Below, piece after piece: positions 1 to 64,000 of a DNA stretch of 64,000 nucleotides. Origin of the DNA: Tepidanaerobacteraceae bacterium (GTDB lineage Bacteria > Bacillota > Thermosediminibacteria > Thermosediminibacterales > Tepidanaerobacteraceae); the NCBI GenBank assembly GCA_024655905.1, contig JANLFP010000005.1, forward strand, positions 124,001 through 188,000, read 5' to 3'. The notes under the pieces were generated by a model. The model searched no databases. It was not told where the DNA came from and worked only from the letters and a program-made list of their open reading frames with translations. Position numbers and translations under genes: made by a program. Numbering within the stretch: position 1 is the stretch's first letter; every line of letters begins with the position of its first letter.

Positions 1-1386
1 TACGTCGAAGTAGCTGAAGGTCTTCTCCACCAGGTATTGAAAGCCTTCTTTGAATTTTTCTATGTCCCCTTCTACCATTTCTTTCAGAAGCTCTTTTATT
101 TTGTCCGATGTTACTTCTTCGCTCTCAAACCAGGTGGATATTATGTCGCGGTATAGTTTCAGTATTTCTTTGTTTGGAACTTTTAGGTCGCATATCGTAT
201 CTCCGTATTCGCTATGGCGCAGGTTGACCGGCTTTAGATATCCGCTCACCAAGAGCATGCTCCAGAGCACTTCTTCGCTGATTATTTTTCTGTTTCTTAT
301 ATCTCTGAAATTGGTGTCGGTATTTATGACTTCGTCTTTAATCTTTCCGCCTTCTATGAGAGTCTGTATCTTCTTTTTGACACTGCTTGCTGTCTTTGTC
401 AAGACATCCCTTATGATATCGTTGCTGCTGGTGTTCACCCAGTAAGGTTGAAGTTTCTTCTGCTTCACATAGTTCAAGATAGACCATGGATTATAGATTA
501 TCGTGTTATCTCCGAATATGTATCCGTTGTACCATTCTTTTACATCGTCAATACTTGAATCCATATTATAGTAGTTAAGGATACCTTCCACTTCTTCTTC
601 GACAAATCCGAATTTATCGGCAAAAGCATTGTTAATCACCGAATAAACTTCTATGTTGTTAAAACCGGAGAATATGCTCTCTTTGGCCACCCTATATATG
701 CCCGTAATAACTGCTGTTTTCAGGTTGGGGTTGCCTTTCAAACCGCTGCCCAGAAAATTTCTCATGAAGTCTATAATATCATCATAATAGCCGCATATGT
801 AGCCATGGTTGATCGGCGTGTCGTACTCGTCAATCAAGACTATGACTTCTTTTTGGTAGTACTCATAAAGCAACCTTGTCAGCAATTTAAGACTATTTTT
901 ATACCATACATCACTGGCCTTTGCGTCAATGATATCCCAGAATAACTTTTTATCTGTTTCCTTGATTTTGTCAGACTTTAATATATAATCGTGCCGCTTA
1001 TATTCCTCAGTGAGCTGTATCTTTAAACTCTCAAAACAACTTTGAAAACTTTTTTCCTTCACGTCCTTAAAAGTGAGGTTCACCACAGGATATATGCCCT
1101 GTTCCTTTGTATAAGCGTCCCCCTGCCGCCAGATTTTTAAATCTTTGAAAAGGCGGCTGTTGTCTTCCCCGGTTTTTTCGAAAAAATACCGCAGCATGGA
1201 TAGGTTGAGGGTTTTCCCGAACCGGCGGGGACGGGTTATGAGTTTTACCTTTGATATATCATCGATTATTTCTTTGATAAAAAGAGACTTGTCTACAAAA
1301 TACCCGTTGCTCACAATCATGTCTCTAAAGTCATCTATTCCTATGGGTATCCCCTTTTTCCTATCCATATTTTCCACTTGCGGCAT
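1..1386 (-). CDS. AAA-ATPase-like protein, probable PD-(D/E)XK nuclease fusion (partial)
   Basis: The frame is open to the left edge, so only the first 462 residues are present. The N-terminal part fits the AAA-ATPase-like family (Pfam PF09820): a Walker A-like RPRRFGKT at residues 52-59, a Walker B-like VLIDEYDTPI near residue 185, and the family's VAKESIFSGFNN shortly after. Relatives usually end in a PD-(D/E)XK nuclease-like domain; here that part would lie outside the window, so nuclease activity is inferred only. The ATG at 1386 follows AAAGGGG closely, and a second in-frame ATG seven codons on is possible. Such genes are multicopy in many clostridia and gut bacteria, and their cellular role is not established. 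It has its own promoter and is not part of the sugar operon beside it. Confidence 0.8.
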   Translation of the reverse strand, partial: MPQVENMDRKKGIPIGIDDFRDMIVSNGYFVDKSLFIKEIIDDISKVKLITRPRRFGKTLNLSMLRYFFEKTGEDNSRLFKDLKIWRQGDAYTKEQGIYPVVNLTFKDVKEKSFQSCFESLKIQLTEEYKRHDYILKSDKIKETDKKLFWDIIDAKASDVWYKNSLKLLTRLLYEYYQKEVIVLIDEYDTPINHGYICGYYDDIIDFMRNFLGSGLKGNPNLKTAVITGIYRVAKESIFSGFNNIEVYSVINNAFADKFGFVEEEVEGILNYYNMDSSIDDVKEWYNGYIFGDNTIIYNPWSILNYVKQKKLQPYWVNTSSNDIIRDVLTKTASSVKKKIQTLIEGGKIKDEVINTDTNFRDIRNRKIISEEVLWSMLLVSGYLKPVNLRHSEYGDTICDLKVPNKEILKLYRDIISTWFESEEVTSDKIKELLKEMVEGDIEKFKEGFQYLVEKTFSYFDV

Positions 1387-1417
1387 CCCCTTTCTTTTCC
1401 GTAAATCCTTTGATTTT

Positions 1418-1446
1418 ATTATATCCTATAACATTTCATGATACAA
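1418..1446 (-). promoter_or_regulatory. sigma-A-type promoter of the AAA-ATPase-like gene
   Basis: Reading the minus strand, TTGTAT (1446-1441) and TATAAT (1423-1418) are separated by exactly 17 bases and lie about 32 bases before the start codon. Between here and the chemoreceptor stop at 1626 no further gene or clear terminator is visible. Confidence 0.6.
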
Positions 1447-1625
1447 CTTTTTTATAGCCACCCTTGATTTTTGGATAATATAAAACCCTGGCCAGCAGAG
1501 TTGCTCTCAAGCTCTTGCGCCGTCAATCCCGTAGAATAATTAAACCGACGCCCCAGCCAAATACCCATCTAATACCAACATTAAATAGTATTCCTGTAAT
1601 AATTTAAAATGAAAATCGTAATTGA

Positions 1626-3770
1626 TTAACCGATTTTAGTATTTTCGTACACAGATACATTCATCCTGTTGATTTCAAAAGTCCCCGTGTCCTCAAAAGC
1701 CGGAATAGGTTTGCCCAGCATCAGGTCATTGAGCCTTCTTACAACCAGCTCACCCCATAATCTGGGCCTCTGGGCGATTACCGATACGAGCTTTCCCTCT
1801 TTTATCAACCTTACAGTATCGGGAGTTTTATCAAACCCCACGCACTTTACACCTGTTTTCAGCTCATCATGCAGCTTTTCCACCAGCAACCACGCTTCTG
1901 AGTCCAGGCACACAAAACAATCAAAACCCGAATGCCTGCTTATAATGTTCTTCAAATTTTTAATCCTGTTATTTATATTCCCCGCATCCGATAAATCAAT
2001 ATCTAGTATTTTGATGCCGGGATATTTTGCGATTGCTTCTTTAAAGCCTTCCAGGCGCTGTTTCATGTTTTGCTGGACTTGAGCGCCGCTAACGGTAACT
2101 ATTACTCCACCCTTTTTGTCCAGCATCTTTGCAACCGCTTCTCCAACCGCTTTCCCCGCTTGATGATTGTCCGTGCCTATGAACGATTTTGCACCCGAGT
2201 CGGGCAGGTCAGTATCAAAAACAATAACATTGATTCTTTTTTTTATGGCTTTGCTCACCGCATTCCTCACTTCCGGAGCATCTATGGGCCCGAGTCCTAT
2301 TCCCGATACGCCTTTTTCTGTGAATTCTTCTATGAGTTTTGCCTGTTCTTTTGCATCTAGTTTTTTTGGCGCTGCATATTCTATGTTTATGCCTAATTTT
2401 CTGCCCGCTTCGCTGGCGCCATCGAATGTATCTTTAAAGAACGGGATGTCTACGCCCGGGATTATTGCAAAGGTGGTGGTTGCTTTTTCTGATTTGTTGA
2501 ATTTAAAGACGCTTATTTTTTTGTCAAGAGTTTTTATCAATGCGTCCAGGTTGGATGCCAGCTGTCCCATTATTTCTACTGAGTTTGTCTGGGTATACAT
2601 AAGGGATAGGATTTCCTGGGTAGATGCGGCGGTCTCTTCCGAAACGGAAGCAATATTTGTTATTGATTCGGAAAGTTTTGTTTTGTAGCTGCCCAGCTGA
2701 TTTATGCCACGTTTTACTATCATCAGATGGTTGTACAGTTCTTTGTTCGCGTCTGATATGCTTTTGAATGCCTGTTCGGTTTTGTAGACTGAGTCTATCT
2801 GGGATGCTATGGTTTCCATGGTGGAATTTATTGTGTGAGTTGTGTTTTCTACTATGTCTTGTATGTCTGATATGATTTTTACTATGTCGTTGCCGGATGC
2901 CAGGCTCTGGTCGGCAAGTTTTTTTATTTCTCCCGCAACAACTGCAAATCCTCTGCCTGCTTCGCCTGCTCTGGCGGCTTCAATGGCAGCGTTCAGCGAC
3001 AGAAGGTTTGTCTGGCTTGCGATGGATGTGATTATCTCCGTAATCCGGGTTATGTTGTGCGCCATTTGGCTCAGTTCTTTTACGCGTTCTGTTATGGCTT
3101 TTATGTTGTTTTCCGATAGCTGGCTTTTTTGTGAAAGTTCGCTTATGTTTATTTGCCCGAATTCGGTCATCTGCCTGACTGTTTCTGCTTTTTTCGTCAT
3201 CTGTTCTGCTTTTTCCGCTACCGATTCCATTTGTTTGATGAGTTCGCTCGAGATGGAAAGGCATGCTTCTGCATCCTCTGCCTGCTGGCCCGCTCCTTTT
3301 GCCACCGATTCGGATGAGGCGGATATTTCTTCTGACGCTTGCGATGTTTGGGAGGCATTGTCATTTACTACACCGGTGAGGTGTTTTACCTGTTCCAATG
3401 ACGAATTCACTTCTGAAATTATATCATGGAATTTATTAACCACAACACCGACAGCTGATGCCAGCGCTAAGAGTTCAACGTAATTATTGCCATTAAATTT
3501 TACAGTTAAATCACCTTCACCGGCATCATAAATCATCTTTGCCATTTTCTTTATGCTTTTTAAATATGCCCTTATTACAGCTATTTGTAGGATAAATCCA
3601 GTAGCTGCAAATAAAAATAATAATATCATTACACTCGTTATATGCCTTGTTTCAAATACCAAATCGTTATTTTTCACGTATGACATGGTGCTTGCTAGTA
3701 ATGTTGGCAACAGCACAAAAATAACAAAAATAACATTTATTATATTTGCAATTGAAAGACATTTTTTCAT
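1626..3770 (-). CDS. methyl-accepting chemotaxis protein with C-terminal periplasmic-binding-protein-like domain
   Basis: A 714-residue chemoreceptor. Two membrane segments (about 9-27 and 46-67) enclose only a short external loop of some 18 residues, so there is no outside sensor domain. A HAMP-like region (67-125) and the signalling coiled coil follow; the conserved hairpin tip NLLSLNAAIEAARAGEAGRG lies at about 255-275. From about residue 431 to the end is a complete sugar-binding-protein fold of the ribose/LsrB type (Peripla_BP_4). Since no membrane segment separates it from the signalling domain, it should lie in the cytoplasm. The ATG at 3770 has AGGAGG eight bases upstream; an ORF start 13 codons earlier lacks one. 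It lies downstream of the beta-galactosidase in the same direction, with a hairpin between them. The ligand is unknown. Confidence 0.9.
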   Translation of the reverse strand: MKKCLSIANIINVIFVIFVLLPTLLASTMSYVKNNDLVFETRHITSVMILLFLFAATGFILQIAVIRAYLKSIKKMAKMIYDAGEGDLTVKFNGNNYVELLALASAVGVVVNKFHDIISEVNSSLEQVKHLTGVVNDNASQTSQASEEISASSESVAKGAGQQAEDAEACLSISSELIKQMESVAEKAEQMTKKAETVRQMTEFGQINISELSQKSQLSENNIKAITERVKELSQMAHNITRITEIITSIASQTNLLSLNAAIEAARAGEAGRGFAVVAGEIKKLADQSLASGNDIVKIISDIQDIVENTTHTINSTMETIASQIDSVYKTEQAFKSISDANKELYNHLMIVKRGINQLGSYKTKLSESITNIASVSEETAASTQEILSLMYTQTNSVEIMGQLASNLDALIKTLDKKISVFKFNKSEKATTTFAIIPGVDIPFFKDTFDGASEAGRKLGINIEYAAPKKLDAKEQAKLIEEFTEKGVSGIGLGPIDAPEVRNAVSKAIKKRINVIVFDTDLPDSGAKSFIGTDNHQAGKAVGEAVAKMLDKKGGVIVTVSGAQVQQNMKQRLEGFKEAIAKYPGIKILDIDLSDAGNINNRIKNLKNIISRHSGFDCFVCLDSEAWLLVEKLHDELKTGVKCVGFDKTPDTVRLIKEGKLVSVIAQRPRLWGELVVRRLNDLMLGKPIPAFEDTGTFEINRMNVSVYENTKIG

Positions 3771-3859
3771 CCTACAATCCTCCTGATAAGGTTTAGAATA
3801 ACAAAGCAAAGAGGAAGCAATGTTATTCGATTTTTTTCAAAACCTTTTTCCGGCAATAC

Positions 3860-3897
3860 AGAAAATGGGGAGGCGCACAATGCCTCACCCATTTTCT
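3860..3897 (-). terminator. hairpin terminator after the beta-galactosidase gene
   Basis: An inverted repeat pairs AGAAAATGGGTGAGGC with GCCTCCCCATTTTCT around a seven-base loop. The U-rich part is mostly inside the stem foot, so termination may be partial. It separates the galactosidase stop (3984) from the chemoreceptor start (3770). Confidence 0.55.
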
Positions 3898-3983
3898 CTT
3901 TCGGTTTCTCATATCTCCGCTATGAAACCATCTCCGCTTTTTATGCTCTATTTTGACTTTACCTTTGATTCTCGCGACCTTTG

Positions 3984-10217
<6,234 letters not shown>

Positions 10218-10269
10218 TTAACCGTTGCATCTTCCTCCAAATTCCACCACTGAATCAATGAGCGAATTT

Positions 10270-11274
10270 CTATTTCTTCGCGAGGTATTTCCTGATATCA
10301 ATAGACACTGCCACCACAATAACTATTCCCTTCAAGATATACTGCCAGTAAGGGTTGATGCCGATGAATGTCAGGCCGTAGTTTATAACGCCGAAGATGA
10401 GCACACCTGCTAATACTCCGGGCACTGTGCCTACGCCGCCTGTTGTGGATACGCCTCCTACAAAGCATGCTGATATGGCATCGAACTCATACATGAATCC
10501 GTAGTTGTTTGTCGCCCCACCGGTCCTGGCTGCCTCCAGCACCCCGGCAAATCCGAAGCATGCTCCCGCGATGGTATAAATGAGAAGAAGCATGAGCTTG
10601 ACGTTTATGCCTGAAACTTCTGCTGCCTGCCTGTTTCCGCCTATGGCGTAAGTATATTTTCCAAACGATGTCCTGGTAAAGACCACCCATGCAATAGCAG
10701 CAATTATTACTGCTATAATTACTATTATGGGTATTGATCCGATTAAGCCGGAACCCAAAAACGTGAAATCCTTTCTCAATCCACCTATTGGCTGGGAATT
10801 GTTTGGCGGCAAATCAAAGTAAATAGAATTTATCCCGTATGCAATTACCTGTGTTCCGAGGGTCGCAATAAATGGTGGAACACTAAACCGTGAAATTATA
10901 ATACCGTTTAACAAACCTACAGAAATTCCCGCCAGAATTGCAATCGCTATGGGCAGCCATAATGGAAGCTGAGGCAGGTTTGGGAAAAATCTCCTTGCAT
11001 AATCTGGGGTTTGAAGCATTGAAGCTGATAAAACAGCCGCCAGACCGATGACACGACCCGCGCCCAGGTCAACACCGCCAGTCAGCAATATGCAGAACAT
11101 GCCTATGGCAATAATCACCCTTGTCGACGACTGCAGGAGTATGTCCCGCAATGTTGTAAGCGACAGGAATTTAGGATTAACGGTTGCGATCGCTGCTATA
11201 AGCATCAGCAAAAATATATATATAAAATTTTGCGAAACAAATTCCGTGGTCTTTTTAATATTCTCAGTCCTCAT
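10270..11274 (-). CDS. mglC: galactose/methyl-galactoside ABC transporter permease
   Basis: A 334-residue membrane protein of the RbsC/MglC type (BPD_transp_2) with about ten hydrophobic segments and the family motif GVDLGAGRVIGLAAV near residue 65. It would form the homodimeric channel of the importer. The start is set at the second ATG (11274) because GGAGG lies five bases before it, overlapping an ATG four codons earlier. It follows the ATPase after 74 bases that hold a small GC hairpin, and precedes the beta-galactosidase by 94 bases. The name MglC rather than RbsC rests on the binding protein, which matches galactose/glucose-binding proteins residue for residue at the sugar pocket. Confidence 0.9.
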   Translation of the reverse strand: MRTENIKKTTEFVSQNFIYIFLLMLIAAIATVNPKFLSLTTLRDILLQSSTRVIIAIGMFCILLTGGVDLGAGRVIGLAAVLSASMLQTPDYARRFFPNLPQLPLWLPIAIAILAGISVGLLNGIIISRFSVPPFIATLGTQVIAYGINSIYFDLPPNNSQPIGGLRKDFTFLGSGLIGSIPIIVIIAVIIAAIAWVVFTRTSFGKYTYAIGGNRQAAEVSGINVKLMLLLIYTIAGACFGFAGVLEAARTGGATNNYGFMYEFDAISACFVGGVSTTGGVGTVPGVLAGVLIFGVINYGLTFIGINPYWQYILKGIVIVVAVSIDIRKYLAKK

Positions 11275-11348
11275 ATTAACCTCCATTCCGCCGCTAACGC
11301 TGGCGGCACAAATAGTGATGAGTTCTTATTCATGATATCCTCTCCCAG

Positions 11349-12863
11349 TCAGGCTATAAACCTCGTAGCCAATCTCATTATTTCTTCTTCGGTTGCTTTA
11401 TTGCCATCTATAATGCCGGACAGGCGGCCTTCGCACATGACCATTATTCTATCGGACATCCCCAGGAGTTCCGGCATTTCTGAAGATATCATTATTATGC
11501 TTTTGCCCTGTTTTGCCAGATCTGCAATTATCGTATATATTTCAAACTTGGCTCCGACATCGATGCCCCGGGTAGGTTCATCCAGGAGAAATATCTCAGG
11601 CTCCGTCAGCAGCCATCTGGCAAAAAGCACCTTCTGCTGATTTCCTCCCGAAAGATCTTTTATGACTTTATTTAAAGAAGGTGTTTTTACCCGCAGCATT
11701 TCTACGGCTTGAGTCACATCGTTTCTCATCTTTTTGCTGTCCAGCAGCAAATTGGGTTTAATATATTTTAAAATATTTGCTATGGAAGTGTTTTCCAGCA
11801 CCGACATCAAGGGAATTATGCCTGTCAACCGGCGATCTTCGGTCAAAAGCGCGATTTTGTGCTTTTTTGCATCTATGGGCGATTTTATGTTCACTTTTTC
11901 GCCGTTTATGAAAATCTCGCCCGACTGCACCGACCTCAATCCAAATATTGCTTCAATCAATTCAGTCCGCTGAGCGCCCACCAGGCCGCCGACTCCCAGT
12001 ACCTCGCCTTCCCTGACCTCGAAAGAAATGTTTTTAAAAGAATTCGGCATCGATGATGTGAAATTTTCAACTTTCATTTTTACTTTTCCGGGCACATTAT
12101 AACGCTTCGGGAATCTGTTGGTGAGGTCCCGGCCCACCATTTTGGAAATTATCATATCTATGTTTAACTCCGATGCAGACCAGGTCCCTATTCGCTTGCC
12201 ATCCCTCATTATCGTCACTTCGTCGGCTATCTTCAATATTTCTTCCATTTTATGGGATATGTATATAATCGATACTCCTCTTTTTTTCAAGTCGTTTATT
12301 ATTTTGAAAAGATGCTCTACTTCGTTTTCGGTGAGGGACGATGTCGGCTCGTCCATTATGATTATTTTTGAGTCATATGAAATGGCCTTTGCGATTTCCA
12401 TCAGCTGCACTTTTGAAACGGAAAGATTAGCTACTTTTTCATTCGGCTTTATGTCTATGTTCAATCCTTTTAAAAGTGCCTTTGTATCGTCATACATCTT
12501 TTTATGGTCCACAAAATTTAAAGGCCCGTATTTTCTTTGCGGAAAACGCCCCAGCCATATGTTTTCCATGACATTTCTGTACGGCACGGGATGCAGTTCC
12601 TGGTGAATCATGGAAATGCCCAGTTTGAGCGCATCGATGGGGCTGTTTATCTCTACATGGTTTTTATTCAAAACGATCTCGCCGGAGTCCGGCTTGTAAA
12701 TCCCGAAAAGGCACTTCATCAAGGTCGATTTTCCCGCACCGTTCTCTCCTACCAGTGCGTGTATGGTACCCTTTCTGACCTTCAGCGTTACATCGTCGAG
12801 CGCTTTGACTCCGGGGAATTCCTTGGATATGTTGTTCATTTCGAGTATGAATTCATCAGACAT
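11349..12863 (-). CDS. mglA: galactose/methyl-galactoside ABC transporter ATPase
   Basis: A 504-residue tandem ATPase typical of the RbsA/MglA class (about 500 residues). The N-terminal half has Walker A GENGAGKST, a signature-like LSVSKVQL and Walker B IIIMDEP; the C-terminal half has a degenerate Walker A (GGLVGAQRTE), the signature LSGGNQQKV and Walker B IFLLDEPTRGIDVG. The second half thus keeps the signature while its P-loop is altered, as is usual for this class. The ATG at 12863 is preferred over upstream in-frame codons since the protein then begins like its relatives, with AAGGTG about ten bases upstream. It lies between mglB and mglC and powers uptake at the inner face of the membrane. 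Confidence 0.93.
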   Translation of the reverse strand: MSDEFILEMNNISKEFPGVKALDDVTLKVRKGTIHALVGENGAGKSTLMKCLFGIYKPDSGEIVLNKNHVEINSPIDALKLGISMIHQELHPVPYRNVMENIWLGRFPQRKYGPLNFVDHKKMYDDTKALLKGLNIDIKPNEKVANLSVSKVQLMEIAKAISYDSKIIIMDEPTSSLTENEVEHLFKIINDLKKRGVSIIYISHKMEEILKIADEVTIMRDGKRIGTWSASELNIDMIISKMVGRDLTNRFPKRYNVPGKVKMKVENFTSSMPNSFKNISFEVREGEVLGVGGLVGAQRTELIEAIFGLRSVQSGEIFINGEKVNIKSPIDAKKHKIALLTEDRRLTGIIPLMSVLENTSIANILKYIKPNLLLDSKKMRNDVTQAVEMLRVKTPSLNKVIKDLSGGNQQKVLFARWLLTEPEIFLLDEPTRGIDVGAKFEIYTIIADLAKQGKSIIMISSEMPELLGMSDRIMVMCEGRLSGIIDGNKATEEEIMRLATRFIA

Positions 12864-12942
12864 AGCATTTTTCACCTTTTTTAATTTATTGTTCAAACGA
12901 TGCGGGGGCAAGGCAGGCGACATTGCCCCCGCATCAAAAATA

Positions 12943-14013
12943 TTATTTTGCGTCGTTTATGTTGTCCTTTGTGATCTTCTTGTAAGGCACCCATACGTAT
13001 TTGCCGTCGGTGATTTCATATCCTGTGTTCCCTTTGTCAGGAACAAGCCCCTGGGCAAGGACGTATGACAGCATGAAGGTAGCATTGCCCTGATTTTTGC
13101 CGTCATTCAACACTGTTCCGAGAAGCGTTCCATCTTCCAGAGCCTGAAGTGCGGGCGCCGTTGCATCCACGCCTACCACGGGCATGTATTTGTCACCTTT
13201 AAAGTATCCGGCCGCTTTCAACGCTTCTATAGCTCCGAGGGCCATGTCGTCGTTGTTGGCAAACACAACTTCGATTTTGTCTCCAAGGGATGCCAGAAAG
13301 GCTGCCATCTTTTCCTGGCCTTTTACGCGGTCCCACATTCCTGTGTCTTCCGCCAGCTTCTCTGTTTTAATGCCTGCATCCTCAACGGCTTTTATGGAGT
13401 ATTTTGTGCGGAGTTCCGCATCCTGGTGACCCGGTTCACCCTTGAGCATCACATACTGCATTACCCCGTCTTTATTCTTGTCGGCTTCCGGATGAGCCTT
13501 CCAGTAGTCAACTACAAGCTGACCCTGTATAGTCCCGGATTCTTCGGCTTTTGCACCCACATAATACACCTTATCCCATTTCTGCATGTCTTCCGGCAGC
13601 GGTTCGCGGTTGAAGAATACTATTGGAATGTTCGCTGTTTTTGCTTTGTCTATCAATACTCCCGCCGCGGTTCTATCCACCGGGTTTATAGCGAGCGCGT
13701 TCACTTTCTTGGTTATGAAAAGGTCTACCTTGTCATTCTGGGTGGGCTGAGAATTCTGGCTGTCAACTATGTCCACCTTAGCCTTGCCTTCAGCAGCTTT
13801 TGCGATGGTGTCGCGGACCGACGTCATGAATGTATCGTCGAATTTGTATATTGCGCAGCCGATGTAGGGCTGTGCAGAGCTCTGCTGGCTCTGGCCGCTC
13901 TGGGAGCTGCCCGAGCTCTGCTCCGATCCTCCGGACGGAGCCTTTCCGCATGCTGTTAATACCATTGAGAAAGTTAATAGAAGCGCCAAAATTAGATATA
14001 CGGTCTTTTTCAT
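12943..14013 (-). CDS. mglB: galactose/glucose-binding lipoprotein
   Basis: A 356-residue lipoprotein with signal MKKTVYLILALLLTFSMVLT followed by ACG (lipidated Cys22) and a Gly/Ser/Gln-rich tether. The mature part closely follows E. coli galactose-binding protein, including pocket residues: YKFDD (Asp14, Phe16 equivalents), FFNREP (Asn91), GHQDAELR (His152, Asp154, Arg158), MWDR (Trp183), NNDDMALGA (Asn211), VGVDA (Asp236) and LNDGKNQ (Asn256). A site for D-galactose or D-glucose is therefore well supported. The calcium loop also looks kept (DKNKDGVMQ). GGGAGAG stands nine bases before the ATG. It is first of the three transporter genes and follows the PfkB kinase by 24 bases, so sugar uptake and breakdown are in one unit. 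Confidence 0.94.
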   Translation of the reverse strand: MKKTVYLILALLLTFSMVLTACGKAPSGGSEQSSGSSQSGQSQQSSAQPYIGCAIYKFDDTFMTSVRDTIAKAAEGKAKVDIVDSQNSQPTQNDKVDLFITKKVNALAINPVDRTAAGVLIDKAKTANIPIVFFNREPLPEDMQKWDKVYYVGAKAEESGTIQGQLVVDYWKAHPEADKNKDGVMQYVMLKGEPGHQDAELRTKYSIKAVEDAGIKTEKLAEDTGMWDRVKGQEKMAAFLASLGDKIEVVFANNDDMALGAIEALKAAGYFKGDKYMPVVGVDATAPALQALEDGTLLGTVLNDGKNQGNATFMLSYVLAQGLVPDKGNTGYEITDGKYVWVPYKKITKDNINDAK

Positions 14014-14037
14014 AAATTTTCACTCTCCCTTTAACTT

Positions 14038-14967
14038 TTATATTTTAATGATTGAAACCGCATTTAACATCATTTCGACATCTTTTCTTCTGCATCCGCC
14101 AGTCTCCGCTGTCATTGACTTGGCGGCGGATACCGCAACGCCCAGCTTCAGCATATCTCTAGCATCATAATTTCTTTTCATTGCCACTGCAAAAGCCGCA
14201 ATCATCGCATCACCGCAGCTTACTGTATTTACGGTATGTACTTTGGGCGCCGGCGCATGCAAGACTTCACTTTCGGATGCCATCACAGCTCCTTTTGAGC
14301 CGAGTGATATAACCGGCATTTCTACACCCATATTCTGCAGTTTTCTTACAGCAGCCCCAGCTTTTTCCGGGCTTACTATAATCATATCAAGGAGCTGTTC
14401 GGCTTCCTTTTTATTTGGTTTTATCAGTGTTGGCCCCGCCTCTATCCCCCCTTTCAAATACTCTCCGCTGGTGTCCAGTATCACCTTCTTTCCGTAATTT
14501 CTTGCTATTTCTATCAGAGTTTTATATATATTTACATCCACTCCCCTGGGAGCGCTGCCCGACATGGTTATCACATCGGCCCGCTGCAGGAGGTTTTCAT
14601 ATAAGTTTATAAATCTTTCGACATCTTTTTGAGTAAGAAGGGGCCCCGGCTCCAGAAGTTCGGTATGGACATGGGCAGCCTCATCTATAATGTTCACGCA
14701 GGACCGGGTCTCGCCTTCAATTCTTACAAATTCATGGGGTATGTTCATTTTTGAAAGTTCATGCTCTATAAAACCACCGGCAAAGCCGCCGATGAACCCC
14801 GTCGCCATTACTTCTTCTCCGAGAGCGGCAACCACCTTGGTGACATTGAGCCCTTTGCCTCCGGCGGTGTATACGGCCTCCTTAACCCTGGCCACATCGC
14901 CTATTTTGAAGTTTTCGACAATATAGGCCTTGTCGATGGATGTGTTTAATGTCACGGTAAGTATCAT
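14038..14967 (-). CDS. PfkB-family sugar phosphate kinase, 1-phosphofructokinase/tagatose-6-phosphate kinase type
   Basis: A 309-residue kinase of the FruK/LacC branch of the PfkB family. It opens with MILTVTLNTSIDKAY, has the sugar-binding AGGKGLNVTKV near residue 35-45, and the catalytic loop near residue 250 reads NTVSCGDAM, where GxGDxx is usual; the catalytic Asp is kept, with Ser and Cys before the Gly. Its likely job here is to phosphorylate a ketose 6-phosphate at C1 (tagatose-6-phosphate or fructose-6-phosphate) to make the substrate of the GatY-type aldolase encoded two genes upstream. The substrate cannot be told from sequence alone: LacC, FruK and PfkB-type 6-phosphofructokinases are closely related. 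Neighbours are the SIS isomerase (48 bases upstream) and mglB (24 bases downstream). Confidence 0.85.
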   Translation of the reverse strand: MILTVTLNTSIDKAYIVENFKIGDVARVKEAVYTAGGKGLNVTKVVAALGEEVMATGFIGGFAGGFIEHELSKMNIPHEFVRIEGETRSCVNIIDEAAHVHTELLEPGPLLTQKDVERFINLYENLLQRADVITMSGSAPRGVDVNIYKTLIEIARNYGKKVILDTSGEYLKGGIEAGPTLIKPNKKEAEQLLDMIIVSPEKAGAAVRKLQNMGVEMPVISLGSKGAVMASESEVLHAPAPKVHTVNTVSCGDAMIAAFAVAMKRNYDARDMLKLGVAVSAAKSMTAETGGCRRKDVEMMLNAVSIIKI

Positions 14968-15015
14968 ATTATCGACCTGCTCTTGCTTTTTTGTGTATTG
15001 GCATTATTATAAATT

Positions 15016-16092
15016 TCAATTTGCTTCCGCCATCTTCTTTTTAAACAGGTTTATGACATCCACCGGCGTGGGGTCCACTCCGCGGTATATGGGTGCATAA
15101 AGGGTGATAAAGTCTCCCAGATATACCAGGGAAAACATGCGGCAAAGCCGATTATTGCCTTCGGCGTAGATTTCCTTGACTTTCCCCATCCTGCCCTTGA
15201 GTATGTCCAGGGTTATATCCTTTCTCTTTTTAATTTTGGGACTATCCAGCAGGTCATCCCTCAGCATAAGAAGGTAAAATTTAGAGATCAGCTCCTGCGG
15301 CATATCCCACCCCACGGCTTCGTCGTGATGCAGGCAGGGGATGACGTTGTAAAAGGCCATGAGTTTGCTGTTTTCCCCAAACTGGTTTTTTATCCTCCAG
15401 GCCACCGAATCGTAGCAGTCAAGGGAACCGTACACCAGGGGTATATAGCCGTATAAGTCCATTGCTATCTTTTTTGCCGGGTTTTGCTCTGCCGGAGTTT
15501 CGGCTCCATACCTCTTTTTGAGGGTGGATAATAGTTGTATGAGTCCTCGGATTTCTTCTTCCTTATCCTGAATAAGGCCGAGCTTTGATAAAATCACCAG
15601 CATAGGAATGAATATATATCCTATATCACGGCGGGGATGACCTATATCGTATGGTACAATAAGGGTTGGAACGCCGTCTTTTCGGCACATTTCCGCCAGT
15701 TTCCCGCCCGAAGTAATGGCTATCATGAAAGCTCCTTTTTTTATAGCCTGCTCGTAAGCAGCCAGGGTTTCTTCGGTGTTGCCCGAATGAGAAACCACAA
15801 ATATCAGAGAATCGCTGTCCACAAAAGCAGGCACATTGTAGCCCTGATTTACGATTACCGGAATTTCCAGTTCATCAAAAAGGTATGATCTCAGGAGCCC
15901 TCCCGCCACCGACGAACCTCCGCCGGTCCCCAGGATTATAATTTCATGAAATTTTCTGCCGGGATTGGCCACTTCAAAATTTTTGCCCATATCGAGACTT
16001 TCACCGAATTGAACATCATAGTTTTCGGTGGTGATCAAAGAATCCATAGTGTCTATTTGTCGGATTTTTTCTACATCATTTAAGTCTATCAA
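15016..16092 (-). CDS. SIS-domain aldose-ketose sugar phosphate isomerase (PGI/PMI type)
   Basis: A 358-residue cytoplasmic protein of two SIS domains resembling the bifunctional phosphoglucose/phosphomannose isomerases. Visible marks are the Gly-rich ILGTGGGSSVAGGLL near residue 52, the phosphate-binding SHSGNTEETL near residue 100, the catalytic FGENSKLMAFYN and LHHDEAVGW segment (Glu and His expected to act in catalysis) near residues 240-265, and DPTPVDVINLFKKK at the C terminus. The start is TTG at 16092 with AGGAGG seven bases upstream. Between a sugar kinase and a ketose-phosphate kinase it would convert an aldose 6-phosphate to its ketose. Galactose-6-phosphate to tagatose-6-phosphate is the reaction the locus implies, but glucose-6-phosphate or mannose-6-phosphate is equally possible on sequence. 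Confidence 0.82.
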   Translation of the reverse strand: MIDLNDVEKIRQIDTMDSLITTENYDVQFGESLDMGKNFEVANPGRKFHEIIILGTGGGSSVAGGLLRSYLFDELEIPVIVNQGYNVPAFVDSDSLIFVVSHSGNTEETLAAYEQAIKKGAFMIAITSGGKLAEMCRKDGVPTLIVPYDIGHPRRDIGYIFIPMLVILSKLGLIQDKEEEIRGLIQLLSTLKKRYGAETPAEQNPAKKIAMDLYGYIPLVYGSLDCYDSVAWRIKNQFGENSKLMAFYNVIPCLHHDEAVGWDMPQELISKFYLLMLRDDLLDSPKIKKRKDITLDILKGRMGKVKEIYAEGNNRLCRMFSLVYLGDFITLYAPIYRGVDPTPVDVINLFKKKMAEAN

Positions 16093-16163
16093 TTGCAGTC
16101 CTCCTCAAGAATTCAGAATTTACCATTTTTTCTGCGTTGAAGCCCATTTTTAATCAGGTCATT

Positions 16164-17021
16164 TTAGACAGCTTTGCCGCAGCATCCGGCCAGGCGGATT
16201 TTGGATCTTACCACATCTTTCACCGCATCTTGCGCCGGTTTGAAGTATTTTCTCGGGTCCACCTCCTTCGGATTATCTTTGAAATAGTCTAATAAAGCCC
16301 CGGCGAAAGCAATCTTAATATCCGTCGCGATATTTATTTTACAGATTCCCAGCGCTATGGCTTTTTTCACCATTTCGTCAGAAACGCCGGAGCAGCCGTG
16401 GAGAACAAGCGGAACCGCCACAAGGTTTTTTATCTTCTCCAGCCTTTCAAAGTCGAGCTTGGGCTCCCCTTTATACATGCCGTGGGCGGTGCCTATGGCG
16501 ACGGCCAGGGAATCAACGCCGGTCCTTTCCACGTATTCCGCGGCCTTTTCCGGTTCCGTCATGGCAGCTTCATATTCGCTCACTGAAAGTTCTTCCTCCA
16601 CCCCGCCTACCCTGCCCAGCTCGGCCTCTACCTGTACGCCCCTGGGCCGGGCATAATCGATCACTTTCTTCACCATTTCTACATTCTGCTCAAAGGGAAG
16701 CTTTGAGCCGTCCACCATGATTGATGTGAAGCCGCCGTCTATGCATTTGAAAGCCAGATCCACATCATCTCCGTGGTCAAGGTGCAGCGCTATGGGGATA
16801 TCCGCCTCCTGCGCCGCGGTTTCTGCCATGGCATAAAGGAAATTCACGCCTGCATGCCTGCAGGTGCCGAGGGTTGCCTGCAGAATCACCGGGGCCCGCT
16901 CTTCCCGGGCGGTTTCTACCACTGCTTTAAGGGTCTCCAGATTATGTATGTTAAAGGCGGCTATGGCGTAATGACCACGCTGTGCATCTATCAACATTTG
17001 TTTGGATGAAACCAAAGACAT
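16164..17021 (-). CDS. gatY: class II ketose-bisphosphate aldolase, GatY/KbaY (tagatose-1,6-bisphosphate) type
   Basis: A 285-residue zinc aldolase that tracks E. coli GatY/KbaY almost from end to end: opening SLVSSKQMLIDAQ, FNIHNLETLKAV, HLDHGDDVD (zinc-ligand His and the catalytic Asp), EAELGRVGGVEEE, VDSLAVAIGTAHGMYKG (zinc His), LVLHGCSGV (zinc His) and the phosphate-binding KINIATDIKIAF. It should split a ketose-1,6-bisphosphate into glyceraldehyde-3-phosphate and dihydroxyacetone phosphate. The ATG at 17021 has GAAGGAGGG nine bases before it; the longer ORF upstream is only the palindromic element read through. The nearness to GatY favours tagatose bisphosphate, though fructose bisphosphate cannot be excluded. 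Confidence 0.88.
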   Translation of the reverse strand: MSLVSSKQMLIDAQRGHYAIAAFNIHNLETLKAVVETAREERAPVILQATLGTCRHAGVNFLYAMAETAAQEADIPIALHLDHGDDVDLAFKCIDGGFTSIMVDGSKLPFEQNVEMVKKVIDYARPRGVQVEAELGRVGGVEEELSVSEYEAAMTEPEKAAEYVERTGVDSLAVAIGTAHGMYKGEPKLDFERLEKIKNLVAVPLVLHGCSGVSDEMVKKAIALGICKINIATDIKIAFAGALLDYFKDNPKEVDPRKYFKPAQDAVKDVVRSKIRLAGCCGKAV

Positions 17022-17070
17022 TTTCTTTTTCCCTCCTTCACTTTTATAGGCAACTATCCAGTATATAAGG

Positions 17071-17317
17071 TGCAGTTGGTTTTTTAACGAGCGACTTGTG
17101 CAGCATCGCAAACAGCACCGGGCGCAGCGATGGGAGCCGGACCGCGGCACGAAACCAGCGGCTGATAAAAGTAGCATATATAGCAAATCATCCCAAAAAA
17201 CTCAACATGGGACAAATGGCTGAAAGTTTCATGCCGCATTTGCAGTGCCGCAAGTCCGGTCCGAAACAAGCCGCGTGCTGTCGGTGCGAACTTGAAGCGA
17301 GCAAAAAACCCTCTGCA
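17071..17317. repeat. 247-base imperfect palindromic element inside the sugar operon
   Basis: This gap between the ROK kinase and the aldolase carries no credible gene. Its ends are inverted: TGCAG-N2-GGTTTTTT at 17071-17085 against AAAAAACC-N2-CTGCA at 17303-17316. The inner arms also match in inverted orientation (TCGCA, ACAGCAC, CCGGAC, GCGGCAC in the same order over about 85 bases each side), leaving an unpaired centre of about 60 bases with its own TCCCA/TGGGA hairpin. Transcribed with the operon it would fold into one long stem. It could be a MITE-like insertion or a structured RNA; no T-box or known riboswitch core was seen. Confidence 0.7.
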
Positions 17318-17337
17318 CAGCAAAAAGATCTGAATAG

Positions 17338-18291
17338 TTACTTTATATACTCCATGGCCAGGGCTGCTGCGCCCACCATGCCGCACTCGTCTTTCAGCTC
17401 GGCGGGCACTATTTTGACCTTTTCACCTGCATTTCTCATTGTTCTTTGCCTGACGGTCTTCTTCAGCGGTTCAAACAGCTTGTCGCCCGCCAGGGAAACT
17501 CCTCCGCCGATTATGACCATCTCGGGATTTATGATGTCGATATAGTTTGCTATACCTATGCCCAGAATTTCAGCAGTCTCCTCCATGATGGCAATCGCAA
17601 GTCTGTCGCCCATGTCGCATGCTTTTGATACTGTCTCCGCCGTTATTTTCGAAAGGTCATTTCCCACCATGCCCACCATAATGGTGAAGTGCCCCGCCCT
17701 GATGTAATCCCTCGCCCTCCTGGCTATACCAGTGGCCGATGTGTATACCTCCAGGCATCCGCGATTTCCGCAGTTGCAGTAGGGTCCGTCCTTGAATATG
17801 GTGGTGTGGCCTATTTCACCGGCGCTATAGGTGATGCCCCTATAGAGCTTGCCGTTAATGATGATGCCGGAGCCTACGCCTGTACCCAGAGTTATCAGAA
17901 TCAGGTTGTCGACTCCCCGGCCCGCTCCAAAGTATTTTTCCCCCAGAGTGGCTACCCTCACATCGTTGTCCATGAAAATGGACATTTTCGGGAATGCCTT
18001 TTTGAATTTTTCCATGACCGGTATATTTTCCCAGCCCAGGTTTCCGGCAAAGATTGACAGGCCCCTTTCGATATCCACAAGGCCGGGAATACCCAGCCCG
18101 ATACCCGCAACATTTTCCATGCCCACATCCCTTGCCACCCGTTTTATGGCTTCCATCATGTTAAAAATCACATGTTCTGGGCCGTATGCCGCCTCGGTGG
18201 GCCTTTTGTCTTTTTCGACAATTTCACCCTTTTCATTCACAAGGGCCGTTGCTATATTTGTTCCTCCCAGGTCGGAACCTATAAAATACAT
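17338..18291 (-). CDS. ROK-family sugar kinase (glucokinase-like hexokinase)
   Basis: A 317-residue ROK kinase, the usual length for bacterial glucokinase-like enzymes. ATP-binding SDLGGTN starts at residue 5; the catalytic Asp is in FMDNDVRVATLGE near residue 105; LGTGVGSGIIINGKLYRG follows; and the zinc site reads GHTTI...CNCGNRGCLE with His and three Cys present. It should phosphorylate a free hexose, presumably what the Mgl system imports, at the 6-OH. The ATG at 18291 stands two bases after the repressor's TGA (TGA-AA-ATG) with GGAGGTG eight bases upstream, so translation is probably coupled. Whether galactose or glucose is preferred cannot be read from the sequence. Confidence 0.87.
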   Translation of the reverse strand: MYFIGSDLGGTNIATALVNEKGEIVEKDKRPTEAAYGPEHVIFNMMEAIKRVARDVGMENVAGIGLGIPGLVDIERGLSIFAGNLGWENIPVMEKFKKAFPKMSIFMDNDVRVATLGEKYFGAGRGVDNLILITLGTGVGSGIIINGKLYRGITYSAGEIGHTTIFKDGPYCNCGNRGCLEVYTSATGIARRARDYIRAGHFTIMVGMVGNDLSKITAETVSKACDMGDRLAIAIMEETAEILGIGIANYIDIINPEMVIIGGGVSLAGDKLFEPLKKTVRQRTMRNAGEKVKIVPAELKDECGMVGAAALAMEYIK

Positions 18292-18293
18292 TT

Positions 18294-19484
18294 TCACAGC
18301 ACCTCCGCCATCACCATGTCCGCGGCGCCTTTCAAAGTGGCTTCGTCGCCCATGGCAGAAAAACTGATTCTTACATCCTGATAGCAGCTTTCCAGTGCAC
18401 GACATTTCACTGTCTCCATCATGGTTTCCTCAATAAAAGCCTTTGCCCGGGTGATTCCCCCGCCTATGACTATCAATTCGGGATTGAATGTGTTTATGGC
18501 ATTCGCAACGGCTATGCCCAGATACCTGGCAATCTGCCGAAGAATCCGGCTCGCCAGTATATCCCCGTTTGCTGCCGCTTCATAAATGATTTCCGGCGTG
18601 ACATCCTCAAGATTGCCGCCCGCCAGGTCTATCACCATGGAATCCCTTCCTTCTTTTATGGATTTAACCATGGTCTTCACCAAAGCGTTTTCCGACGCCA
18701 TGGCTTCCAGGCAGCCGTAGTTGCCGCATCCGCACTGAGGCCCTCCCACATCTATGGTGGTATGGCCTATCTCGCCGGCGCTGTCGCCAACGCCCCGGTA
18801 CAGCCTGCCGTCCATGATGATGCCCGAACCGACGCCGTACCCCACCTTTATAAACACCATGTTGTTTACATCTCTGGCGGCGCCGTAGTAAAATTCACCC
18901 AGAGTCATGGCCCTGACGTCGTTTTCCACAAAAGTGGGGATGTGGAATTTATCCTCCACTATGAATTTTATGGGAACGTTTTTCCAGCCTATGTTGGGTG
19001 CAAAAATGGATATGCCCTCCCGGGCTTTGACTGGCCCGTGGACCACCACTCCTATGCCCGGCAGCTGCGCTTTAGCCTCATTTTGATATTTCTCTATATA
19101 CTCATTCATCATATCTATGATCTGTTCTTTATTTAAATTTTTAATTTTCACAGCGTCTTGTTTTATTACATTAATATCGCCATCGGTTAGATAGGCGAAA
19201 AACTTGTTTGAGCTTATGTGTATCACAATGACATTGAGTGCATCCGGATTTATCTTGAGCAGCACCGGCCGCCGCCCACCGCTGGACTCGCCCATCATGT
19301 ATTCCATTATAAGATTTGATTCCATGAGCTTGTTGGTTATGTTGGTCACCGTTGGCTGGGTAAGGCCGGTGAGCCTCGCGATATCGACCCTCGATATGGG
19401 CCCCCTCTGCCTGATGATGTTTATCACCAGCGACTCATTCATTCCTTTTAGTAATTTGTAGCTTACAGGCATGATATTTTGCAA
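18294..19484 (-). CDS. ROK-family transcriptional regulator (NagC/XylR type)
   Basis: A 396-residue regulator with an N-terminal winged helix (about 10-75; ISRVDIARLTGLTQPTVTNITNKL is the helix-turn-helix, positions 30-53) joined to a ROK sugar-binding domain. The ROK part keeps the zinc motif GHTTI...CGCGNYGCLE and, unusually for a repressor, also the catalytic-type ENDVRAMTLGE; the N-terminal P-loop is lost (HISSNKFFAYL). It is probably the local sugar-responsive repressor and heads the cluster. The start is uncertain: TTG at 19484 or ATG at 19472, neither with a strong ribosome site. The AT-rich upstream DNA holds two direct TTTTTTAAG copies (about 19571-19595), possible operators. Confidence 0.85.
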   Translation of the reverse strand: MQNIMPVSYKLLKGMNESLVINIIRQRGPISRVDIARLTGLTQPTVTNITNKLMESNLIMEYMMGESSGGRRPVLLKINPDALNVIVIHISSNKFFAYLTDGDINVIKQDAVKIKNLNKEQIIDMMNEYIEKYQNEAKAQLPGIGVVVHGPVKAREGISIFAPNIGWKNVPIKFIVEDKFHIPTFVENDVRAMTLGEFYYGAARDVNNMVFIKVGYGVGSGIIMDGRLYRGVGDSAGEIGHTTIDVGGPQCGCGNYGCLEAMASENALVKTMVKSIKEGRDSMVIDLAGGNLEDVTPEIIYEAAANGDILASRILRQIARYLGIAVANAINTFNPELIVIGGGITRAKAFIEETMMETVKCRALESCYQDVRISFSAMGDEATLKGAADMVMAEVL

Positions 19485-19623
19485 TGTTTATCACACTTTC
19501 TTTAAGTTTTTAATTATGTTTGATATATATATTCTATAAAAATTTACAAATTCCTTCTTTTATAAAAAACTTTTTTAAGAAATTTTTTAAGTGATTTATA
19601 AAAAATGCCGCCGATGCAGGAAC

Positions 19624-19653
19624 AAAAATAAAAAAACAGGGTATCTCACCCTG
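19624..19653 (-). terminator. rho-independent terminator after hicB
   Basis: On the minus strand CAGGGT and ACCCTG pair around a five-base loop (19653-19637) and are followed by a run of seven U and further U-rich sequence. Confidence 0.85.
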
Positions 19654-19693
19654 CTTTATCGTAAAATGTATTAAATAAAAGTATGCACCTATT

Positions 19694-19906
19694 CTATGCG
19701 TATAATAAACGTCCTTTAGGTTTGGGAATGTCTCGCCCCAATTCCTTTGCAGTCTCTATCCATTCCTTAATTGCTAATTCTGCATTTTTTATTGCTTCCT
19801 GATACGTCATGCCATCCGCAGCGCATCCCGTCAGTTCCAGTACTTCTGCAATAAAAGCCTGGTCTTCTTCACTCCAATAAATTAAGATCTCATATTTAAA
19901 CATCAT
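19694..19906 (-). CDS. hicB: HicB-family antitoxin, solitary
   Basis: A 70-residue protein of the HicB type: an opening beta-rich half (KYEILIYWSEEDQAFIAEV), the conserved ELTGCAADGMTYQEAIKNA segment, and an end in KPKGRLLYA without a separate DNA-binding domain. In the family it neutralises the RNase toxin HicA and represses the pair. AAAGGAAAAG precedes two adjacent ATG codons. Its partner hicA lies directly upstream but is frameshifted, so this appears to be a surviving antitoxin. A strong terminator follows. Confidence 0.8.
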   Translation of the reverse strand: MMFKYEILIYWSEEDQAFIAEVLELTGCAADGMTYQEAIKNAELAIKEWIETAKELGRDIPKPKGRLLYA

Positions 19907-19917
19907 TCTTTTCCTTT

Positions 19918-20143
19918 CTAATGTACTTTTGAATAATGCCTCTCACCTTTTACCTGATATAATTGTCCTTCGGCTGCAGATTCAATATTTCTTCTATATC
20001 TTGTCTAAAGAAAATATGATGACTTCCTTTTATGCGTTCTTCAAACCCAAGATATAAAAGCAAATTACATAATTCATCAAAAGAAATATTCTTATCTGAC
20101 CTACCTCGTAAAACCTTCAATAATATTTTTCAAATTTACCCAT
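19918..20143 (-). pseudogene. hicA toxin gene, broken by frameshifts
   Basis: Joining frames gives a HicA-like protein: MGKFEK, then after a one-base loss in the A-run, ILLKVLRGRSDKNISFDELC, the active-site segment ERIKGSHHIFFRQ with its His, and LNLQPKDN. Near the end YQVK and VRGIIQKYI lie in two other frames. At least two frameshifts are therefore needed to restore it. The ATG at 20143 has GGGGAAAG in front, and the order hicA-hicB is the normal one. Toxin activity should be lost unless these are sequencing errors. Confidence 0.75.
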
Positions 20144-20413
20144 TTACTTTCCCCTAGTATCTCTTTAATCCTGCTTATATTATATATTTTCATAAGCTTT
20201 TCATCAATAATCTTTAATCATGTGTTTTTGTGCTGAATGTAGATTTTGGCCTTCATATTCCGTGTATTTTGTCAATTCAACAAAAATACGAATGGAGTTA
20301 AAATATAATTAAAAAATTTTTTCATTTATTGTAGAGTGCCACAAAGCGGCATGGATATTTTATTAAAATAGCGGATTATATTATAATTATTTATTATGGA
20401 AAGGAGAAATGAT

Positions 20414-21523
20414 ATGGCCAGCGTCGTATTAAAAAATGTGTGCAAGATTTACCCCGGCGGCGTGAAAGCAGTTGACAATTTCAACCTGGATATTGCCGAC
20501 AAAGAATTCGTTGTGCTTGTGGGACCCTCCGGCTGCGGCAAATCCACCACCCTCCGCATGGTGGCGGGCCTCGAGGAGATTTCTTCCGGCGAGCTTTATA
20601 TCGGAGATAAACTGGTAAACGATGTGCCGCCCAAGGACCGGGACATTGCCATGGTTTTCCAGAATTATGCCCTATATCCCCACATGAATGTGTATGATAA
20701 TATGGCTTTTGGATTAAAGCTCAGAAAAGTCCCGAAGGCGGAGATTGACAGAAGGGTTAAGGAAGCTGCCAGAATATTGGGCATCGAGGAACTTCTCGCC
20801 AGAAAGCCAAAAGCATTGTCAGGCGGCCAGAGGCAGCGGGTGGCTTTGGGCAGGGCTATCGTGCGGGAACCCAAAGTGTTCCTAATGGACGAACCCCTTT
20901 CAAACCTTGATGCCAAACTCCGGGTGCAGATGAGGACTGAGCTTGCGAAGCTGCACGACAGGCTTCAGACCACATTCATTTACGTAACTCACGACCAGAC
21001 CGAAGCCATGACCATGGGCAACAGGATAGTTGTCATGAAGGACGGCGTCATTCAACAGGTGGACAAGCCTCAGCATATTTACGACCATCCGGCCAACATT
21101 TTTGTGGCGGGATTTATCGGAAGTCCTCAGATGAATTTTATGGAAGGCGTTCTTACCGCCGAAGGCGACAATTTATTCATCAACTTCGACCATACAAAAC
21201 TCTCCATACCTGACGGCGTAAAGAAGAAAATAGACCCGACCTTCATAGGCAAGCAGGTGGTCATGGGCATCCGACCCGAAGACATCCACGACGAACCCGC
21301 CTTCCTTGATTACTTCCCGGAGTATTGCTTTGATGTAAAAGTGGATGTTGTGGAGCTCATGGGTTCCGAGACATATTTATACCTCACCTTCGGAGAGCAC
21401 ACCCTTACAGCCAGAGTGGACCCCAGGAGCAGCGCAAGGCCGGGCGATGTGGTCAAGATAGGTTTTGACATGAACAAGCTGCACCTGTTCGATAAGGCCA
21501 GCACAAAAAGGATTTTAAGTTGA
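20414..21523 (+). CDS. ugpC: carbohydrate ABC transporter ATPase, UgpC/MsmX/MalK type
   Basis: A 369-residue ATPase of the CUT1 sugar importers: Walker A GPSGCGKST at about 37-45, Q-loop FQNYALYPHM, signature LSGGQRQRV, Walker B VFLMDEPLSNLD, switch His in YVTHDQTEA, and a C-terminal TOBE/regulatory part from about residue 240. No permease or binding-protein gene is nearby; MsmX-like proteins in Bacillus serve many importers from one locus, which fits this solitary gene. The ATG at 20414 has AAAGGAG eight bases before it; an ATG six codons earlier has none. TATAAT at 20382-20387 is a possible -10 without a good -35. It stands between the remains of two toxin-antitoxin loci. Confidence 0.92.
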   Translation: MASVVLKNVCKIYPGGVKAVDNFNLDIADKEFVVLVGPSGCGKSTTLRMVAGLEEISSGELYIGDKLVNDVPPKDRDIAMVFQNYALYPHMNVYDNMAFGLKLRKVPKAEIDRRVKEAARILGIEELLARKPKALSGGQRQRVALGRAIVREPKVFLMDEPLSNLDAKLRVQMRTELAKLHDRLQTTFIYVTHDQTEAMTMGNRIVVMKDGVIQQVDKPQHIYDHPANIFVAGFIGSPQMNFMEGVLTAEGDNLFINFDHTKLSIPDGVKKKIDPTFIGKQVVMGIRPEDIHDEPAFLDYFPEYCFDVKVDVVELMGSETYLYLTFGEHTLTARVDPRSSARPGDVVKIGFDMNKLHLFDKASTKRILS

Positions 21524-21615
21524 CAATATAATCAAAAATAAACGGCAGCCAAACTAGAAAGGCCAAAAACGTTTAAATGAACCATCAGAAAATATAATCA
21601 AAAATAATCGATAAT

Positions 21616-21650
21616 AAAACCCGCCTAAGATAATCTCCCGGGCGGGTTTT
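21616..21650 (+). terminator. rho-independent terminator after ugpC
   Basis: AAAACCCGCC (21616-21625) pairs with GGCGGGTTTT (21641-21650) around a 15-base loop, about 90 bases after the ugpC stop. The A and T ends would let it act on both strands. Confidence 0.8.
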
Positions 21651-21720
21651 ACTTATTTCCCTGAAAATATTCTATCCATATCGATGTATCTATTAAGACC
21701 TTACCTGTTAAATTCTTCAT
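21649..21720 (-). pseudogene. vapC toxin fragment (N-terminal 23 codons only)
   Basis: The frame from ATG 21720 reads MKNLTGKVLIDTSIWIEYFQ and stops three codons on. VLIDTSIWIEYF is the first strand and helix of a PIN-domain ribonuclease, including the first metal-binding Asp. The rest of the usual 130 residues is absent: the fragment runs into the ugpC terminator, which points to a deletion. It begins 31 bases after the vapB-like frame ends. Confidence 0.7.
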
Positions 21721-21751
21721 TATCTATCCCGAAAAAATCTTCAGGATATTT

Positions 21752-22006
21752 TCATTCTCCGATGGCAATGCCCTTTGCATCATGTATGTCTAAACTCCTT
21801 ATTTTTTCTATATCTTCCGGTCCGATTTCAAATTCGATTTTGCCTTTAAGACTCTTCAAGCGGGAAATTTTTTTACATTTAATGGCATCTTTTAATCCTT
21901 CCTCAATGGCCTTTGACCTGTTTTTTATGGGATAAATACACTATACTTCTTTAAAAACATCATCGGAAATATTTAATGTGGTCCTCATCTGCATCACTTC
22001 CTTCAT
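21752..22006 (-). pseudogene. vapB-like antitoxin gene with in-frame stop
   Basis: From ATG 22006 the frame reads MKEVMQMRTTLNISDDVFKEV, then TAG at codon 22, then continues in the same frame with IKNRSKAIEEGLKDAIKC, SRLKSLKGKIEFE and so on to TGA at 21752. MRTTLNISDD and NRSKAIEEGLKDAI are typical of ribbon-helix-helix VapB antitoxins. Together with the clipped vapC after it this is the relic of one toxin-antitoxin pair. A restart downstream of the TAG would lack the DNA-binding strand. Confidence 0.7.
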
Positions 22007-22048
22007 ATAAATAATACATCACTATGTGATTTCAAGCAAAAAACTTTT

Positions 22049-22088
22049 CGGCGGATGGCGAGTTTTTTTCTACGTTATCCGCCGTTTT
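22049..22088 (+). repeat. inverted repeat with T-rich tail
   Basis: CGGCGGAT (22049-22056) and ATCCGCCG (22077-22084) can pair around 20 bases and are followed by TTTT. No plus-strand gene ends here, so it may be an old terminator or a protein-binding site before the PucR/CdaR-like regulator. Confidence 0.4.
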
Positions 22089-22096
22089 ACTGCTTT

Positions 22097-22125
22097 TTGA
22101 CATAATAAAAATTTTACACTATCAC
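22097..22125 (+). promoter_or_regulatory. sigma-A-type promoter of the PucR/CdaR-like regulator
   Basis: A perfect TTGACA (22097-22102) is followed after 17 bases by TATCAC (22120-22125), about 46 bases before the ATG. Confidence 0.5.
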
Positions 22126-22171
22126 TGTTGATTTAATTTAAATTATTGTATTATTATATCGGTGAGATTTC

Positions 22172-23089
22172 ATGCAAAAAGCACTGATAAACATTCTTTC
22201 TTCAATAAAGCCCTCGCTTCATACGCCTTTTGCGCTGATGGATAAATACGGCCGCAGGGTGTTCGGAGATGAATTTAAAAAAAATTGCCGAAAAGCAGCC
22301 GTCAGGCTGGGCGGAGCGGAATATCATCTTGCAGCCGATTTGCCCTCGGCCCAGCTGAAGGATTTCTGCCTATTGCTGGAAAAAGTTGCAAACGGCATGT
22401 TTGAAGAAAAATTGATAGCTTACGTTCTTGGTAAAAACGTAGAAATTGAGGACTTTCCCTTTCCCTGCGGCTTAATGGCCATAAAAAACGAGGCTCACTT
22501 TGATTTCAAACCGCTGGTGCGGAAACTGTTTGAAGAGGGGTTTGACGCAAAGCTTGAAGACATGCTCCTGCTCATTATTCCGGCGGGTAATATCGATGAG
22601 CTCAAGGAGGCCGGCCGGGCTCTCTATGAAACGTTGAGCGAGGAATTTCCCACAAGGATTTTAATCGGCATAGGCGGCATCGCCTCCTGCCGGGAGGGAT
22701 TGGCACTCGCCCTGGAAGAGGCGAAAAAGGCGATGGCATTTGCATGGCCGCTCAAAACCGGAGTCATTTTTTATCCGGAAATGGAGCTGGAAAGGCTGCT
22801 TTCCTTTTTGCCGGGAAAAAACTTGCGGGAGTTTGTCGGCCAAATTGCAAGCAAGCTTAAAAAACTCGACGGAGATGCTCTCACCACCATCCGGGCTGTC
22901 CTGGACTGCAACCTCAATATGGCAGAAGCCGCCCGGAAGCTTTATATCCACCGAAATACTTTAATGTATAGATTAGACAAAATCCATGAGCAGACCGGCC
23001 TTGACATCAGGAATTTCCATGATGCAGTGAAAATGGAAATATACCTTCTATTAGACAGATTGAACAAATCCTTTGGAGACGGCAATTAG
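22172..23089 (+). CDS. PucR/CdaR-type transcriptional regulator
   Basis: A 305-residue protein whose last 60 residues are the PucR C-terminal helix-turn-helix (Pfam HTH_30): LDCNLNMAEAARKLYIHRNT, then LMYRLDKIHEQTGLDI and a closing helix HDAVKMEIYLLLDRL. The middle (about 130-215) resembles the GGDEF-like central part of CdaR proteins (ILIGIGGIASCREGLALALE and EEAKKAMAFA). The first 120 residues match nothing I recognise, and the usual sugar-diacid or purine sensor domain is not clear. GGTGAG stands seven bases before the ATG. It is a single-gene unit whose target is not shown by its neighbours; the solitary sugar ATPase ugpC is the nearest candidate. Confidence 0.8.
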   Translation: MQKALINILSSIKPSLHTPFALMDKYGRRVFGDEFKKNCRKAAVRLGGAEYHLAADLPSAQLKDFCLLLEKVANGMFEEKLIAYVLGKNVEIEDFPFPCGLMAIKNEAHFDFKPLVRKLFEEGFDAKLEDMLLLIIPAGNIDELKEAGRALYETLSEEFPTRILIGIGGIASCREGLALALEEAKKAMAFAWPLKTGVIFYPEMELERLLSFLPGKNLREFVGQIASKLKKLDGDALTTIRAVLDCNLNMAEAARKLYIHRNTLMYRLDKIHEQTGLDIRNFHDAVKMEIYLLLDRLNKSFGDGN

Positions 23090-23323
23090 ACCTTTTGCCG
23101 CTCCACCAGTTTATCGTGGAATTCTTCAAACCCTGCGCACAAAAAACCAGAATAAGCCGCAGTCCACGCGCATGACTCCGTCCGTAGAAAAGGGGATATT
23201 GCTGCAATCCCAGGGGCACACCCCCGTCAAGAGCCTGATGGCCATACCGGTTAGATACTGCGCCATAAGTATAATGCCCGTCCAGTAACTCCACTGCCCC
23301 ACCATAGGTACATTCCTTATCAT
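23086..23323 (-). pseudogene. fragment of a small integral membrane protein, frameshifted
   Basis: Two frames joined by one shift give about 80 residues: MIRNVPMVGQWSYWTGIILM, a hydrophobic stretch, GVCPWDCSNIPFSTDG, GLFWFFV, then in the next frame GFEEFHDKLVERQKV and a stop at 23086. The W-D-x-S-N-x-P-F pattern near a membrane segment resembles the CmpB-like putative ABC-transporter family (PF06541), of which this would be the C-terminal part. It overlaps the end of the plus-strand regulator gene by four bases and begins two bases from the murJ stop. The family call is tentative; the broken state is clearer. Confidence 0.45.
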
Positions 23324-23324
23324 G

Positions 23325-24929
23325 TCATGAATTGTTTGAGAAATGATTCTTCAATATGGAAAACATCCAGAAAACCGCATCCATTTTCAGCAAGATGCAC
23401 ATTATAAAATATGCCAGGCATCCCGAAAGGATAGCTGTGCCCAGGTCCATAGCCTGTCTGATGATACCAACAGGTGTAAAAATCGCGCTCATGCATCCAT
23501 ATGAATAATGGACTGCGGCTGCCATGACGGCTGAAGCGATGCCCGATTTTATCAGGCTTTCCATAATCTTCTTCCCGCCTATAGGACCTATCCTTTTCCT
23601 CAGGCTGTAAAAAAGCATCACCGTACCGGCAATGGCGGAAATACTGGTGGAAAGCGCCAGGCCTCCCATGCCCATGAACCTTACCAGGATCAGGTTAAGA
23701 ATTATGTTTATCGCCATGGCAATGGCGCCGTTTATCATGGGCGTCTTTGTGTCCTGCAGAGAATAAAAACCCCGGCTTAAAACGTCCCGGAGACCAAAGG
23801 CTACCATCCCTATTGAGTAATAGAGGAGGGCCGTGGCGGTCATAAATGTGGCCCTTTCGTCAAAAGCCCCCCGCTCGAAAAGAAACCGCACTATGGGCAC
23901 TCGGAGAATAATGGCCCCTGCTGTCATGGGCATGACGATAGCGATGACAAAACCCGCCGCCCTTCCCAGGGCATTTTTAAACGCATCCATGTCATTATTC
24001 GCCGAAAGTTTTGAAAGGGTAGGATATGCCACTGTCGCTATGGATAGGGTAAAAATCCCGAAGGCAAAACCGTTCAGGCGGTTCGCGAAGTTAAGAGCCG
24101 ATATGCTGCCCTCGGCCAGTCCCGATGCCAGCATCCTGTCCACCAGGGTATTTATCTGGCTTACACCGGTCCCCAAAACCACAGGCACAACCAAAACGCC
24201 TGTGCGCCTCAGGGCTTCGTCGTGAAAATCAAGTCCTCCTCCGATTCGAAAGCCCAATTTTAAAGCCGCGGGCATCTGGATAAGCACCTGGGTTGCGGCT
24301 GCCAGAACCGAGGCTGCCACTAATCCCCATATCCCAAAAAGAGAACTTGACAGAAGGGCTCCGATAATAATGAGATTATACGGTATTCCAATGAGGGCCG
24401 GGATCGCAAACTGCTGATGGGACTGCAAAAAACCCGTCAATATGTTTGAAAGGCACACGAATACACAGACAATCATGGTAACCCTAGTGAAACTTGCAGC
24501 CAGCTCGAGGGTCTCGCCGGCAAATCCCATGGCTACCAGCTTTACCAGAGGTTCCGCCATTAAAATGCCTGCCAGGCTTATAGTTATAGATATCGCCAGG
24601 ACAACATTGAAAAGGTTGCGGGCAAAATCTGCCGCAGGAATCTTGCCCTTTTTTGCAGCCACATCGGAATATACCGGAATAAAGGTGGTGGCAAGTGCCC
24701 CCGCTACGGTGGCAAATATAACTGCTGGGACGGTAAGGGATACCAGATATGCATCGGTCACGTTTGTGGCGCCGAACTCTGCGCCGATCAAGAGTTCCCG
24801 AAAAAAGCCCAGTATCTTGCTGGAAAGCGTGGCGGCCATGACCACGGCGGCCGCCCGGGCAGCCTTCCCCGGGCTATACCGCTGACCGGAGGATGCTATT
24901 TTATCACAGTCAAGTATTTCTTTCTGCAA
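23325..24929 (-). CDS. murJ: lipid II flippase MurJ
   Basis: A 534-residue MOP-superfamily transporter with about 14 membrane segments that turns lipid II across the membrane for peptidoglycan synthesis. The family marks are AARAAAVVMAATLSSKILGF followed by FREL, FGATNVTDAYLVS, and the central Arg-rich segment LRVPIVRFLFERGAFDERAT. Length matches the family (about 510-530). The start is TTG at 24929, with AAAGGAG about nine bases before it; no ATG fits. The first 22 residues are polar and extra compared with most MurJ. The gene stands apart from other cell-wall genes. Confidence 0.92.
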   Translation of the reverse strand: MQKEILDCDKIASSGQRYSPGKAARAAAVVMAATLSSKILGFFRELLIGAEFGATNVTDAYLVSLTVPAVIFATVAGALATTFIPVYSDVAAKKGKIPAADFARNLFNVVLAISITISLAGILMAEPLVKLVAMGFAGETLELAASFTRVTMIVCVFVCLSNILTGFLQSHQQFAIPALIGIPYNLIIIGALLSSSLFGIWGLVAASVLAAATQVLIQMPAALKLGFRIGGGLDFHDEALRRTGVLVVPVVLGTGVSQINTLVDRMLASGLAEGSISALNFANRLNGFAFGIFTLSIATVAYPTLSKLSANNDMDAFKNALGRAAGFVIAIVMPMTAGAIILRVPIVRFLFERGAFDERATFMTATALLYYSIGMVAFGLRDVLSRGFYSLQDTKTPMINGAIAMAINIILNLILVRFMGMGGLALSTSISAIAGTVMLFYSLRKRIGPIGGKKIMESLIKSGIASAVMAAAVHYSYGCMSAIFTPVGIIRQAMDLGTAILSGCLAYFIMCILLKMDAVFWMFSILKNHFSNNS

Positions 24930-24950
24930 TGGAACAACTCCTTTCCGGAT

Positions 24951-24978
24951 TTGAGTCAGAGAACCGTCCCCTGACTCA
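24951..24978. repeat. dispersed TTGAGTCAG palindrome, copy A
   Basis: TTGAGTCAGAGAA-CCGTC-CCCTGACTCA lies between murJ and jetD, with a second CTGACTCA just beyond it. On the minus strand the last codons of jetD (GTG AGT CAG TAG) run into the same repeat sequence, so the repeat edge supplies the end of that gene. Other copies are at 33708, 45693 and 61139. Confidence 0.75.
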
Positions 24979-26268
24979 CTACTGACTCACGTCCGCGGCA
25001 AGGTCGTCTATTAAAAGTTCCTGATATCCCGCTCTTTTTACTTCAAGCATGTGCCGGGCCACGGGAGCAAGTTCCGGACATGCCAGGTTTTTCAGCATCG
25101 AAAGCCTTTTTTCGCTTATTGTTTTTTGAGAAAGGCATTTATTATAGTCCCCGACACTATAATGCCATAATTTCAAATTAGCTTTATATCGCCGAAAAAG
25201 CCTGTCGGCAATAAGGATCCCTTCGGGGTCGAAATCGCCGGAATAATAAATTTGCATGCCGCTTTCGGCCAGAAGGTCCAGAAGGACAAATGCAGAAAGC
25301 CTGGGCTGGCCGAAAGTGCATATGAGCGGGCGCTGGGGGGATTTTCCGGATCTGCCCGTATCGATAAGCGAAGAAAAGATGCCCGGATTTTCCACTGCAA
25401 ACACTTTTCCGGTCGGGCTTGTTACTCTGTCGATGCTGCTTAAATTCAAAAGCGGCACTTGAAGCACCTCCCCGTTCTCATAGGCCGCCTGCCATACCGG
25501 ATCGGCAATATCGCCTCTGAAAGCCCGAAGTCCTGCAACGGTGACATAATTCGATATCTCATCCATCAAAATCCCTGCAGCGTAGTACACCTCCACCCGG
25601 TCCCGGCTGTCTTTCGCTTTTTCGGCATCCATGACGGTGAGAAGGGCGTTGAAAAAAAGATTCCCGACAGCGGTGCCGATATCGAAGGCGTGAGGGTTCT
25701 GGGTTATCCTGGACGCAAATACCGCGAGCCGTTCCTTTTTCTTTCGCTTCACAGGCAAATCGTCCAGCGCCCGCAAGACATCCTCCATCTCCCGGAAAAG
25801 TCTTTTTCTGTCGTCTTCCTTCGAAAGCCTCGTTTCAACGGCTCTGGCTCCGGCGGCCTTTCCCTCATACACGCTCCCGAGCCAGGTCCTGCTTTCTTCG
25901 CTGCGGCACACGGAAAAAAGCCTTTCGAAAAACCGGTCCCTTTGAACCCGAAAAGCTTCTTGGTCTTCTTTTTTGCCGGTCAGCGGCTCTCCAAAATACG
26001 CCTCCAGAATTTCCTTCAAAGAATAACATTCGAACCTGGTGCTTTTAAGGGATTCTTCAAATTTCAAAAGGCTTACGCAGGCCGAACTCTGCCTGGTGAA
26101 ATCCTTTCTGAAATGGTTGGTGAGCACTTCCTTTTCCTCCCGGGAAAGGTTCGAAAGCTGGATGCTGCCGCCTATGCGGCCCAGGCTCTTATATTTTTTT
26201 CTGAAGGCTTCAAAAAGCCGTCGGTAACCTCTATTATCTTTAAAAAAGTTTAAATCTTCCTGTTTCAT
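24979..26268 (-). CDS. jetD: Wadjet anti-plasmid system nuclease subunit JetD (TIGR02679-type)
   Basis: A 429-residue protein of the TIGR02679/DUF2399 type, the toprim-like nuclease of type II Wadjet. The C-terminal toprim region shows VFAVENPGIFSSL (catalytic Glu) near residue 290 and YYSGDFDPEGILIADRLF (DxD) near residue 340. In the studied Wadjet complexes this subunit cuts closed circular DNA once the SMC motor has sensed a small circle. It is the last gene of the jetABCD unit, 31 bases after jetC. Its C terminus (VSQ and the stop) is made from the dispersed repeat next door, though the length is normal. Confidence 0.9.
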   Translation of the reverse strand: MKQEDLNFFKDNRGYRRLFEAFRKKYKSLGRIGGSIQLSNLSREEKEVLTNHFRKDFTRQSSACVSLLKFEESLKSTRFECYSLKEILEAYFGEPLTGKKEDQEAFRVQRDRFFERLFSVCRSEESRTWLGSVYEGKAAGARAVETRLSKEDDRKRLFREMEDVLRALDDLPVKRKKKERLAVFASRITQNPHAFDIGTAVGNLFFNALLTVMDAEKAKDSRDRVEVYYAAGILMDEISNYVTVAGLRAFRGDIADPVWQAAYENGEVLQVPLLNLSSIDRVTSPTGKVFAVENPGIFSSLIDTGRSGKSPQRPLICTFGQPRLSAFVLLDLLAESGMQIYYSGDFDPEGILIADRLFRRYKANLKLWHYSVGDYNKCLSQKTISEKRLSMLKNLACPELAPVARHMLEVKRAGYQELLIDDLAADVSQ

Positions 26269-26299
26269 ATCCTTCTCATTCTTTCACGCATCAAACCTC

Positions 26300-29200
26300 T
26301 CATTTGCCACTTCCCGCGGCTTGTGCCGCATCTTCATCCACATCATATTTCAGCATGCGCTTTTTGCCATCCCATATATATCTTATGACCGTCACAAAGC
26401 CGGCGTTCTTCGGCCGCACCAGCTCACATATGGAAAGCTCCGGCACAGTGTCGTAGTCTCCCCATAGCACCTGCGAATTTATGATAAAATTGAAATTCAA
26501 ATCCTCCATCAGCCCGAACATGTCCCTTATATTGATGTCGTCAACGCCAGCAAAGGCTTCATCCAGAGATATTACTCTGGGCGCATCCTGGGCCGCCGAG
26601 TTATAACGGGCACATACCGCCGAAAACAGCGGAATATACATGGCCATGGCCTTTTCTCCGCCGCTGAGCTTATCAAAGGCATAGTTGGTGAGCTCCCGGC
26701 GGGTTTCCCCTTCTTTTCTGAAATAAAGCTTGAACTCAAACCATTTCCTGTAGTCCAGTATATCCTTTATTATATGATGGAACGTCTCCGTATTGTCGGC
26801 ATTGTCCATGACTTTCCTGGCCCTGTCGACTTTGGACCTGAAATGTCTTGTGACAAGATTGAATTCTTCGGGTTTCAACATCTGGGCGCCGGACTTGAGA
26901 ATTTCCACCAGCTGCCTGGTATCCATTTCCTCTTCGCTTTCGGCAGGGACCGGCTTCCATTGAAGCGAAAACGTAATGCCGCTGGAGGTATCCCTCTCGG
27001 ACATCAGGCGGTTCATGTCCTTCACCCATTCCTCCGCCCTGAAAATCCTGGCCCTTATCTTTTTCCCGACGTTGTGCAATATTATTTCCTCAAAGAGTTT
27101 TCGGTCCGTCTCCCGCAAAAGCGCCTCATTGGCCGCAATATCCTGCTCTATAGTGTCGTAGAGGGTATACAGCGATACAGTTTTCCCCTGCAGGTTGGCC
27201 GTAATCTGGAAACGCCTGAGTTTGGCCGCTGCATGGCGGAGCGCATCCGTTCTTTCTTCGTCGGATGTTTCTCCGCCGGCTGGGCTTTCTTCCGGGATGG
27301 ACGCATCCTCGAAAAGATAACCCATGGCAAGCCCATAGTTTAAAAGCTCAACCTGGTTCATATAAAATGCTTCCTGCAAGTCTCTTGCAATTTTCTCTCT
27401 GTCCAGGCCCGGCCTTTCCGCAAAAGCCCCCAGAGCCTTTACGATCTTCCGGCAAAAACCCGATATTTCATCATCCCCGGCGCTCTCCGGCAAGTCCCCC
27501 AGGTCCTTCACGAATCGCAGCTTCCATTCGTCAAGAAAGCCTTTTTTATAGATGCTGCATATGCCGGATATCAGCTCTATTTTTTTATCAAGCTCCGCCA
27601 GTTTTTCCATGTTGTTCTGCCTTCTGGTGGCCGTGGCCGTCGCAAGGTTGTCGGCCTCCCTTATTTTTGCAGGAATTTCCTCCAGCCTGCGTATGCACCC
27701 TCTCATCTCCTCTTCCAGCTTCGCAAGGCCCAGAGTCTCTATTGTCTCATTCAGGGCTTTTATCCGCGCAAGACTTTCACTTATCGCCGCCTCGATATCC
27801 CTGATTTCAGCCGCAAGGTCGTCCGCGTCGGCTCTCGCGTCCTCGTAATTTTGCGTGAGTATAGAAACTTTCTCCGCGGCGGAAAGCATTTTACTGTACG
27901 CTATCTCCAGCCGCCCCAGGTTTTCACCGTATTCGTCCATGTTGTCCATGGCTTCTTCATAGGACTTTATATCAGCCCTGATATTGATTCCCGATGTGAG
28001 CTTTCTGACCTCCGCCCGCAAATTTTGCAGCAAATCAAAAAGCGTATTTACTTCCTGATTCTTGCTTTCCAGGGCTTTTTCGGCATTTTTAAGCTCTCTT
28101 TCCGCATCCCGGCAGGAAGCCAGCGCCGCGTCCATGTCTTGCGGACCGGGGAAAGCGTCGTACTCCTGCTTCAGTTGAGCAATCCTTTCGCCCAATATTT
28201 CTATTTGTTCATCCATGCTCTGTACGCGTCCGTTTATTTCCTCAATCTCACGGTTCAAAGCCGCAATCTTGTCTTCCCTGAATCTTTTTCGCGATTCATA
28301 ACCGATATATCTCGGCCTTTCGCCGCCTCTGCCCTTGCCCTTCAGCACGCCTATGCCGAAAAATCCGCCGTCTTCCACGTAAGTGGCGTTTTCCTCCCGG
28401 TACGCCAGGATGTTCCTCAAAGCGTCGTCCACCGTTTCCCGGGAAACGGACACCCCTTCCAGACCGGCCACATCGAAGTACTGCAGCACATTGAGGCTCA
28501 TGGAAAATCGGCCGGGAGCTATGAACCGGTCGCACATGCCGCCATCCATCGCCATGGCCCTATCCAGATATTCCTTCGGCACTATCAGCGCATCCAGAAG
28601 GCCCATGTCTTCCAGGGCAGCTTCCAGCCTGCCCCTGGCTTCTTCATCCACATCTTCTTTAAATTCCAGGGCCATGTAAAGCGGCACATGAGGGATGCCG
28701 CTTTCCCGAAGCCTTTTGCGGTTTTGTTCCACCTGGGGATGCCGCTCGGGCTCCGGATCTTTTTTGTTTTTCCATTCCTCAAGCTCGGCCTTCTTTTCAT
28801 CGAGCAGATTTACTTCCTGCGCTCTCCGGTTTTGAAGCGATATCTTGCTGTCGAGAAGCTGTCGGTTTTTATTCTCGAAAAATGCCCTGACTTCCTTCAA
28901 TATGTCTTCAAACCCGATTCTGTCGCCATAGTTTAGCGCCAGGCGCGCCAGGGCTTCCAGAGAGTCCCGCTGAATCTTGAGTTCCCCGTTCGCATCGGAC
29001 CAGGCGTATATCTTTTCCACATACTCGCCTTTCACCGTATCAAACTGGGCTTCCCACTCTTTAAGGCGCCTTAGGCAATCGTCCCTCTCTTTCCTCAAAA
29101 CGTCCTGCTCCTGGAGCGCCCTGTCGTACCTCCTGTTTTCCTCACGCTCTTTTTGCATGGCCTCCAGGGCTTTCTTTATTTTATTCTTATGTTTTGAAAC

Positions 29201-30508
29201 CTCGTTCTTCCAGAAAGTAAAATCAAATTTCCTGCCGAAAACTTTTTGAAGCTCGTCCTTTGAAAAAGCATGCTCCATAAAGTCGGAAGCGCCTGCGGCC
29301 TTGTCCATATCCGCCATGGTTTCCCTCATTGCAAGCTCCACGGCTTCCTTTTCCCGGGCAGCGTCTCCTATCTGCCGCTCCAGTTCCTTTTTGCGGGAAT
29401 TCTTTTCATTCAGCTGGCAGCGCTTTTTTTCAAGGGCGGCCTTTCTGTCCTTGAGCTGCTGCTCCTCTTTTGCCAGCGCCTGCCCCGCCTTGAAGGCATC
29501 GTTTTCCCTCAAAGACTCTTCCTTCTGCTTTAAAGCCGCCTGCTCTGCCTGCAGTGCCCCGATTTTTGCAGCAAGCTCCTCCTCCAGCCTCTTCTGGCTC
29601 TCGATTTCATTCGCCAGTGTGTCGCGGTTTTTCACGGCTTCTGACAGGTCCTGATAAGATTTTGCCAGTGCCTTGGACTTTTCATATAAGATAAAGCGGT
29701 TGTAAGAGTCATACTCGGCTTTGAGCCTCGCTGCAGCACCGCGGCTTTTATACAGTTCATCCAGGTGCGCCTTAATCTCGTCCATGTTTTCTATGGTCTC
29801 CGACAGGGGCCTTAAATCCTCGTCGGAAAGCGCCGGAAGGGCGGCATTCATTATCTCGTATATGACGGTCGGGCGGAAGTCCTTGGAAAGCTTTGGGCTT
29901 CGAAGCTGCACCAGCAGTTTTATGAGTTCGTCGTATTCTTCCACAGTGTTGAATCCGAAGATGTACTTGTTCACCATTTCCATGTATTCCCTCTGACTCT
30001 CCGTCACTTCGCCGCCCGGTACGATCTTCGCCTTCAGCTCCCTTTTGGAAAGAGGCACCTTCTGCTTTTTGCCGTCGGCGCCTATTTCCCATTTGTACAA
30101 ATGCAAATCCCTGCCCACCCGGCGGCCGTCCAGGATGATAAACCCCCAGGAGTCCAGGCTCTGCCCCCGCCTGGCCTTCAGGCCCAGTCCCACGGTCATG
30201 TAACTTTCGGCATTTTGCCGCTTGAACTCCATATAAAGATATCCTGTCCTCTCGTCGACGCCGCTTACAGACTCCTCCCCTAAGAGATAATCTTCCAGCC
30301 TCCTGGCCCTGGATCCGAAAGGGTCCAGCCTCTCGGGGCTCTTGTTCCCGTCCAAAAGCAGGGGGATGAAGCTCTGCATGGTCACGGATTTGCCCGAACC
30401 GTTGGCTCCCCTCAGAAGAAGCCTCCCCCCGGAAAAGTCGAATTCCTCATCATCATAGTACCAGAAATTTATGAGCCCAGCTCTGCTTAACATCCATCTA
30501 CTTTTCAT
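26300..30508 (-). CDS. jetC: Wadjet SMC-like ATPase JetC (TIGR02680-type)
   Basis: A 1402-residue SMC/MukB-like motor. Walker A is LLLRGANGSGKSVTMQ near residue 33; long coiled-coil arms fill about 230-620 and 740-1050 with a hinge-like globular part around 590-720; the C-terminal head has the signature DKLSGGEKAMAMYIPLF and Walker B PRVISLDEAFAGVDD. It should load on and extrude DNA to recognise small circular plasmids. The ATG at 30508 has GGAAG nine bases before it and overlaps the jetB stop by 11 bases, so the pair is translationally coupled. No gap or frameshift is seen over its whole length. Confidence 0.93.
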   Translation of the reverse strand: MKSRWMLSRAGLINFWYYDDEEFDFSGGRLLLRGANGSGKSVTMQSFIPLLLDGNKSPERLDPFGSRARRLEDYLLGEESVSGVDERTGYLYMEFKRQNAESYMTVGLGLKARRGQSLDSWGFIILDGRRVGRDLHLYKWEIGADGKKQKVPLSKRELKAKIVPGGEVTESQREYMEMVNKYIFGFNTVEEYDELIKLLVQLRSPKLSKDFRPTVIYEIMNAALPALSDEDLRPLSETIENMDEIKAHLDELYKSRGAAARLKAEYDSYNRFILYEKSKALAKSYQDLSEAVKNRDTLANEIESQKRLEEELAAKIGALQAEQAALKQKEESLRENDAFKAGQALAKEEQQLKDRKAALEKKRCQLNEKNSRKKELERQIGDAAREKEAVELAMRETMADMDKAAGASDFMEHAFSKDELQKVFGRKFDFTFWKNEVSKHKNKIKKALEAMQKEREENRRYDRALQEQDVLRKERDDCLRRLKEWEAQFDTVKGEYVEKIYAWSDANGELKIQRDSLEALARLALNYGDRIGFEDILKEVRAFFENKNRQLLDSKISLQNRRAQEVNLLDEKKAELEEWKNKKDPEPERHPQVEQNRKRLRESGIPHVPLYMALEFKEDVDEEARGRLEAALEDMGLLDALIVPKEYLDRAMAMDGGMCDRFIAPGRFSMSLNVLQYFDVAGLEGVSVSRETVDDALRNILAYREENATYVEDGGFFGIGVLKGKGRGGERPRYIGYESRKRFREDKIAALNREIEEINGRVQSMDEQIEILGERIAQLKQEYDAFPGPQDMDAALASCRDAERELKNAEKALESKNQEVNTLFDLLQNLRAEVRKLTSGINIRADIKSYEEAMDNMDEYGENLGRLEIAYSKMLSAAEKVSILTQNYEDARADADDLAAEIRDIEAAISESLARIKALNETIETLGLAKLEEEMRGCIRRLEEIPAKIREADNLATATATRRQNNMEKLAELDKKIELISGICSIYKKGFLDEWKLRFVKDLGDLPESAGDDEISGFCRKIVKALGAFAERPGLDREKIARDLQEAFYMNQVELLNYGLAMGYLFEDASIPEESPAGGETSDEERTDALRHAAAKLRRFQITANLQGKTVSLYTLYDTIEQDIAANEALLRETDRKLFEEIILHNVGKKIRARIFRAEEWVKDMNRLMSERDTSSGITFSLQWKPVPAESEEEMDTRQLVEILKSGAQMLKPEEFNLVTRHFRSKVDRARKVMDNADNTETFHHIIKDILDYRKWFEFKLYFRKEGETRRELTNYAFDKLSGGEKAMAMYIPLFSAVCARYNSAAQDAPRVISLDEAFAGVDDINIRDMFGLMEDLNFNFIINSQVLWGDYDTVPELSICELVRPKNAGFVTVIRYIWDGKKRMLKYDVDEDAAQAAGSGK

Positions 30509-31649
30509 TAGCCGTTTCTTCCTTCCTGAAATTTTCCGGGTATTCTCCAGCAAATTTTCCCATCAAAGGCAGAATTTTAACCGAGCGGAGCGCCCCGTCT
30601 TTTTCAATCATCTTCCATGACTCCATCGCATCCGCCACCTCCCGGATGAGTTTGTCGGGCGCAAGCTCCCGGTAAGACTTGTACCAGCCATCTTTATATA
30701 ATTCCCTGCATTCCATTATGATGCGGTGAAATTCCATTTCCGGCATTTCTATCGTATCGTCGGGCTTTGCCTGAAGCTTCCCTTCCTCCAGCTTTTTTCG
30801 GATGAGCCCCGCCACCTGCAGTATGATGTCCGAAACATTGCCTCCGTCAGGAAAAACATGCCTGTTTTGAAAAGAACCCTCATACACGAGGAATGCGGAA
30901 CTTTTGTGCAGGTGGAGTTTCGCGCCCACGTTTTCCTCAAAATCCTTCTGGATGGTATTCCTGTAATTTTTTATATAGAGGAAATCCTGGTCCTCGGGCC
31001 CCCGGCTGTACACCGCCGGCGAAAGCAGCAGCTTGCGGTACACCCTGTGGCGGCGAATGCTGCCCCTGTCGGCGTCCCCGGCGAAGCGTTCGCTTTCCAG
31101 CAGGGTTTCGTGGTTTATGTCGTCGCCGAGTTCCCGCCCGAAGCTTCTCAGAAAATACCCGGATATCCCGGTATTTTCATAGAGCACCTCAGCGCTCCTG
31201 TCGTCCGAAAACCTTTCCTGCTCGCCGTCATTCACCTTCAAAATACCGTATTTTGTCGCGAAAACAAGAGCCCGCACCAGCGACCTCCTGTGGGAATACA
31301 GCGTCCAGTCCACCTTTTCATCGCCCTCATAGGCCGCCTGGATATACTCCGTTATATTTGAAAGCACAAACTGCTCCTCCGGCCCCTTTTCTTCCAGAAA
31401 AGCCAGAAGCAGGCACAAAAAGGCGTAATCCATGGGCTCTTTGAAATCCTGGATGCCCATCCAGGGTTCCGCTTCGCCCGGCACCTTCTCCAGCTTTGCC
31501 ATGCGCGGGTTTATCAAAAGCCTGTACCCCAGCTTTTCCTCCAGGAAAGACTTCATGCGCTCCTGGGCGTCCCTTATTCTGTAATATGCGTCCCGGTCTT
31601 CGTCTCTGAGTATCCAGAAGTTTTCCAAAAGCATATGCAATTCTTCCAT
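30498..31649 (-). CDS. jetB: Wadjet kleisin-partner subunit JetB (TIGR02678-type)
   Basis: A 383-residue protein of the TIGR02678 family, the KITE-like subunit (MksE/MukE analogue) of type II Wadjet. Visible features are a winged-helix-like central part (YSHRRSLVRALVFATKYGIL, about 125-145) and the family's LLLSPAVYSRGPEDQDFLYI near residue 215. Two starts are possible: ATG 31649, four bases after the jetA stop with AGGAGG about 12 bases upstream, or TTG seven codons earlier, which would place that AGGAGG inside the gene. The ATG is preferred. Confidence 0.9.
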   Translation of the reverse strand: MEELHMLLENFWILRDEDRDAYYRIRDAQERMKSFLEEKLGYRLLINPRMAKLEKVPGEAEPWMGIQDFKEPMDYAFLCLLLAFLEEKGPEEQFVLSNITEYIQAAYEGDEKVDWTLYSHRRSLVRALVFATKYGILKVNDGEQERFSDDRSAEVLYENTGISGYFLRSFGRELGDDINHETLLESERFAGDADRGSIRRHRVYRKLLLSPAVYSRGPEDQDFLYIKNYRNTIQKDFEENVGAKLHLHKSSAFLVYEGSFQNRHVFPDGGNVSDIILQVAGLIRKKLEEGKLQAKPDDTIEMPEMEFHRIIMECRELYKDGWYKSYRELAPDKLIREVADAMESWKMIEKDGALRSVKILPLMGKFAGEYPENFRKEETANEK

Positions 31650-31653
31650 AGAA

Positions 31654-33144
31654 TCATCCGGCCTCCTCAAATTCTATGATAAAAGCCGGCATGTTTATAT
31701 TGCCGTCCGTGCACCTCAGCCATATGCGCTCATCGTTTTTGGGAAAAATTACCCTGTAAAGCCTGCCGTCTTCCGTCTTTGCCGTTCTGTCCCTGTTTCC
31801 CATCGCCTTGCCGATCCAGCGAAGCAGGGTTACCCTCACAGAAGGTTCCAGCTCGGGGAGCTCTGCAAGATTTATCCTGTTGCCCGAGATGAGGCTTTCC
31901 ACCATCTCTCTTTCCCGCGCAAGTTCCAGCAGATATTCCCTCAGGCTGCGGTTTTTATATTGGCCGCTATCCCGAATGGCGCAGGTTTTGCCGCTTTCGG
32001 AATAGCTCCTGGTCTTGGGTTTCAGGATGAAAAGGCCGGGCTTTTCATCCCACACCCCGCCGGTGATACTTTCGGTGGTCCTTTCCTGCTCCCCCGAAAG
32101 GTGGCGGGTGTTGAAAGCCCCGAACGCCGCAGCCGACAGCAGGTGGGCTTCATTCAAGCTTTTGCACTTTGCAAAGGCTGCCGCAAGCTTCAAATAATCG
32201 GCCTTCCGGCTTAAGGTTCTGGAGCGGCTCTCGGCTATTCTGGCTGCAAAGCGGGTTATCTTCCTTATTATCTCATTCGTCGCGGAAAAAAGCCGGTACG
32301 CTTCGCTCTCGTCGCCACCGTAACCCAGAAACCAGCCCGTCAGATTTTCCCAGCGGCTCCGGATCTCCTCCCTTATTTCCTCAGGCTCCGGGCGCACATC
32401 GATTCTGGGGACCGAAAGCTCGTATTCCACCAGCCTGTCTATAACATTTTTTACAACATCTGCATCCAGCTTTCTCAAAAATTCCTCGATGGCCGACGAA
32501 AACCGCTGCAGGTCCTTTATAAAATCCCGCAGGTATTCTATCATGCGATCCTTGTATACTATAAAAGCCTCCGTCTTCATAAGCTCATCCGCCCGGGAGC
32601 TCTGGAGGCTCGCTATGTAGTCGGTGGCGTTGTGATATATGCTCTCGAAATCCGCATTCAGATCCTGCCACCAACGGTGGGCCGCCGCCGTGTCGGAGGA
32701 TGCGGAAAAATCATTCATCCTGAGTAGGGCGGAGTATATCCTCTCGAAAAGGGACGGCTCAAGCGACCCGCCGTACCCCGAAAGGCTCTCGAGCCTTATT
32801 GCCATCCTCTCTATCTCAATGGAGTAAGGGCTGAGCTGATACCTGAATTTCTTATTTTTAAACTCCTCCAGGGTGGAGGCCCTTGTCGTGTCTTGCGTCG
32901 AGATGAGGTTTTTCCACTGCGAAAGGGCGTTTAAATCCTGCTCGCACTTTTCCATGGTATAATCCGAAAAGACCTCAAACTGCTTCATATAATCGAAAAC
33001 ATCTTCTTTGTAAAGGAAATAGCGCAGCCTCTGGTGCTGCTCATAAAAAAAGCGCATGATGACTCTGTACCTCGCCGCATTCTCCTGCGTGAGATACTTT
33101 GCCTCATCAAGCGGCTTTAAAAGCTCCATGTTTAAGCTGTCCAT
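31654..33144 (-). CDS. jetA: Wadjet kleisin-like subunit JetA (TIGR02677-type)
   Basis: A 496-residue protein of the TIGR02677 family, the kleisin (MksF/MukF analogue) that bridges the JetC heads. It starts with a winged-helix-like region (NAARYRVIMRFFYEQHQRLR, about 22-41, through YMKQFEV), has long helices in the middle, and ends in a beta-rich domain with RIWLRCTDGNINMPAF. It is first of the four jet genes and stops four bases before jetB. AGGGAG stands nine bases before the ATG. Order jetA-jetB-jetC-jetD and the TIGR families mark type II Wadjet. Confidence 0.9.
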   Translation of the reverse strand: MDSLNMELLKPLDEAKYLTQENAARYRVIMRFFYEQHQRLRYFLYKEDVFDYMKQFEVFSDYTMEKCEQDLNALSQWKNLISTQDTTRASTLEEFKNKKFRYQLSPYSIEIERMAIRLESLSGYGGSLEPSLFERIYSALLRMNDFSASSDTAAAHRWWQDLNADFESIYHNATDYIASLQSSRADELMKTEAFIVYKDRMIEYLRDFIKDLQRFSSAIEEFLRKLDADVVKNVIDRLVEYELSVPRIDVRPEPEEIREEIRSRWENLTGWFLGYGGDESEAYRLFSATNEIIRKITRFAARIAESRSRTLSRKADYLKLAAAFAKCKSLNEAHLLSAAAFGAFNTRHLSGEQERTTESITGGVWDEKPGLFILKPKTRSYSESGKTCAIRDSGQYKNRSLREYLLELAREREMVESLISGNRINLAELPELEPSVRVTLLRWIGKAMGNRDRTAKTEDGRLYRVIFPKNDERIWLRCTDGNINMPAFIIEFEEAG

Positions 33145-33187
33145 CCCGCATATCTCCCTGCTTTCGCCTATTTGCCCTGCCTTATCT

Positions 33188-33216
33188 ATTTTAACTTTTT
33201 TTTGTCAAAGTTGCAA
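33188..33216 (-). promoter_or_regulatory. candidate promoter of jetABCD
   Basis: On the minus strand TTGCAA (33216-33211), 17 bases, then TAAAAT (33193-33188), about 44 bases before the jetA ATG. A perfect TTGACA also starts inside the spacer but lacks a well-placed -10. Confidence 0.45.
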
Positions 33217-33267
33217 CCGGGAGAAAGCCGGAATGCGCGCTGCCATTCTCGCATTCTTTTTCGTTTT

Positions 33268-33675
33268 TCAGTTGCTGTTTTTCTTAAGGAATGCCCCCAG
33301 CACCTTGTCCATCTTTCTGATATGATTCATAAGCCAGTCGAAAAGAAAATGATTGACCTTTATCACCAGATCTACCGTCGGGCCTTTTTGCTCCAGCTTT
33401 TCTTTCAAATCCCGAAACTCCCCTATGAAATCGTCATGTTGCTTTTTATGCTTGTCATAATCCGGGAAACCCTGAGCCTTCATGCGTTTTTCCTCCGCTC
33501 CAAAATGCATGACCACATAATCCCCGAGAAAATTGATGACTCCGGTCAGCTCCTCCTTCCCCTTGCCCTTTGAACACGCATCCACCAGCGCATTTATCCT
33601 GTTGAACAATTCCTTGTGCTGGCTGTCGATTTCTTCAATGCCCGTCGCAAGATCCTCGGTCCACTGCACAGCCAT
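33268..33675 (-). CDS. bacteriohemerythrin (oxygen-binding di-iron protein)
   Basis: A 135-residue single-domain hemerythrin. The di-iron ligands are all visible: His in DSQHKELF (about 20), His and Glu in VMHFGAEEKRM (57 and 61), His in KKQHDDF (about 80), and His...His-x4-Asp in NHFLFDWLMNHIRKMDK near the end. In anaerobes such proteins bind or carry oxygen, or scavenge it. AAAGGAGG lies seven bases before the ATG. It is read in the same direction as the Wadjet genes but has its own promoter, and no sensor domain is fused to it. Confidence 0.92.
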   Translation of the reverse strand: MAVQWTEDLATGIEEIDSQHKELFNRINALVDACSKGKGKEELTGVINFLGDYVVMHFGAEEKRMKAQGFPDYDKHKKQHDDFIGEFRDLKEKLEQKGPTVDLVIKVNHFLFDWLMNHIRKMDKVLGAFLKKNSN

Positions 33676-33707
33676 ACGAAAGCCTCCTTTTAAAATTTTA
33701 ACCGTCG

Positions 33708-33735
33708 GGTCAGAGGACGGTTCCTCAACTCAAAC
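33708..33735. repeat. dispersed TTGAGTCAG palindrome, decayed copy B
   Basis: GGTCAGAGGACGG then TTCCTCAACTCAAA is a weakened copy of the palindrome at 45693. It lies in the transcribed leader of the bacteriohemerythrin gene. Confidence 0.55.
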
Positions 33736-33769
33736 CGCCCTTTCAAATCGAAAATGGTTAGCATTATTA

Positions 33770-33798
33770 ATTGTAAAATATTGTTGAATTTTTTTCAA
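33770..33798 (-). promoter_or_regulatory. promoter of the bacteriohemerythrin gene
   Basis: Minus strand: TTGAAA (33798-33793), 17 bases, TACAAT (33775-33770). Both boxes match the consensus at five of six positions. The leader is about 90 bases and contains repeat copy B. Confidence 0.55.
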
Positions 33799-33909
33799 GA
33801 CAGCACTTGATTTTTTTTAATCATGAGTCATTCCGTCGTAAAAAAAGGAATTTGGTTTAAAATATCGAATAAAGATGAATATGCAAAATATTTTTCGGAG
33901 GTCATCGAT

Positions 33910-35421
33910 TTGAGAAAAATACTTGCGGTATTTTCAGTATTGCTTTTGGTTTCGCTGGCTTTTTTTTATATTTTTTCATCTGCCAAATCGGCGCCCAGTT
34001 TAAAGCTAGAGCAAAGTCCCGATGCAACCGGCAAAGATGCGGAAATACCCGAAAGAAACACCTACGATATAAAGCTGGAATACGACGGATTAAACCGAAT
34101 AAAGGCCGAAATGGATCTTTTATATATTAATAATACCGGCAAAACCATGAGCGAGCTATATTTTCACCTCTACCCCAATATATTCAGGGACCGGAACCAC
34201 CTTCCGTTTTACAAGCAGGATCTTGACCTGGTCTTCCCGGACGGATTTTCCACCGGAGGCATCGATATTCTCGAGGCTTTTCAGGACGGAAAGTCCATCA
34301 GGCGGGAAGTCCAAAACAATGACGAGGCACTAATGCTATCGCTTTATAAACCCGTACAGCCCGGGGAGTCTTCCAGGATACGCCTTGCTTTCACGCTCAC
34401 CGCTCCGAAAGCCAACTACAGATTCGGATACAGGGTGTTCGGCGGCGGGGCTGTCACGCTTTCTCTCGGCTACTGGTACCCCATTCTGGCGGTTTACTCC
34501 AGCGGAGGATGGAAGCTGGACAGGCACCCCGCCATGGGAGACCCCGCTTTCAGCGATATATCTGATTACACCGTCAGCTTCACCGTGCCGCAGGGCTTTA
34601 CCGTGGCCGCCTCGGGAACATTGAAAACGCATACGGTAAAAGGAGAAAAGGCTGTTTTTATGTATTCAGCGGAAAAAATCCGGGATTTCGCCGCAGCCGT
34701 CAGCAATAATTATGAAACCGCCGAGGATTTTGTGGACGGCATAAAAATCATATCATACTTTCATCATGAGGACAAAAAAGGCGGCTTCATGGCACTGGAT
34801 GTGGCAAAACACGCACTGGCCATCTATAACCGCAGCTTTGGGAAATACCCGTACCCGGAACTGCGCATAGCCGAAGCCAACTTTTACGCCGGAGGCATGG
34901 AGTTTCCCACTTTTATAATGATGAACACCGGCAAATACCGTGAACCGCCTCTTTCCAACACTTCTTTCGAAAGGTCCATGGCTCACGAAGTGGCTCACCA
35001 GTGGTGGTACGGCTTGGTTGGAAATGATTCCATAAACGAGCCGTGGCTGGATGAAGGATTGACGGAGTTTTCAACGCTGTATTACTTCGAAAAAAGGTAT
35101 GGGGATGCCGGCAGGGAATCCTATTTTGAAAGACAGGTCAATTCCAGCATGAATCTGATAAAAGAGAACAAAAAAAGCATGCGGGACCCCGTCAACTCTT
35201 TCAGGGATAACCGCGAATATTTCGCCGTCGTCTATGTCAAAGGCGCTCTGTTTTACGAAGAATTGAAAAATACCATCGGCGAGGAAAAAATGCTGGATTT
35301 TCTGCGGACATATTTGAACACATACAAGTATAAAAATGTAAGTTTGAATGAATTCATTGATCTTCTGAAGCAAAGGAACTATGACGGCGTCAACCAGGAT
35401 TTTTTTAAAAAATGGTTTTAG
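33910..35421 (+). CDS. membrane-anchored M1-family metallopeptidase
   Basis: A 503-residue gluzincin aminopeptidase-like protein. The first 22 residues (MRKILAVFSVLLLVSLAFFY) form a signal anchor, so the enzyme faces outside. A beta-sandwich N-terminal domain is followed by the substrate loop GGMEFPTF near residue 340 and the zinc site HEVAHQWW with the third ligand in DEGLTEF, the normal M1 spacing. GGMEFP stands where classical aminopeptidases have GAMEN. The start is TTG at 33910, with GGAGG eight bases upstream; an in-frame ATG 29 codons earlier has no site and would spoil the signal peptide. It should trim extracellular peptides. Convergent with the TPR lipoprotein gene. Confidence 0.87.
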   Translation: MRKILAVFSVLLLVSLAFFYIFSSAKSAPSLKLEQSPDATGKDAEIPERNTYDIKLEYDGLNRIKAEMDLLYINNTGKTMSELYFHLYPNIFRDRNHLPFYKQDLDLVFPDGFSTGGIDILEAFQDGKSIRREVQNNDEALMLSLYKPVQPGESSRIRLAFTLTAPKANYRFGYRVFGGGAVTLSLGYWYPILAVYSSGGWKLDRHPAMGDPAFSDISDYTVSFTVPQGFTVAASGTLKTHTVKGEKAVFMYSAEKIRDFAAAVSNNYETAEDFVDGIKIISYFHHEDKKGGFMALDVAKHALAIYNRSFGKYPYPELRIAEANFYAGGMEFPTFIMMNTGKYREPPLSNTSFERSMAHEVAHQWWYGLVGNDSINEPWLDEGLTEFSTLYYFEKRYGDAGRESYFERQVNSSMNLIKENKKSMRDPVNSFRDNREYFAVVYVKGALFYEELKNTIGEEKMLDFLRTYLNTYKYKNVSLNEFIDLLKQRNYDGVNQDFFKKWF

Positions 35422-35481
35422 TTGCCGGGGCTGTAGCATCCTGATTTCCGGCAGGCAAATTTAAGTTGCACACTCCTGCTA

Positions 35482-37626
35482 CTACAACCGCTTATTAATT
35501 TTTGAAATCAGAAACCGGCCATCTTTCTCAATAAAGTGTATTTCCACCCCTGTCGCCGGGCCCGAAATTATCTTTATGGGGCCCCGGCGCTCCACAGATG
35601 GATCGTCTAGATCTATCTGCCACCGCTGTCCCAGAGGATCCTGCACCAACTTGAGTTCTTTTGCCCTGTCTATGAGGGCTTTATCTGTGACCAATTGTTC
35701 CGCCTCTGCATCCTTGCCTGTGCTGATGTCATATACAAAATCCACAAGGCTGCTGTAGGCTGAAGCAAGAACTTTGAACTCCGTCAGGCCGTAACCGTCT
35801 CCATCCCGAGTCCATTTTGCCTGAAAGAGCCTGTGAGGGCCGGGATTGCTTTCCCAGAAAATATCTTCCTTACCATCCTGAAAACCCCACAGATCCCCAT
35901 GCATGGCAAGCTCCGACAGGCCGTACCCCACGAAGGAGACCTCGGCACGCATATGAGGCCAGCGGGCGAGAGGGTATGATGAAGACCATATTATCTTCCA
36001 CTTTCCCTCTTCCAATCGGAACAGCCGGTATTCCGGCACGGGGCTGCCGCTGCCGCCGGCGGCGGAATCATATATTACTCCCATCTCCACGGTATTATTT
36101 TCGCCTGGGGAAAGTCGGGCTTTCATAGCCGTAAAGGCCTGGGAAAAGCCGTGAGCATCCTCATCAGCGGAGTAAAACACCTGGAAATGGAATTTGTCCT
36201 TGTCCCACCAGAATATGGCATGACCGTCTACTGCACCCATAGATTCGGGGTCGGTGGTAAAATCCACCAGCAGCGTTTGGAGAAGACCTCCATCCTGTGC
36301 CTCAGCCTCCAGATGATTTATGGCTATGTTCTGCTCCTTGCCCCATTCGTCAAGGTTATTCAATTTTTGCCAGCGTTCCTCGGGTTTTAAAGTGGCCAGA
36401 TACTGAGATATCCTTTCATACCCCTTGATGCCCTTCAGCCGGCGCAGTGCCTTGTCTGCGGGAAACATGGCCAAAAGCTGGTCTTCGGAGATCTGGCCGT
36501 TGGAGCTGTCTTTAAAGAGGCTTTTGGTCATATCCAGGGATTGTTTATAATAATCCTCAGCTTTTTCATATTGCTTGAGCCCTTCGTAGCTTTTTCCCAT
36601 GTTCAGCAAAGCCTCGGCCTTTACCCGTTTGAGGAAGGCAGGCTCATCGGGCTGCTGTCCTCCGGCAGGTTTGGGCACATTTGCCTTTGCTTTTAAAACA
36701 TCATTAAAGACGCTTATGGCCTCTTCATATTCACCCAGGTCATTAAGGGCCTTCCCTTTCACCATCTCGAATTCATACTCCGGCGGATAGTCCCCCTTCA
36801 GGGAAAGTCCTCTTTCTACGGATTTCAGCGCATCCTGGGGCATGCCAGCTTTTTGCTGGGCATCGGCCAGATAGTACCAGAGATATAGTGCATCGGGCAT
36901 CGCTTTGATCTGCTGCTGATAATACTCCACCACCTTTGGAAAATACTCCGGATACAGGTCTTCCGCAGGCACCAGGCCTATCTCGTACCATCGGAGCACA
37001 TCCACCATCATAGCGGTTCCGGTATCCTTCTGCCAAACCGCCAGTTGGGCTCGTCCGTCAGAGCTTTTTTCGGTGCCGTATTTCCCCGGCAAATGCAGCA
37101 CATCCAGCTTGTGATACCCCATGCTGGCTATCTTCTTCAGGGTGCCATCCTGCCAGGAGAAGATGTCCAGGCCATTTCCGGCAGATGCCCCGATGGTACC
37201 ACCTATGAGGACCTCCGGCTTGAAGTCACCGCACAGGTTTGCAAATCCCACATGGTCCAGAGCATACCCGAAACCCTGCTGCTGCCATACTTTTTGCCAT
37301 TTCCCATCCTTTTGCCGGAGCACATAAGCTCCGATTTCGGGAGGATTGTCTCCCACCTTGTAGGTAACAAGGATTTCGCTCTTCCCATCCGGGCTGAAGT
37401 CCAAATCCTTTTCAAAAATAGCCGTATCAGTCCCGCTGGGTGCCGCAAGCTTGGCCCCCGGGGGTAGATATTCCTGAGCAGTGGCAATTATGTCCCCATT
37501 TATCTCTGCCCGGGCACTGACCACCCGGGGAGCCTTTATGGTGCTGCTCGGAGAAGGCAGCATGCCGCAGCCTGCAAGTATAAGACCAGCAGAAAGAATG
37601 AAAGCCGCAAACTTTTTAAATCTCAT
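35482..37626 (-). CDS. lipoprotein with TPR repeats, function unknown
   Basis: A 714-residue lipoprotein: signal MRFKKFAAFILSAGLILAGC with lipid-carrying Cys20. Residues about 60-200 look like a beta-propeller or VCBS-like region (DLDFSPDGKSEILVTYKVG, GFANLCGDFKPEVLIGG); residues about 230-380 hold tetratricopeptide-type helix pairs (ALYLWYYLADAQQKAG, EVAISVFNDVL-like, MGKSYEGLKQYEKAEDYYKQ); the last 270 residues are not recognised. It lies 114 bases downstream of the sensor kinase gene in the same direction and could be part of that regulon. AGAGGG stands before the ATG at 37626. No enzymatic motif is seen; a protein-binding role at the outer face of the membrane is likely but inferred. Confidence 0.75.
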   Translation of the reverse strand: MRFKKFAAFILSAGLILAGCGMLPSPSSTIKAPRVVSARAEINGDIIATAQEYLPPGAKLAAPSGTDTAIFEKDLDFSPDGKSEILVTYKVGDNPPEIGAYVLRQKDGKWQKVWQQQGFGYALDHVGFANLCGDFKPEVLIGGTIGASAGNGLDIFSWQDGTLKKIASMGYHKLDVLHLPGKYGTEKSSDGRAQLAVWQKDTGTAMMVDVLRWYEIGLVPAEDLYPEYFPKVVEYYQQQIKAMPDALYLWYYLADAQQKAGMPQDALKSVERGLSLKGDYPPEYEFEMVKGKALNDLGEYEEAISVFNDVLKAKANVPKPAGGQQPDEPAFLKRVKAEALLNMGKSYEGLKQYEKAEDYYKQSLDMTKSLFKDSSNGQISEDQLLAMFPADKALRRLKGIKGYERISQYLATLKPEERWQKLNNLDEWGKEQNIAINHLEAEAQDGGLLQTLLVDFTTDPESMGAVDGHAIFWWDKDKFHFQVFYSADEDAHGFSQAFTAMKARLSPGENNTVEMGVIYDSAAGGSGSPVPEYRLFRLEEGKWKIIWSSSYPLARWPHMRAEVSFVGYGLSELAMHGDLWGFQDGKEDIFWESNPGPHRLFQAKWTRDGDGYGLTEFKVLASAYSSLVDFVYDISTGKDAEAEQLVTDKALIDRAKELKLVQDPLGQRWQIDLDDPSVERRGPIKIISGPATGVEIHFIEKDGRFLISKINKRL

Positions 37627-37740
37627 GTGAATCCCTCTTTAACCATTTTTTTGTAATTGCTGTCTATATATCTATTATCTATTATAAGTTCCCTTATAAA
37701 CAAAAGGGTTATAAAAGAGTTAAAAATGTTTACAAAAAAG

Positions 37741-39213
37741 TTAAATCTTTAAAATTATGTCGACCCGGGTGCCTTTCCCCGGAACGCTCTTTATTTCTAT
37801 ACGGCCGCCGTGAAGCTTGATTAACTCGTCACATATGGCAAGCCCCAGGCCGCTTCCGGGCTGTTTGCCTTTTCCCTTGTAAAATTTTCTGGTGACATAG
37901 GGCAGGTCTTCTGAGCTGATGCCACAGCCGGTATCCTCCACACTTATTACCACATGGTCGCTGCCACTTATGGCACTGATTCCGACTTTTCCGCCGGGTA
38001 GGGTATACTTAAAGGCATTGTCCAGCAGATTTATGAGCACCTGCTTCAAGCGGTTTTCATCGGCCGTTATTGGGCCAAGATCGTCCTGAGTACTTACCGT
38101 AAACTCAATGCCCTGGCGTCGGGCCCTTTGAATCATCTGGGTTTTTATATAATTCAGCACATCTGCAATTATGACTTTATCCAGATTTAACTTGATTCTG
38201 CCCGCTTCGAGTCTGGAAAAATCCAGAAGTTCCTCCACCAGCTCCGAAAGCCTGTCACTTTCTTTTGCTATAACTTCAAGTCCCTCAAGTAATTCATCCG
38301 AATTCAAAGAAGCTTTCCCACCTGGCTCAAGTTCTATATTATCCTTCACCGATTTATTTTTCAGGAAAAATTTTCCATATTCTGTCGAAATTCCTGCTCT
38401 GGAAGAAAGCAGCGTAATTGCCCATCCCTTTATGGCCGTAAGCGGGGTGCGAAGCTCGTGGGATATGGATGCGATAAATTCATTCTTGAGTTTTTCCTGC
38501 CTCATTATCTCCTGGGCCATAAAGTTTAGAGTATCTGCCAGACTGCCTATCTCATCGTTGTACCTTCTGGCCGCTCTTGCCGTAAATTTGCCTCTTGCCA
38601 TCTCTTCGGCCACTGCCGTTATCTCCTTTACGGGTCTTATGATGGTTTGTGACAGGATGATGGCGGCAAGAATGGAAATCATGACCGCCGTTAGCCCCAT
38701 CAATATAAGGATAAATGTCACCCTGACAATCACATTATTTATTCCATCCAGGGAAGTAACAAACCGCACGGCCCCTGCCACGCTATCTCCGGATTTTAGC
38801 GGATACGAAACCGCCATCACAGGTTCCCCGGTACGAGGTTCAACGCCCTGCCACTTTGCGGGCAGCCCGCTTAAAGCCTTTGTCACATCCGGGAAATCTA
38901 TCGTTTCTCCAGCTTCAACCCCCGACGAATCCCCCAGCAATCTTGCGTCACTGTCTATGATCTGCACCTGGGCGGCTGTGGGCGCCGAGAAGCTCTCCAT
39001 AAGAACATCGACGCTCTTTTGAAGGATATAATCCTGAGCCAGATACTGCCTGTAGAAGTTAGCCGAGACTTCAGCCTGCTTTAATAGTATCTCCTCCACA
39101 TTGCCGTAATAATACTGTCTTATGGAAATAATGAGAATAAATTCGAAAATTATTACGGTTAGTAAAATGACTGCAACAAAGCTTTTCAAAAGCCTTGCTT
39201 TAATTCCCTTCAA
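37741..39213 (-). CDS. membrane sensor histidine kinase with an enlarged DHp loop
   Basis: A 490-residue kinase: membrane segment about 11-31, an external sensor domain about 35-160, second membrane segment about 165-188, HAMP about 190-242, the phospho-acceptor His252 in SISHELRTPL, and an HATPase domain with N-box LINLLDNAFKY, G1 DTGCGI and G2 GSGLGLAI. Between the two helices of the dimerisation domain (about 272-305) there is an insert of some 30 residues rich in charged and Gly residues where relatives have a short turn. The start is TTG at 39213 with GGGGAG six bases upstream; an earlier TTG is possible. It is paired with the response regulator 101 bases upstream. The signal is unknown; the class resembles PhoR/ResE. 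Confidence 0.88.
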   Translation of the reverse strand: MKGIKARLLKSFVAVILLTVIIFEFILIISIRQYYYGNVEEILLKQAEVSANFYRQYLAQDYILQKSVDVLMESFSAPTAAQVQIIDSDARLLGDSSGVEAGETIDFPDVTKALSGLPAKWQGVEPRTGEPVMAVSYPLKSGDSVAGAVRFVTSLDGINNVIVRVTFILILMGLTAVMISILAAIILSQTIIRPVKEITAVAEEMARGKFTARAARRYNDEIGSLADTLNFMAQEIMRQEKLKNEFIASISHELRTPLTAIKGWAITLLSSRAGISTEYGKFFLKNKSVKDNIELEPGGKASLNSDELLEGLEVIAKESDRLSELVEELLDFSRLEAGRIKLNLDKVIIADVLNYIKTQMIQRARRQGIEFTVSTQDDLGPITADENRLKQVLINLLDNAFKYTLPGGKVGISAISGSDHVVISVEDTGCGISSEDLPYVTRKFYKGKGKQPGSGLGLAICDELIKLHGGRIEIKSVPGKGTRVDIILKI

Positions 39214-39314
39214 TGCTTTCTCCCCTTCCAATCAAATAGCAGGCATCCCACCTTTGACAGGCTTTGGCGACATAAACTTAACTTGCTTCGGGTTCGTAAC
39301 AACCCCGGTCTGTC

Positions 39315-40007
39315 TCATTGTCTCCACCGGTATCCCATGCCCCATACGGTTTCAATATATCCGGATTTCGCAGGGGCATCCTCTATCTTTTCCCTCAGCC
39401 TTCGGACATGTACATCCACAGTCTTGGGATCCCCCACATAATCCTTCCCCCATACCTCATTCAGGATCTCATCCCGGCTGAAAGCCCTGCCGGGATTCTT
39501 AATAAACAGCATCAGCATATCAAATTCCCTGGGGGTAAGTTCCAGTTCTTTATCATTTTTAAAAACTCGGTGTCCTTTTTGATCGGCTCTAAAAGGGCCC
39601 GATAGAATCTCCGCATCTTCCGGAACTGCCTTCCTTATCCGGCGCAGCACCGCCCGGACTCTGGCCGTAAGTTCCAGGGGATTGAATGGCTTTATCACAT
39701 AGTCGTCAGCCCCGAGTTCAAGACCCAAAACTTTATCCACATCCTGCCCCCTGGCCGTCAGCATAATGATGGCTATATCGGGATATTTTTGTCTCAAGAG
39801 GCGGCACACCTCAAAGCCGTCCATGCCCGGGAGCATCACATCCAGCACTACCATATCGGGCCTTTCCTCTGCCTTCATCATTGCCTCTTCTCCCGAAGCG
39901 GCCTCCATCACTTCAAAACCGTTCCTCTTCAGGTTTATGACAATAAAGCGGCGGATGGGTTCCTCATCCTCCACCACCAGTATTTTTGCGTATGAAATCT
40001 TTTGCAC
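39315..40007 (-). CDS. OmpR/PhoP-type response regulator
   Basis: A 230-residue regulator: receiver domain with acidic pocket VVEDEE, phospho-acceptor Asp56 in VVLDVMLPGMDG, switch Thr in MLTARG and Lys in VIKPF; then a winged-helix DNA-binding domain with LTPREFDMLMLF and VDVHVRRLREKIE. GTG at 40007 is the start, with AAAGGGGG seven bases before it; the ORF opens 15 codons earlier without a site. It is transcribed ahead of its sensor kinase. Two direct repeats about 70 bases upstream are possible self-binding sites. Confidence 0.9.
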   Translation of the reverse strand: MQKISYAKILVVEDEEPIRRFIVINLKRNGFEVMEAASGEEAMMKAEERPDMVVLDVMLPGMDGFEVCRLLRQKYPDIAIIMLTARGQDVDKVLGLELGADDYVIKPFNPLELTARVRAVLRRIRKAVPEDAEILSGPFRADQKGHRVFKNDKELELTPREFDMLMLFIKNPGRAFSRDEILNEVWGKDYVGDPKTVDVHVRRLREKIEDAPAKSGYIETVWGMGYRWRQ

Positions 40008-40073
40008 TATAAAACCCCCTTTTAGCCCAGACAATTTTATCAGGCAACCCAATTAAAACTATATCATACAATG

Positions 40074-40106
40074 ATACTGGTTTAAAGGCTTTAATACTGG
40101 TATAAA
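40074..40106. promoter_or_regulatory. direct repeats, candidate response-regulator binding site
   Basis: ATACTGGTTTAAA (40074-40086) and ATACTGGTATAAA (40094-40106) differ at one base and are spaced 20 bases start to start, close to two helix turns. They lie in front of the response regulator gene, and OmpR/PhoP-type regulators usually bind such tandem sites. A TATAGT -10-like box at about 40060-40065 lies next to them on the minus strand. Confidence 0.45.
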
Positions 40107-40121
40107 ATGTTCATCGAAATG

Positions 40122-40151
40122 TTGCAAGGCAGTGCCATTATGATATATAAT
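40122..40151 (+). promoter_or_regulatory. possible promoter of the ATP-grasp gene
   Basis: TTGCAA (40122-40127), 18 bases, TATAAT (40146-40151). It would leave a leader of about 200 bases; the rest of the 347-base intergenic region (40008-40354) shows no gene or convincing structure. Confidence 0.35.
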
Positions 40152-40354
40152 TATTAAGAGGGAAATTCTAGTTGTCATTGTTACTTTGCCGATTATTTTA
40201 CTCGCGTGGTATTATCGGAATATATAAAATATATACTAATTGTCCGGCATCACGTTAATATCAGTGAACACCCATACCATAAAGCAACGCTTGCAAATGG
40301 AGAAGGAAATATTTTCCTTAATAGTCACAAAAATTTAATAAGGGGGAATGAAAG

Positions 40355-41356
40355 TTGAAAGTAGGAGTATTCTGGAGGAGATTTAGAAATGTGGAGCTTC
40401 AGAGGAAACTTACACAGGACAAAATCTTCGATGATGCATACGATGAAGCCTTTCAACATTATTCTGCAATAAGGGAAGCCGGCTTTGACGCGGTCCTCAT
40501 CGAATGGAAAAAGGACCCGCGGGAAACCCTTCAAAATCTGATAAATGAAAAAGTGGATTTGGTTTTCAACGCCTCTTCCCTGAAGGAAGTGGCTTTCCTG
40601 GAAGCCTTCGGCATTCCTTTCGCGGGCTCAGGCCTTGACCTGGTTGCCACAAGCAAGGCCGCCCGCAAAAAGATAGTGGCCTATCACAAGCTGCCCACAC
40701 CCGGATTCTTTGTGGCAAACAACCCTGCAAGGATTCCGGAGCATCAGCTCAAATACCCGCTTTTTGTAAAGCCCCTGAGGGGCCGCGGCAGCGCGGGCAT
40801 CAGCGAGGAAAACGTGGTGAAAAGCCCCGAGGAGTTGCCCGGGGTTGTGGCCAAGATAACGGAAAAGATAGGCCAGCCCGCCCTGGTGGAGGAATACATC
40901 AGCGGCCGGGAGATCACCGTGGGCATCATCGGCTATGAAGAACCGAGGGTTTTGCCCATCCTCGAAATCGAGTACAATTCCACCATTACCAATACCTTTG
41001 AACATAAGATGCTGGACCATGAGATCATCCACTGTCCTGCGGAACTCTCTCCTGAAGAACAAAACAGAATAATCGACACATCCAAAAAAATATACAAAGT
41101 TTTGAATGCAAAGGATTTCGGGCGCATAGACATGATTTTGAGCCGTGACGGCACACCCTATTTCCTGGAGCTGAACACCTTTGCAGGTCTTACCATGTCC
41201 TCCGGCAAGGCCCACAACGGCTACATGGGATATATGGCCGAGGCTCTCGGCATGACGGCTGCGGAATTTATCGGCTCTATAATCGAAAGCGCCATAAAAA
41301 GATACAGCATGGACACAAAAAATGCCGCATCAAAGCGGAACATCATGACTTCATGA
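40355..41356 (+). CDS. D-alanine-D-alanine ligase-like ATP-grasp protein
   Basis: A 333-residue ATP-grasp enzyme. The nucleotide-binding lid FVKPLRGRGSAGI lies near residue 137, EEYISGREITVGIIG near 175, and the metal-binding GRIDMILSRDGTPYFLELNTFAGL near 255 with its Asp, Glu and Asn. The fold and order match D-Ala-D-Ala ligases, but the substrate-side segments differ from Ddl and it stands alone, away from mur genes, so it may join other amino acids or act in a peptide pathway. The start is TTG at 40355 with AAGGGGG about nine bases upstream; the ATG seven bases earlier is out of frame and closes after 12 codons. Confidence 0.78.
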   Translation: MKVGVFWRRFRNVELQRKLTQDKIFDDAYDEAFQHYSAIREAGFDAVLIEWKKDPRETLQNLINEKVDLVFNASSLKEVAFLEAFGIPFAGSGLDLVATSKAARKKIVAYHKLPTPGFFVANNPARIPEHQLKYPLFVKPLRGRGSAGISEENVVKSPEELPGVVAKITEKIGQPALVEEYISGREITVGIIGYEEPRVLPILEIEYNSTITNTFEHKMLDHEIIHCPAELSPEEQNRIIDTSKKIYKVLNAKDFGRIDMILSRDGTPYFLELNTFAGLTMSSGKAHNGYMGYMAEALGMTAAEFIGSIIESAIKRYSMDTKNAASKRNIMTS

Positions 41357-41365
41357 TTTGCAAAA

Positions 41366-41626
41366 TTAAGGGACATCATTGTATAGCAAGACAGGATGAT
41401 AATTGCCCAAGGTATTGACCAACTTTGCAAGGAAAAGGTCCATTTCTTTTTCGCTTTTTATCGCACCGGTTTGTAATATGATTCCCAAATCAATATCACT
41501 ATCGGGTTTCATTTTCTCGAGAACGGACCCGAAAAAATATGCCCCGGCCACTTCCGGAAACATCTCCAGTTTTTCCCGGACAAAATTTGAAAGCTTTACT
41601 CTGTCCAATTCGATTAGCTCACCCAT
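41366..41626 (-). pseudogene. MNT-type nucleotidyltransferase, truncated
   Basis: An 86-residue reading frame with the minimal nucleotidyltransferase motif FGSVLEKMKPDSDIDLGI (GS...DxD). A perfect GGAGGTGAT precedes ATG 41626. Relatives (MntA-like antitoxins and KNTase-fold proteins) run to 100-150 residues and carry on past the NDVP position where this one stops; the DNA beyond shows possible continuation in another frame but runs at once into the end of the convergent ATP-grasp gene. No HEPN partner gene is adjacent. It is likely the relic of a HEPN/MNT toxin-antitoxin pair. Confidence 0.6.
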
Positions 41627-41682
41627 ATAATCACCTCCGCCGTTCAATTTAATTTACCGCAAAAGGCGGCGAAATGGCCCCA

Positions 41683-42621
41683 TTAAACCGAAGGCCCGCC
41701 GTGGGAAAGTCCCTTTACTGAAAGTATAATGCTGTCACCACGGCCTTCCTGTTTTTTCAGCAGTTTTTCTATAAAAAGGGCTATACCGTCATCATCATTG
41801 GTGGCAGTAACGAAATCGGCCTTTCGTTTCACCACGTCGGGACCGTTGCCCATTGCCACACCCAGGCCTGCGTATTCCAGCATGGGCATGTCGTTTATAT
41901 TGTCGCCGATGGCTATTATCTCCTGCCGCCTTATCCCCAGCATTTCCGCCAGCACCGCAATGCCCCGGGCTTTTGACACTTCTCCGTTTAATATATCCAC
42001 GGTGTTTTTAATGGCAGTGGTCAAAAAAATGCCGTCGCCGAACTTTTCCTTGATATCCCTTTTAAAAATTTCCAGTTCGCCCGGCTCCGCATAAATGACT
42101 ATTTTTGCCGGAGGCTGCGTCATCATTTTTTCTGCACCGGCGATATCCCCGGCATCTTTTGCCGGTACAAATACAAAATCCCGCAGATAATTGCAGCATC
42201 CTTGAATGGAGTATCTGCTGGAAAGTTTCAAGAAACGCCCGAATTGCATGCTGCGGTAGCCCCTTCCGGCGTAAATCTTATAGTCCTCCATGAAAATCTG
42301 CACCTTGAAGCTGCTATATTTTGCGGCAACATGCAAGACATCCCGGGCTGTGTCCATCGGCAGGGGCTTGAAAAAAACGGTTTTGCCCGTCGATATATCC
42401 TTTATCAGGGCTCCATCGTTGCACACCAGAGGAGCATTGATGCCGATGCTCCTCGCTATGTGCCTGGCGCTGTGGTAAAACCTTCCGGTAGCTATGGTGA
42501 CCCTCATGCCGGCATCCATAGCGTCCCGCAGGGCCTTTCGTGTGCGGCGCGTAATGGTGTAATGGCTTGTTATTAAAGTGCCGTCTATGTCAAGGGCGAT
42601 CAGTTTGAAATTATGATTCAT
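41683..42621 (-). CDS. Cof-type HAD-superfamily phosphatase
   Basis: A 312-residue HAD IIB hydrolase. Motif I ALDIDGTLI has the nucleophile Asp near residue 10; motif II is IATGR; motif III Lys is near 220; motif IV reads AIGDNINDMPML. The Cof-type cap domain fills the middle (about 85-200). Such enzymes remove phosphate from sugar phosphates or flavin and other cofactors, and the substrate is not predictable here. ATG 42621 has GGGGAG seven bases upstream. It follows the DUF72 gene by 99 bases in which a long inverted repeat lies. Confidence 0.88.
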   Translation of the reverse strand: MNHNFKLIALDIDGTLITSHYTITRRTRKALRDAMDAGMRVTIATGRFYHSARHIARSIGINAPLVCNDGALIKDISTGKTVFFKPLPMDTARDVLHVAAKYSSFKVQIFMEDYKIYAGRGYRSMQFGRFLKLSSRYSIQGCCNYLRDFVFVPAKDAGDIAGAEKMMTQPPAKIVIYAEPGELEIFKRDIKEKFGDGIFLTTAIKNTVDILNGEVSKARGIAVLAEMLGIRRQEIIAIGDNINDMPMLEYAGLGVAMGNGPDVVKRKADFVTATNDDDGIALFIEKLLKKQEGRGDSIILSVKGLSHGGPSV

Positions 42622-42650
42622 CCGGATTCTCCCCAAGCATATATTATATC

Positions 42651-42709
42651 GATTCCGGCGGAAGGTCTGATTTTGCCCTGCACCGGGCTTGATTTTCCGC
42701 GCCGGAATC
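42651..42709 (-). repeat. intergenic inverted repeat with inner hairpin
   Basis: GATTCCGGCG (42651-42660) and CGCCGGAATC (42700-42709) form a perfect ten-base stem; the loop holds an inner GCCC/GGGC hairpin. No U-run follows on either strand, so it is more likely an mRNA-processing or stability element than a terminator. Confidence 0.5.
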
Positions 42710-42720
42710 AAATATCTTCA

Positions 42721-43494
42721 TCAAATGATATTCAGCAGGCCGAGGAGCTGTTTGGCGTTCATCACCGCCTGGGCGTTGAAATGATTGTTCATGGCGATGA
42801 ACAAGACTTCCGTTTTATTGGAAAGCTCCCGTATTCTGGGGATCCACTCCGAAAGCTCCTCCTCGGAGTATAGATAGTCATAGCGTTCATAGGAATTTTC
42901 ATGAGCATACCACTTTTTGCTGTTTCTGCCATGAAAGCGGATATATCCTATGGGGCCCGTTGCCACGGTCACGGGCGGCAGCAACCCCTTTACGGGCGGC
43001 TCGTCCACGCACACAAAAGCCATTTTGTTATCACTCAAAAGCTTCATTGTATCCGGCGTCAGCCAGTCGGCGGTTCGAAATTCCACCGCCAGGGGCAGTT
43101 CCCCCATCCTGTCCCGGAACTTCTTCAAATAATCCCTGTTATTCTCGTTGTTGTGAAAACTATAGGGAAACTGCAGCAGCACGCACCCCAGGCGATTTTC
43201 ATCCGCCAGCGGCTTCACGGCTTCCTTGAATTTGCCCACCGTTGTCCCGCTCAAATCTTTCCCGTGGGTCATACCTCCGAAGGCTTTCACCACAAAGATG
43301 AAACCTTCCGGAGTTTTTTTCATCATGTGGTAAAACATATAGCCGTTGGGCATGCTATAATAGCTGGAATTTACTTCTGTAAACGGAAACACCTTGCTGT
43401 AGAAGGCCAGCATATCCTTTTCTTTTATGTCCTCCGGGTAAAACTTGCCTTTCCAGTCTTTATAGGCATAACCCGATGTGGCTATGAGTATCAA
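42721..43494 (-). CDS. DUF72 (YecE-like) protein
   Basis: A 257-residue TIM-barrel-like protein of the DUF72 family, recognised by the opening IATSGYAYKDWKGKFYP, FTEVNSSYYSMP, LLQFPYSFHNNENN, LAVEFRTADWL, and the closing FNNH-like FIAMNNHFNAQAVMNA. The biochemical role of the family is not known. The start is TTG at 43494, with GGAGGGAC seven to eight bases before it. It lies upstream of the HAD phosphatase on the same strand, separated by a stable hairpin. Confidence 0.85.
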   Translation of the reverse strand: MILIATSGYAYKDWKGKFYPEDIKEKDMLAFYSKVFPFTEVNSSYYSMPNGYMFYHMMKKTPEGFIFVVKAFGGMTHGKDLSGTTVGKFKEAVKPLADENRLGCVLLQFPYSFHNNENNRDYLKKFRDRMGELPLAVEFRTADWLTPDTMKLLSDNKMAFVCVDEPPVKGLLPPVTVATGPIGYIRFHGRNSKKWYAHENSYERYDYLYSEEELSEWIPRIRELSNKTEVLFIAMNNHFNAQAVMNAKQLLGLLNII

Positions 43495-43543
43495 TTTCGT
43501 CCCTCCATTTTATCCGAAGCTTGCCGCCAGGTTTCGCCTTATT

Positions 43544-44299
43544 CTATGAGCAGGCTTTTTTTAAATCCCTCGAAAGTTCGATTATTCGCGTGTTATTATG
43601 CAGTTCCTTCATAGTAAGCTCGTTTACGCTTATCTGAAGCCTGTCAAACTTTTCATCGAGTGCATCGAGCTTCTCATGAATCACCTGCCTATCATCAAAC
43701 AGAGCTTTGATTTTATCCGCAATTTCACCATCTATTCTGGTTCCTATCCTGCTTATATCCTGGCGCACTTCTCCAAGCTCTTTTTCCATATTGTCAAATC
43801 TTTCATCTGTCTTAGCGAACCTTTTATCGAATTCCACATACAAGGTTTCGAGCAGCCCGTAAGTGTCATTGATTTTCTCTGTGAACTTTTGATCTATTGC
43901 ATCGATACGTTTATCTACCGCGACGAATTTTTCATTCATTTCATCAAAGCGTTTATCTATTGCATCGAACTTTTTATCTATTGCGTCGAACTTTTTATCT
44001 ATTGCATCGAACTTTTGATCTATCGCGTCGAACTTTTTATCTATTGCATCGAACTTTTTATCTATCGCGTCGAACTTTTGATCTATCGCATCGAACTTTT
44101 TATCTATTGCGTCGAAGCGTTTGTCTATTGCATTGAACTTATCATCCATCGCATCCAAACGCTTATCTACCGCATCGAATTTATCGTCCATCGCATCAAA
44201 ACGCTTATCTACCGCATCGAACTTATCGTCCATCGCATCAAAACGCTTGTTAATATCAGTCTGCATCTGTTTTATTAGGTCGTAAATTTTGTCTTCCAT
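43544..44299 (-). CDS. heptad-repeat coiled-coil protein, function unknown
   Basis: A 251-residue soluble protein. Residues about 16-140 are some 17 tandem heptads of the form IDKKFDA, with Phe and Ile/Met/Val at the a and d positions and charge between: an almost ideal coiled coil of roughly 180 angstroms. The rest (about 140-251) is also helical and coiled-coil-like (GLLETLYVEFDKRF, IDGEIADKIKALF). There is no signal peptide or membrane segment. AAAGGGGG stands nine bases before ATG 44299. Similar DUF-type heptad proteins occur in clostridia and phages, but no function is known to me. Nothing in the neighbourhood (dinB upstream, DUF72 downstream) points to a role. Confidence 0.75.
   Translation of the reverse strand: MEDKIYDLIKQMQTDINKRFDAMDDKFDAVDKRFDAMDDKFDAVDKRLDAMDDKFNAIDKRFDAIDKKFDAIDQKFDAIDKKFDAIDKKFDAIDQKFDAIDKKFDAIDKKFDAIDKRFDEMNEKFVAVDKRIDAIDQKFTEKINDTYGLLETLYVEFDKRFAKTDERFDNMEKELGEVRQDISRIGTRIDGEIADKIKALFDDRQVIHEKLDALDEKFDRLQISVNELTMKELHNNTRIIELSRDLKKACS
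43885..44245 (-). repeat. tandem 21-base repeats inside the coiled-coil gene
   Basis: About 17 units of 21 bases. The 3-prime units (KKFDAID type) differ only by an A/G or T/C change each; the 5-prime part is built of 42-base double units (RFDAMDD-KFDAVDK). Unit gain or loss would keep the frame. Confidence 0.85.
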
Positions 44300-44391
44300 C
44301 AAAAAGTCCCCCTTTAAAATATTTTGTAAATTCAAGGAAGCATATCCCTCAACCTATTATAACATAGTTTCCATCAACCCGTCTGCACGTT

Positions 44392-45624
44392 TTATATTTT
44401 TTTTCTGATCCCTTTCAGGGCCGGAGCGTTGCCCTGGGTCCTGCCGAGCTTCCTTTCGTTGAGGCCGTTGTCTTCCAGAAGTTTTGCCCGAAAAATGGCG
44501 TTGTCACCGAAACGGTCCTTTATTTCGTCTACGATCTGGTTGAGGCGGTTTTTCTTTTCATCTTCTTTAAACAGGGACACCTGCTCGAATTTTTTTATGA
44601 GCTGCGAAAGGCTCACCCCCAAAAGCCTGAGGGGAGTTTTACCGTCCCAGTTTGCCCGGAGCAGCTTCCGGGCGGCGGCATATATGTCGTCGGTGGCACA
44701 GGTGCATGGTATGGTCATAGAGCGTGTAATCGTGCCGAAGGAGGCATCCCTCAGCGTAAGGGTTACGGTACGGCCCATGCAGTTTTCCCGGCGTACCCTC
44801 CTTCCCACCTGCTCCGCCAGGGAGAGCAGCACCGTCTCAGCCTCTTCGAAGGCCGTCACGTCCCTGGGGAGGGTTATGGAATGGCCCATGGATTTCGCGG
44901 TATCCATGGAATGCGGGTCCACCGGGCTTTCATCGATGCCGTTGGCCGCAAGATGCAAATAGCGTCCGTTCAATCCGAAAGCCCGGCGCAAAAGCTCCTC
45001 CGGCACCCGGGCCAGGTCTCCGATGGTGTTGATGTTCATTTTCCCCAAGTTTTCGGCCATGCGGCGCCCCACGCCGAACAGTCTGTCCACTGGCAGGGGC
45101 CACAGCAACTGCGGCACGTCCTCCGGCGCCAGCACGGTGATGCCCATGGGCTTTTTCATGTCAGATGCCATCTTGGCCAGCAGCTTGTTGCAGGAAACTC
45201 CCACAGAGCACGGCAAATCCAGCTCCTGTTTGAGCGTATTCTGGATCTTTTGCGCAATGGCAACGGAATCCCCGAAAAGACCCTCGCACCCGGTCACATC
45301 CAGCCAGGCCTCGTCTATGCTGAACACTTCCACCATGGGCGTAAACCTGCCCAGGATATCCATCACCCTGCTGCTGGCCCTGACATATAAATCATAGTCC
45401 GGCTTTATAAAAATGGCTTGAGGACACAGTTTTTTCGCCTGCCAGTTTGGCATGGCGGTCTTCACCCCGAAGCTACGGGCCTCATAGGATGCGGTGAGGA
45501 TGATGCCGTTGCGCTTTCTGGGGTCTCCAGCAACCAGTATGGGCTTCCCCTTGAGACTGGGATCTTGTGCCTGGTGGCAGGAAGCATAAAAGGCATTCAT
45601 ATCCACATGAATGATGGGAAGCAT
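44392..45624 (-). CDS. dinB: DNA polymerase IV (Y-family translesion polymerase)
   Basis: A 410-residue Y-family polymerase. Catalytic carboxylates are in IIHVDMNAFYASC (residue 9) and FSIDEAWLDVTG (near 103); the steric-gate position is Tyr in FYA; the helix-hairpin-helix thumb reads FGVGRRMAENLGKMNINTIG; the little finger spans about 235-345. It copies past damaged bases. The ATG at 45624 is preferred over TTG six codons earlier as GGAGATGG lies in front of it. A near-perfect SOS box and a good promoter stand directly upstream, so it should be induced by DNA damage. No C-terminal clamp motif is obvious past the little finger. Confidence 0.93.
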   Translation of the reverse strand: MLPIIHVDMNAFYASCHQAQDPSLKGKPILVAGDPRKRNGIILTASYEARSFGVKTAMPNWQAKKLCPQAIFIKPDYDLYVRASSRVMDILGRFTPMVEVFSIDEAWLDVTGCEGLFGDSVAIAQKIQNTLKQELDLPCSVGVSCNKLLAKMASDMKKPMGITVLAPEDVPQLLWPLPVDRLFGVGRRMAENLGKMNINTIGDLARVPEELLRRAFGLNGRYLHLAANGIDESPVDPHSMDTAKSMGHSITLPRDVTAFEEAETVLLSLAEQVGRRVRRENCMGRTVTLTLRDASFGTITRSMTIPCTCATDDIYAAARKLLRANWDGKTPLRLLGVSLSQLIKKFEQVSLFKEDEKKNRLNQIVDEIKDRFGDNAIFRAKLLEDNGLNERKLGRTQGNAPALKGIRKKI

Positions 45625-45635
45625 AACACCATCTC

Positions 45636-45648
45636 CGAACAATTGTTC
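45636..45648 (-). promoter_or_regulatory. LexA (SOS) box before dinB
   Basis: CGAAC-AATT-GTTC matches the Gram-positive LexA/DinR consensus CGAAC-N4-GTTCG except the last base. It sits between the promoter and the start codon of dinB. Confidence 0.8.
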
Positions 45649-45656
45649 TACAATCT

Positions 45657-45685
45657 ATTTTATATCCTATATAATAAAAAGTCAA
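45657..45685 (-). promoter_or_regulatory. sigma-A promoter of dinB
   Basis: Minus strand: TTGACT (45685-45680), 17 bases, TAAAAT (45662-45657). The transcription start would fall at the edge of the SOS box. Confidence 0.65.
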
Positions 45686-45692
45686 GGTCGGG

Positions 45693-45723
45693 TTTGAGTC
45701 AGGGGACGGTTCCCTGACTCAAA
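45693..45723. repeat. dispersed TTGAGTCAG palindrome, perfect copy C
   Basis: TTTGAGTCAGGG, seven bases (GACGGTT), CCCTGACTCAAA: a perfect 12-base inverted repeat between dinB and nifJ. It resembles the REP-like palindromes that REP-associated transposases move in other bacteria; no such transposase is in the window. Confidence 0.85.
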
Positions 45724-45734
45724 CTAATTCATAT

Positions 45735-45765
45735 AAAAAAGAAGACCGGAGATATTCCGGTCTTC
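45735..45765 (-). terminator. rho-independent terminator after nifJ
   Basis: Minus strand: GAAGACCGGA and TCCGGTCTTC pair around a five-base loop and are followed by TTTTTTAT. Confidence 0.9.
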
Positions 45766-45820
45766 GATTTATGGAATTCGCTTTGGACTTCAGCGCATTC
45801 TGCGGAATCAGTCAAACGAA

Positions 45821-49372
<3,552 letters not shown>

Positions 49373-49401
49373 TTATTGTTTTATTCGGCTCCTGGAACCG
49401 T

Positions 49402-49427
49402 AAGCCGCAGTCGGTGCGATGCGACTT
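49402..49427 (-). other. leader hairpin upstream of nifJ
   Basis: In the minus-strand transcript AAGTCGCA pairs with TGCGGCTT (one G-U) around TCGCACCGAC, followed by a second small stem CGGTT/AGCCG. The loop sequence TCGCACCGAC and the GCGGCTT arm also occur in the palindromic element at 17.1-17.3 kb. Confidence 0.45.
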
Positions 49428-49453
49428 AAGGTTTTTTGTATACGGGAATGCCA

Positions 49454-49481
49454 GTTATATGAATTCCACATAAATCATCAA
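49454..49481 (-). promoter_or_regulatory. candidate promoter of nifJ
   Basis: Minus strand: TTGATG (49481-49476), 16 bases, TATAAC (49459-49454), about 108 bases before the ATG, so the leader hairpin would be transcribed. Confidence 0.4.
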
Positions 49482-49497
49482 AATCCTCCCTTTTTTT

Positions 49498-49539
49498 CAA
49501 AAAAATCTTGCCAGGCGGAGGGGGTTAATGGCACCTGGC
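49498..49539 (-). terminator. terminator after galU
   Basis: Minus strand: GCCAGG pairs with CCTGGC across an 18-base loop, then AAGATTTTTTTG. The hairpin begins inside the galU stop codon. Confidence 0.65.
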
Positions 49540-50453
49540 TACTGACTTCTTTCATTCAAGGCCGCGGCTTCTCCTGCCGATCTAAAACAATCTCTCATGA
49601 GATTCATCAAATATCTGCCGAATTCCTCCTTCAAATCATCCCTCTTCAAAGCATATTCCACCGTGGCTATGAGGTATCCCAGCCTGTCTCCCACATCGTA
49701 CCTTCTTCCTTCAAAGTTGTACGCATATATGACTTCGAAGTTCAAAAGTTCCTTCAAGGCATCAGTGAGCTGTATCTCCCCTCCGGCCCCAGGTTTTGTA
49801 TTTTCAAGTATCTCAAAGATTCTTGGCGTAATTATGTACCTGCCCAGTATGCCCATTCGGGATGGGGCATCCTTTTTCCGTGGTTTTTCCACCAAATCGT
49901 TCACCTTATAAATATCCCGTTCTATAAAACTGGCATCAATAATGCCGTATTTGTCCACGTCGTTTTCAGGCACCTGCTGTACGCCCAGGATGGAGCAGTT
50001 GAACCTTTCATACACGTTTATCATCTGCCTGAGCACCGGTTCTTTCGCATCTATGACATCATCGCCCAGCATCACGGCAAAAGGCTCGTTTCCCACAAAA
50101 GTTCTGGCACAGTAAATGGCATGCCCGAGGCCCCTGGGCTCTTTCTGCCTTATGTAATGTATATCCACCATGTTGGATATATCCTCCACCAGATTCAGGA
50201 GGTTCTCCTTCCCCTTTTTCTTCAGTTCCAGCTCCAGCTCAACCGACTTGTCGAAGTGATCCTCTATGGCCCTCTTGTTTCTGCCGGTAACGATCAGGAT
50301 CTCCTCTATGCCCGACTTCACAGCCTCTTCGACGATGAACTGTATGGTGGGCTTGTCGACTATGGGAAGCATTTCCTTGGGCTGGGCTTTTGTGGCGGGC
50401 AGAAACCTGGTGCCTAGGCCCGCCGCGGGAATTATGGCTTTTTTTATCTTCAT
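49539..50453 (-). CDS. galU: UTP-glucose-1-phosphate uridylyltransferase
   Basis: A 304-residue nucleotidyltransferase making UDP-glucose. Family marks: AIIPAAGLGTRFLPATKAQPKEMLPIVDKP split as nucleotide-binding AAGLGTRFLP and catalytic KEMLP with its Lys; GLGHAIYCAR; VMLGDDVID (metal Asp); VEKP; GEIQLTDAL; and YDVGDRLGYLIA. Length agrees with GalU (about 300). AAGAGGTG stands six bases before the ATG. It is a single-gene unit between terminators. UDP-glucose serves cell-surface polysaccharides, and with the galactose locus it might supply a Leloir-type route, but no galT or galE is in the window. Confidence 0.95.
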   Translation of the reverse strand: MKIKKAIIPAAGLGTRFLPATKAQPKEMLPIVDKPTIQFIVEEAVKSGIEEILIVTGRNKRAIEDHFDKSVELELELKKKGKENLLNLVEDISNMVDIHYIRQKEPRGLGHAIYCARTFVGNEPFAVMLGDDVIDAKEPVLRQMINVYERFNCSILGVQQVPENDVDKYGIIDASFIERDIYKVNDLVEKPRKKDAPSRMGILGRYIITPRIFEILENTKPGAGGEIQLTDALKELLNFEVIYAYNFEGRRYDVGDRLGYLIATVEYALKRDDLKEEFGRYLMNLMRDCFRSAGEAAALNERSQ

Positions 50454-50961
50454 GGCCGCACCTCTTAAAAATTATTTCGATGAACAAGACTTTGATTTTG
50501 TGTAAAAACCATCTTCCATGCCGGAAACGGTCATTCCTCTCCGGCAGCAAAAGTTGTATCACCCACATTACACCATAGATAATTATTCTACAACAAAACA
50601 TGATTTCCTCCAGAAAAGCAGTATTTTCTGCGTCAAAACCGATTTATTTCCTCAGCAATGGCTGTCAAAGGCTGAAAACCATGATAGCGAGTCATTTGAT
50701 CGGAAGTTTGAAATTAAAAACGACATGCTGCAAAACTGTACATCTATAGTAAACTCGATTTTGAGGGGTGGCTACATGCTGAATGAATATGGTTTTACCG
50801 GGGCAAGAAATGATTTTTCGCGGATATTCAATATAGTATTTAATTAGCGGCAACCTGCGGTTATCAGAAGAAACCGCGATCAAGAGGTATTAATGCTGCG
50901 CAAGGATTTGCTGAGAGATATGCTTTCAGCTTAGTTTTCGAGATTTATAACGGCCGGACAA
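50454..50961. other. 508-base region without a convincing gene
   Basis: The only sizeable frame (plus, 50518-50847) has no ribosome site and reads like random translation. The region must hold the galU promoter, but I cannot single out a convincing -35/-10 pair. No repeat of the dispersed family is present. Confidence 0.6.
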
Positions 50962-50985
50962 GAAAAGGCCGCGCTTTTGCGCGGC
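50962..50985 (-). terminator. terminator of the nucleoside operon after rbsK
   Basis: Minus strand: GCCGCGC-AAAA-GCGCGGC followed by CTTTTCTT, 60 bases after the rbsK stop. Confidence 0.85.
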
Positions 50986-51044
50986 TGAATTCTTTCGTTT
51001 TTACATCTTGCGCTCTGTAAGTTGACTCTAAGTGAAATCACAAT

Positions 51045-51941
51045 TCAATGATTTCTTAAAAAGCCATCCACATCGCTCCTGTACGGAAGCGAGTCCTGAG
51101 CCCCGTATTTTGTGGCGGTCAGGGCTCCCACCGCGTTTGAGAATTTCAAAGCTTCCCCGATATCTTTGCCTTCGGCGAGCGCCACTGCTAGGGCTGCGTT
51201 GAATGAATCTCCGGCCGCCGTTGTGTCCACCGCCTTTACGCGAAATGCTTCCAGGACGATTCTCTCATCCTTGCTTATATAGACGCATCCCTTTTCGCCC
51301 AGTGTCACGACGACGCTCTTTGCCCCGTATGACAGAAGCACCTCAGCCCCCTCAGATATGTCTTCTTTGCCGGTCAATTTTAATAGCTCCGTTTCATTGG
51401 GAGTAATGATATCGACATACTTGTAGGCATCCGCCGGTAGTTTTTTTGCCGGAGCGGGATTCAAAATCACTTTCGCCCCAATATCGCGGCACAATTTCAT
51501 CGCATATTCTACGGTTTCCAGAGGTATTTCCTGCTGAAGAATGACGTAGTCCGAACCGGTCAGATGCTTTTCACATGCCTTTACCCAGTCTATGTCGAGC
51601 TCGCCGTTGGAACCGCCGTAGACAACTATGGTGTTATGGCCTTCTTCATCAACCGTAATCAATGCATTTCCAGTGGGCTTTTCCGAATATTTAATGCACG
51701 AAGTGTCGATACCTTCGCTTTTAAATCTTTCAACCAGCTCCCTGCCCGCCGCATCACGCCCAACACAGCCGACCATTGCTACTTTTGCTCCGAGCCTCCT
51801 GGCCGCTACGGCCTGATTGGCTCCCTTCCCTCCGGGCGAAACGTAGAACGAAGCAGCCATGATGGTTTCTCCCATTTGCGGCAATTTGTCCACCCTCGAA
51901 GTGTAGTCCATATTGATGCTGCCTATAACGGTTATCTTCAA
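51045..51941 (-). CDS. rbsK: ribokinase
   Basis: A 298-residue PfkB-family kinase that converts ribose to ribose-5-phosphate. It shows VIGSINMDY at the start, the sugar-binding PGGKGANQAVAARRLG near residue 40, NPAPAKKLP, PNETE near 185, and the catalytic DTTAAGDSFNAAL with its Asp. The best start is TTG at 51941, six bases after GAGGTG, which gives the normal ribokinase opening (M)KITVIGS; ATG at 51947 lies too close to that site. It is the last gene of the nucleoside operon and takes the ribose freed by the nucleoside hydrolases. Confidence 0.92.
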   Translation of the reverse strand: MKITVIGSINMDYTSRVDKLPQMGETIMAASFYVSPGGKGANQAVAARRLGAKVAMVGCVGRDAAGRELVERFKSEGIDTSCIKYSEKPTGNALITVDEEGHNTIVVYGGSNGELDIDWVKACEKHLTGSDYVILQQEIPLETVEYAMKLCRDIGAKVILNPAPAKKLPADAYKYVDIITPNETELLKLTGKEDISEGAEVLLSYGAKSVVVTLGEKGCVYISKDERIVLEAFRVKAVDTTAAGDSFNAALAVALAEGKDIGEALKFSNAVGALTATKYGAQDSLPYRSDVDGFLRNH

Positions 51942-51959
51942 AAGCATCACCTCTTTCTG

Positions 51960-52964
51960 CTATATTTTTGCCACCGATTCCCTTATAACAAGTTTGGGCC
52001 TTAGTTTTACTTCTTTTTCATGGTTTTCCTCAGCAATGGATTTAATCAGTATCCTTGCCGCCAGACAACCCATCTCGTAAGTGGGCTGCGCCATGGTGGT
52101 GAGCTTGGGCGTCACCACATTCGATACATAGATGTCATCATAGCCGGTGACGGATATGTCATCGGGCACCTTCATGCCGCTTTCTCTGAGGCATTCCAGA
52201 GCGCCTACAGCCATTAAATCGTTGGCGCAGGCTACGGCTGTAAATTTCTTCTTTTTTTTGAGAATCTCCGACATGCATTCATACCCGCTTCTCATCTTGT
52301 AATTTCCTTCCATGATAAGATCCCCGTCCGGGCTTAGACCCGCTTCAGCCATTGCCCTTTTATAGCCTTCAAATCTTTGAATGGCTGTATGATTCGTCAT
52401 CGGCCCTGATATATACGCTATTCTTCTGTGATTGTTTTCTATAAGATAGCGGATTATTTCGTACATGCCGCTTTCGCCATCAGCATATATATAAGGTACG
52501 CCCTTTATATCAATCAATCTGTCCAGCATTACAAAGGGTATTTCGTATTTCAGAAGCATCTTTACATTCTGGTTTTCGGATTTTATGGTGCTGGTATAAA
52601 TAATCCCGTCAATGCATTTTTCTTTCAATACCTTAATGTATGTCTTTTCCTTGGCTATATCGTCATCTGTATTGCAGAGTATGATGTTGTAGCCGTAAAT
52701 ATTGGCCGTATCCTCCACGCCCCGCACCAAATCCGGGAAAAAAGGGTTGGTTATGTCAGGAAGTATAAGGCCGAGGGTGTGTGTCTTTTTCGTAACCAGG
52801 CTCCTTGCCACGCTGTTAGGGCGGTAATTCAGCCTTTTCATGATTTGAAGTATCTTGTCCTTCGTCTCCTTGCTCACACCCTCGTTTTTATTGTTTATCA
52901 CCCTCGACACGGTGGTTATCGATACGTTGGCTTCACGGGCTATGTCTTTAATCGTAACGGCCAT
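51960..52964 (-). CDS. LacI-family repressor of the nucleoside operon
   Basis: A 334-residue LacI/RbsR-type repressor. The helix-turn-helix is TIKDIAREANVSITTVSRVI (4-23) with hinge RPNSVARSL; the ligand domain opens with TLGLILPDITNPFFPDLVRG and ends in SVTGYDDIYVSNVVTPKLTT, like ribose-type sensors. Its start codon overlaps the previous stop (TGATG), so translation is coupled. The palindrome AACGTTTT-ACG-AAAACGTT at the nupN promoter, 9.4 kb upstream at the head of the same operon, has the central CG and symmetry of LacI-family operators and is the probable target, giving self-control. The inducer is unknown; ribose or a nucleoside is likely. Confidence 0.9.
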   Translation of the reverse strand: MAVTIKDIAREANVSITTVSRVINNKNEGVSKETKDKILQIMKRLNYRPNSVARSLVTKKTHTLGLILPDITNPFFPDLVRGVEDTANIYGYNIILCNTDDDIAKEKTYIKVLKEKCIDGIIYTSTIKSENQNVKMLLKYEIPFVMLDRLIDIKGVPYIYADGESGMYEIIRYLIENNHRRIAYISGPMTNHTAIQRFEGYKRAMAEAGLSPDGDLIMEGNYKMRSGYECMSEILKKKKKFTAVACANDLMAVGALECLRESGMKVPDDISVTGYDDIYVSNVVTPKLTTMAQPTYEMGCLAARILIKSIAEENHEKEVKLRPKLVIRESVAKI

Positions 52965-54361
52965 CAGAAGTCACCCTTTGCCGCTTTTCTCACACATTCA
53001 ACTGTCCACTTTGATAATTCCCTGATGCTCAGTTTTTTCATTTCCCGCATGTATGTGCAAAGCTCATCGCCTATGGGACGAGTCCATTTCTCGCTCAGTG
53101 CTTCGGGACCCTTCATTATACCGATTGCGGCGGCTATCTGGGCCGCATTGCAGTCCACATCCTGCCCTTCCTGCGCTATGATTTTCATGGTCCTGTCAAA
53201 ATCGCCGTTCCCGAACCACAGTGCCACTACCTCCGCTGCAGCATTCGGATAAGCGTGGACCCAGTTGTATTTTTCCAAATGCTTTTCACACGCTGCCCAT
53301 GCAGCCCTCCAGTCCTGCTCAAGCCTGCACCTATCCAGCGCGTACTTTACCACCTGGTAATACTCGCTGTCTTCGGGAATCAATTTGACTGCATCTTCTA
53401 CCATCTCTCTAGCATCGCCCTTCACGAAGGCCAGGGAGCACATTGCCGCATTGAATATTTCGCCCAGAACGCCGTTGTTGCGATGGGATATTACCCCGTC
53501 CCTCCATGCAAGCTCTGCCGCAAGACGGGGATCGCCCGGAGCCGCCATGCCGCACACCGCTCCCCTCATCTGGGCCCCTATCCATTCCGAATACGGATTG
53601 TTGAAAAAGCCGCTTTCCGGCGGGTATATGCCGCATCTCAGATTGCGCAGTGCCACATCCTCCGCCGACCAGCCGAATGGTATCAGGGCGATCCACTGCC
53701 GGGCGATATCATGCGAATCCGTATTGTAGCCCTTTTGCTTAAAGGCCTTCAAAAAAGCCAATTCGTATGTTATATCGTCATTGTACGTATTGGGTTTTCG
53801 CACGTAGCCGTCTATTTCTCCGAATACTTCCTGCAATTTTTCGGCAGTGTAACCTTCCAGGGCCGTGCCCAGGGCGCCGCCGCAAATCTGTCCCATCCAT
53901 CCGGCGTAAATTCTTTCTTCAAATTCTCTTGAAAACACGTCAAACTCATGCCTTTCAAAAGGCCCGGCCGCATTTTTATATTTTTCCCACGAATCGTATT
54001 CCCCGAAGTTCCAGTATGGGGATGCCTGGTCCTTTTTCGCAGTGTAAAGCTCGCGAAATATCATTGAAGTTATCATGTGAAGCCTTGCCATGTCATTTTC
54101 CCCGCATGCTTTCAAACCCTCGGGGATGAGTTGCTCGGCCTTTCCCACATCATATCCTCGATTTTCCATAGACTGGATCGCACCGATTATAAGCCTTTCC
54201 GGCGCCCCAGAGCCGGGAACTTCGCTGTGCCACAGGATTTTGACGGAAGCATCGGCCTGCTTTTCCAGGTTCGAAATTTCATCCCATGTCTGCTCTTCTT
54301 CGCTAAGCACCCTGGGCTTTGCGCTTTTTCTCATGTCCCGCTCCATTTCCCACGCTTTCAC
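52964..54361 (-). CDS. ADP-ribosylglycohydrolase-family protein with N-terminal extension
   Basis: A 465-residue protein. Residues about 150-440 are the ADP-ribosylglycohydrolase fold (PF03747): RIYAGWMGQICGGALGTALEGY split as YAGWMGQICGGALG, the metal-binding YNDDITYELAFL (two Asp), and a C-terminal DVDCNAAQIAAAIGIMKG in place of the canonical GDTDT(N)A, so one metal ligand region is altered. The first 150 residues are helical and unrecognised (SVKILWHSEVPGSGAPERLI). The GTG at 54361 is chosen since AAAGGAGG lies eight bases before it. The gene sits between a deaminase-like amidohydrolase and the LacI repressor, with overlapping or short junctions, so its substrate is probably a nucleoside, ADP-ribose or a related N-glycoside. 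Confidence 0.82.
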   Translation of the reverse strand: MKAWEMERDMRKSAKPRVLSEEEQTWDEISNLEKQADASVKILWHSEVPGSGAPERLIIGAIQSMENRGYDVGKAEQLIPEGLKACGENDMARLHMITSMIFRELYTAKKDQASPYWNFGEYDSWEKYKNAAGPFERHEFDVFSREFEERIYAGWMGQICGGALGTALEGYTAEKLQEVFGEIDGYVRKPNTYNDDITYELAFLKAFKQKGYNTDSHDIARQWIALIPFGWSAEDVALRNLRCGIYPPESGFFNNPYSEWIGAQMRGAVCGMAAPGDPRLAAELAWRDGVISHRNNGVLGEIFNAAMCSLAFVKGDAREMVEDAVKLIPEDSEYYQVVKYALDRCRLEQDWRAAWAACEKHLEKYNWVHAYPNAAAEVVALWFGNGDFDRTMKIIAQEGQDVDCNAAQIAAAIGIMKGPEALSEKWTRPIGDELCTYMREMKKLSIRELSKWTVECVRKAAKGDF

Positions 54362-54444
54362 CCTCATCGCCTCCTTTGATTTAATATTCATTCCAAAATA
54401 GAAACCGCTGCAGGCTGCTGCCGGGGCCGTTCGGCAAATCGGAA

Positions 54445-55737
54445 TCAATACCTCACTTTCGACTCGCCCCTGCCCTTCTTCAATATATTTGCCGCGTGCT
54501 TCTGCGCAGTCTTTGAGATATAATCTGCGTCCAGCAGCACCCTTCCGTCCTTTTTTACAAAGCGGCCGCAAACCATGGAATGAACGATATTTTCCGGACC
54601 GGAACTGTATATTATCGATGCCAGCGGGTTGTAAAGAGGCAGTGTGTTTATTCTGTTCAAATCCCATATTAAAAGGTCGGCGTCGCAACCTTCCTCCACT
54701 TTCCCGGTGTTAAACCCCAGGGCTCTGTGGCCGTTCATAAGCATGCACCATATTTCCCTGAGGCTGAAGGCCTCCGGCCTGCCACTCACAAATTTGCCCG
54801 CCAGGGCAAACAGCCTGGCTTGTTCCAAAGGGCTCTGCGTGTTTGAGCTTGCGGCCCCGTCCGTGCCGAAGGCCAGCGGCAGGTTTTCGCATTCCCTCCA
54901 TATGCCGCCAAAGCCCATGGAAAGCTTCATATAAGTCTTGGGGCAAACGGCTATGAATGTTTTATCATTGAGATATTTCAAATCATCCTTTTCAATCCAT
55001 AGGCCGTGAGCGACAATCACTGGCACATCGAATCCACCAGCGTCATAAAGCGCTCCGAAGGGCGTTCTGCCCAGATCCGACCGGCTTTTTTCCACCTGGC
55101 TTTTGGTCTCGGAAACATGTATGTGAATGCCCACTTCCAGACTCCTTGCCGAATCCACGATTTTTTTCAGCGTATGCGGCGGACATGTGTAGGGCGCATG
55201 AGGTCCCATGCGGAGCCTTATTCTGGGATTTTCGCCATTTTTTTCTTCGATCAGATTGCAGGCCTTCTTCAATTCATCATCAAAATCAGCACTCACTCCG
55301 AATACGGTTGGCGCGATGTCCGCCCTTATGCCGCTTTCCAGGGCCGCCTCATAAATCCTGTCCGCAAACATGTAATGATCCGCAAAGGCTGTCACGCCGC
55401 AGTCTATCATTTCGCATATCGAAAGCAGGGACCCCAGGTAGGCTTCATCGCCGGTCAGCCTGCTTTCATACGGCCAAATTTTTTCGTTGAACCAGTCGTC
55501 AATGTTCACATCTTCCGCAAGCCCTCTGAAAATGTTCATGGGCGAATGCGTGTGGAGGTTTACAAAGCCCGGCGTGACATAATGGCCTGAAAGCTCCATT
55601 GTTTCGCAGGCGATTTCTTCGATTTTTCTCCCTATTTTCTGTATCCTGCCGTCGCCGATGAGTATATCCGCGTCTTCCGTCACATCGCCACGCTCGTCTA
55701 TTATATTCACATTTTTTAAAAGCAGTTCATTCGCCAT
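54445..55737 (-). CDS. amidohydrolase, nucleoside/base deaminase type (MtaD/SsnA-like)
   Basis: A 430-residue metal-dependent hydrolase of the adenosine/5-methylthioadenosine/SAH deaminase group. Metal and catalytic residues are visible: PGFVNLHTHSPMN (HxH) near residue 62, HIHVSETKSQVE (His and Glu) near 205, AHGLWIE (His) near 240, and LAFGTDGAASSN (Asp) near 290. In this operon it would deaminate imported nucleosides or the bases released from them, for example adenine or guanine derivatives. The exact substrate cannot be read from the sequence. Its ATG overlaps the upstream nucleoside hydrolase by 11 bases. Confidence 0.85.
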   Translation of the reverse strand: MANELLLKNVNIIDERGDVTEDADILIGDGRIQKIGRKIEEIACETMELSGHYVTPGFVNLHTHSPMNIFRGLAEDVNIDDWFNEKIWPYESRLTGDEAYLGSLLSICEMIDCGVTAFADHYMFADRIYEAALESGIRADIAPTVFGVSADFDDELKKACNLIEEKNGENPRIRLRMGPHAPYTCPPHTLKKIVDSARSLEVGIHIHVSETKSQVEKSRSDLGRTPFGALYDAGGFDVPVIVAHGLWIEKDDLKYLNDKTFIAVCPKTYMKLSMGFGGIWRECENLPLAFGTDGAASSNTQSPLEQARLFALAGKFVSGRPEAFSLREIWCMLMNGHRALGFNTGKVEEGCDADLLIWDLNRINTLPLYNPLASIIYSSGPENIVHSMVCGRFVKKDGRVLLDADYISKTAQKHAANILKKGRGESKVRY

Positions 55738-56659
55738 ATTTTTTCATCAGCCTCTTCAGCAGCCTCACAAAACCTTCCCTTGAAAGATCAACTCCCACAG
55801 ATGCATTCGGGCGAAGGCCGCGGACATTGTATACATCCACCACCGTCTTGCCGCTGGTGTGCACCCCTCTGGTCTCCACATCCACATGATACTGTTTCGT
55901 CTCCATGAGGTCCGGCTCTATGACGCTCGCCATGGCGAAGGGATCGTGCATGGGCACGCCCTCAAAGCCGAACTCCCTAACAAAATCCAGGGATGACAGC
56001 AGGATTTCTCCCACCGTGCGGGATACCCTGTTGCCCAGATTAAAAAACTCTTCTATCTCGTCCTCAAAAACCATGGCCCTGTTTGTGACATCCAGGCCCA
56101 CCATGGTCAAATCTATGCCGGATTCAAAAACTATCTTAGCGGCCTCGGGGTCCACAAAAATATTGAACTCCGCGGCCGGCGTGTGATTGCCCAGGTAGCA
56201 GGAGCCGCCCATGAGGGTGATGTGCCCGATTTTCTCTTTCAAATCGGGGTGCAGAAGAAGGGCCGCTGCTATGTTCGTAAGGGGCCCCAGCGCTATAATA
56301 TGAATTTTACCCTCATTCTTCAAGGCTTCTTCATATATGATTTCATGCGGCTTTTCTTTAGAAAAATCAAAGTCCGCACGCGGGAGCACGATGTTTTTCA
56401 GGCCTGTATCGCCGTGAACGAATTCCGCCGTGGAAAGTTCCCTGAGGAGAGGCTTTGACGCTCCAACGGAAACCCTGCATTTCCCGCCAGCAAAGGCCAC
56501 CAAATCCCGGGCGTTTTTCGAGGTTTTGTCAATGGTCTGGTTTCCGGCCACAACGGTTACTGCTTTAATGTCCAGCTCGTCGGAGGCGAAAGCCATGAAA
56601 AGTGCAACCGCATCGTCCAGCCCCGGATCGCAATCTATAATCACCGGAATGCTCATCAT
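55727..56659 (-). CDS. nucleoside hydrolase, second copy
   Basis: A 310-residue IUNH-family enzyme that splits ribonucleosides into base and ribose. The calcium-binding IIDCDPGLDDAVAL stands at the N terminus, AEFNIFVDPEA (about 165) binds ribose, and MHDPFAMA near 240 gives the catalytic His and last metal Asp. It shares roughly half its residues with the copy upstream, yet differs at base-side positions (DPGL against DPGH, DVTNRA against DVTHRA), which suggests distinct base preference. GAGGTGAT precedes two adjacent ATG codons (56659 and 56656). Confidence 0.92.
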   Translation of the reverse strand: MMSIPVIIDCDPGLDDAVALFMAFASDELDIKAVTVVAGNQTIDKTSKNARDLVAFAGGKCRVSVGASKPLLRELSTAEFVHGDTGLKNIVLPRADFDFSKEKPHEIIYEEALKNEGKIHIIALGPLTNIAAALLLHPDLKEKIGHITLMGGSCYLGNHTPAAEFNIFVDPEAAKIVFESGIDLTMVGLDVTNRAMVFEDEIEEFFNLGNRVSRTVGEILLSSLDFVREFGFEGVPMHDPFAMASVIEPDLMETKQYHVDVETRGVHTSGKTVVDVYNVRGLRPNASVGVDLSREGFVRLLKRLMKKYGE

Positions 56660-56665
56660 ATCACC

Positions 56666-57592
56666 TCAATCATAGTGCTTCATAGCATCAAAAATCATTT
56701 TTATGAACCGTTCCCTGTCGATGTCAAAAGCCACATCGGCATTTTTATCCTTTTTCAGAACATTGTAATAATCCACCACGGTGGCGCCGGTGGTAAATTC
56801 GCCGCTGGTTTCAATATCCACATGGAGTTTTCTGGTAGCAATCATGCCGGGATCGATAACCCATGCCACTGCACACGGGTCATGCAGCGGACTGCCCTTG
56901 AACCCGAAGCGGGAATGGAATTTGCCAAAGAAATCCAGAAGTTCGGCCACCATCGTTGCAACTTTTCTATTCATCTTTCTCAAAGTTTCCACTTCATCCT
57001 CGTATATCTGAGCCCTATGGGTGACGTCCAGGCCGCACATGGTAATCGGTATACCGGAACCAAATACGATGCTTGCGGCTTCCGGGTCTACCAGTATATT
57101 GAACTCCGCCGCCGGGGTCCAGTTTCCGCCAAAGCATGCCCCGCCCATGAGGGAAATCCTCTCTATGCCTTCTTTTATCTCCGGATGGGAGATAAGTGCC
57201 ATTGCGATATTTGTCAGCGGCCCGGTGGGAATGAGGGTTACCTTTGCATCGCTCTTCCTGACGGTGTCGACTATGACCTCCACCGCTCCCCTTTTGCTGG
57301 GTTTGAGCTTTGACGGCGGAAAAGCCGGGCCGTCCAGGCCGCTTTCTCCGTGGACTTCCGGTGCTATGATCAGATCCCGCATCAGGGGTTTTGCCGCACC
57401 TGCGGCCACTTCCACTTCTATCCCGGCGAAATCCAAAACGTTCAGTGCGTTTCTCAAAGTCTTCTCCAGCGTCTGATTTCCGGCCACGGTTGTTACCGCC
57501 TTCACATCCAGCGCATCGCTGGCAAATGCCAGAAGAAGCGCAATGGCGTCGTCATGGCCCGGATCGCAGTCTATTATTACTGGCTTTTTCAT
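56666..57592 (-). CDS. nucleoside hydrolase, first copy
   Basis: A 308-residue IUNH-family N-ribohydrolase. Metal-site IIDCDPGHDDAIAL, HGESGLDGP, ribose-binding AEFNILVDPEA and LHDPCAVAWVI near residue 240 (catalytic His, metal Asp) are all intact. Its ATG overlaps the nupQ stop (ATGA), and AAAGGAAG stands about eight bases upstream. Two hydrolases in series behind one importer would widen the range of nucleosides that can be used. Confidence 0.93.
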   Translation of the reverse strand: MKKPVIIDCDPGHDDAIALLLAFASDALDVKAVTTVAGNQTLEKTLRNALNVLDFAGIEVEVAAGAAKPLMRDLIIAPEVHGESGLDGPAFPPSKLKPSKRGAVEVIVDTVRKSDAKVTLIPTGPLTNIAMALISHPEIKEGIERISLMGGACFGGNWTPAAEFNILVDPEAASIVFGSGIPITMCGLDVTHRAQIYEDEVETLRKMNRKVATMVAELLDFFGKFHSRFGFKGSPLHDPCAVAWVIDPGMIATRKLHVDIETSGEFTTGATVVDYYNVLKKDKNADVAFDIDRERFIKMIFDAMKHYD

Positions 57593-58530
57593 GCTTTTAC
57601 TTCCTTTCTTACTGTTTTTGCACCGGCTCTTTGGGTCCTGCGGCTGGCATAAATCGCAAGGCCGATGATTGTGGTGATGTACGGTATCATCTGGACAAAC
57701 TCTGCGGGTATCCTAAGGGATTGCAGCGAATTGGACAGGGCATCGGCAAATCCGAACAGCAGCGACGCCAGGAACGTGCCTATAGGAGTGGCCATGCCCA
57801 TGGCTTCGGCCGCCAATGCGATGAAGCCCCTTCCAGCCGTCATGTCCCTGGAAAACCACGATACATATCCCATCGACATATATGCTCCGCCGAAACCGGC
57901 CAGAATGCCGCTAGCGATGAGCGAAACGAATTGAATCTGCCTCACGCTGATGCCTACAGAGTCCGCTGCATCAGGGTTTTCTCCTACAGCCCTTATCCGA
58001 AGTCCCAGCGGCGTCCTGTAGAGAAAATAGTATACCACAATTACCGCGATGAGGGAAAAATAAGTCATAACATTATGATTTGATAGAACGGGCCCTATCA
58101 CCGGAATTTTGGAAATCAGCGGCAGCTCAATCTGCGGCAGCACCTTGCTCGCCAGAGAAGCTGAAATGCCCTTGTCATGAGCCACCAGATACAGCACGAA
58201 CACCGTTCCCCCACTCGCCATCAGGTTGAGGGCTATGCCGCCGAGGATTATATCGGTCTTCAGATAGAGGGAAAAATATGCCAGTATGGAAGACATGAAA
58301 ATCCCGGCTATTACGGCAAACAGCAGCCCGACCCATGCGCTGCCCGTATATGCGCTGAATATCACTCCGGTCAGGGCGGCGGCCAGCATGGTGCCCTCCA
58401 GGCTTATGTTTATAACACCGGCCCTGTCCGATATCAAGGCAGCCAGGGCTGCAAAAAGGATGGGTGTCGTCACCCGCAGGACCGCATATCCAAAATTCGT
58501 AGAAAAAATGATGTTAAAAAGATTATCCAT
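57589..58530 (-). CDS. nupQ: nucleoside ABC transporter permease NupQ-type
   Basis: A 313-residue BPD_transp_2 permease with about nine membrane segments. It has the family loop DRAGVINISLEGTMLAAAL near residue 35 and PLGLRIRAVGENPDAADSVG, the ATPase-contact region, near 170. With NupP it would form the channel for nucleosides. GGAGG lies nine bases before the ATG, which overlaps the nupP stop by eight bases. Order and families match Bacillus nupNOPQ. Confidence 0.9.
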   Translation of the reverse strand: MDNLFNIIFSTNFGYAVLRVTTPILFAALAALISDRAGVINISLEGTMLAAALTGVIFSAYTGSAWVGLLFAVIAGIFMSSILAYFSLYLKTDIILGGIALNLMASGGTVFVLYLVAHDKGISASLASKVLPQIELPLISKIPVIGPVLSNHNVMTYFSLIAVIVVYYFLYRTPLGLRIRAVGENPDAADSVGISVRQIQFVSLIASGILAGFGGAYMSMGYVSWFSRDMTAGRGFIALAAEAMGMATPIGTFLASLLFGFADALSNSLQSLRIPAEFVQMIPYITTIIGLAIYASRRTQRAGAKTVRKEVKA

Positions 58531-59572
58531 CTATCTTTGCCTCCCTGACCACCATTTTGTGCCTCCAGTAAGACAGGAACGCCTCCGCCGCAATGAGCAT
58601 TATCATTACGGCCTGAATCACCGACACCATTTCGCTGGGCACATCGGTCATCCTCGACATAAGATCCGCGCCTATTCTCATATAGGCCAGAAACACCGCT
58701 GCCACGGGAATAAGAAGCGGATTGTTTCTGGCAAGAATGGCAACTATTATCCCGTCAAATCCGTATCCGGGCAGCGACTGCCACTGGAATCTCTGATACA
58801 TGCCCAGAAGTTCCGTGGCGCCGCCAATGCCGGCAATCATACCGCCTATAATCTGTGAATACAGAATCACCATGTTGGTGTTTATCCCGGAATAATCGGC
58901 AAACTTGGAGTTTATTCCGGTCATCCTCAGTGCGAAACCCCAGCGGGTCCTGTACAAAAAATAATATACAACGATAACGGCCAGAACTGCTATAAAAATG
59001 CCCGCATGAATCCTGGTGCGCGGTACGAATTGAGGCAGATTGGCTGTGGGATTCACCGTGTAGGATACCATGGCGCCCGCGTACGGATCCCTCAAATAAT
59101 AATTGATGAAATATATCCCCAGATTGAACATAATATAGTTCAGCATTAATGATGATACGAGTTCGCTAGCTTTCCACCTGGCTTTGAGAAAAGCCGGAAT
59201 GAAATTGGCTGCCCCGCCTACGATTCCTCCTGCCGCAATCGCCACCAGCGGATGCAGCACCGGCGGGAGTTTGAATTTTATACCGATGGCTGCAGCGGCC
59301 ACCGCACCGATAAAGAATGAGCCTTCCGCTCCCATATTGAACTGCTTAGCCTGAAACATCACGCTCACGGCGAGGCTGGTGAATATGAGCGGAATAACCA
59401 TCTCCAGCACATTCCCGAAATGCCTGAAAGACGAAATCGGCCCGAATAAAAACCTGTTTATGGCCTCAATCGGTTGTTTGCTGATGAAAAAAATTATTAT
59501 GAATGCCATAATTATGGCAATCAACACGGCAATTACGGTCCGCAGAAATTCAAACAGCGTGCTTTTTTGCAT
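58523..59572 (-). CDS. nupP: nucleoside ABC transporter permease NupP-type
   Basis: A 349-residue BPD_transp_2 permease, longer at the N terminus than NupQ as is normal for the pair. The family loop KQFNMGAEGSFFIGAVAAA lies near residue 80 and RWGFALRMTGINSKFADYSG near 210. AGGGGGAG stands eight bases before ATG 59572, inside the end of nupO (23-base overlap). No breaks are seen. Confidence 0.9.
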   Translation of the reverse strand: MQKSTLFEFLRTVIAVLIAIIMAFIIIFFISKQPIEAINRFLFGPISSFRHFGNVLEMVIPLIFTSLAVSVMFQAKQFNMGAEGSFFIGAVAAAAIGIKFKLPPVLHPLVAIAAGGIVGGAANFIPAFLKARWKASELVSSLMLNYIMFNLGIYFINYYLRDPYAGAMVSYTVNPTANLPQFVPRTRIHAGIFIAVLAVIVVYYFLYRTRWGFALRMTGINSKFADYSGINTNMVILYSQIIGGMIAGIGGATELLGMYQRFQWQSLPGYGFDGIIVAILARNNPLLIPVAAVFLAYMRIGADLMSRMTDVPSEMVSVIQAVMIMLIAAEAFLSYWRHKMVVREAKIDG

Positions 59573-61118
59573 AGAAAGCTCCCCCTATCTCCTCCGCACT
59601 TTGCCTCTTTACGCCCAGCATGTAAAGCCCCAATTCCTCTTCGGTAATCCTGGAAGCATCCGGGAAATAAGCAACGACTTCGCCGCCGTACATGACCAGG
59701 ATGCTGTCGCTTATCTCCATAACCTCATTCAAGTCTGCAGAAACCAAAAGTATTGCGGTGCCGCCATCCCTGAGCTCTATCAGCTTTTTATGGATGAATT
59801 CCGTGGCCCCCACGTCGATGCCCCTGGTGGGCTGGTCTGCGATAAGAAGCTTTGGATTTGAAGAAAACTCCCTAGCCACCACCACTTTTTGAATATTTCC
59901 GCCGGAAAGCATTTTAACGGCAAGCTTCGGGGTGCTGCATTTTACCGTATATTCCTTCGCCAGCCTTGCAGTCAGTTCGTTTAATTTTTTTAAATTCAGG
60001 AATAAGCCCGTATTGAATTCTTTCTTGTAAAATCTGTCGGATATCAGGTTTTCGCCGATGCTGGCAGGCCCCGCCACGCCGTATGTCATCCTGTCTTCGG
60101 GAATGTGGGATGTGCCAAGCTCGCGAATCTGCTTTATGCTCAGATTATTTACCGGTTTGCCGCTGATATATATTTTGCCCTCCTGGCAGGCCCTAAGGCC
60201 CGTAACTATTTCCACCAGCTCCCTCTGGCCGTTTCCTTCGACTCCCGCTATGCCCAGTATTTCTCCTCGGCGGACGCTGAAGCTTATGTTTTTCAGGACA
60301 TTTTTTCCATAGTCATCGGTATAGCTCAGGTTCTCCACATGGAGCACCGCATCGCCCGGCTTGTTCTTTTGCTTTTGCACTTTAAGAACCACATCCCTGC
60401 CAACCATGAGCCTGGATATCTCTTCTTCGGTTACATCTTGCGTCCTGTAGACTCCCATGTTCTTGCCGTGCCTCATTATGGTGACCCGATCCGATATTTC
60501 TTTAATTTCTTTTAACTTATGGGAAATGAAGATTATTGTATGGCCTTTGTTTTTCAAGTGGACTAGCTCCGAAAAGAGCTCCGTTGTTTCCTGAGGCGTC
60601 AAAACCGCTGTGGGTTCATCGAGAATCAATATTTCGGCTCCCCTGAGCAGCGCTTTCAATATTTCAACCTTTTGCCTCTGCCCCACGGGGAGATCTGCTA
60701 TTTTTGCCCTGGCGTCCACTTTCAGATTGTACTTTTCCGAAAGTTTTTCCGTTGTTTCAATTGCCTTTTCAATATCTATGAAACCCCTCCGGCTGGGCTC
60801 CATGCCCAGAACGATGTTCTCTGCCACCGTCAAGGAAGGCACCAGCATGAAATGCTGGTGGACCATGCCTATTTTATGCCTTATCGCCACCTGCGGCGAG
60901 GAGATGATTATTTTTTCGCCTTTCAAATAGATAGCGCCTTCTTCAGGATGCTCCAAGCCGAAAAGAATCTTCATAAGGGTGGTTTTGCCGGCGCCGTTTT
61001 CGCCCACCAGGGCGTGTATCTCCCCTGCGTAGACGGAAAAATTAACGCCTTTATTGGCTACTATGCCGTTGGGATATACTTTTGTGATGTTCTGCATTTT
61101 CAGTATTTCATCGGGCAT
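59550..61118 (-). CDS. nupO: nucleoside ABC transporter tandem ATPase NupO-type
   Basis: A 522-residue double ATPase. First half: Walker A GENGAGKTT, signature LPVGQRQKV, Walker B ILILDEPTAVLTPQE. Second half: altered P-loop GVEGNGQRE, signature LSGGNIQKVVVAREF, Walker B LLIADQPTRGIDVG, where Gln replaces the usual catalytic Glu. So the second site is probably weak or inactive, as is common in this group. AGGGGG stands seven bases before the ATG. Repeat copy D lies between it and nupN, which may lower expression relative to the binding protein. Confidence 0.92.
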   Translation of the reverse strand: MPDEILKMQNITKVYPNGIVANKGVNFSVYAGEIHALVGENGAGKTTLMKILFGLEHPEEGAIYLKGEKIIISSPQVAIRHKIGMVHQHFMLVPSLTVAENIVLGMEPSRRGFIDIEKAIETTEKLSEKYNLKVDARAKIADLPVGQRQKVEILKALLRGAEILILDEPTAVLTPQETTELFSELVHLKNKGHTIIFISHKLKEIKEISDRVTIMRHGKNMGVYRTQDVTEEEISRLMVGRDVVLKVQKQKNKPGDAVLHVENLSYTDDYGKNVLKNISFSVRRGEILGIAGVEGNGQRELVEIVTGLRACQEGKIYISGKPVNNLSIKQIRELGTSHIPEDRMTYGVAGPASIGENLISDRFYKKEFNTGLFLNLKKLNELTARLAKEYTVKCSTPKLAVKMLSGGNIQKVVVAREFSSNPKLLIADQPTRGIDVGATEFIHKKLIELRDGGTAILLVSADLNEVMEISDSILVMYGGEVVAYFPDASRITEEELGLYMLGVKRQSAEEIGGAFYAKKHAV

Positions 61119-61138
61119 ATATATCCCCCTATTATAAT

Positions 61139-61206
61139 TTTGAGTCAGGATAGGTGAGCCAAGGGGGGTTGACTCAATATCCCCCCACGACTCAACCTCC
61201 TGACTC
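61139..61206. repeat. dispersed TTGAGTCAG palindrome, compound copy D
   Basis: TTTGAGTCAGGA at one end and TCCTGACTCG at the other enclose GGGGGG/CCCCCC and GGTTGACTC/GACTCAACC pairs, so several nested folds are possible. It fills most of the nupN-nupO gap. Confidence 0.65.
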
Positions 61207-61231
61207 GCTGCTTTTTTCCTAATTGCCCTAA

Positions 61232-62377
61232 TTACGGCTTGACCGAGTTCCTCAGCTCGTTCAATTTGGCTGTATCCATTCCGAAAGCTGTATCGACCTT
61301 GATTTCCCCGCTTGCGATTTTATCCGCCAGGTCTTTCACTTCTTTTCTTATATCTTCAGACAAAAGCTTTTCATAAAACTCATTGTCCGCAAGGCCTACG
61401 GCTTCTTCCGACAGCCCCAGGTTTTCGGCCTTGCCGAACACAAGCTTGCCTTCCTTGTACATCTTCACGGCGCGCAGCAGCGAGTTGTCCACCCTCTTCA
61501 GCGCCGATGTGACTATTAGGTTTGCCTTCGCCGGATCCGAGTCTTTGAATATCATGGCCTGGTCGGAATCCACGCCGATGGCGTATTTGTTTTTCTCCTT
61601 AGCCGCATCCAGCTGGCCGAGGCCCGCCTGGCCCGCCACGTTGAAGCCTATGTCAGCGCCCAGGTTGTACTGCGCCAGAGCCATTTCCTTGCCCTTTGCA
61701 GCATTGGAGAAGTCGCCGATGTATGAAATTGCAACCTTAATGTCAGGATCTACATATCTTGCGCCCTGTATATATCCAACAAGGAAATCGTTAATGACCG
61801 GAGTATCCATCCCTCCGAGGAATCCTATTATTTTCTGCGGGTTGGCAAGCGGCATATTGGAAGTGGTTACCTTAGCCGCTACAACGCCTGCGAGGAAGGA
61901 AACCTCATTCTGCTTGTACTGGATTGAATACACGTTGTCCAGCTTGCCCTTTGTGTAATCCACGCTGCTGTCAAATATGAAGTATTTCTTGTCAGGGTAT
62001 TGCGGTGCAACCTTTTCAAGAATTTCCTGCATCTGCCAGGTTCCCACTATGATTATATCCCAGTCCTGCTCGGATACATCCACCAGCGTGGGCTCCCATT
62101 TGGTCTGGTCGTAACCCATCTCGATGACCTTGGTCTCCGCTCCAAGTTCCTGCTTGATGAGCTCCATTCCGTGATTGGCGGAGTCAAAAAACGACTTGTC
62201 TCCCAGATTTCCGTTTAAGAGAAGCACAATCTTAAGAGGTTTTTCCTTGGGCTGCTCCTGACCCGACTGCTGTGACTGGCCCTGATTCTGCTGCGACTGC
62301 TGGCTAGAGCCGCAACCGCTGAGCAGCAGTGAAAGGATCAGCACAAAACCCAATGCGATGATGAAAAACTTTTTCAC
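61232..62377 (-). CDS. nupN: BMP-family nucleoside-binding lipoprotein NupN/PnrA-type
   Basis: A 381-residue lipoprotein: signal MKKFFIIALGFVLILSLLLS then GCGSS with lipidated Cys22 and a Gln/Ser-rich tether of about 25 residues. The mature part has the BMP (PF02608) features NGNLGDKSFFDSANHGM, DWDIIIVGTWQM, KYFIFDSSVDY, EVSFLAGVVAA, IGFLGGMDTPVINDFLVGY and IGVDSDQA. Relatives bind purine and other nucleosides. GTG at 62377 is the start, with AGGGGAAAG just upstream. First gene of the operon, it stands directly behind the promoter and operator. Confidence 0.92.
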   Translation of the reverse strand: MKKFFIIALGFVLILSLLLSGCGSSQQSQQNQGQSQQSGQEQPKEKPLKIVLLLNGNLGDKSFFDSANHGMELIKQELGAETKVIEMGYDQTKWEPTLVDVSEQDWDIIIVGTWQMQEILEKVAPQYPDKKYFIFDSSVDYTKGKLDNVYSIQYKQNEVSFLAGVVAAKVTTSNMPLANPQKIIGFLGGMDTPVINDFLVGYIQGARYVDPDIKVAISYIGDFSNAAKGKEMALAQYNLGADIGFNVAGQAGLGQLDAAKEKNKYAIGVDSDQAMIFKDSDPAKANLIVTSALKRVDNSLLRAVKMYKEGKLVFGKAENLGLSEEAVGLADNEFYEKLLSEDIRKEVKDLADKIASGEIKVDTAFGMDTAKLNELRNSVKP

Positions 62378-62401
62378 ACTTTCCCCTCCCGATTTTAGTT
62401 T

Positions 62402-62420
62402 AACGTTTTACGAAAACGTT
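62402..62420 (-). promoter_or_regulatory. palindromic operator for the LacI-type repressor
   Basis: AACGTTTT-ACG-AAAACGTT is a perfect eight-base inverted repeat, with half-perfect extension to both sides. It starts seven bases downstream of the -10 box, so bound repressor would block initiation. Confidence 0.75.
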
Positions 62421-62427
62421 TAATTAA

Positions 62428-62456
62428 ATTATAGATAAAAAAAGTTAAACAGTCAA
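62428..62456 (-). promoter_or_regulatory. sigma-A promoter of the nucleoside operon
   Basis: Minus strand: TTGACT (62456-62451), exactly 17 bases, TATAAT (62433-62428). The best promoter match in the window. The DNA between it and the divergent promoter at 62608 shows no gene. Confidence 0.85.
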
Positions 62457-62607
62457 CAAAAAAGAATATTTTTTGTTTTCTTAATTATATATCTAATATC
62501 TTTTATTCGGCAGAAAACTATTTTTTGGCCGCCATCGATCGGCTCGCATGAAACTACCTTTTGCAGCGCCGCTAAGGCTTGGCTAAATTGATATAAAATA
62601 AAGCATA

Positions 62608-62636
62608 TTTACAAAATACTCGATAATTGGTATGAT
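62608..62636 (+). promoter_or_regulatory. sigma-A promoter of the actin-like/bactofilin operon
   Basis: TTTACA (62608-62613), 17 bases, TATGAT (62631-62636). The leader would be about 145 bases with no clear structure or gene. Confidence 0.6.
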
Positions 62637-62785
62637 AAAAGTTAGCAGGATAGAATGAAGACATATGCATAATGCAGAGAAAATCTTTGCCGTCGCACGG
62701 TAATTCATGCTTTAACACCGCGCTGGGGGAAATAAAAAGAAAGAGGGGCTGTTGTTGATTCTCAAATTTATAAGGAGGTTGGACA

Positions 62786-63826
62786 ATGGCACGATTGATA
62801 GGCATCGATGTGGGGTATGGTTTCGTGAAGGTTACCGACGGCGAGGCTGGATACTCATTTCCGAGCGTGGTGGGCGAAGGCCATACAAGACCGACTTTTA
62901 ACACGGGAGCGGATCGATTTTCGACCATCGATCATCTTAAGGTGGGCATGGGCAAAAAAATCTATTTTGTGGGCAAAGCGGCAATCAAACATTCCAGGTT
63001 TGTCTATAGGGACCTCTCCTACAACCGTTCTGCCGGAGAAGACTTTGAAATCCTTTTTTTCAGCGCGCTGAGCTTCTTTGCCGATGCAGCGTACAATGAG
63101 TTCAACGTGGTGACCGGCCTTCCGGTGGAAAGGATGCACATGGCGGACAGCCTCGCAAAGAGGGTCAAAGGCGAACGCTCAATTGCCCTTTTCGTCGAAG
63201 GTGGCAGCCGGGAGATTCGGCTGAATGTCAAAGAGGTGGAAATCGTTCCTCAGCCGCTTGGCACCTACTGGTCGCTTTTTTCCGGTCCAATGGGGCTCGA
63301 TGCCGCTGCCCCTGCCGAAGGCCGCATAGGCATAGTGGACATAGGTTTCAGGACTACAGATCTCGCCGCTCTTGAGGACTCCGAATTCATTCCCGAAAAA
63401 AGCAAATCCCTGACGGTGGGGCTGGCCACAGCATACAGCGAGATAGGCTTGAGCATCGCCGCCAGGTATGGTCTCGAAAAAGAAAGCTATTCACTGGACG
63501 GAATAGTCATTAAGCGCAGAATCAATATGGCTGGAGAATCCATTGACATAACCGACATCGTAAGCGAAGCCTTCGAAAAGCTGGCTACCAATATTCTTGT
63601 GGAAGTCAATTCTCAGTGGAGGCTGTCGGATTTCGACAGCATAATATTAAGCGGCGGCGGTGGACAGGCCATAAGCCAATACCTCCTGCCTCGGATTTCC
63701 CACGCGAAGCTTGCAGCCGATCCCATAACCGCCAATTGCCGGGGTTATCTCGCCTGGGCCAACCGGCTGTGGAATTCTCCATCCCGCATCGGACAGCCGC
63801 AGGAAGAGTATACCCCGCAGTCTTAG
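62786..63826 (+). CDS. ParM/StbA-like actin-family ATPase
   Basis: A 346-residue actin-fold protein of the bacterial ParM/Alp group. Phosphate-1 loop IGIDVGYGFVKVTDG lies at 5-19, FNVVTGLPVE near 107, phosphate-2 loop GIVDIGFRTTDLAAL near 185, and the adenosine motif IILSGGGGQAISQYL near 290. It should form ATP-driven filaments. AAGGAGG stands seven bases before the ATG. On plasmids such genes are followed by a ParR adaptor; here the next gene, 11 bases on, is a bactofilin, and no ParR-like gene or centromere-like repeat is seen. A chromosomal cytoskeletal role is therefore more likely than plasmid partition. Confidence 0.85.
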   Translation: MARLIGIDVGYGFVKVTDGEAGYSFPSVVGEGHTRPTFNTGADRFSTIDHLKVGMGKKIYFVGKAAIKHSRFVYRDLSYNRSAGEDFEILFFSALSFFADAAYNEFNVVTGLPVERMHMADSLAKRVKGERSIALFVEGGSREIRLNVKEVEIVPQPLGTYWSLFSGPMGLDAAAPAEGRIGIVDIGFRTTDLAALEDSEFIPEKSKSLTVGLATAYSEIGLSIAARYGLEKESYSLDGIVIKRRINMAGESIDITDIVSEAFEKLATNILVEVNSQWRLSDFDSIILSGGGGQAISQYLLPRISHAKLAADPITANCRGYLAWANRLWNSPSRIGQPQEEYTPQS

Positions 63827-63837
63827 GGTGGTATGCT

Positions 63838-64000
63838 TTGAGCAGGAATATATTAGAATTGCTGAGCATTCATCCGAATCAAGAAAACCGGCCCCGGCAA
63901 AACATGGGCTATGTGGAAATCAATGGAACATTCACAGGGGATATATATAATGGAATGAATGTATTCGTCGCCCCCTCCGGCTGTGTAAAAGGCAGCATTA
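63838..64000 (+). CDS. bactofilin (polymer-forming cytoskeletal protein), partial
   Basis: The first 54 codons before the window ends. After a 23-residue polar head the bactofilin beta-helix begins: GYVEINGTFTGDIYNGMNVF, then VAPSGCVKGSI. The G-x-I/V repeats and INGTFxGDI are typical of PF04519. The start is TTG at 63838 with AGGGTGG six bases upstream; the ATG at 63904 has none. Bactofilins assemble without nucleotide into filaments that shape cells or position proteins. It is cotranscribed with the actin-like ATPase. Confidence 0.7.
   Translation, partial: MSRNILELLSIHPNQENRPRQNMGYVEINGTFTGDIYNGMNVFVAPSGCVKGSI

Follow-up and report, generated by a model that had tools for sequence, protein, structure and literature searches.

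Does a chemoreceptor whose only recognizable sensor domain lies behind its signalling hairpin look inward, and if so, what would it read there? The question is raised by a gene on the minus strand of the window (a 64,000-nucleotide stretch of a Tepidanaerobacteraceae genome), at positions 1626-3770, which forms one open frame of 714 amino acids plus stop, without an internal stop, and starts with an ATG behind AGGAGG. Pfam places an MCPsignal domain (PF00015) at residues 213-376 (E 1.2e-36, over the cut-off) and a Peripla_BP_4 domain (PF13407) at residues 436-687 (E 4.6e-49, far over the cut-off), which bears out the claim of an earlier note on this DNA that a ribose-type binding fold follows the signalling coiled coil. 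The Pfam search of the protein returned no CZB domain, and the receptor lacks the N-terminal helix-turn-helix of a LacI-type organisation. That assembly or gene calling artificially joined separate MCP and SBP genes has next to no chance of being true: nothing but the rarity of the layout among sampled relatives speaks for it, whereas the frame is single and open, a collinear paralogue sits on a different contig, and other genomes yield nine more fusions. Collinear homologues thus rule out an artefact and, since the paralogue aligns across both domains and nine further fusions exist, a chance fusion is excluded as well.

We next considered the topology of the protein. Hydropathy analysis identified two membrane segments, at about residues 7-29 (3684..3752, minus strand) and 43-66 (3573..3644, minus strand), and none after residue 66. 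The full-length AF2 model agrees, with helices at 7-29 and 37-84, a continuously helical stretch at 98-419 and the binding fold from residue 433 (the mean pLDDT is 80 and the pTM 0.41, so the relative placement of the domains is not readable from this model). By both methods the loop joining the two membrane helices measures only about 13-22 residues; the membrane segments enclose almost nothing, as previously proposed, and the ligand-binding domain that a canonical transmembrane MCP carries at this position is absent. Lysine and arginine counts of 2 at the N end, 2 in the loop and 5 after helix 2 fit a protein with both ends inside. A weak HAMP-like helix-connector-helix is suggested by AF2 at about residues 67-115 (3426..3572, minus strand; E 0.22, below the Pfam cut-off), and is followed by the adaptation and signalling bundle at residues 116-419 (2514..3425, minus strand), which is supported by Pfam, sequence motifs and AF2. 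Its conserved hairpin tip spans residues 257-270 (LSLNAAIEAARAGE), and one match to the consensus methylation motif (ASVSEETAAS) lies at 374-383; a motif scan of the Lachnospiraceae-type fusions described below found none. The C-terminal RbsB/TM0114-type binding-protein fold occupies residues 432-710 (1641..2477, minus strand; Pfam, sequence search, pocket alignment, AF2 and Foldseek) and comes after the MCP hairpin, with no export signal of its own.

The homologues of the receptor bear directly on which side of the membrane this domain occupies. On another contig of the same genome lies a 647-residue paralogue, collinear with the receptor (30% over 592 residues, E 3e-93, spanning both domains) and devoid of membrane segments even from the longest possible start. 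A scan of genome contigs, which returned mostly ordinary MCPs, also revealed a soluble MCP-PBP fusion in Candidatus Colinaster equi, and eight more fusions, with one or two N-terminal helices, were found around that genome. The same fusion therefore exists elsewhere, as the note had suggested looking for: all nine Lachnospiraceae-type proteins carry MCPsignal followed by Peripla_BP_4 behind 0, 1 or 2 N-terminal helices, and none of the 11 fusions (receptor, paralogue and these nine) has an outside domain. Because of the soluble paralogue and the 0-, 1- and 2-helix variants, a cytoplasmic sensor, with no sensor outside, is hard to escape on sequence grounds; together with the lack of any later membrane segment, they uphold the proposal that the binding domain faces inward. 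It is highly improbable that the C-terminal domain lies outside the cell, through an inverted topology or cleaved export. Export is admittedly the norm for SBPs, and lone N-terminal helices may serve as signal anchors, but the MCP hairpin has to meet CheA and CheW inside with no membrane segment behind it, helix 2 immediately precedes five K/R residues, and the three N-terminal forms include some that are fully soluble.

In the binding-domain tree, the receptor and its paralogue stand apart from the Lachnospiraceae fusions; among the closest relatives of the latter is an exported SBP encoded in a CUT2 operon (37%). A single ancient fusion, in which all fusions are held together on this tree, was rejected by the AU test (p-AU 0.0057, a value to be taken with caution given the long branches), making two separate sugar-type fusions the better reading of the sequences. 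Among relatives, the sugar-type fusion was detected in 0 of 22 genomes of the order, 0 of 26 of the class and 0 of 398 of the phylum (the phylum searches scored just 3-5 candidates per genome, so that misses are possible), and the Lachnospiraceae type was not found in the receptor's phylum sample at E 1e-36. Three of the nine Lachnospiraceae fusion genes are preceded by a glycosidase gene (GH10, arabinofuranosidase and GH1), and no CUT2 importer was seen beside any of the nine. Directly upstream of one MCP-PBP fusion is a gene for a Peripla_BP_3 binding-protein-like domain fused to a hybrid histidine kinase (L148:4751-7330, plus strand).

Modelled alone, residues 425-714 gave a pLDDT of 85.6 and a predicted two-lobed SBP fold. 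A Foldseek search of this model against the PDB retrieved GanP (glucose/galactose), the T. maritima glucose/xylose-binding protein, AraP and XylFII as the best matches, along with RbsB (TM about 0.75-0.88), in agreement with the sequence search; for the glucose/galactose-binding proteins the TM values were 0.80-0.88. Pfam likewise assigns the domain to the SBP type (PF13407, 5e-49) far above the LacI type (PF00532, 2e-6). To compare the pockets, we mapped by alignment thirteen positions that we take to be the sugar contacts of RbsB. Seven are kept (RbsB F15, F16, D89, N105, R141, D215 and Q235 correspond to F444, F445, D519, N535, R572, D647 and Q667 of the receptor), while N13, N64, R90, F164 and N190 have changed, with I442 replacing N13 and T520 replacing R90; with this mixture of kept and altered contacts, the pocket looks intact yet re-tuned. 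In the structure prediction that had been called for, the fold is intact, with many sugar-pocket positions retained, and several pocket residues are common to the receptor and the Lachnospiraceae-type fusions. The domain resembles RbsB, the T. maritima glucose-binding protein and GanP in its fold and in many first-shell pocket positions, but is preceded by neither a signal peptide nor a lipobox and, unlike RbsB-type SBPs, is fused, cytoplasmic and by its position not a transport subunit. Sugar-binding folds also signal in GanP, AraP, XylFII-LytS type sensing and E. coli RbsB/MglB-Trg, although there the binding protein is separate and outside. LacI-family regulators use the same fold to read sugars in the cytoplasm; their output is DNA binding, whereas here it would be control of CheA through the MCP hairpin.

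The genes upstream offer hints to the ligand. On the same strand as the receptor lie an exported GH2 beta-galactosidase with SLH domains (2076 residues, 3984..10214), an MglC/MglA/MglB-type galactose importer (10270..14013; in NCBIfam, MglC scores above the cut-off, MglA and MglB below) and genes for a hexose/tagatose-phosphate kinase, a phosphoglucose/phosphomannose isomerase and a tagatose-bisphosphate-type aldolase (14038..17186). The very large beta-galactosidase additionally carries laminin-G, F5/8 type C, Big_2 and three SLH domains. The receptor had been described as closing a sugar-import operon: the importer cluster does immediately precede it in the same orientation, yet a terminator-like hairpin (3859..3897, minus strand; -24.4 kcal/mol, z -5.6, ending in a short T-rich tail) parts the receptor from the beta-galactosidase, the last cluster gene, and so a transcript common to both appears doubtful. 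The paralogue gene is likewise preceded by a terminator-like site, and from these two sites it follows that the receptor genes may have promoters of their own or rely on read-through. A CUT2 importer whose SBP is RhaS-like is encoded just upstream of the paralogue gene, in a cluster that also contains an L-rhamnose isomerase above the NCBIfam cut-off. We could rule out that the receptor domain is a copy of the adjacent importer's SBP, which is MglB-like and falls elsewhere in the tree; because the pocket of that SBP differs from that of the receptor domain, galactose may not be the receptor's ligand.

Taken together, the receptor is probably a membrane-anchored chemoreceptor that carries an SBP-derived sugar sensor on its cytoplasmic C end and steers by imported sugar. 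An imported sugar or early metabolite is the best reading of its ligand, and the genomic context (a galactose importer with a beta-galactosidase here, L-rhamnose genes near the paralogue) speaks for imported-sugar sensing. The neighbouring MglBAC-type importer would bring in galactose or glucose, and the imported sugar, or an early product of it, would shut the two lobes of the binding domain. Since the C-terminal helix of an MCP returns toward the membrane-near, HAMP-adjacent end of the bundle, the paired binding domains would be located there, where they could change how the adaptation helices pack and so alter the activity of CheA at the hairpin tip. The cell would consequently climb gradients by imported rather than outside sugar, a substrate-specific form of metabolism-dependent taxis; from ligand and lobe closure to transmission via the membrane-near bundle end and the effect on swimming, these steps are what we infer. 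The genome encodes CheW-domain proteins, two of them of CheA length, as well as flagellin.

The domain might instead read a phosphorylated intermediate, such as tagatose- or fructose-phosphate, a reading we regard as unlikely, though worth keeping in mind. The sensor sits in the cytoplasm, the adjoining kinase and aldolase genes produce such compounds, and triose phosphates are the shared compounds of the clusters that hold a parallel, PhnD-type family (see below); however, the pocket positions are like those of free-sugar SBPs, and the ligands of the closest solved relatives are free sugars, namely glucose, galactose, xylose or arabinose. Still less probable, to the point of being a marginal candidate, is that the fold is a docking module whose partner is the importer, CheR/CheB or some other protein and whose signal reflects transport activity rather than a ligand. 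SBP folds by nature touch permeases and MCPs, and the importer genes adjoin the receptor, but the fold is on the wrong side for the usual SBP-permease contact, the receptor and the Lachnospiraceae forms conserve several pocket residues, and the paralogue is soluble.

The receptor's inside-out layout is not unique within its genome. The MCP genes there number 13 (from 14 matches, of which two fall in a single gene), and in four of them the C end bears a sensor fold that is ordinarily extracytoplasmic: the two sugar-type receptors, one of PhnD type (L010:574-2289, minus strand; C-terminal PF12974, E 4e-63) and one of dCache type (L004:826-2505, plus strand, and L168:8238-9929), the last with two membrane helices, a tiny loop and a cytoplasmic C-terminal dCache_1 domain (E 3e-13), a domain that is extracellular as a rule. 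All four adjoin gene clusters for uptake or catabolism (galactose, rhamnose, glycerol/dihydroxyacetone and, upstream of the dCache-type gene, a peptide/nickel-type ABC importer), unlike the three MCPs whose sensor domains are of the ordinary outside kind, an association that is a description after the fact and not a test; two small soluble MCPs also have neighbours that were named by eye as transport or catabolic genes.

The PhnD-type fusion is present in 19 of 348 phylum genomes, as frames of 565-694 residues. Like the receptor, these MCPs (L188-L202) carry an SBP fold at the C end behind 0, 1 or 2 N-terminal helices, but the fold belongs to another SBP class (PF12974) and the gene is often found in glycerol or glycolysis clusters, within glpK-glpD-dhaR-[MCP]-dhaK-dhaL or after gap-pgk-tpi-eno. 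Glycerol or dihydroxyacetone genes occur in seven of the 15 neighbourhoods read (L188-L191, L194, L198 and L199), a glycolysis cluster in two (L192, with gap, pgk, tpi and eno in NCBIfam, and L193), and neither in the remaining six. The family is a candidate triose- or glycerol-phosphate chemoreceptor, and its wide distribution and placement in glycerol and glycolysis clusters lend credibility, beyond the receptor itself, to the idea that SBP folds at the C end sense internal metabolites. Whether the two families form one general class is an even call: both SBP-class folds would have moved to MCP cytoplasmic ends at least three times (the sugar type twice, the PhnD type at least once) to read pathway-specific internal metabolites, namely imported sugars here and triose or glycerol phosphate in the PhnD family. 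The fusions are repeated and independent, and hence suggest selection for inward sensing.

MCPs with sensor domains at the C end have been described before, and a sugar-binding fold in that place is a variation on the layout. One survey (PMC7390727) describes a poorly characterised MCP subfamily whose LBDs, at the C end, belong to at least 17 Pfam types, with CZB the commonest by far; the bare MCP plus Peripla_BP_4 layout may already figure among them. As in TlpD/CZB-type chemoreceptors (PMC12871147, PMC7390727), the sensor of the receptor comes behind the signalling domain, on the cytoplasmic side, but the CZB domain is a small helical bundle that binds zinc and the receptor's sensor a full two-lobed sugar-binding fold. 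The structure of TlpD also offers a precedent, with a C-terminal sensor that packs at the corresponding, membrane-near end of the bundle (PMC12871147). A search of the open-licence literature found no paper on an MCP with a C-terminal Peripla_BP_4 or PhnD domain.

The sensors named for metabolism-dependent chemotaxis are mostly redox or energy sensors. If the class of introverted receptors holds, it would supply a direct molecular sensor for a substrate-specific form of this behaviour, which has long been on record (e.g., PMC3661575). With an inward-facing pocket the cell would judge a nutrient by its actual uptake, an idea that such receptors would open to testing by means of a single purified domain and a single deletion.

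Two further chemotaxis loci were observed. A 640-residue soluble protein (L006:466-2385, minus strand, and L177:8871-12225) contains a tandem pair of MCP signalling domains and neighbours a 481-residue protein with three CheW domains, and at L172:3754-8664 an H-NOX (HNOB) chemoreceptor gene has on either side a gene judged by eye to be glutamine synthetase-like.

Follow-up and report, generated by a model that had tools for sequence, protein, structure and literature searches.

Active filaments of actin and passive filaments of bactofilin have been studied as separate bacterial skeletons. The gene pair described here, which encodes a ParM-type actin-like protein (ALP) and a bactofilin, resembles several known systems in part. 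Like the pair, plasmid ParMRC systems (R1, pSK41 and pCBH) combine an actin-like ATPase with a small oligomeric partner that has a conserved disordered C-terminal tail, and the available portion of PMC5016525 describes how this unstructured tail of ParR binds a hydrophobic pocket of ParM. In ParMRC, however, the partner is the DNA-binding ParR, and its parC array was not seen at the pair. Chromosomal ParMs (Dh-cParM1 and Cb-cParM; PMC12270681) share with the ALP the ParM fold, a chromosomal location and conservation beyond plasmids, but they are accompanied by a ribbon-helix-helix (RHH) cParR, and the word bactofilin is absent from the main text of that paper. CorM/CorR of Anabaena (PDB 9rmi), likened to the pair by its PDB title, joins a ParM-type filament close in fold to the ALP (Z 33.6) to a partner protein.

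Bactofilins likewise occur in larger modules. According to the accessible part of PMC10945521, modules of a bactofilin and an M23 peptidase (BacA-LmdC) determine the shape of Hyphomonas and of spiral Rhodospirillum cells; these contain no actin-like gene, whereas the Halorhodospira-type loci described below are such a module plus an ALP. In Myxococcus, as excerpts of PMC12448750 and PMC9178275 describe it, the BacNOP bactofilin scaffold is coupled to an NTPase, as proposed for the pair, and the tail of BacP holds the PadC-binding site. Unlike in the pair, that NTPase is ParA, reached through PadC, and the tail motif is KKKVVVKK. The links described in the accessible sections of PMC9178275 and PMC7002697 are other than an ALP-bactofilin pairing, and no description of such a pair was found in the titles and listed abstracts of the open-licence papers searched, an absence that is not proof. 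The pair, with a C-terminal tag found only on paired bactofilins, points to a composite skeleton, as yet undescribed, in certain bacteria.

The actin-like gene and its bactofilin neighbour

The window, meaning the whole stretch of 64,000 nucleotides that was analysed (G000:C33:124001-188000), lies in a 3.2 Mb genome. Its features are collected in Table 1; coordinates in locus L002 are window coordinates minus 56000. The sequence-only reading of this DNA had proposed a ParM-type ATPase gene followed 11 bases later by a bactofilin, behind a shared promoter and in the place where ParR would be expected.

Table 1. Features of the ALP-bactofilin locus in window coordinates
Feature	Position	Strand	Basis
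Promoter-like TTTACA-17-TATGAT, 10/12, best on this strand	62608..62636	+	Promoter scan; not above chance
Ribosome-binding site AAGGAGG of the ALP	62772..62778	+	Direct sequence reading
ParM-type ALP, first gene of the pair, 346 aa	62786..63826	+	Pfam, model, fold matches
Ribosome-binding-like AGGGTGG of the bactofilin, overlapping the ALP stop	63825..63831	+	Direct sequence reading
Bactofilin, N-terminal part; continues past the window edge to window-equivalent 64482	63838..64000	+	Pfam Bactofilin

By sequence and fold, the first gene product is a member of the ParM-type actin-like proteins, as had been claimed. It matches Pfam ALP_N (2.2e-33) and MreB-like_C (4e-18), and same-kind ParMs rank first when solved structures are searched with its sequence. 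An AlphaFold2 model built on 51 rows (pLDDT 86.6, pTM 0.86) finds its top fold matches in Dh-cParM1 (Z 37.7), pCBH ParM (Z 34.2 and 33.9) and CorM, and gives Z near 25 against MreB and R1 ParM. D8-x-G10-Y11-G12, D185-x-G187-x-x-T190 and G290-G292, which we take to be the nucleotide-binding motifs of the actin superfamily, are invariant across the 51 rows, so that the actin-type motifs appear intact. A dN/dS of 0.09-0.11 against the ALPs of L007 and L009 indicates purifying selection. The same genome encodes a second ALP_N protein (L005; G000:C11:27467-27862) that by eye resembles mobile-element ParM/StbA; it lies among small repeated-family proteins and a protein with an M23-like C-terminus.

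The second gene was completed from the genome (L002:7838-8482). It encodes 214 residues ending ...KEVHFHSSF and passes the Pfam Bactofilin profile (E 1.1e-13, residues 24-100, 51.7 bits against a cut-off of 27.9), as do the partners of ALPs in 18/18 cases. The frame opens 11 bases past the ALP stop, as the sequence-only reading had it, and translation may start either at the TTG at 63838, with AGGGTGG ahead of it, or at the ATG at 63904; the bactofilin start in L007 likewise lies 11 bp past the ALP stop. The complete gene passes the bactofilin profile and relatives conserve the pair, so neither outcome named beforehand as fatal to that reading, a failed profile match or a pair lacking in relatives, applies. 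The shared promoter fared less well, as promoter-like sites are not enriched (4 observed against 3.1 ± 1.8 expected from shuffles). Directly 3' of the bactofilin stop, a fold test found a strong hairpin followed by TTTTC (MFE -20.9 kcal/mol, z -4.2; absent from the terminator scan output), which fits a two-gene operon. Beyond the hairpin is a convergent gene, named by eye as a histidine kinase.

Past its domain, the window bactofilin has a P-, A- and S-rich stretch of about 110 residues that runs to its end, HFHSSF. The nearest named relative by ALP (84% identity) is L036, from a Tepidanaerobacteraceae MAG, and its partner is a close homologue whose model has a beta-helix core at pLDDT about 97 between disordered flanks (about 50-65), including a short low-confidence N-terminal helix and a low-confidence tail. 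The best PDB matches of this model are Thermus bactofilin 6rib and 6ria, with Foldseek E-values of only 0.02-0.04. By eye, several partners start with MF, ML or MW and basic residues, comparable to MFSKQAKS of BacA in the excerpt available, and the window bactofilin starts with an amphipathic-looking SRNILELL. By analogy with BacA, the partner bactofilins may bind the membrane.

Distribution of the pair

Surveyed by gene neighbourhood, the ATPase family bears out the expectation that the pair is conserved in relatives, and places it in one clade. Among 101 genomes (the window's own and 100 relatives, 25 with an ALP match), the bactofilin is the next gene in 10/10 loci with downstream sequence and ALP identity of at least 52%, leaving aside L032, which is the rest of L014 after its frame break, and L015, which ends at a contig edge. 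Loci of that sample at 35% identity or less have no adjacent bactofilin. In a collection scan of 59 loci, a bactofilin adjoins the ALP in 24/26 at about 44-84% identity, namely 22 of the 24 from L036 to L059 (exceptions L043 and L058) plus L070 and the broken-frame L079. L065 ends at a contig edge, and the remaining loci of L062-L094, all at 38% or less, have an adjacent bactofilin in 0/30; some ALPs at this distance have partners that look ParR-like by eye. A phylum sample that partly overlaps the 101 genomes (398 genomes drawn evenly, 39 with a match at E <= 1e-30, 30 loci fetched) gave a bactofilin in 13/13 loci at 45% identity or more and in 0/17 at 38% or less.

In a tree of 46 ALPs, a single clade (100/100) gathers 29 linked rows together with 2 unlinked ones, and the remaining 15 orphans fall on the opposite side; a tree of 51 rows recovers a 25-row clade at 95/99, of which 23 are linked. 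The bactofilin-linked clade comprises Clostridia and relatives together with Halorhodospira-type Gammaproteobacteria, and G046 carries two ALPs in one genome, each with its own bactofilin. The MAGs of L043 and L058 (ALP identity 60-62%) hold one canonical bactofilin each and no tailed one. Four ALP-less Tepidanaerobacteraceae genomes (G002, G006, G010 and G012) likewise hold only a canonical, tail-less bactofilin each, and a fifth, G008, gave no bactofilin match. Two genes 3' of the bactofilin-less ALP of L058 (L058:7090-7892) look by eye like sporulation YtrH and YtrI. A Symbiobacterium MAG has two tandem ALP genes (L062:1341-3600) with no bactofilin nearby.

The order of Halorhodospira has an ALP match in 20/54 genomes. 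Eighteen of these are close, with 60-100% identity to the ALP of H. abdelmalekii and 40-46% to that of the window. A bactofilin lies 68-162 bp upstream of the ALP in 15/18 loci, and the other three have none nearby. The gene order is thus reversed, reading M23 peptidase, bactofilin, ALP: the peptidase gene precedes the bactofilin in 10 of the 15 (BLAST, within the fetched stretch), and the collection scan also places the bactofilin upstream in Halorhodospira L060 and L061. Genomes of the order that have no ALP hold bactofilins whose cores are 55-62% identical, and several of these adjoin the same M23 gene. Because these related M23-bactofilin genes exist there, the Halorhodospira-type ALP appears, from sequence comparison, to have joined a resident module. 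The 46-ALP tree settles no first-branching group between the Symbiobacteria-like and the gammaproteobacterial rows. In the wider Pseudomonadota, 24/398 genomes have a match at E <= 1e-30, one being the Halorhodospira centre genome; the other 23 are orphan ALPs (L216-L238; about 26-32%, starting DIGFGFTKA) with a bactofilin nearby in 0/23 loci. In Bacillota, an M23 gene is also beside the pair in L010 and L031. The gene row in L010 and in L111 (G026:C116:10220-13407) is ALP, tailed bactofilin, M23-like peptidase and a second, canonical bactofilin, so that in Bacillota, as well, the pair is tied to an M23 module.

The C-terminal tail of paired bactofilins

Beyond a long unalignable linker, ALP-adjacent bactofilins end in a conserved aromatic peptide. 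In Bacillota, 22/25 partners end F-x-x-[STV]-[FYVI]-COOH (36 partners reduced to 30 distinct and then to 25 below 70% identity). In a permutation test on the same sequences from which the motif was defined, with rows related by descent, the final six columns carry 16.3 bits, where random hexamers drawn from these tails give 3.36 ± 0.38, and 0/20,000 draws were as conserved. In Gammaproteobacteria, each of the 15 distinct partners has a Trp among its five C-terminal residues (WGRR, WGRH, WDRR, RRWR, RRWS). None of 47 distinct bactofilins encoded away from this ALP shows either pattern; they come from the same genomes, from ALP-less relatives (orthologues included) and from orphan-ALP genomes. 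The comparison leaves out open frames, duplicates and L119, L122, L123, L169 and L170, which are long proteins of other architecture or sub-threshold. Passages of PMC12448750 call the C-terminal tails of bactofilins 'typically poorly conserved', so the conservation of the partner tails is unusual.

The partners of L054, L057, L059 and L136 are without the exact motif. Judged by sequence, tail type follows ALP subclade, because the ALPs of these exceptions are Symbiobacteria-like and fall outside the F-tail group in the tree (support for that group 91/67). Several ALP residues also separate linked rows from others: W324 is present in 23/23 linked rows and 0/26 others, R116 in 100% against 0%, and W162 in 100% against 12%. 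W324 and W329 are on the last helix, the L043 ALP retains W324, and W324, W329 and Y161/W162 are candidate residues of an aromatic pocket.

Partners of distant ALPs have comparable ends. Those that look ParR-like end ...DNLISNF, ...DLLVDQF and ...NNIIENL, which are also hydrophobic or aromatic; two of these partners have no significant Pfam match, so the label ParR-like was given by eye. Downstream of two ALPs at 32% identity lie proteins on the minus strand (L149:1056-1475 and L150:1041-1472) whose resemblance to Hfq is weak and falls below the cut-off (E 0.004), with the ParR-like tails ...DNLVRNW and ...DQLVRNW. From their sequences, these are possibly another adaptor with a swapped head.

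A bactofilin as possible adaptor, and the alternatives

The reading we favour, with moderate confidence, is a chromosomal ParM-type actin with a bactofilin as adaptor in place of ParR. At the level of the sequences, there is an operon in one clade, with motifs intact in the ALP, a linker and tail on its partner and no such tail on the non-adjacent bactofilins compared. The bactofilin would self-assemble without nucleotide into a membrane- or wall-linked scaffold and display many C-terminal tails, clustered as ParR-parC clusters those of ParR. These tails would bind the ALP in an aromatic pocket, much as ParM receives the tail of ParR, and once bound could nucleate, cap or tether ATP-driven ALP filaments at the membrane. 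The most likely outcome would be the positioning of cell-wall enzymes or the shaping or organisation of the envelope. Such an envelope or shape role is suggested by analogy, because M23 genes adjoin the pair and M23-bactofilin modules control shape elsewhere (PMC10945521, in the part available). This lends indirect support to the use suggested in the sequence-only reading, namely shape or the placing of surface structures. Among Halorhodospira and its relatives, an ALP was probably acquired and then took on an M23-linked bactofilin already resident there, which evolved a Trp tail of its own.

The two proteins could instead be co-regulated neighbours that serve the same process but make no contact, the tail binding a wall enzyme, a division protein or a protease. 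Bactofilins do bind several clients, L043 and L058 retain the ALP without a paired bactofilin, and binding between ALP and bactofilin is a prediction from sequence. We consider this account unlikely nonetheless, since the tail is found only on ALP-adjacent bactofilins in two phyla, is absent from orthologues in ALP-less relatives and tracks the ALP subclade.

Another reading, to which we give a low probability, assigns the pair a role in DNA segregation or positioning: a scaffold of bactofilin would anchor a replicon or the chromosome, with the ALP acting as in ParMRC. It would agree with the fold of the ALP, which is closest to ParMs, and with the BacNOP bactofilins of Myxococcus, which organise ParABS via PadC (accessible part of PMC9178275). 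Against it, the locus has neither an adjacent RHH ParR nor a parC array. No RHH protein was found adjoining the pair in the window genome, where the next gene is the bactofilin, so the absence of ParR noted in the sequence-only reading stands. The 423 bases before the pair and the 218 bases after it showed no iterons; the upstream stretch has only one 14-nt two-copy repeat and the downstream stretch none. M23 genes beside the pair in several lineages also speak against a DNA role, as does the identity below 30% to plasmid and phage ParMs among the matches listed. A plasmid origin of the ALP was rejected (no match reached 60% among 1254 records, and the ten listed were at 24-28%), as was a phage origin (26.6-28.6% among the five matches listed of 39 phage records).

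That the two genes adjoin by chance or descent and are functionally unrelated is very improbable. Gene neighbours do persist by descent among close relatives, but the pair survives at ALP identities as low as about 45%, in differing gene surroundings, and re-forms in Gammaproteobacteria in reversed order with a different bactofilin.

Beyond the adaptor reading, a wider scheme can be put forward tentatively, and we lean slightly against it in its entirety. A composite cytoskeleton, in which an ATP-driven actin is captured by passive bactofilin tails, would have been born in Bacillota and, after transfer, rebuilt in Gammaproteobacteria around another bactofilin, whose Trp tail would be convergent. 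ParM-type actins would then use exchangeable adaptors with the tail constant: an RHH protein would serve DNA, a bactofilin the membrane or wall, and some adaptors might have an Hfq-like head (L149, L150). If actin and bactofilin are physically joined in a dedicated way, this would show how a machine of the ParM kind can move from DNA segregation to envelope work, and the pair would offer a two-protein system simple enough to reconstitute. Such a link would further suggest a role for chromosomal ParMs without ParR, and the C-terminal peptide motif is testable.

The two genes of the locus differ in their divergence. Between L002:7838-8482 and L009:2550-3197, dS is 0.34 for the bactofilin and 1.0 for the adjacent ALP. 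The tail of the window bactofilin is closer to that of L009 than to that of L007, though L007 is the closer relative; judged from these sequences, the tail has perhaps recombined.
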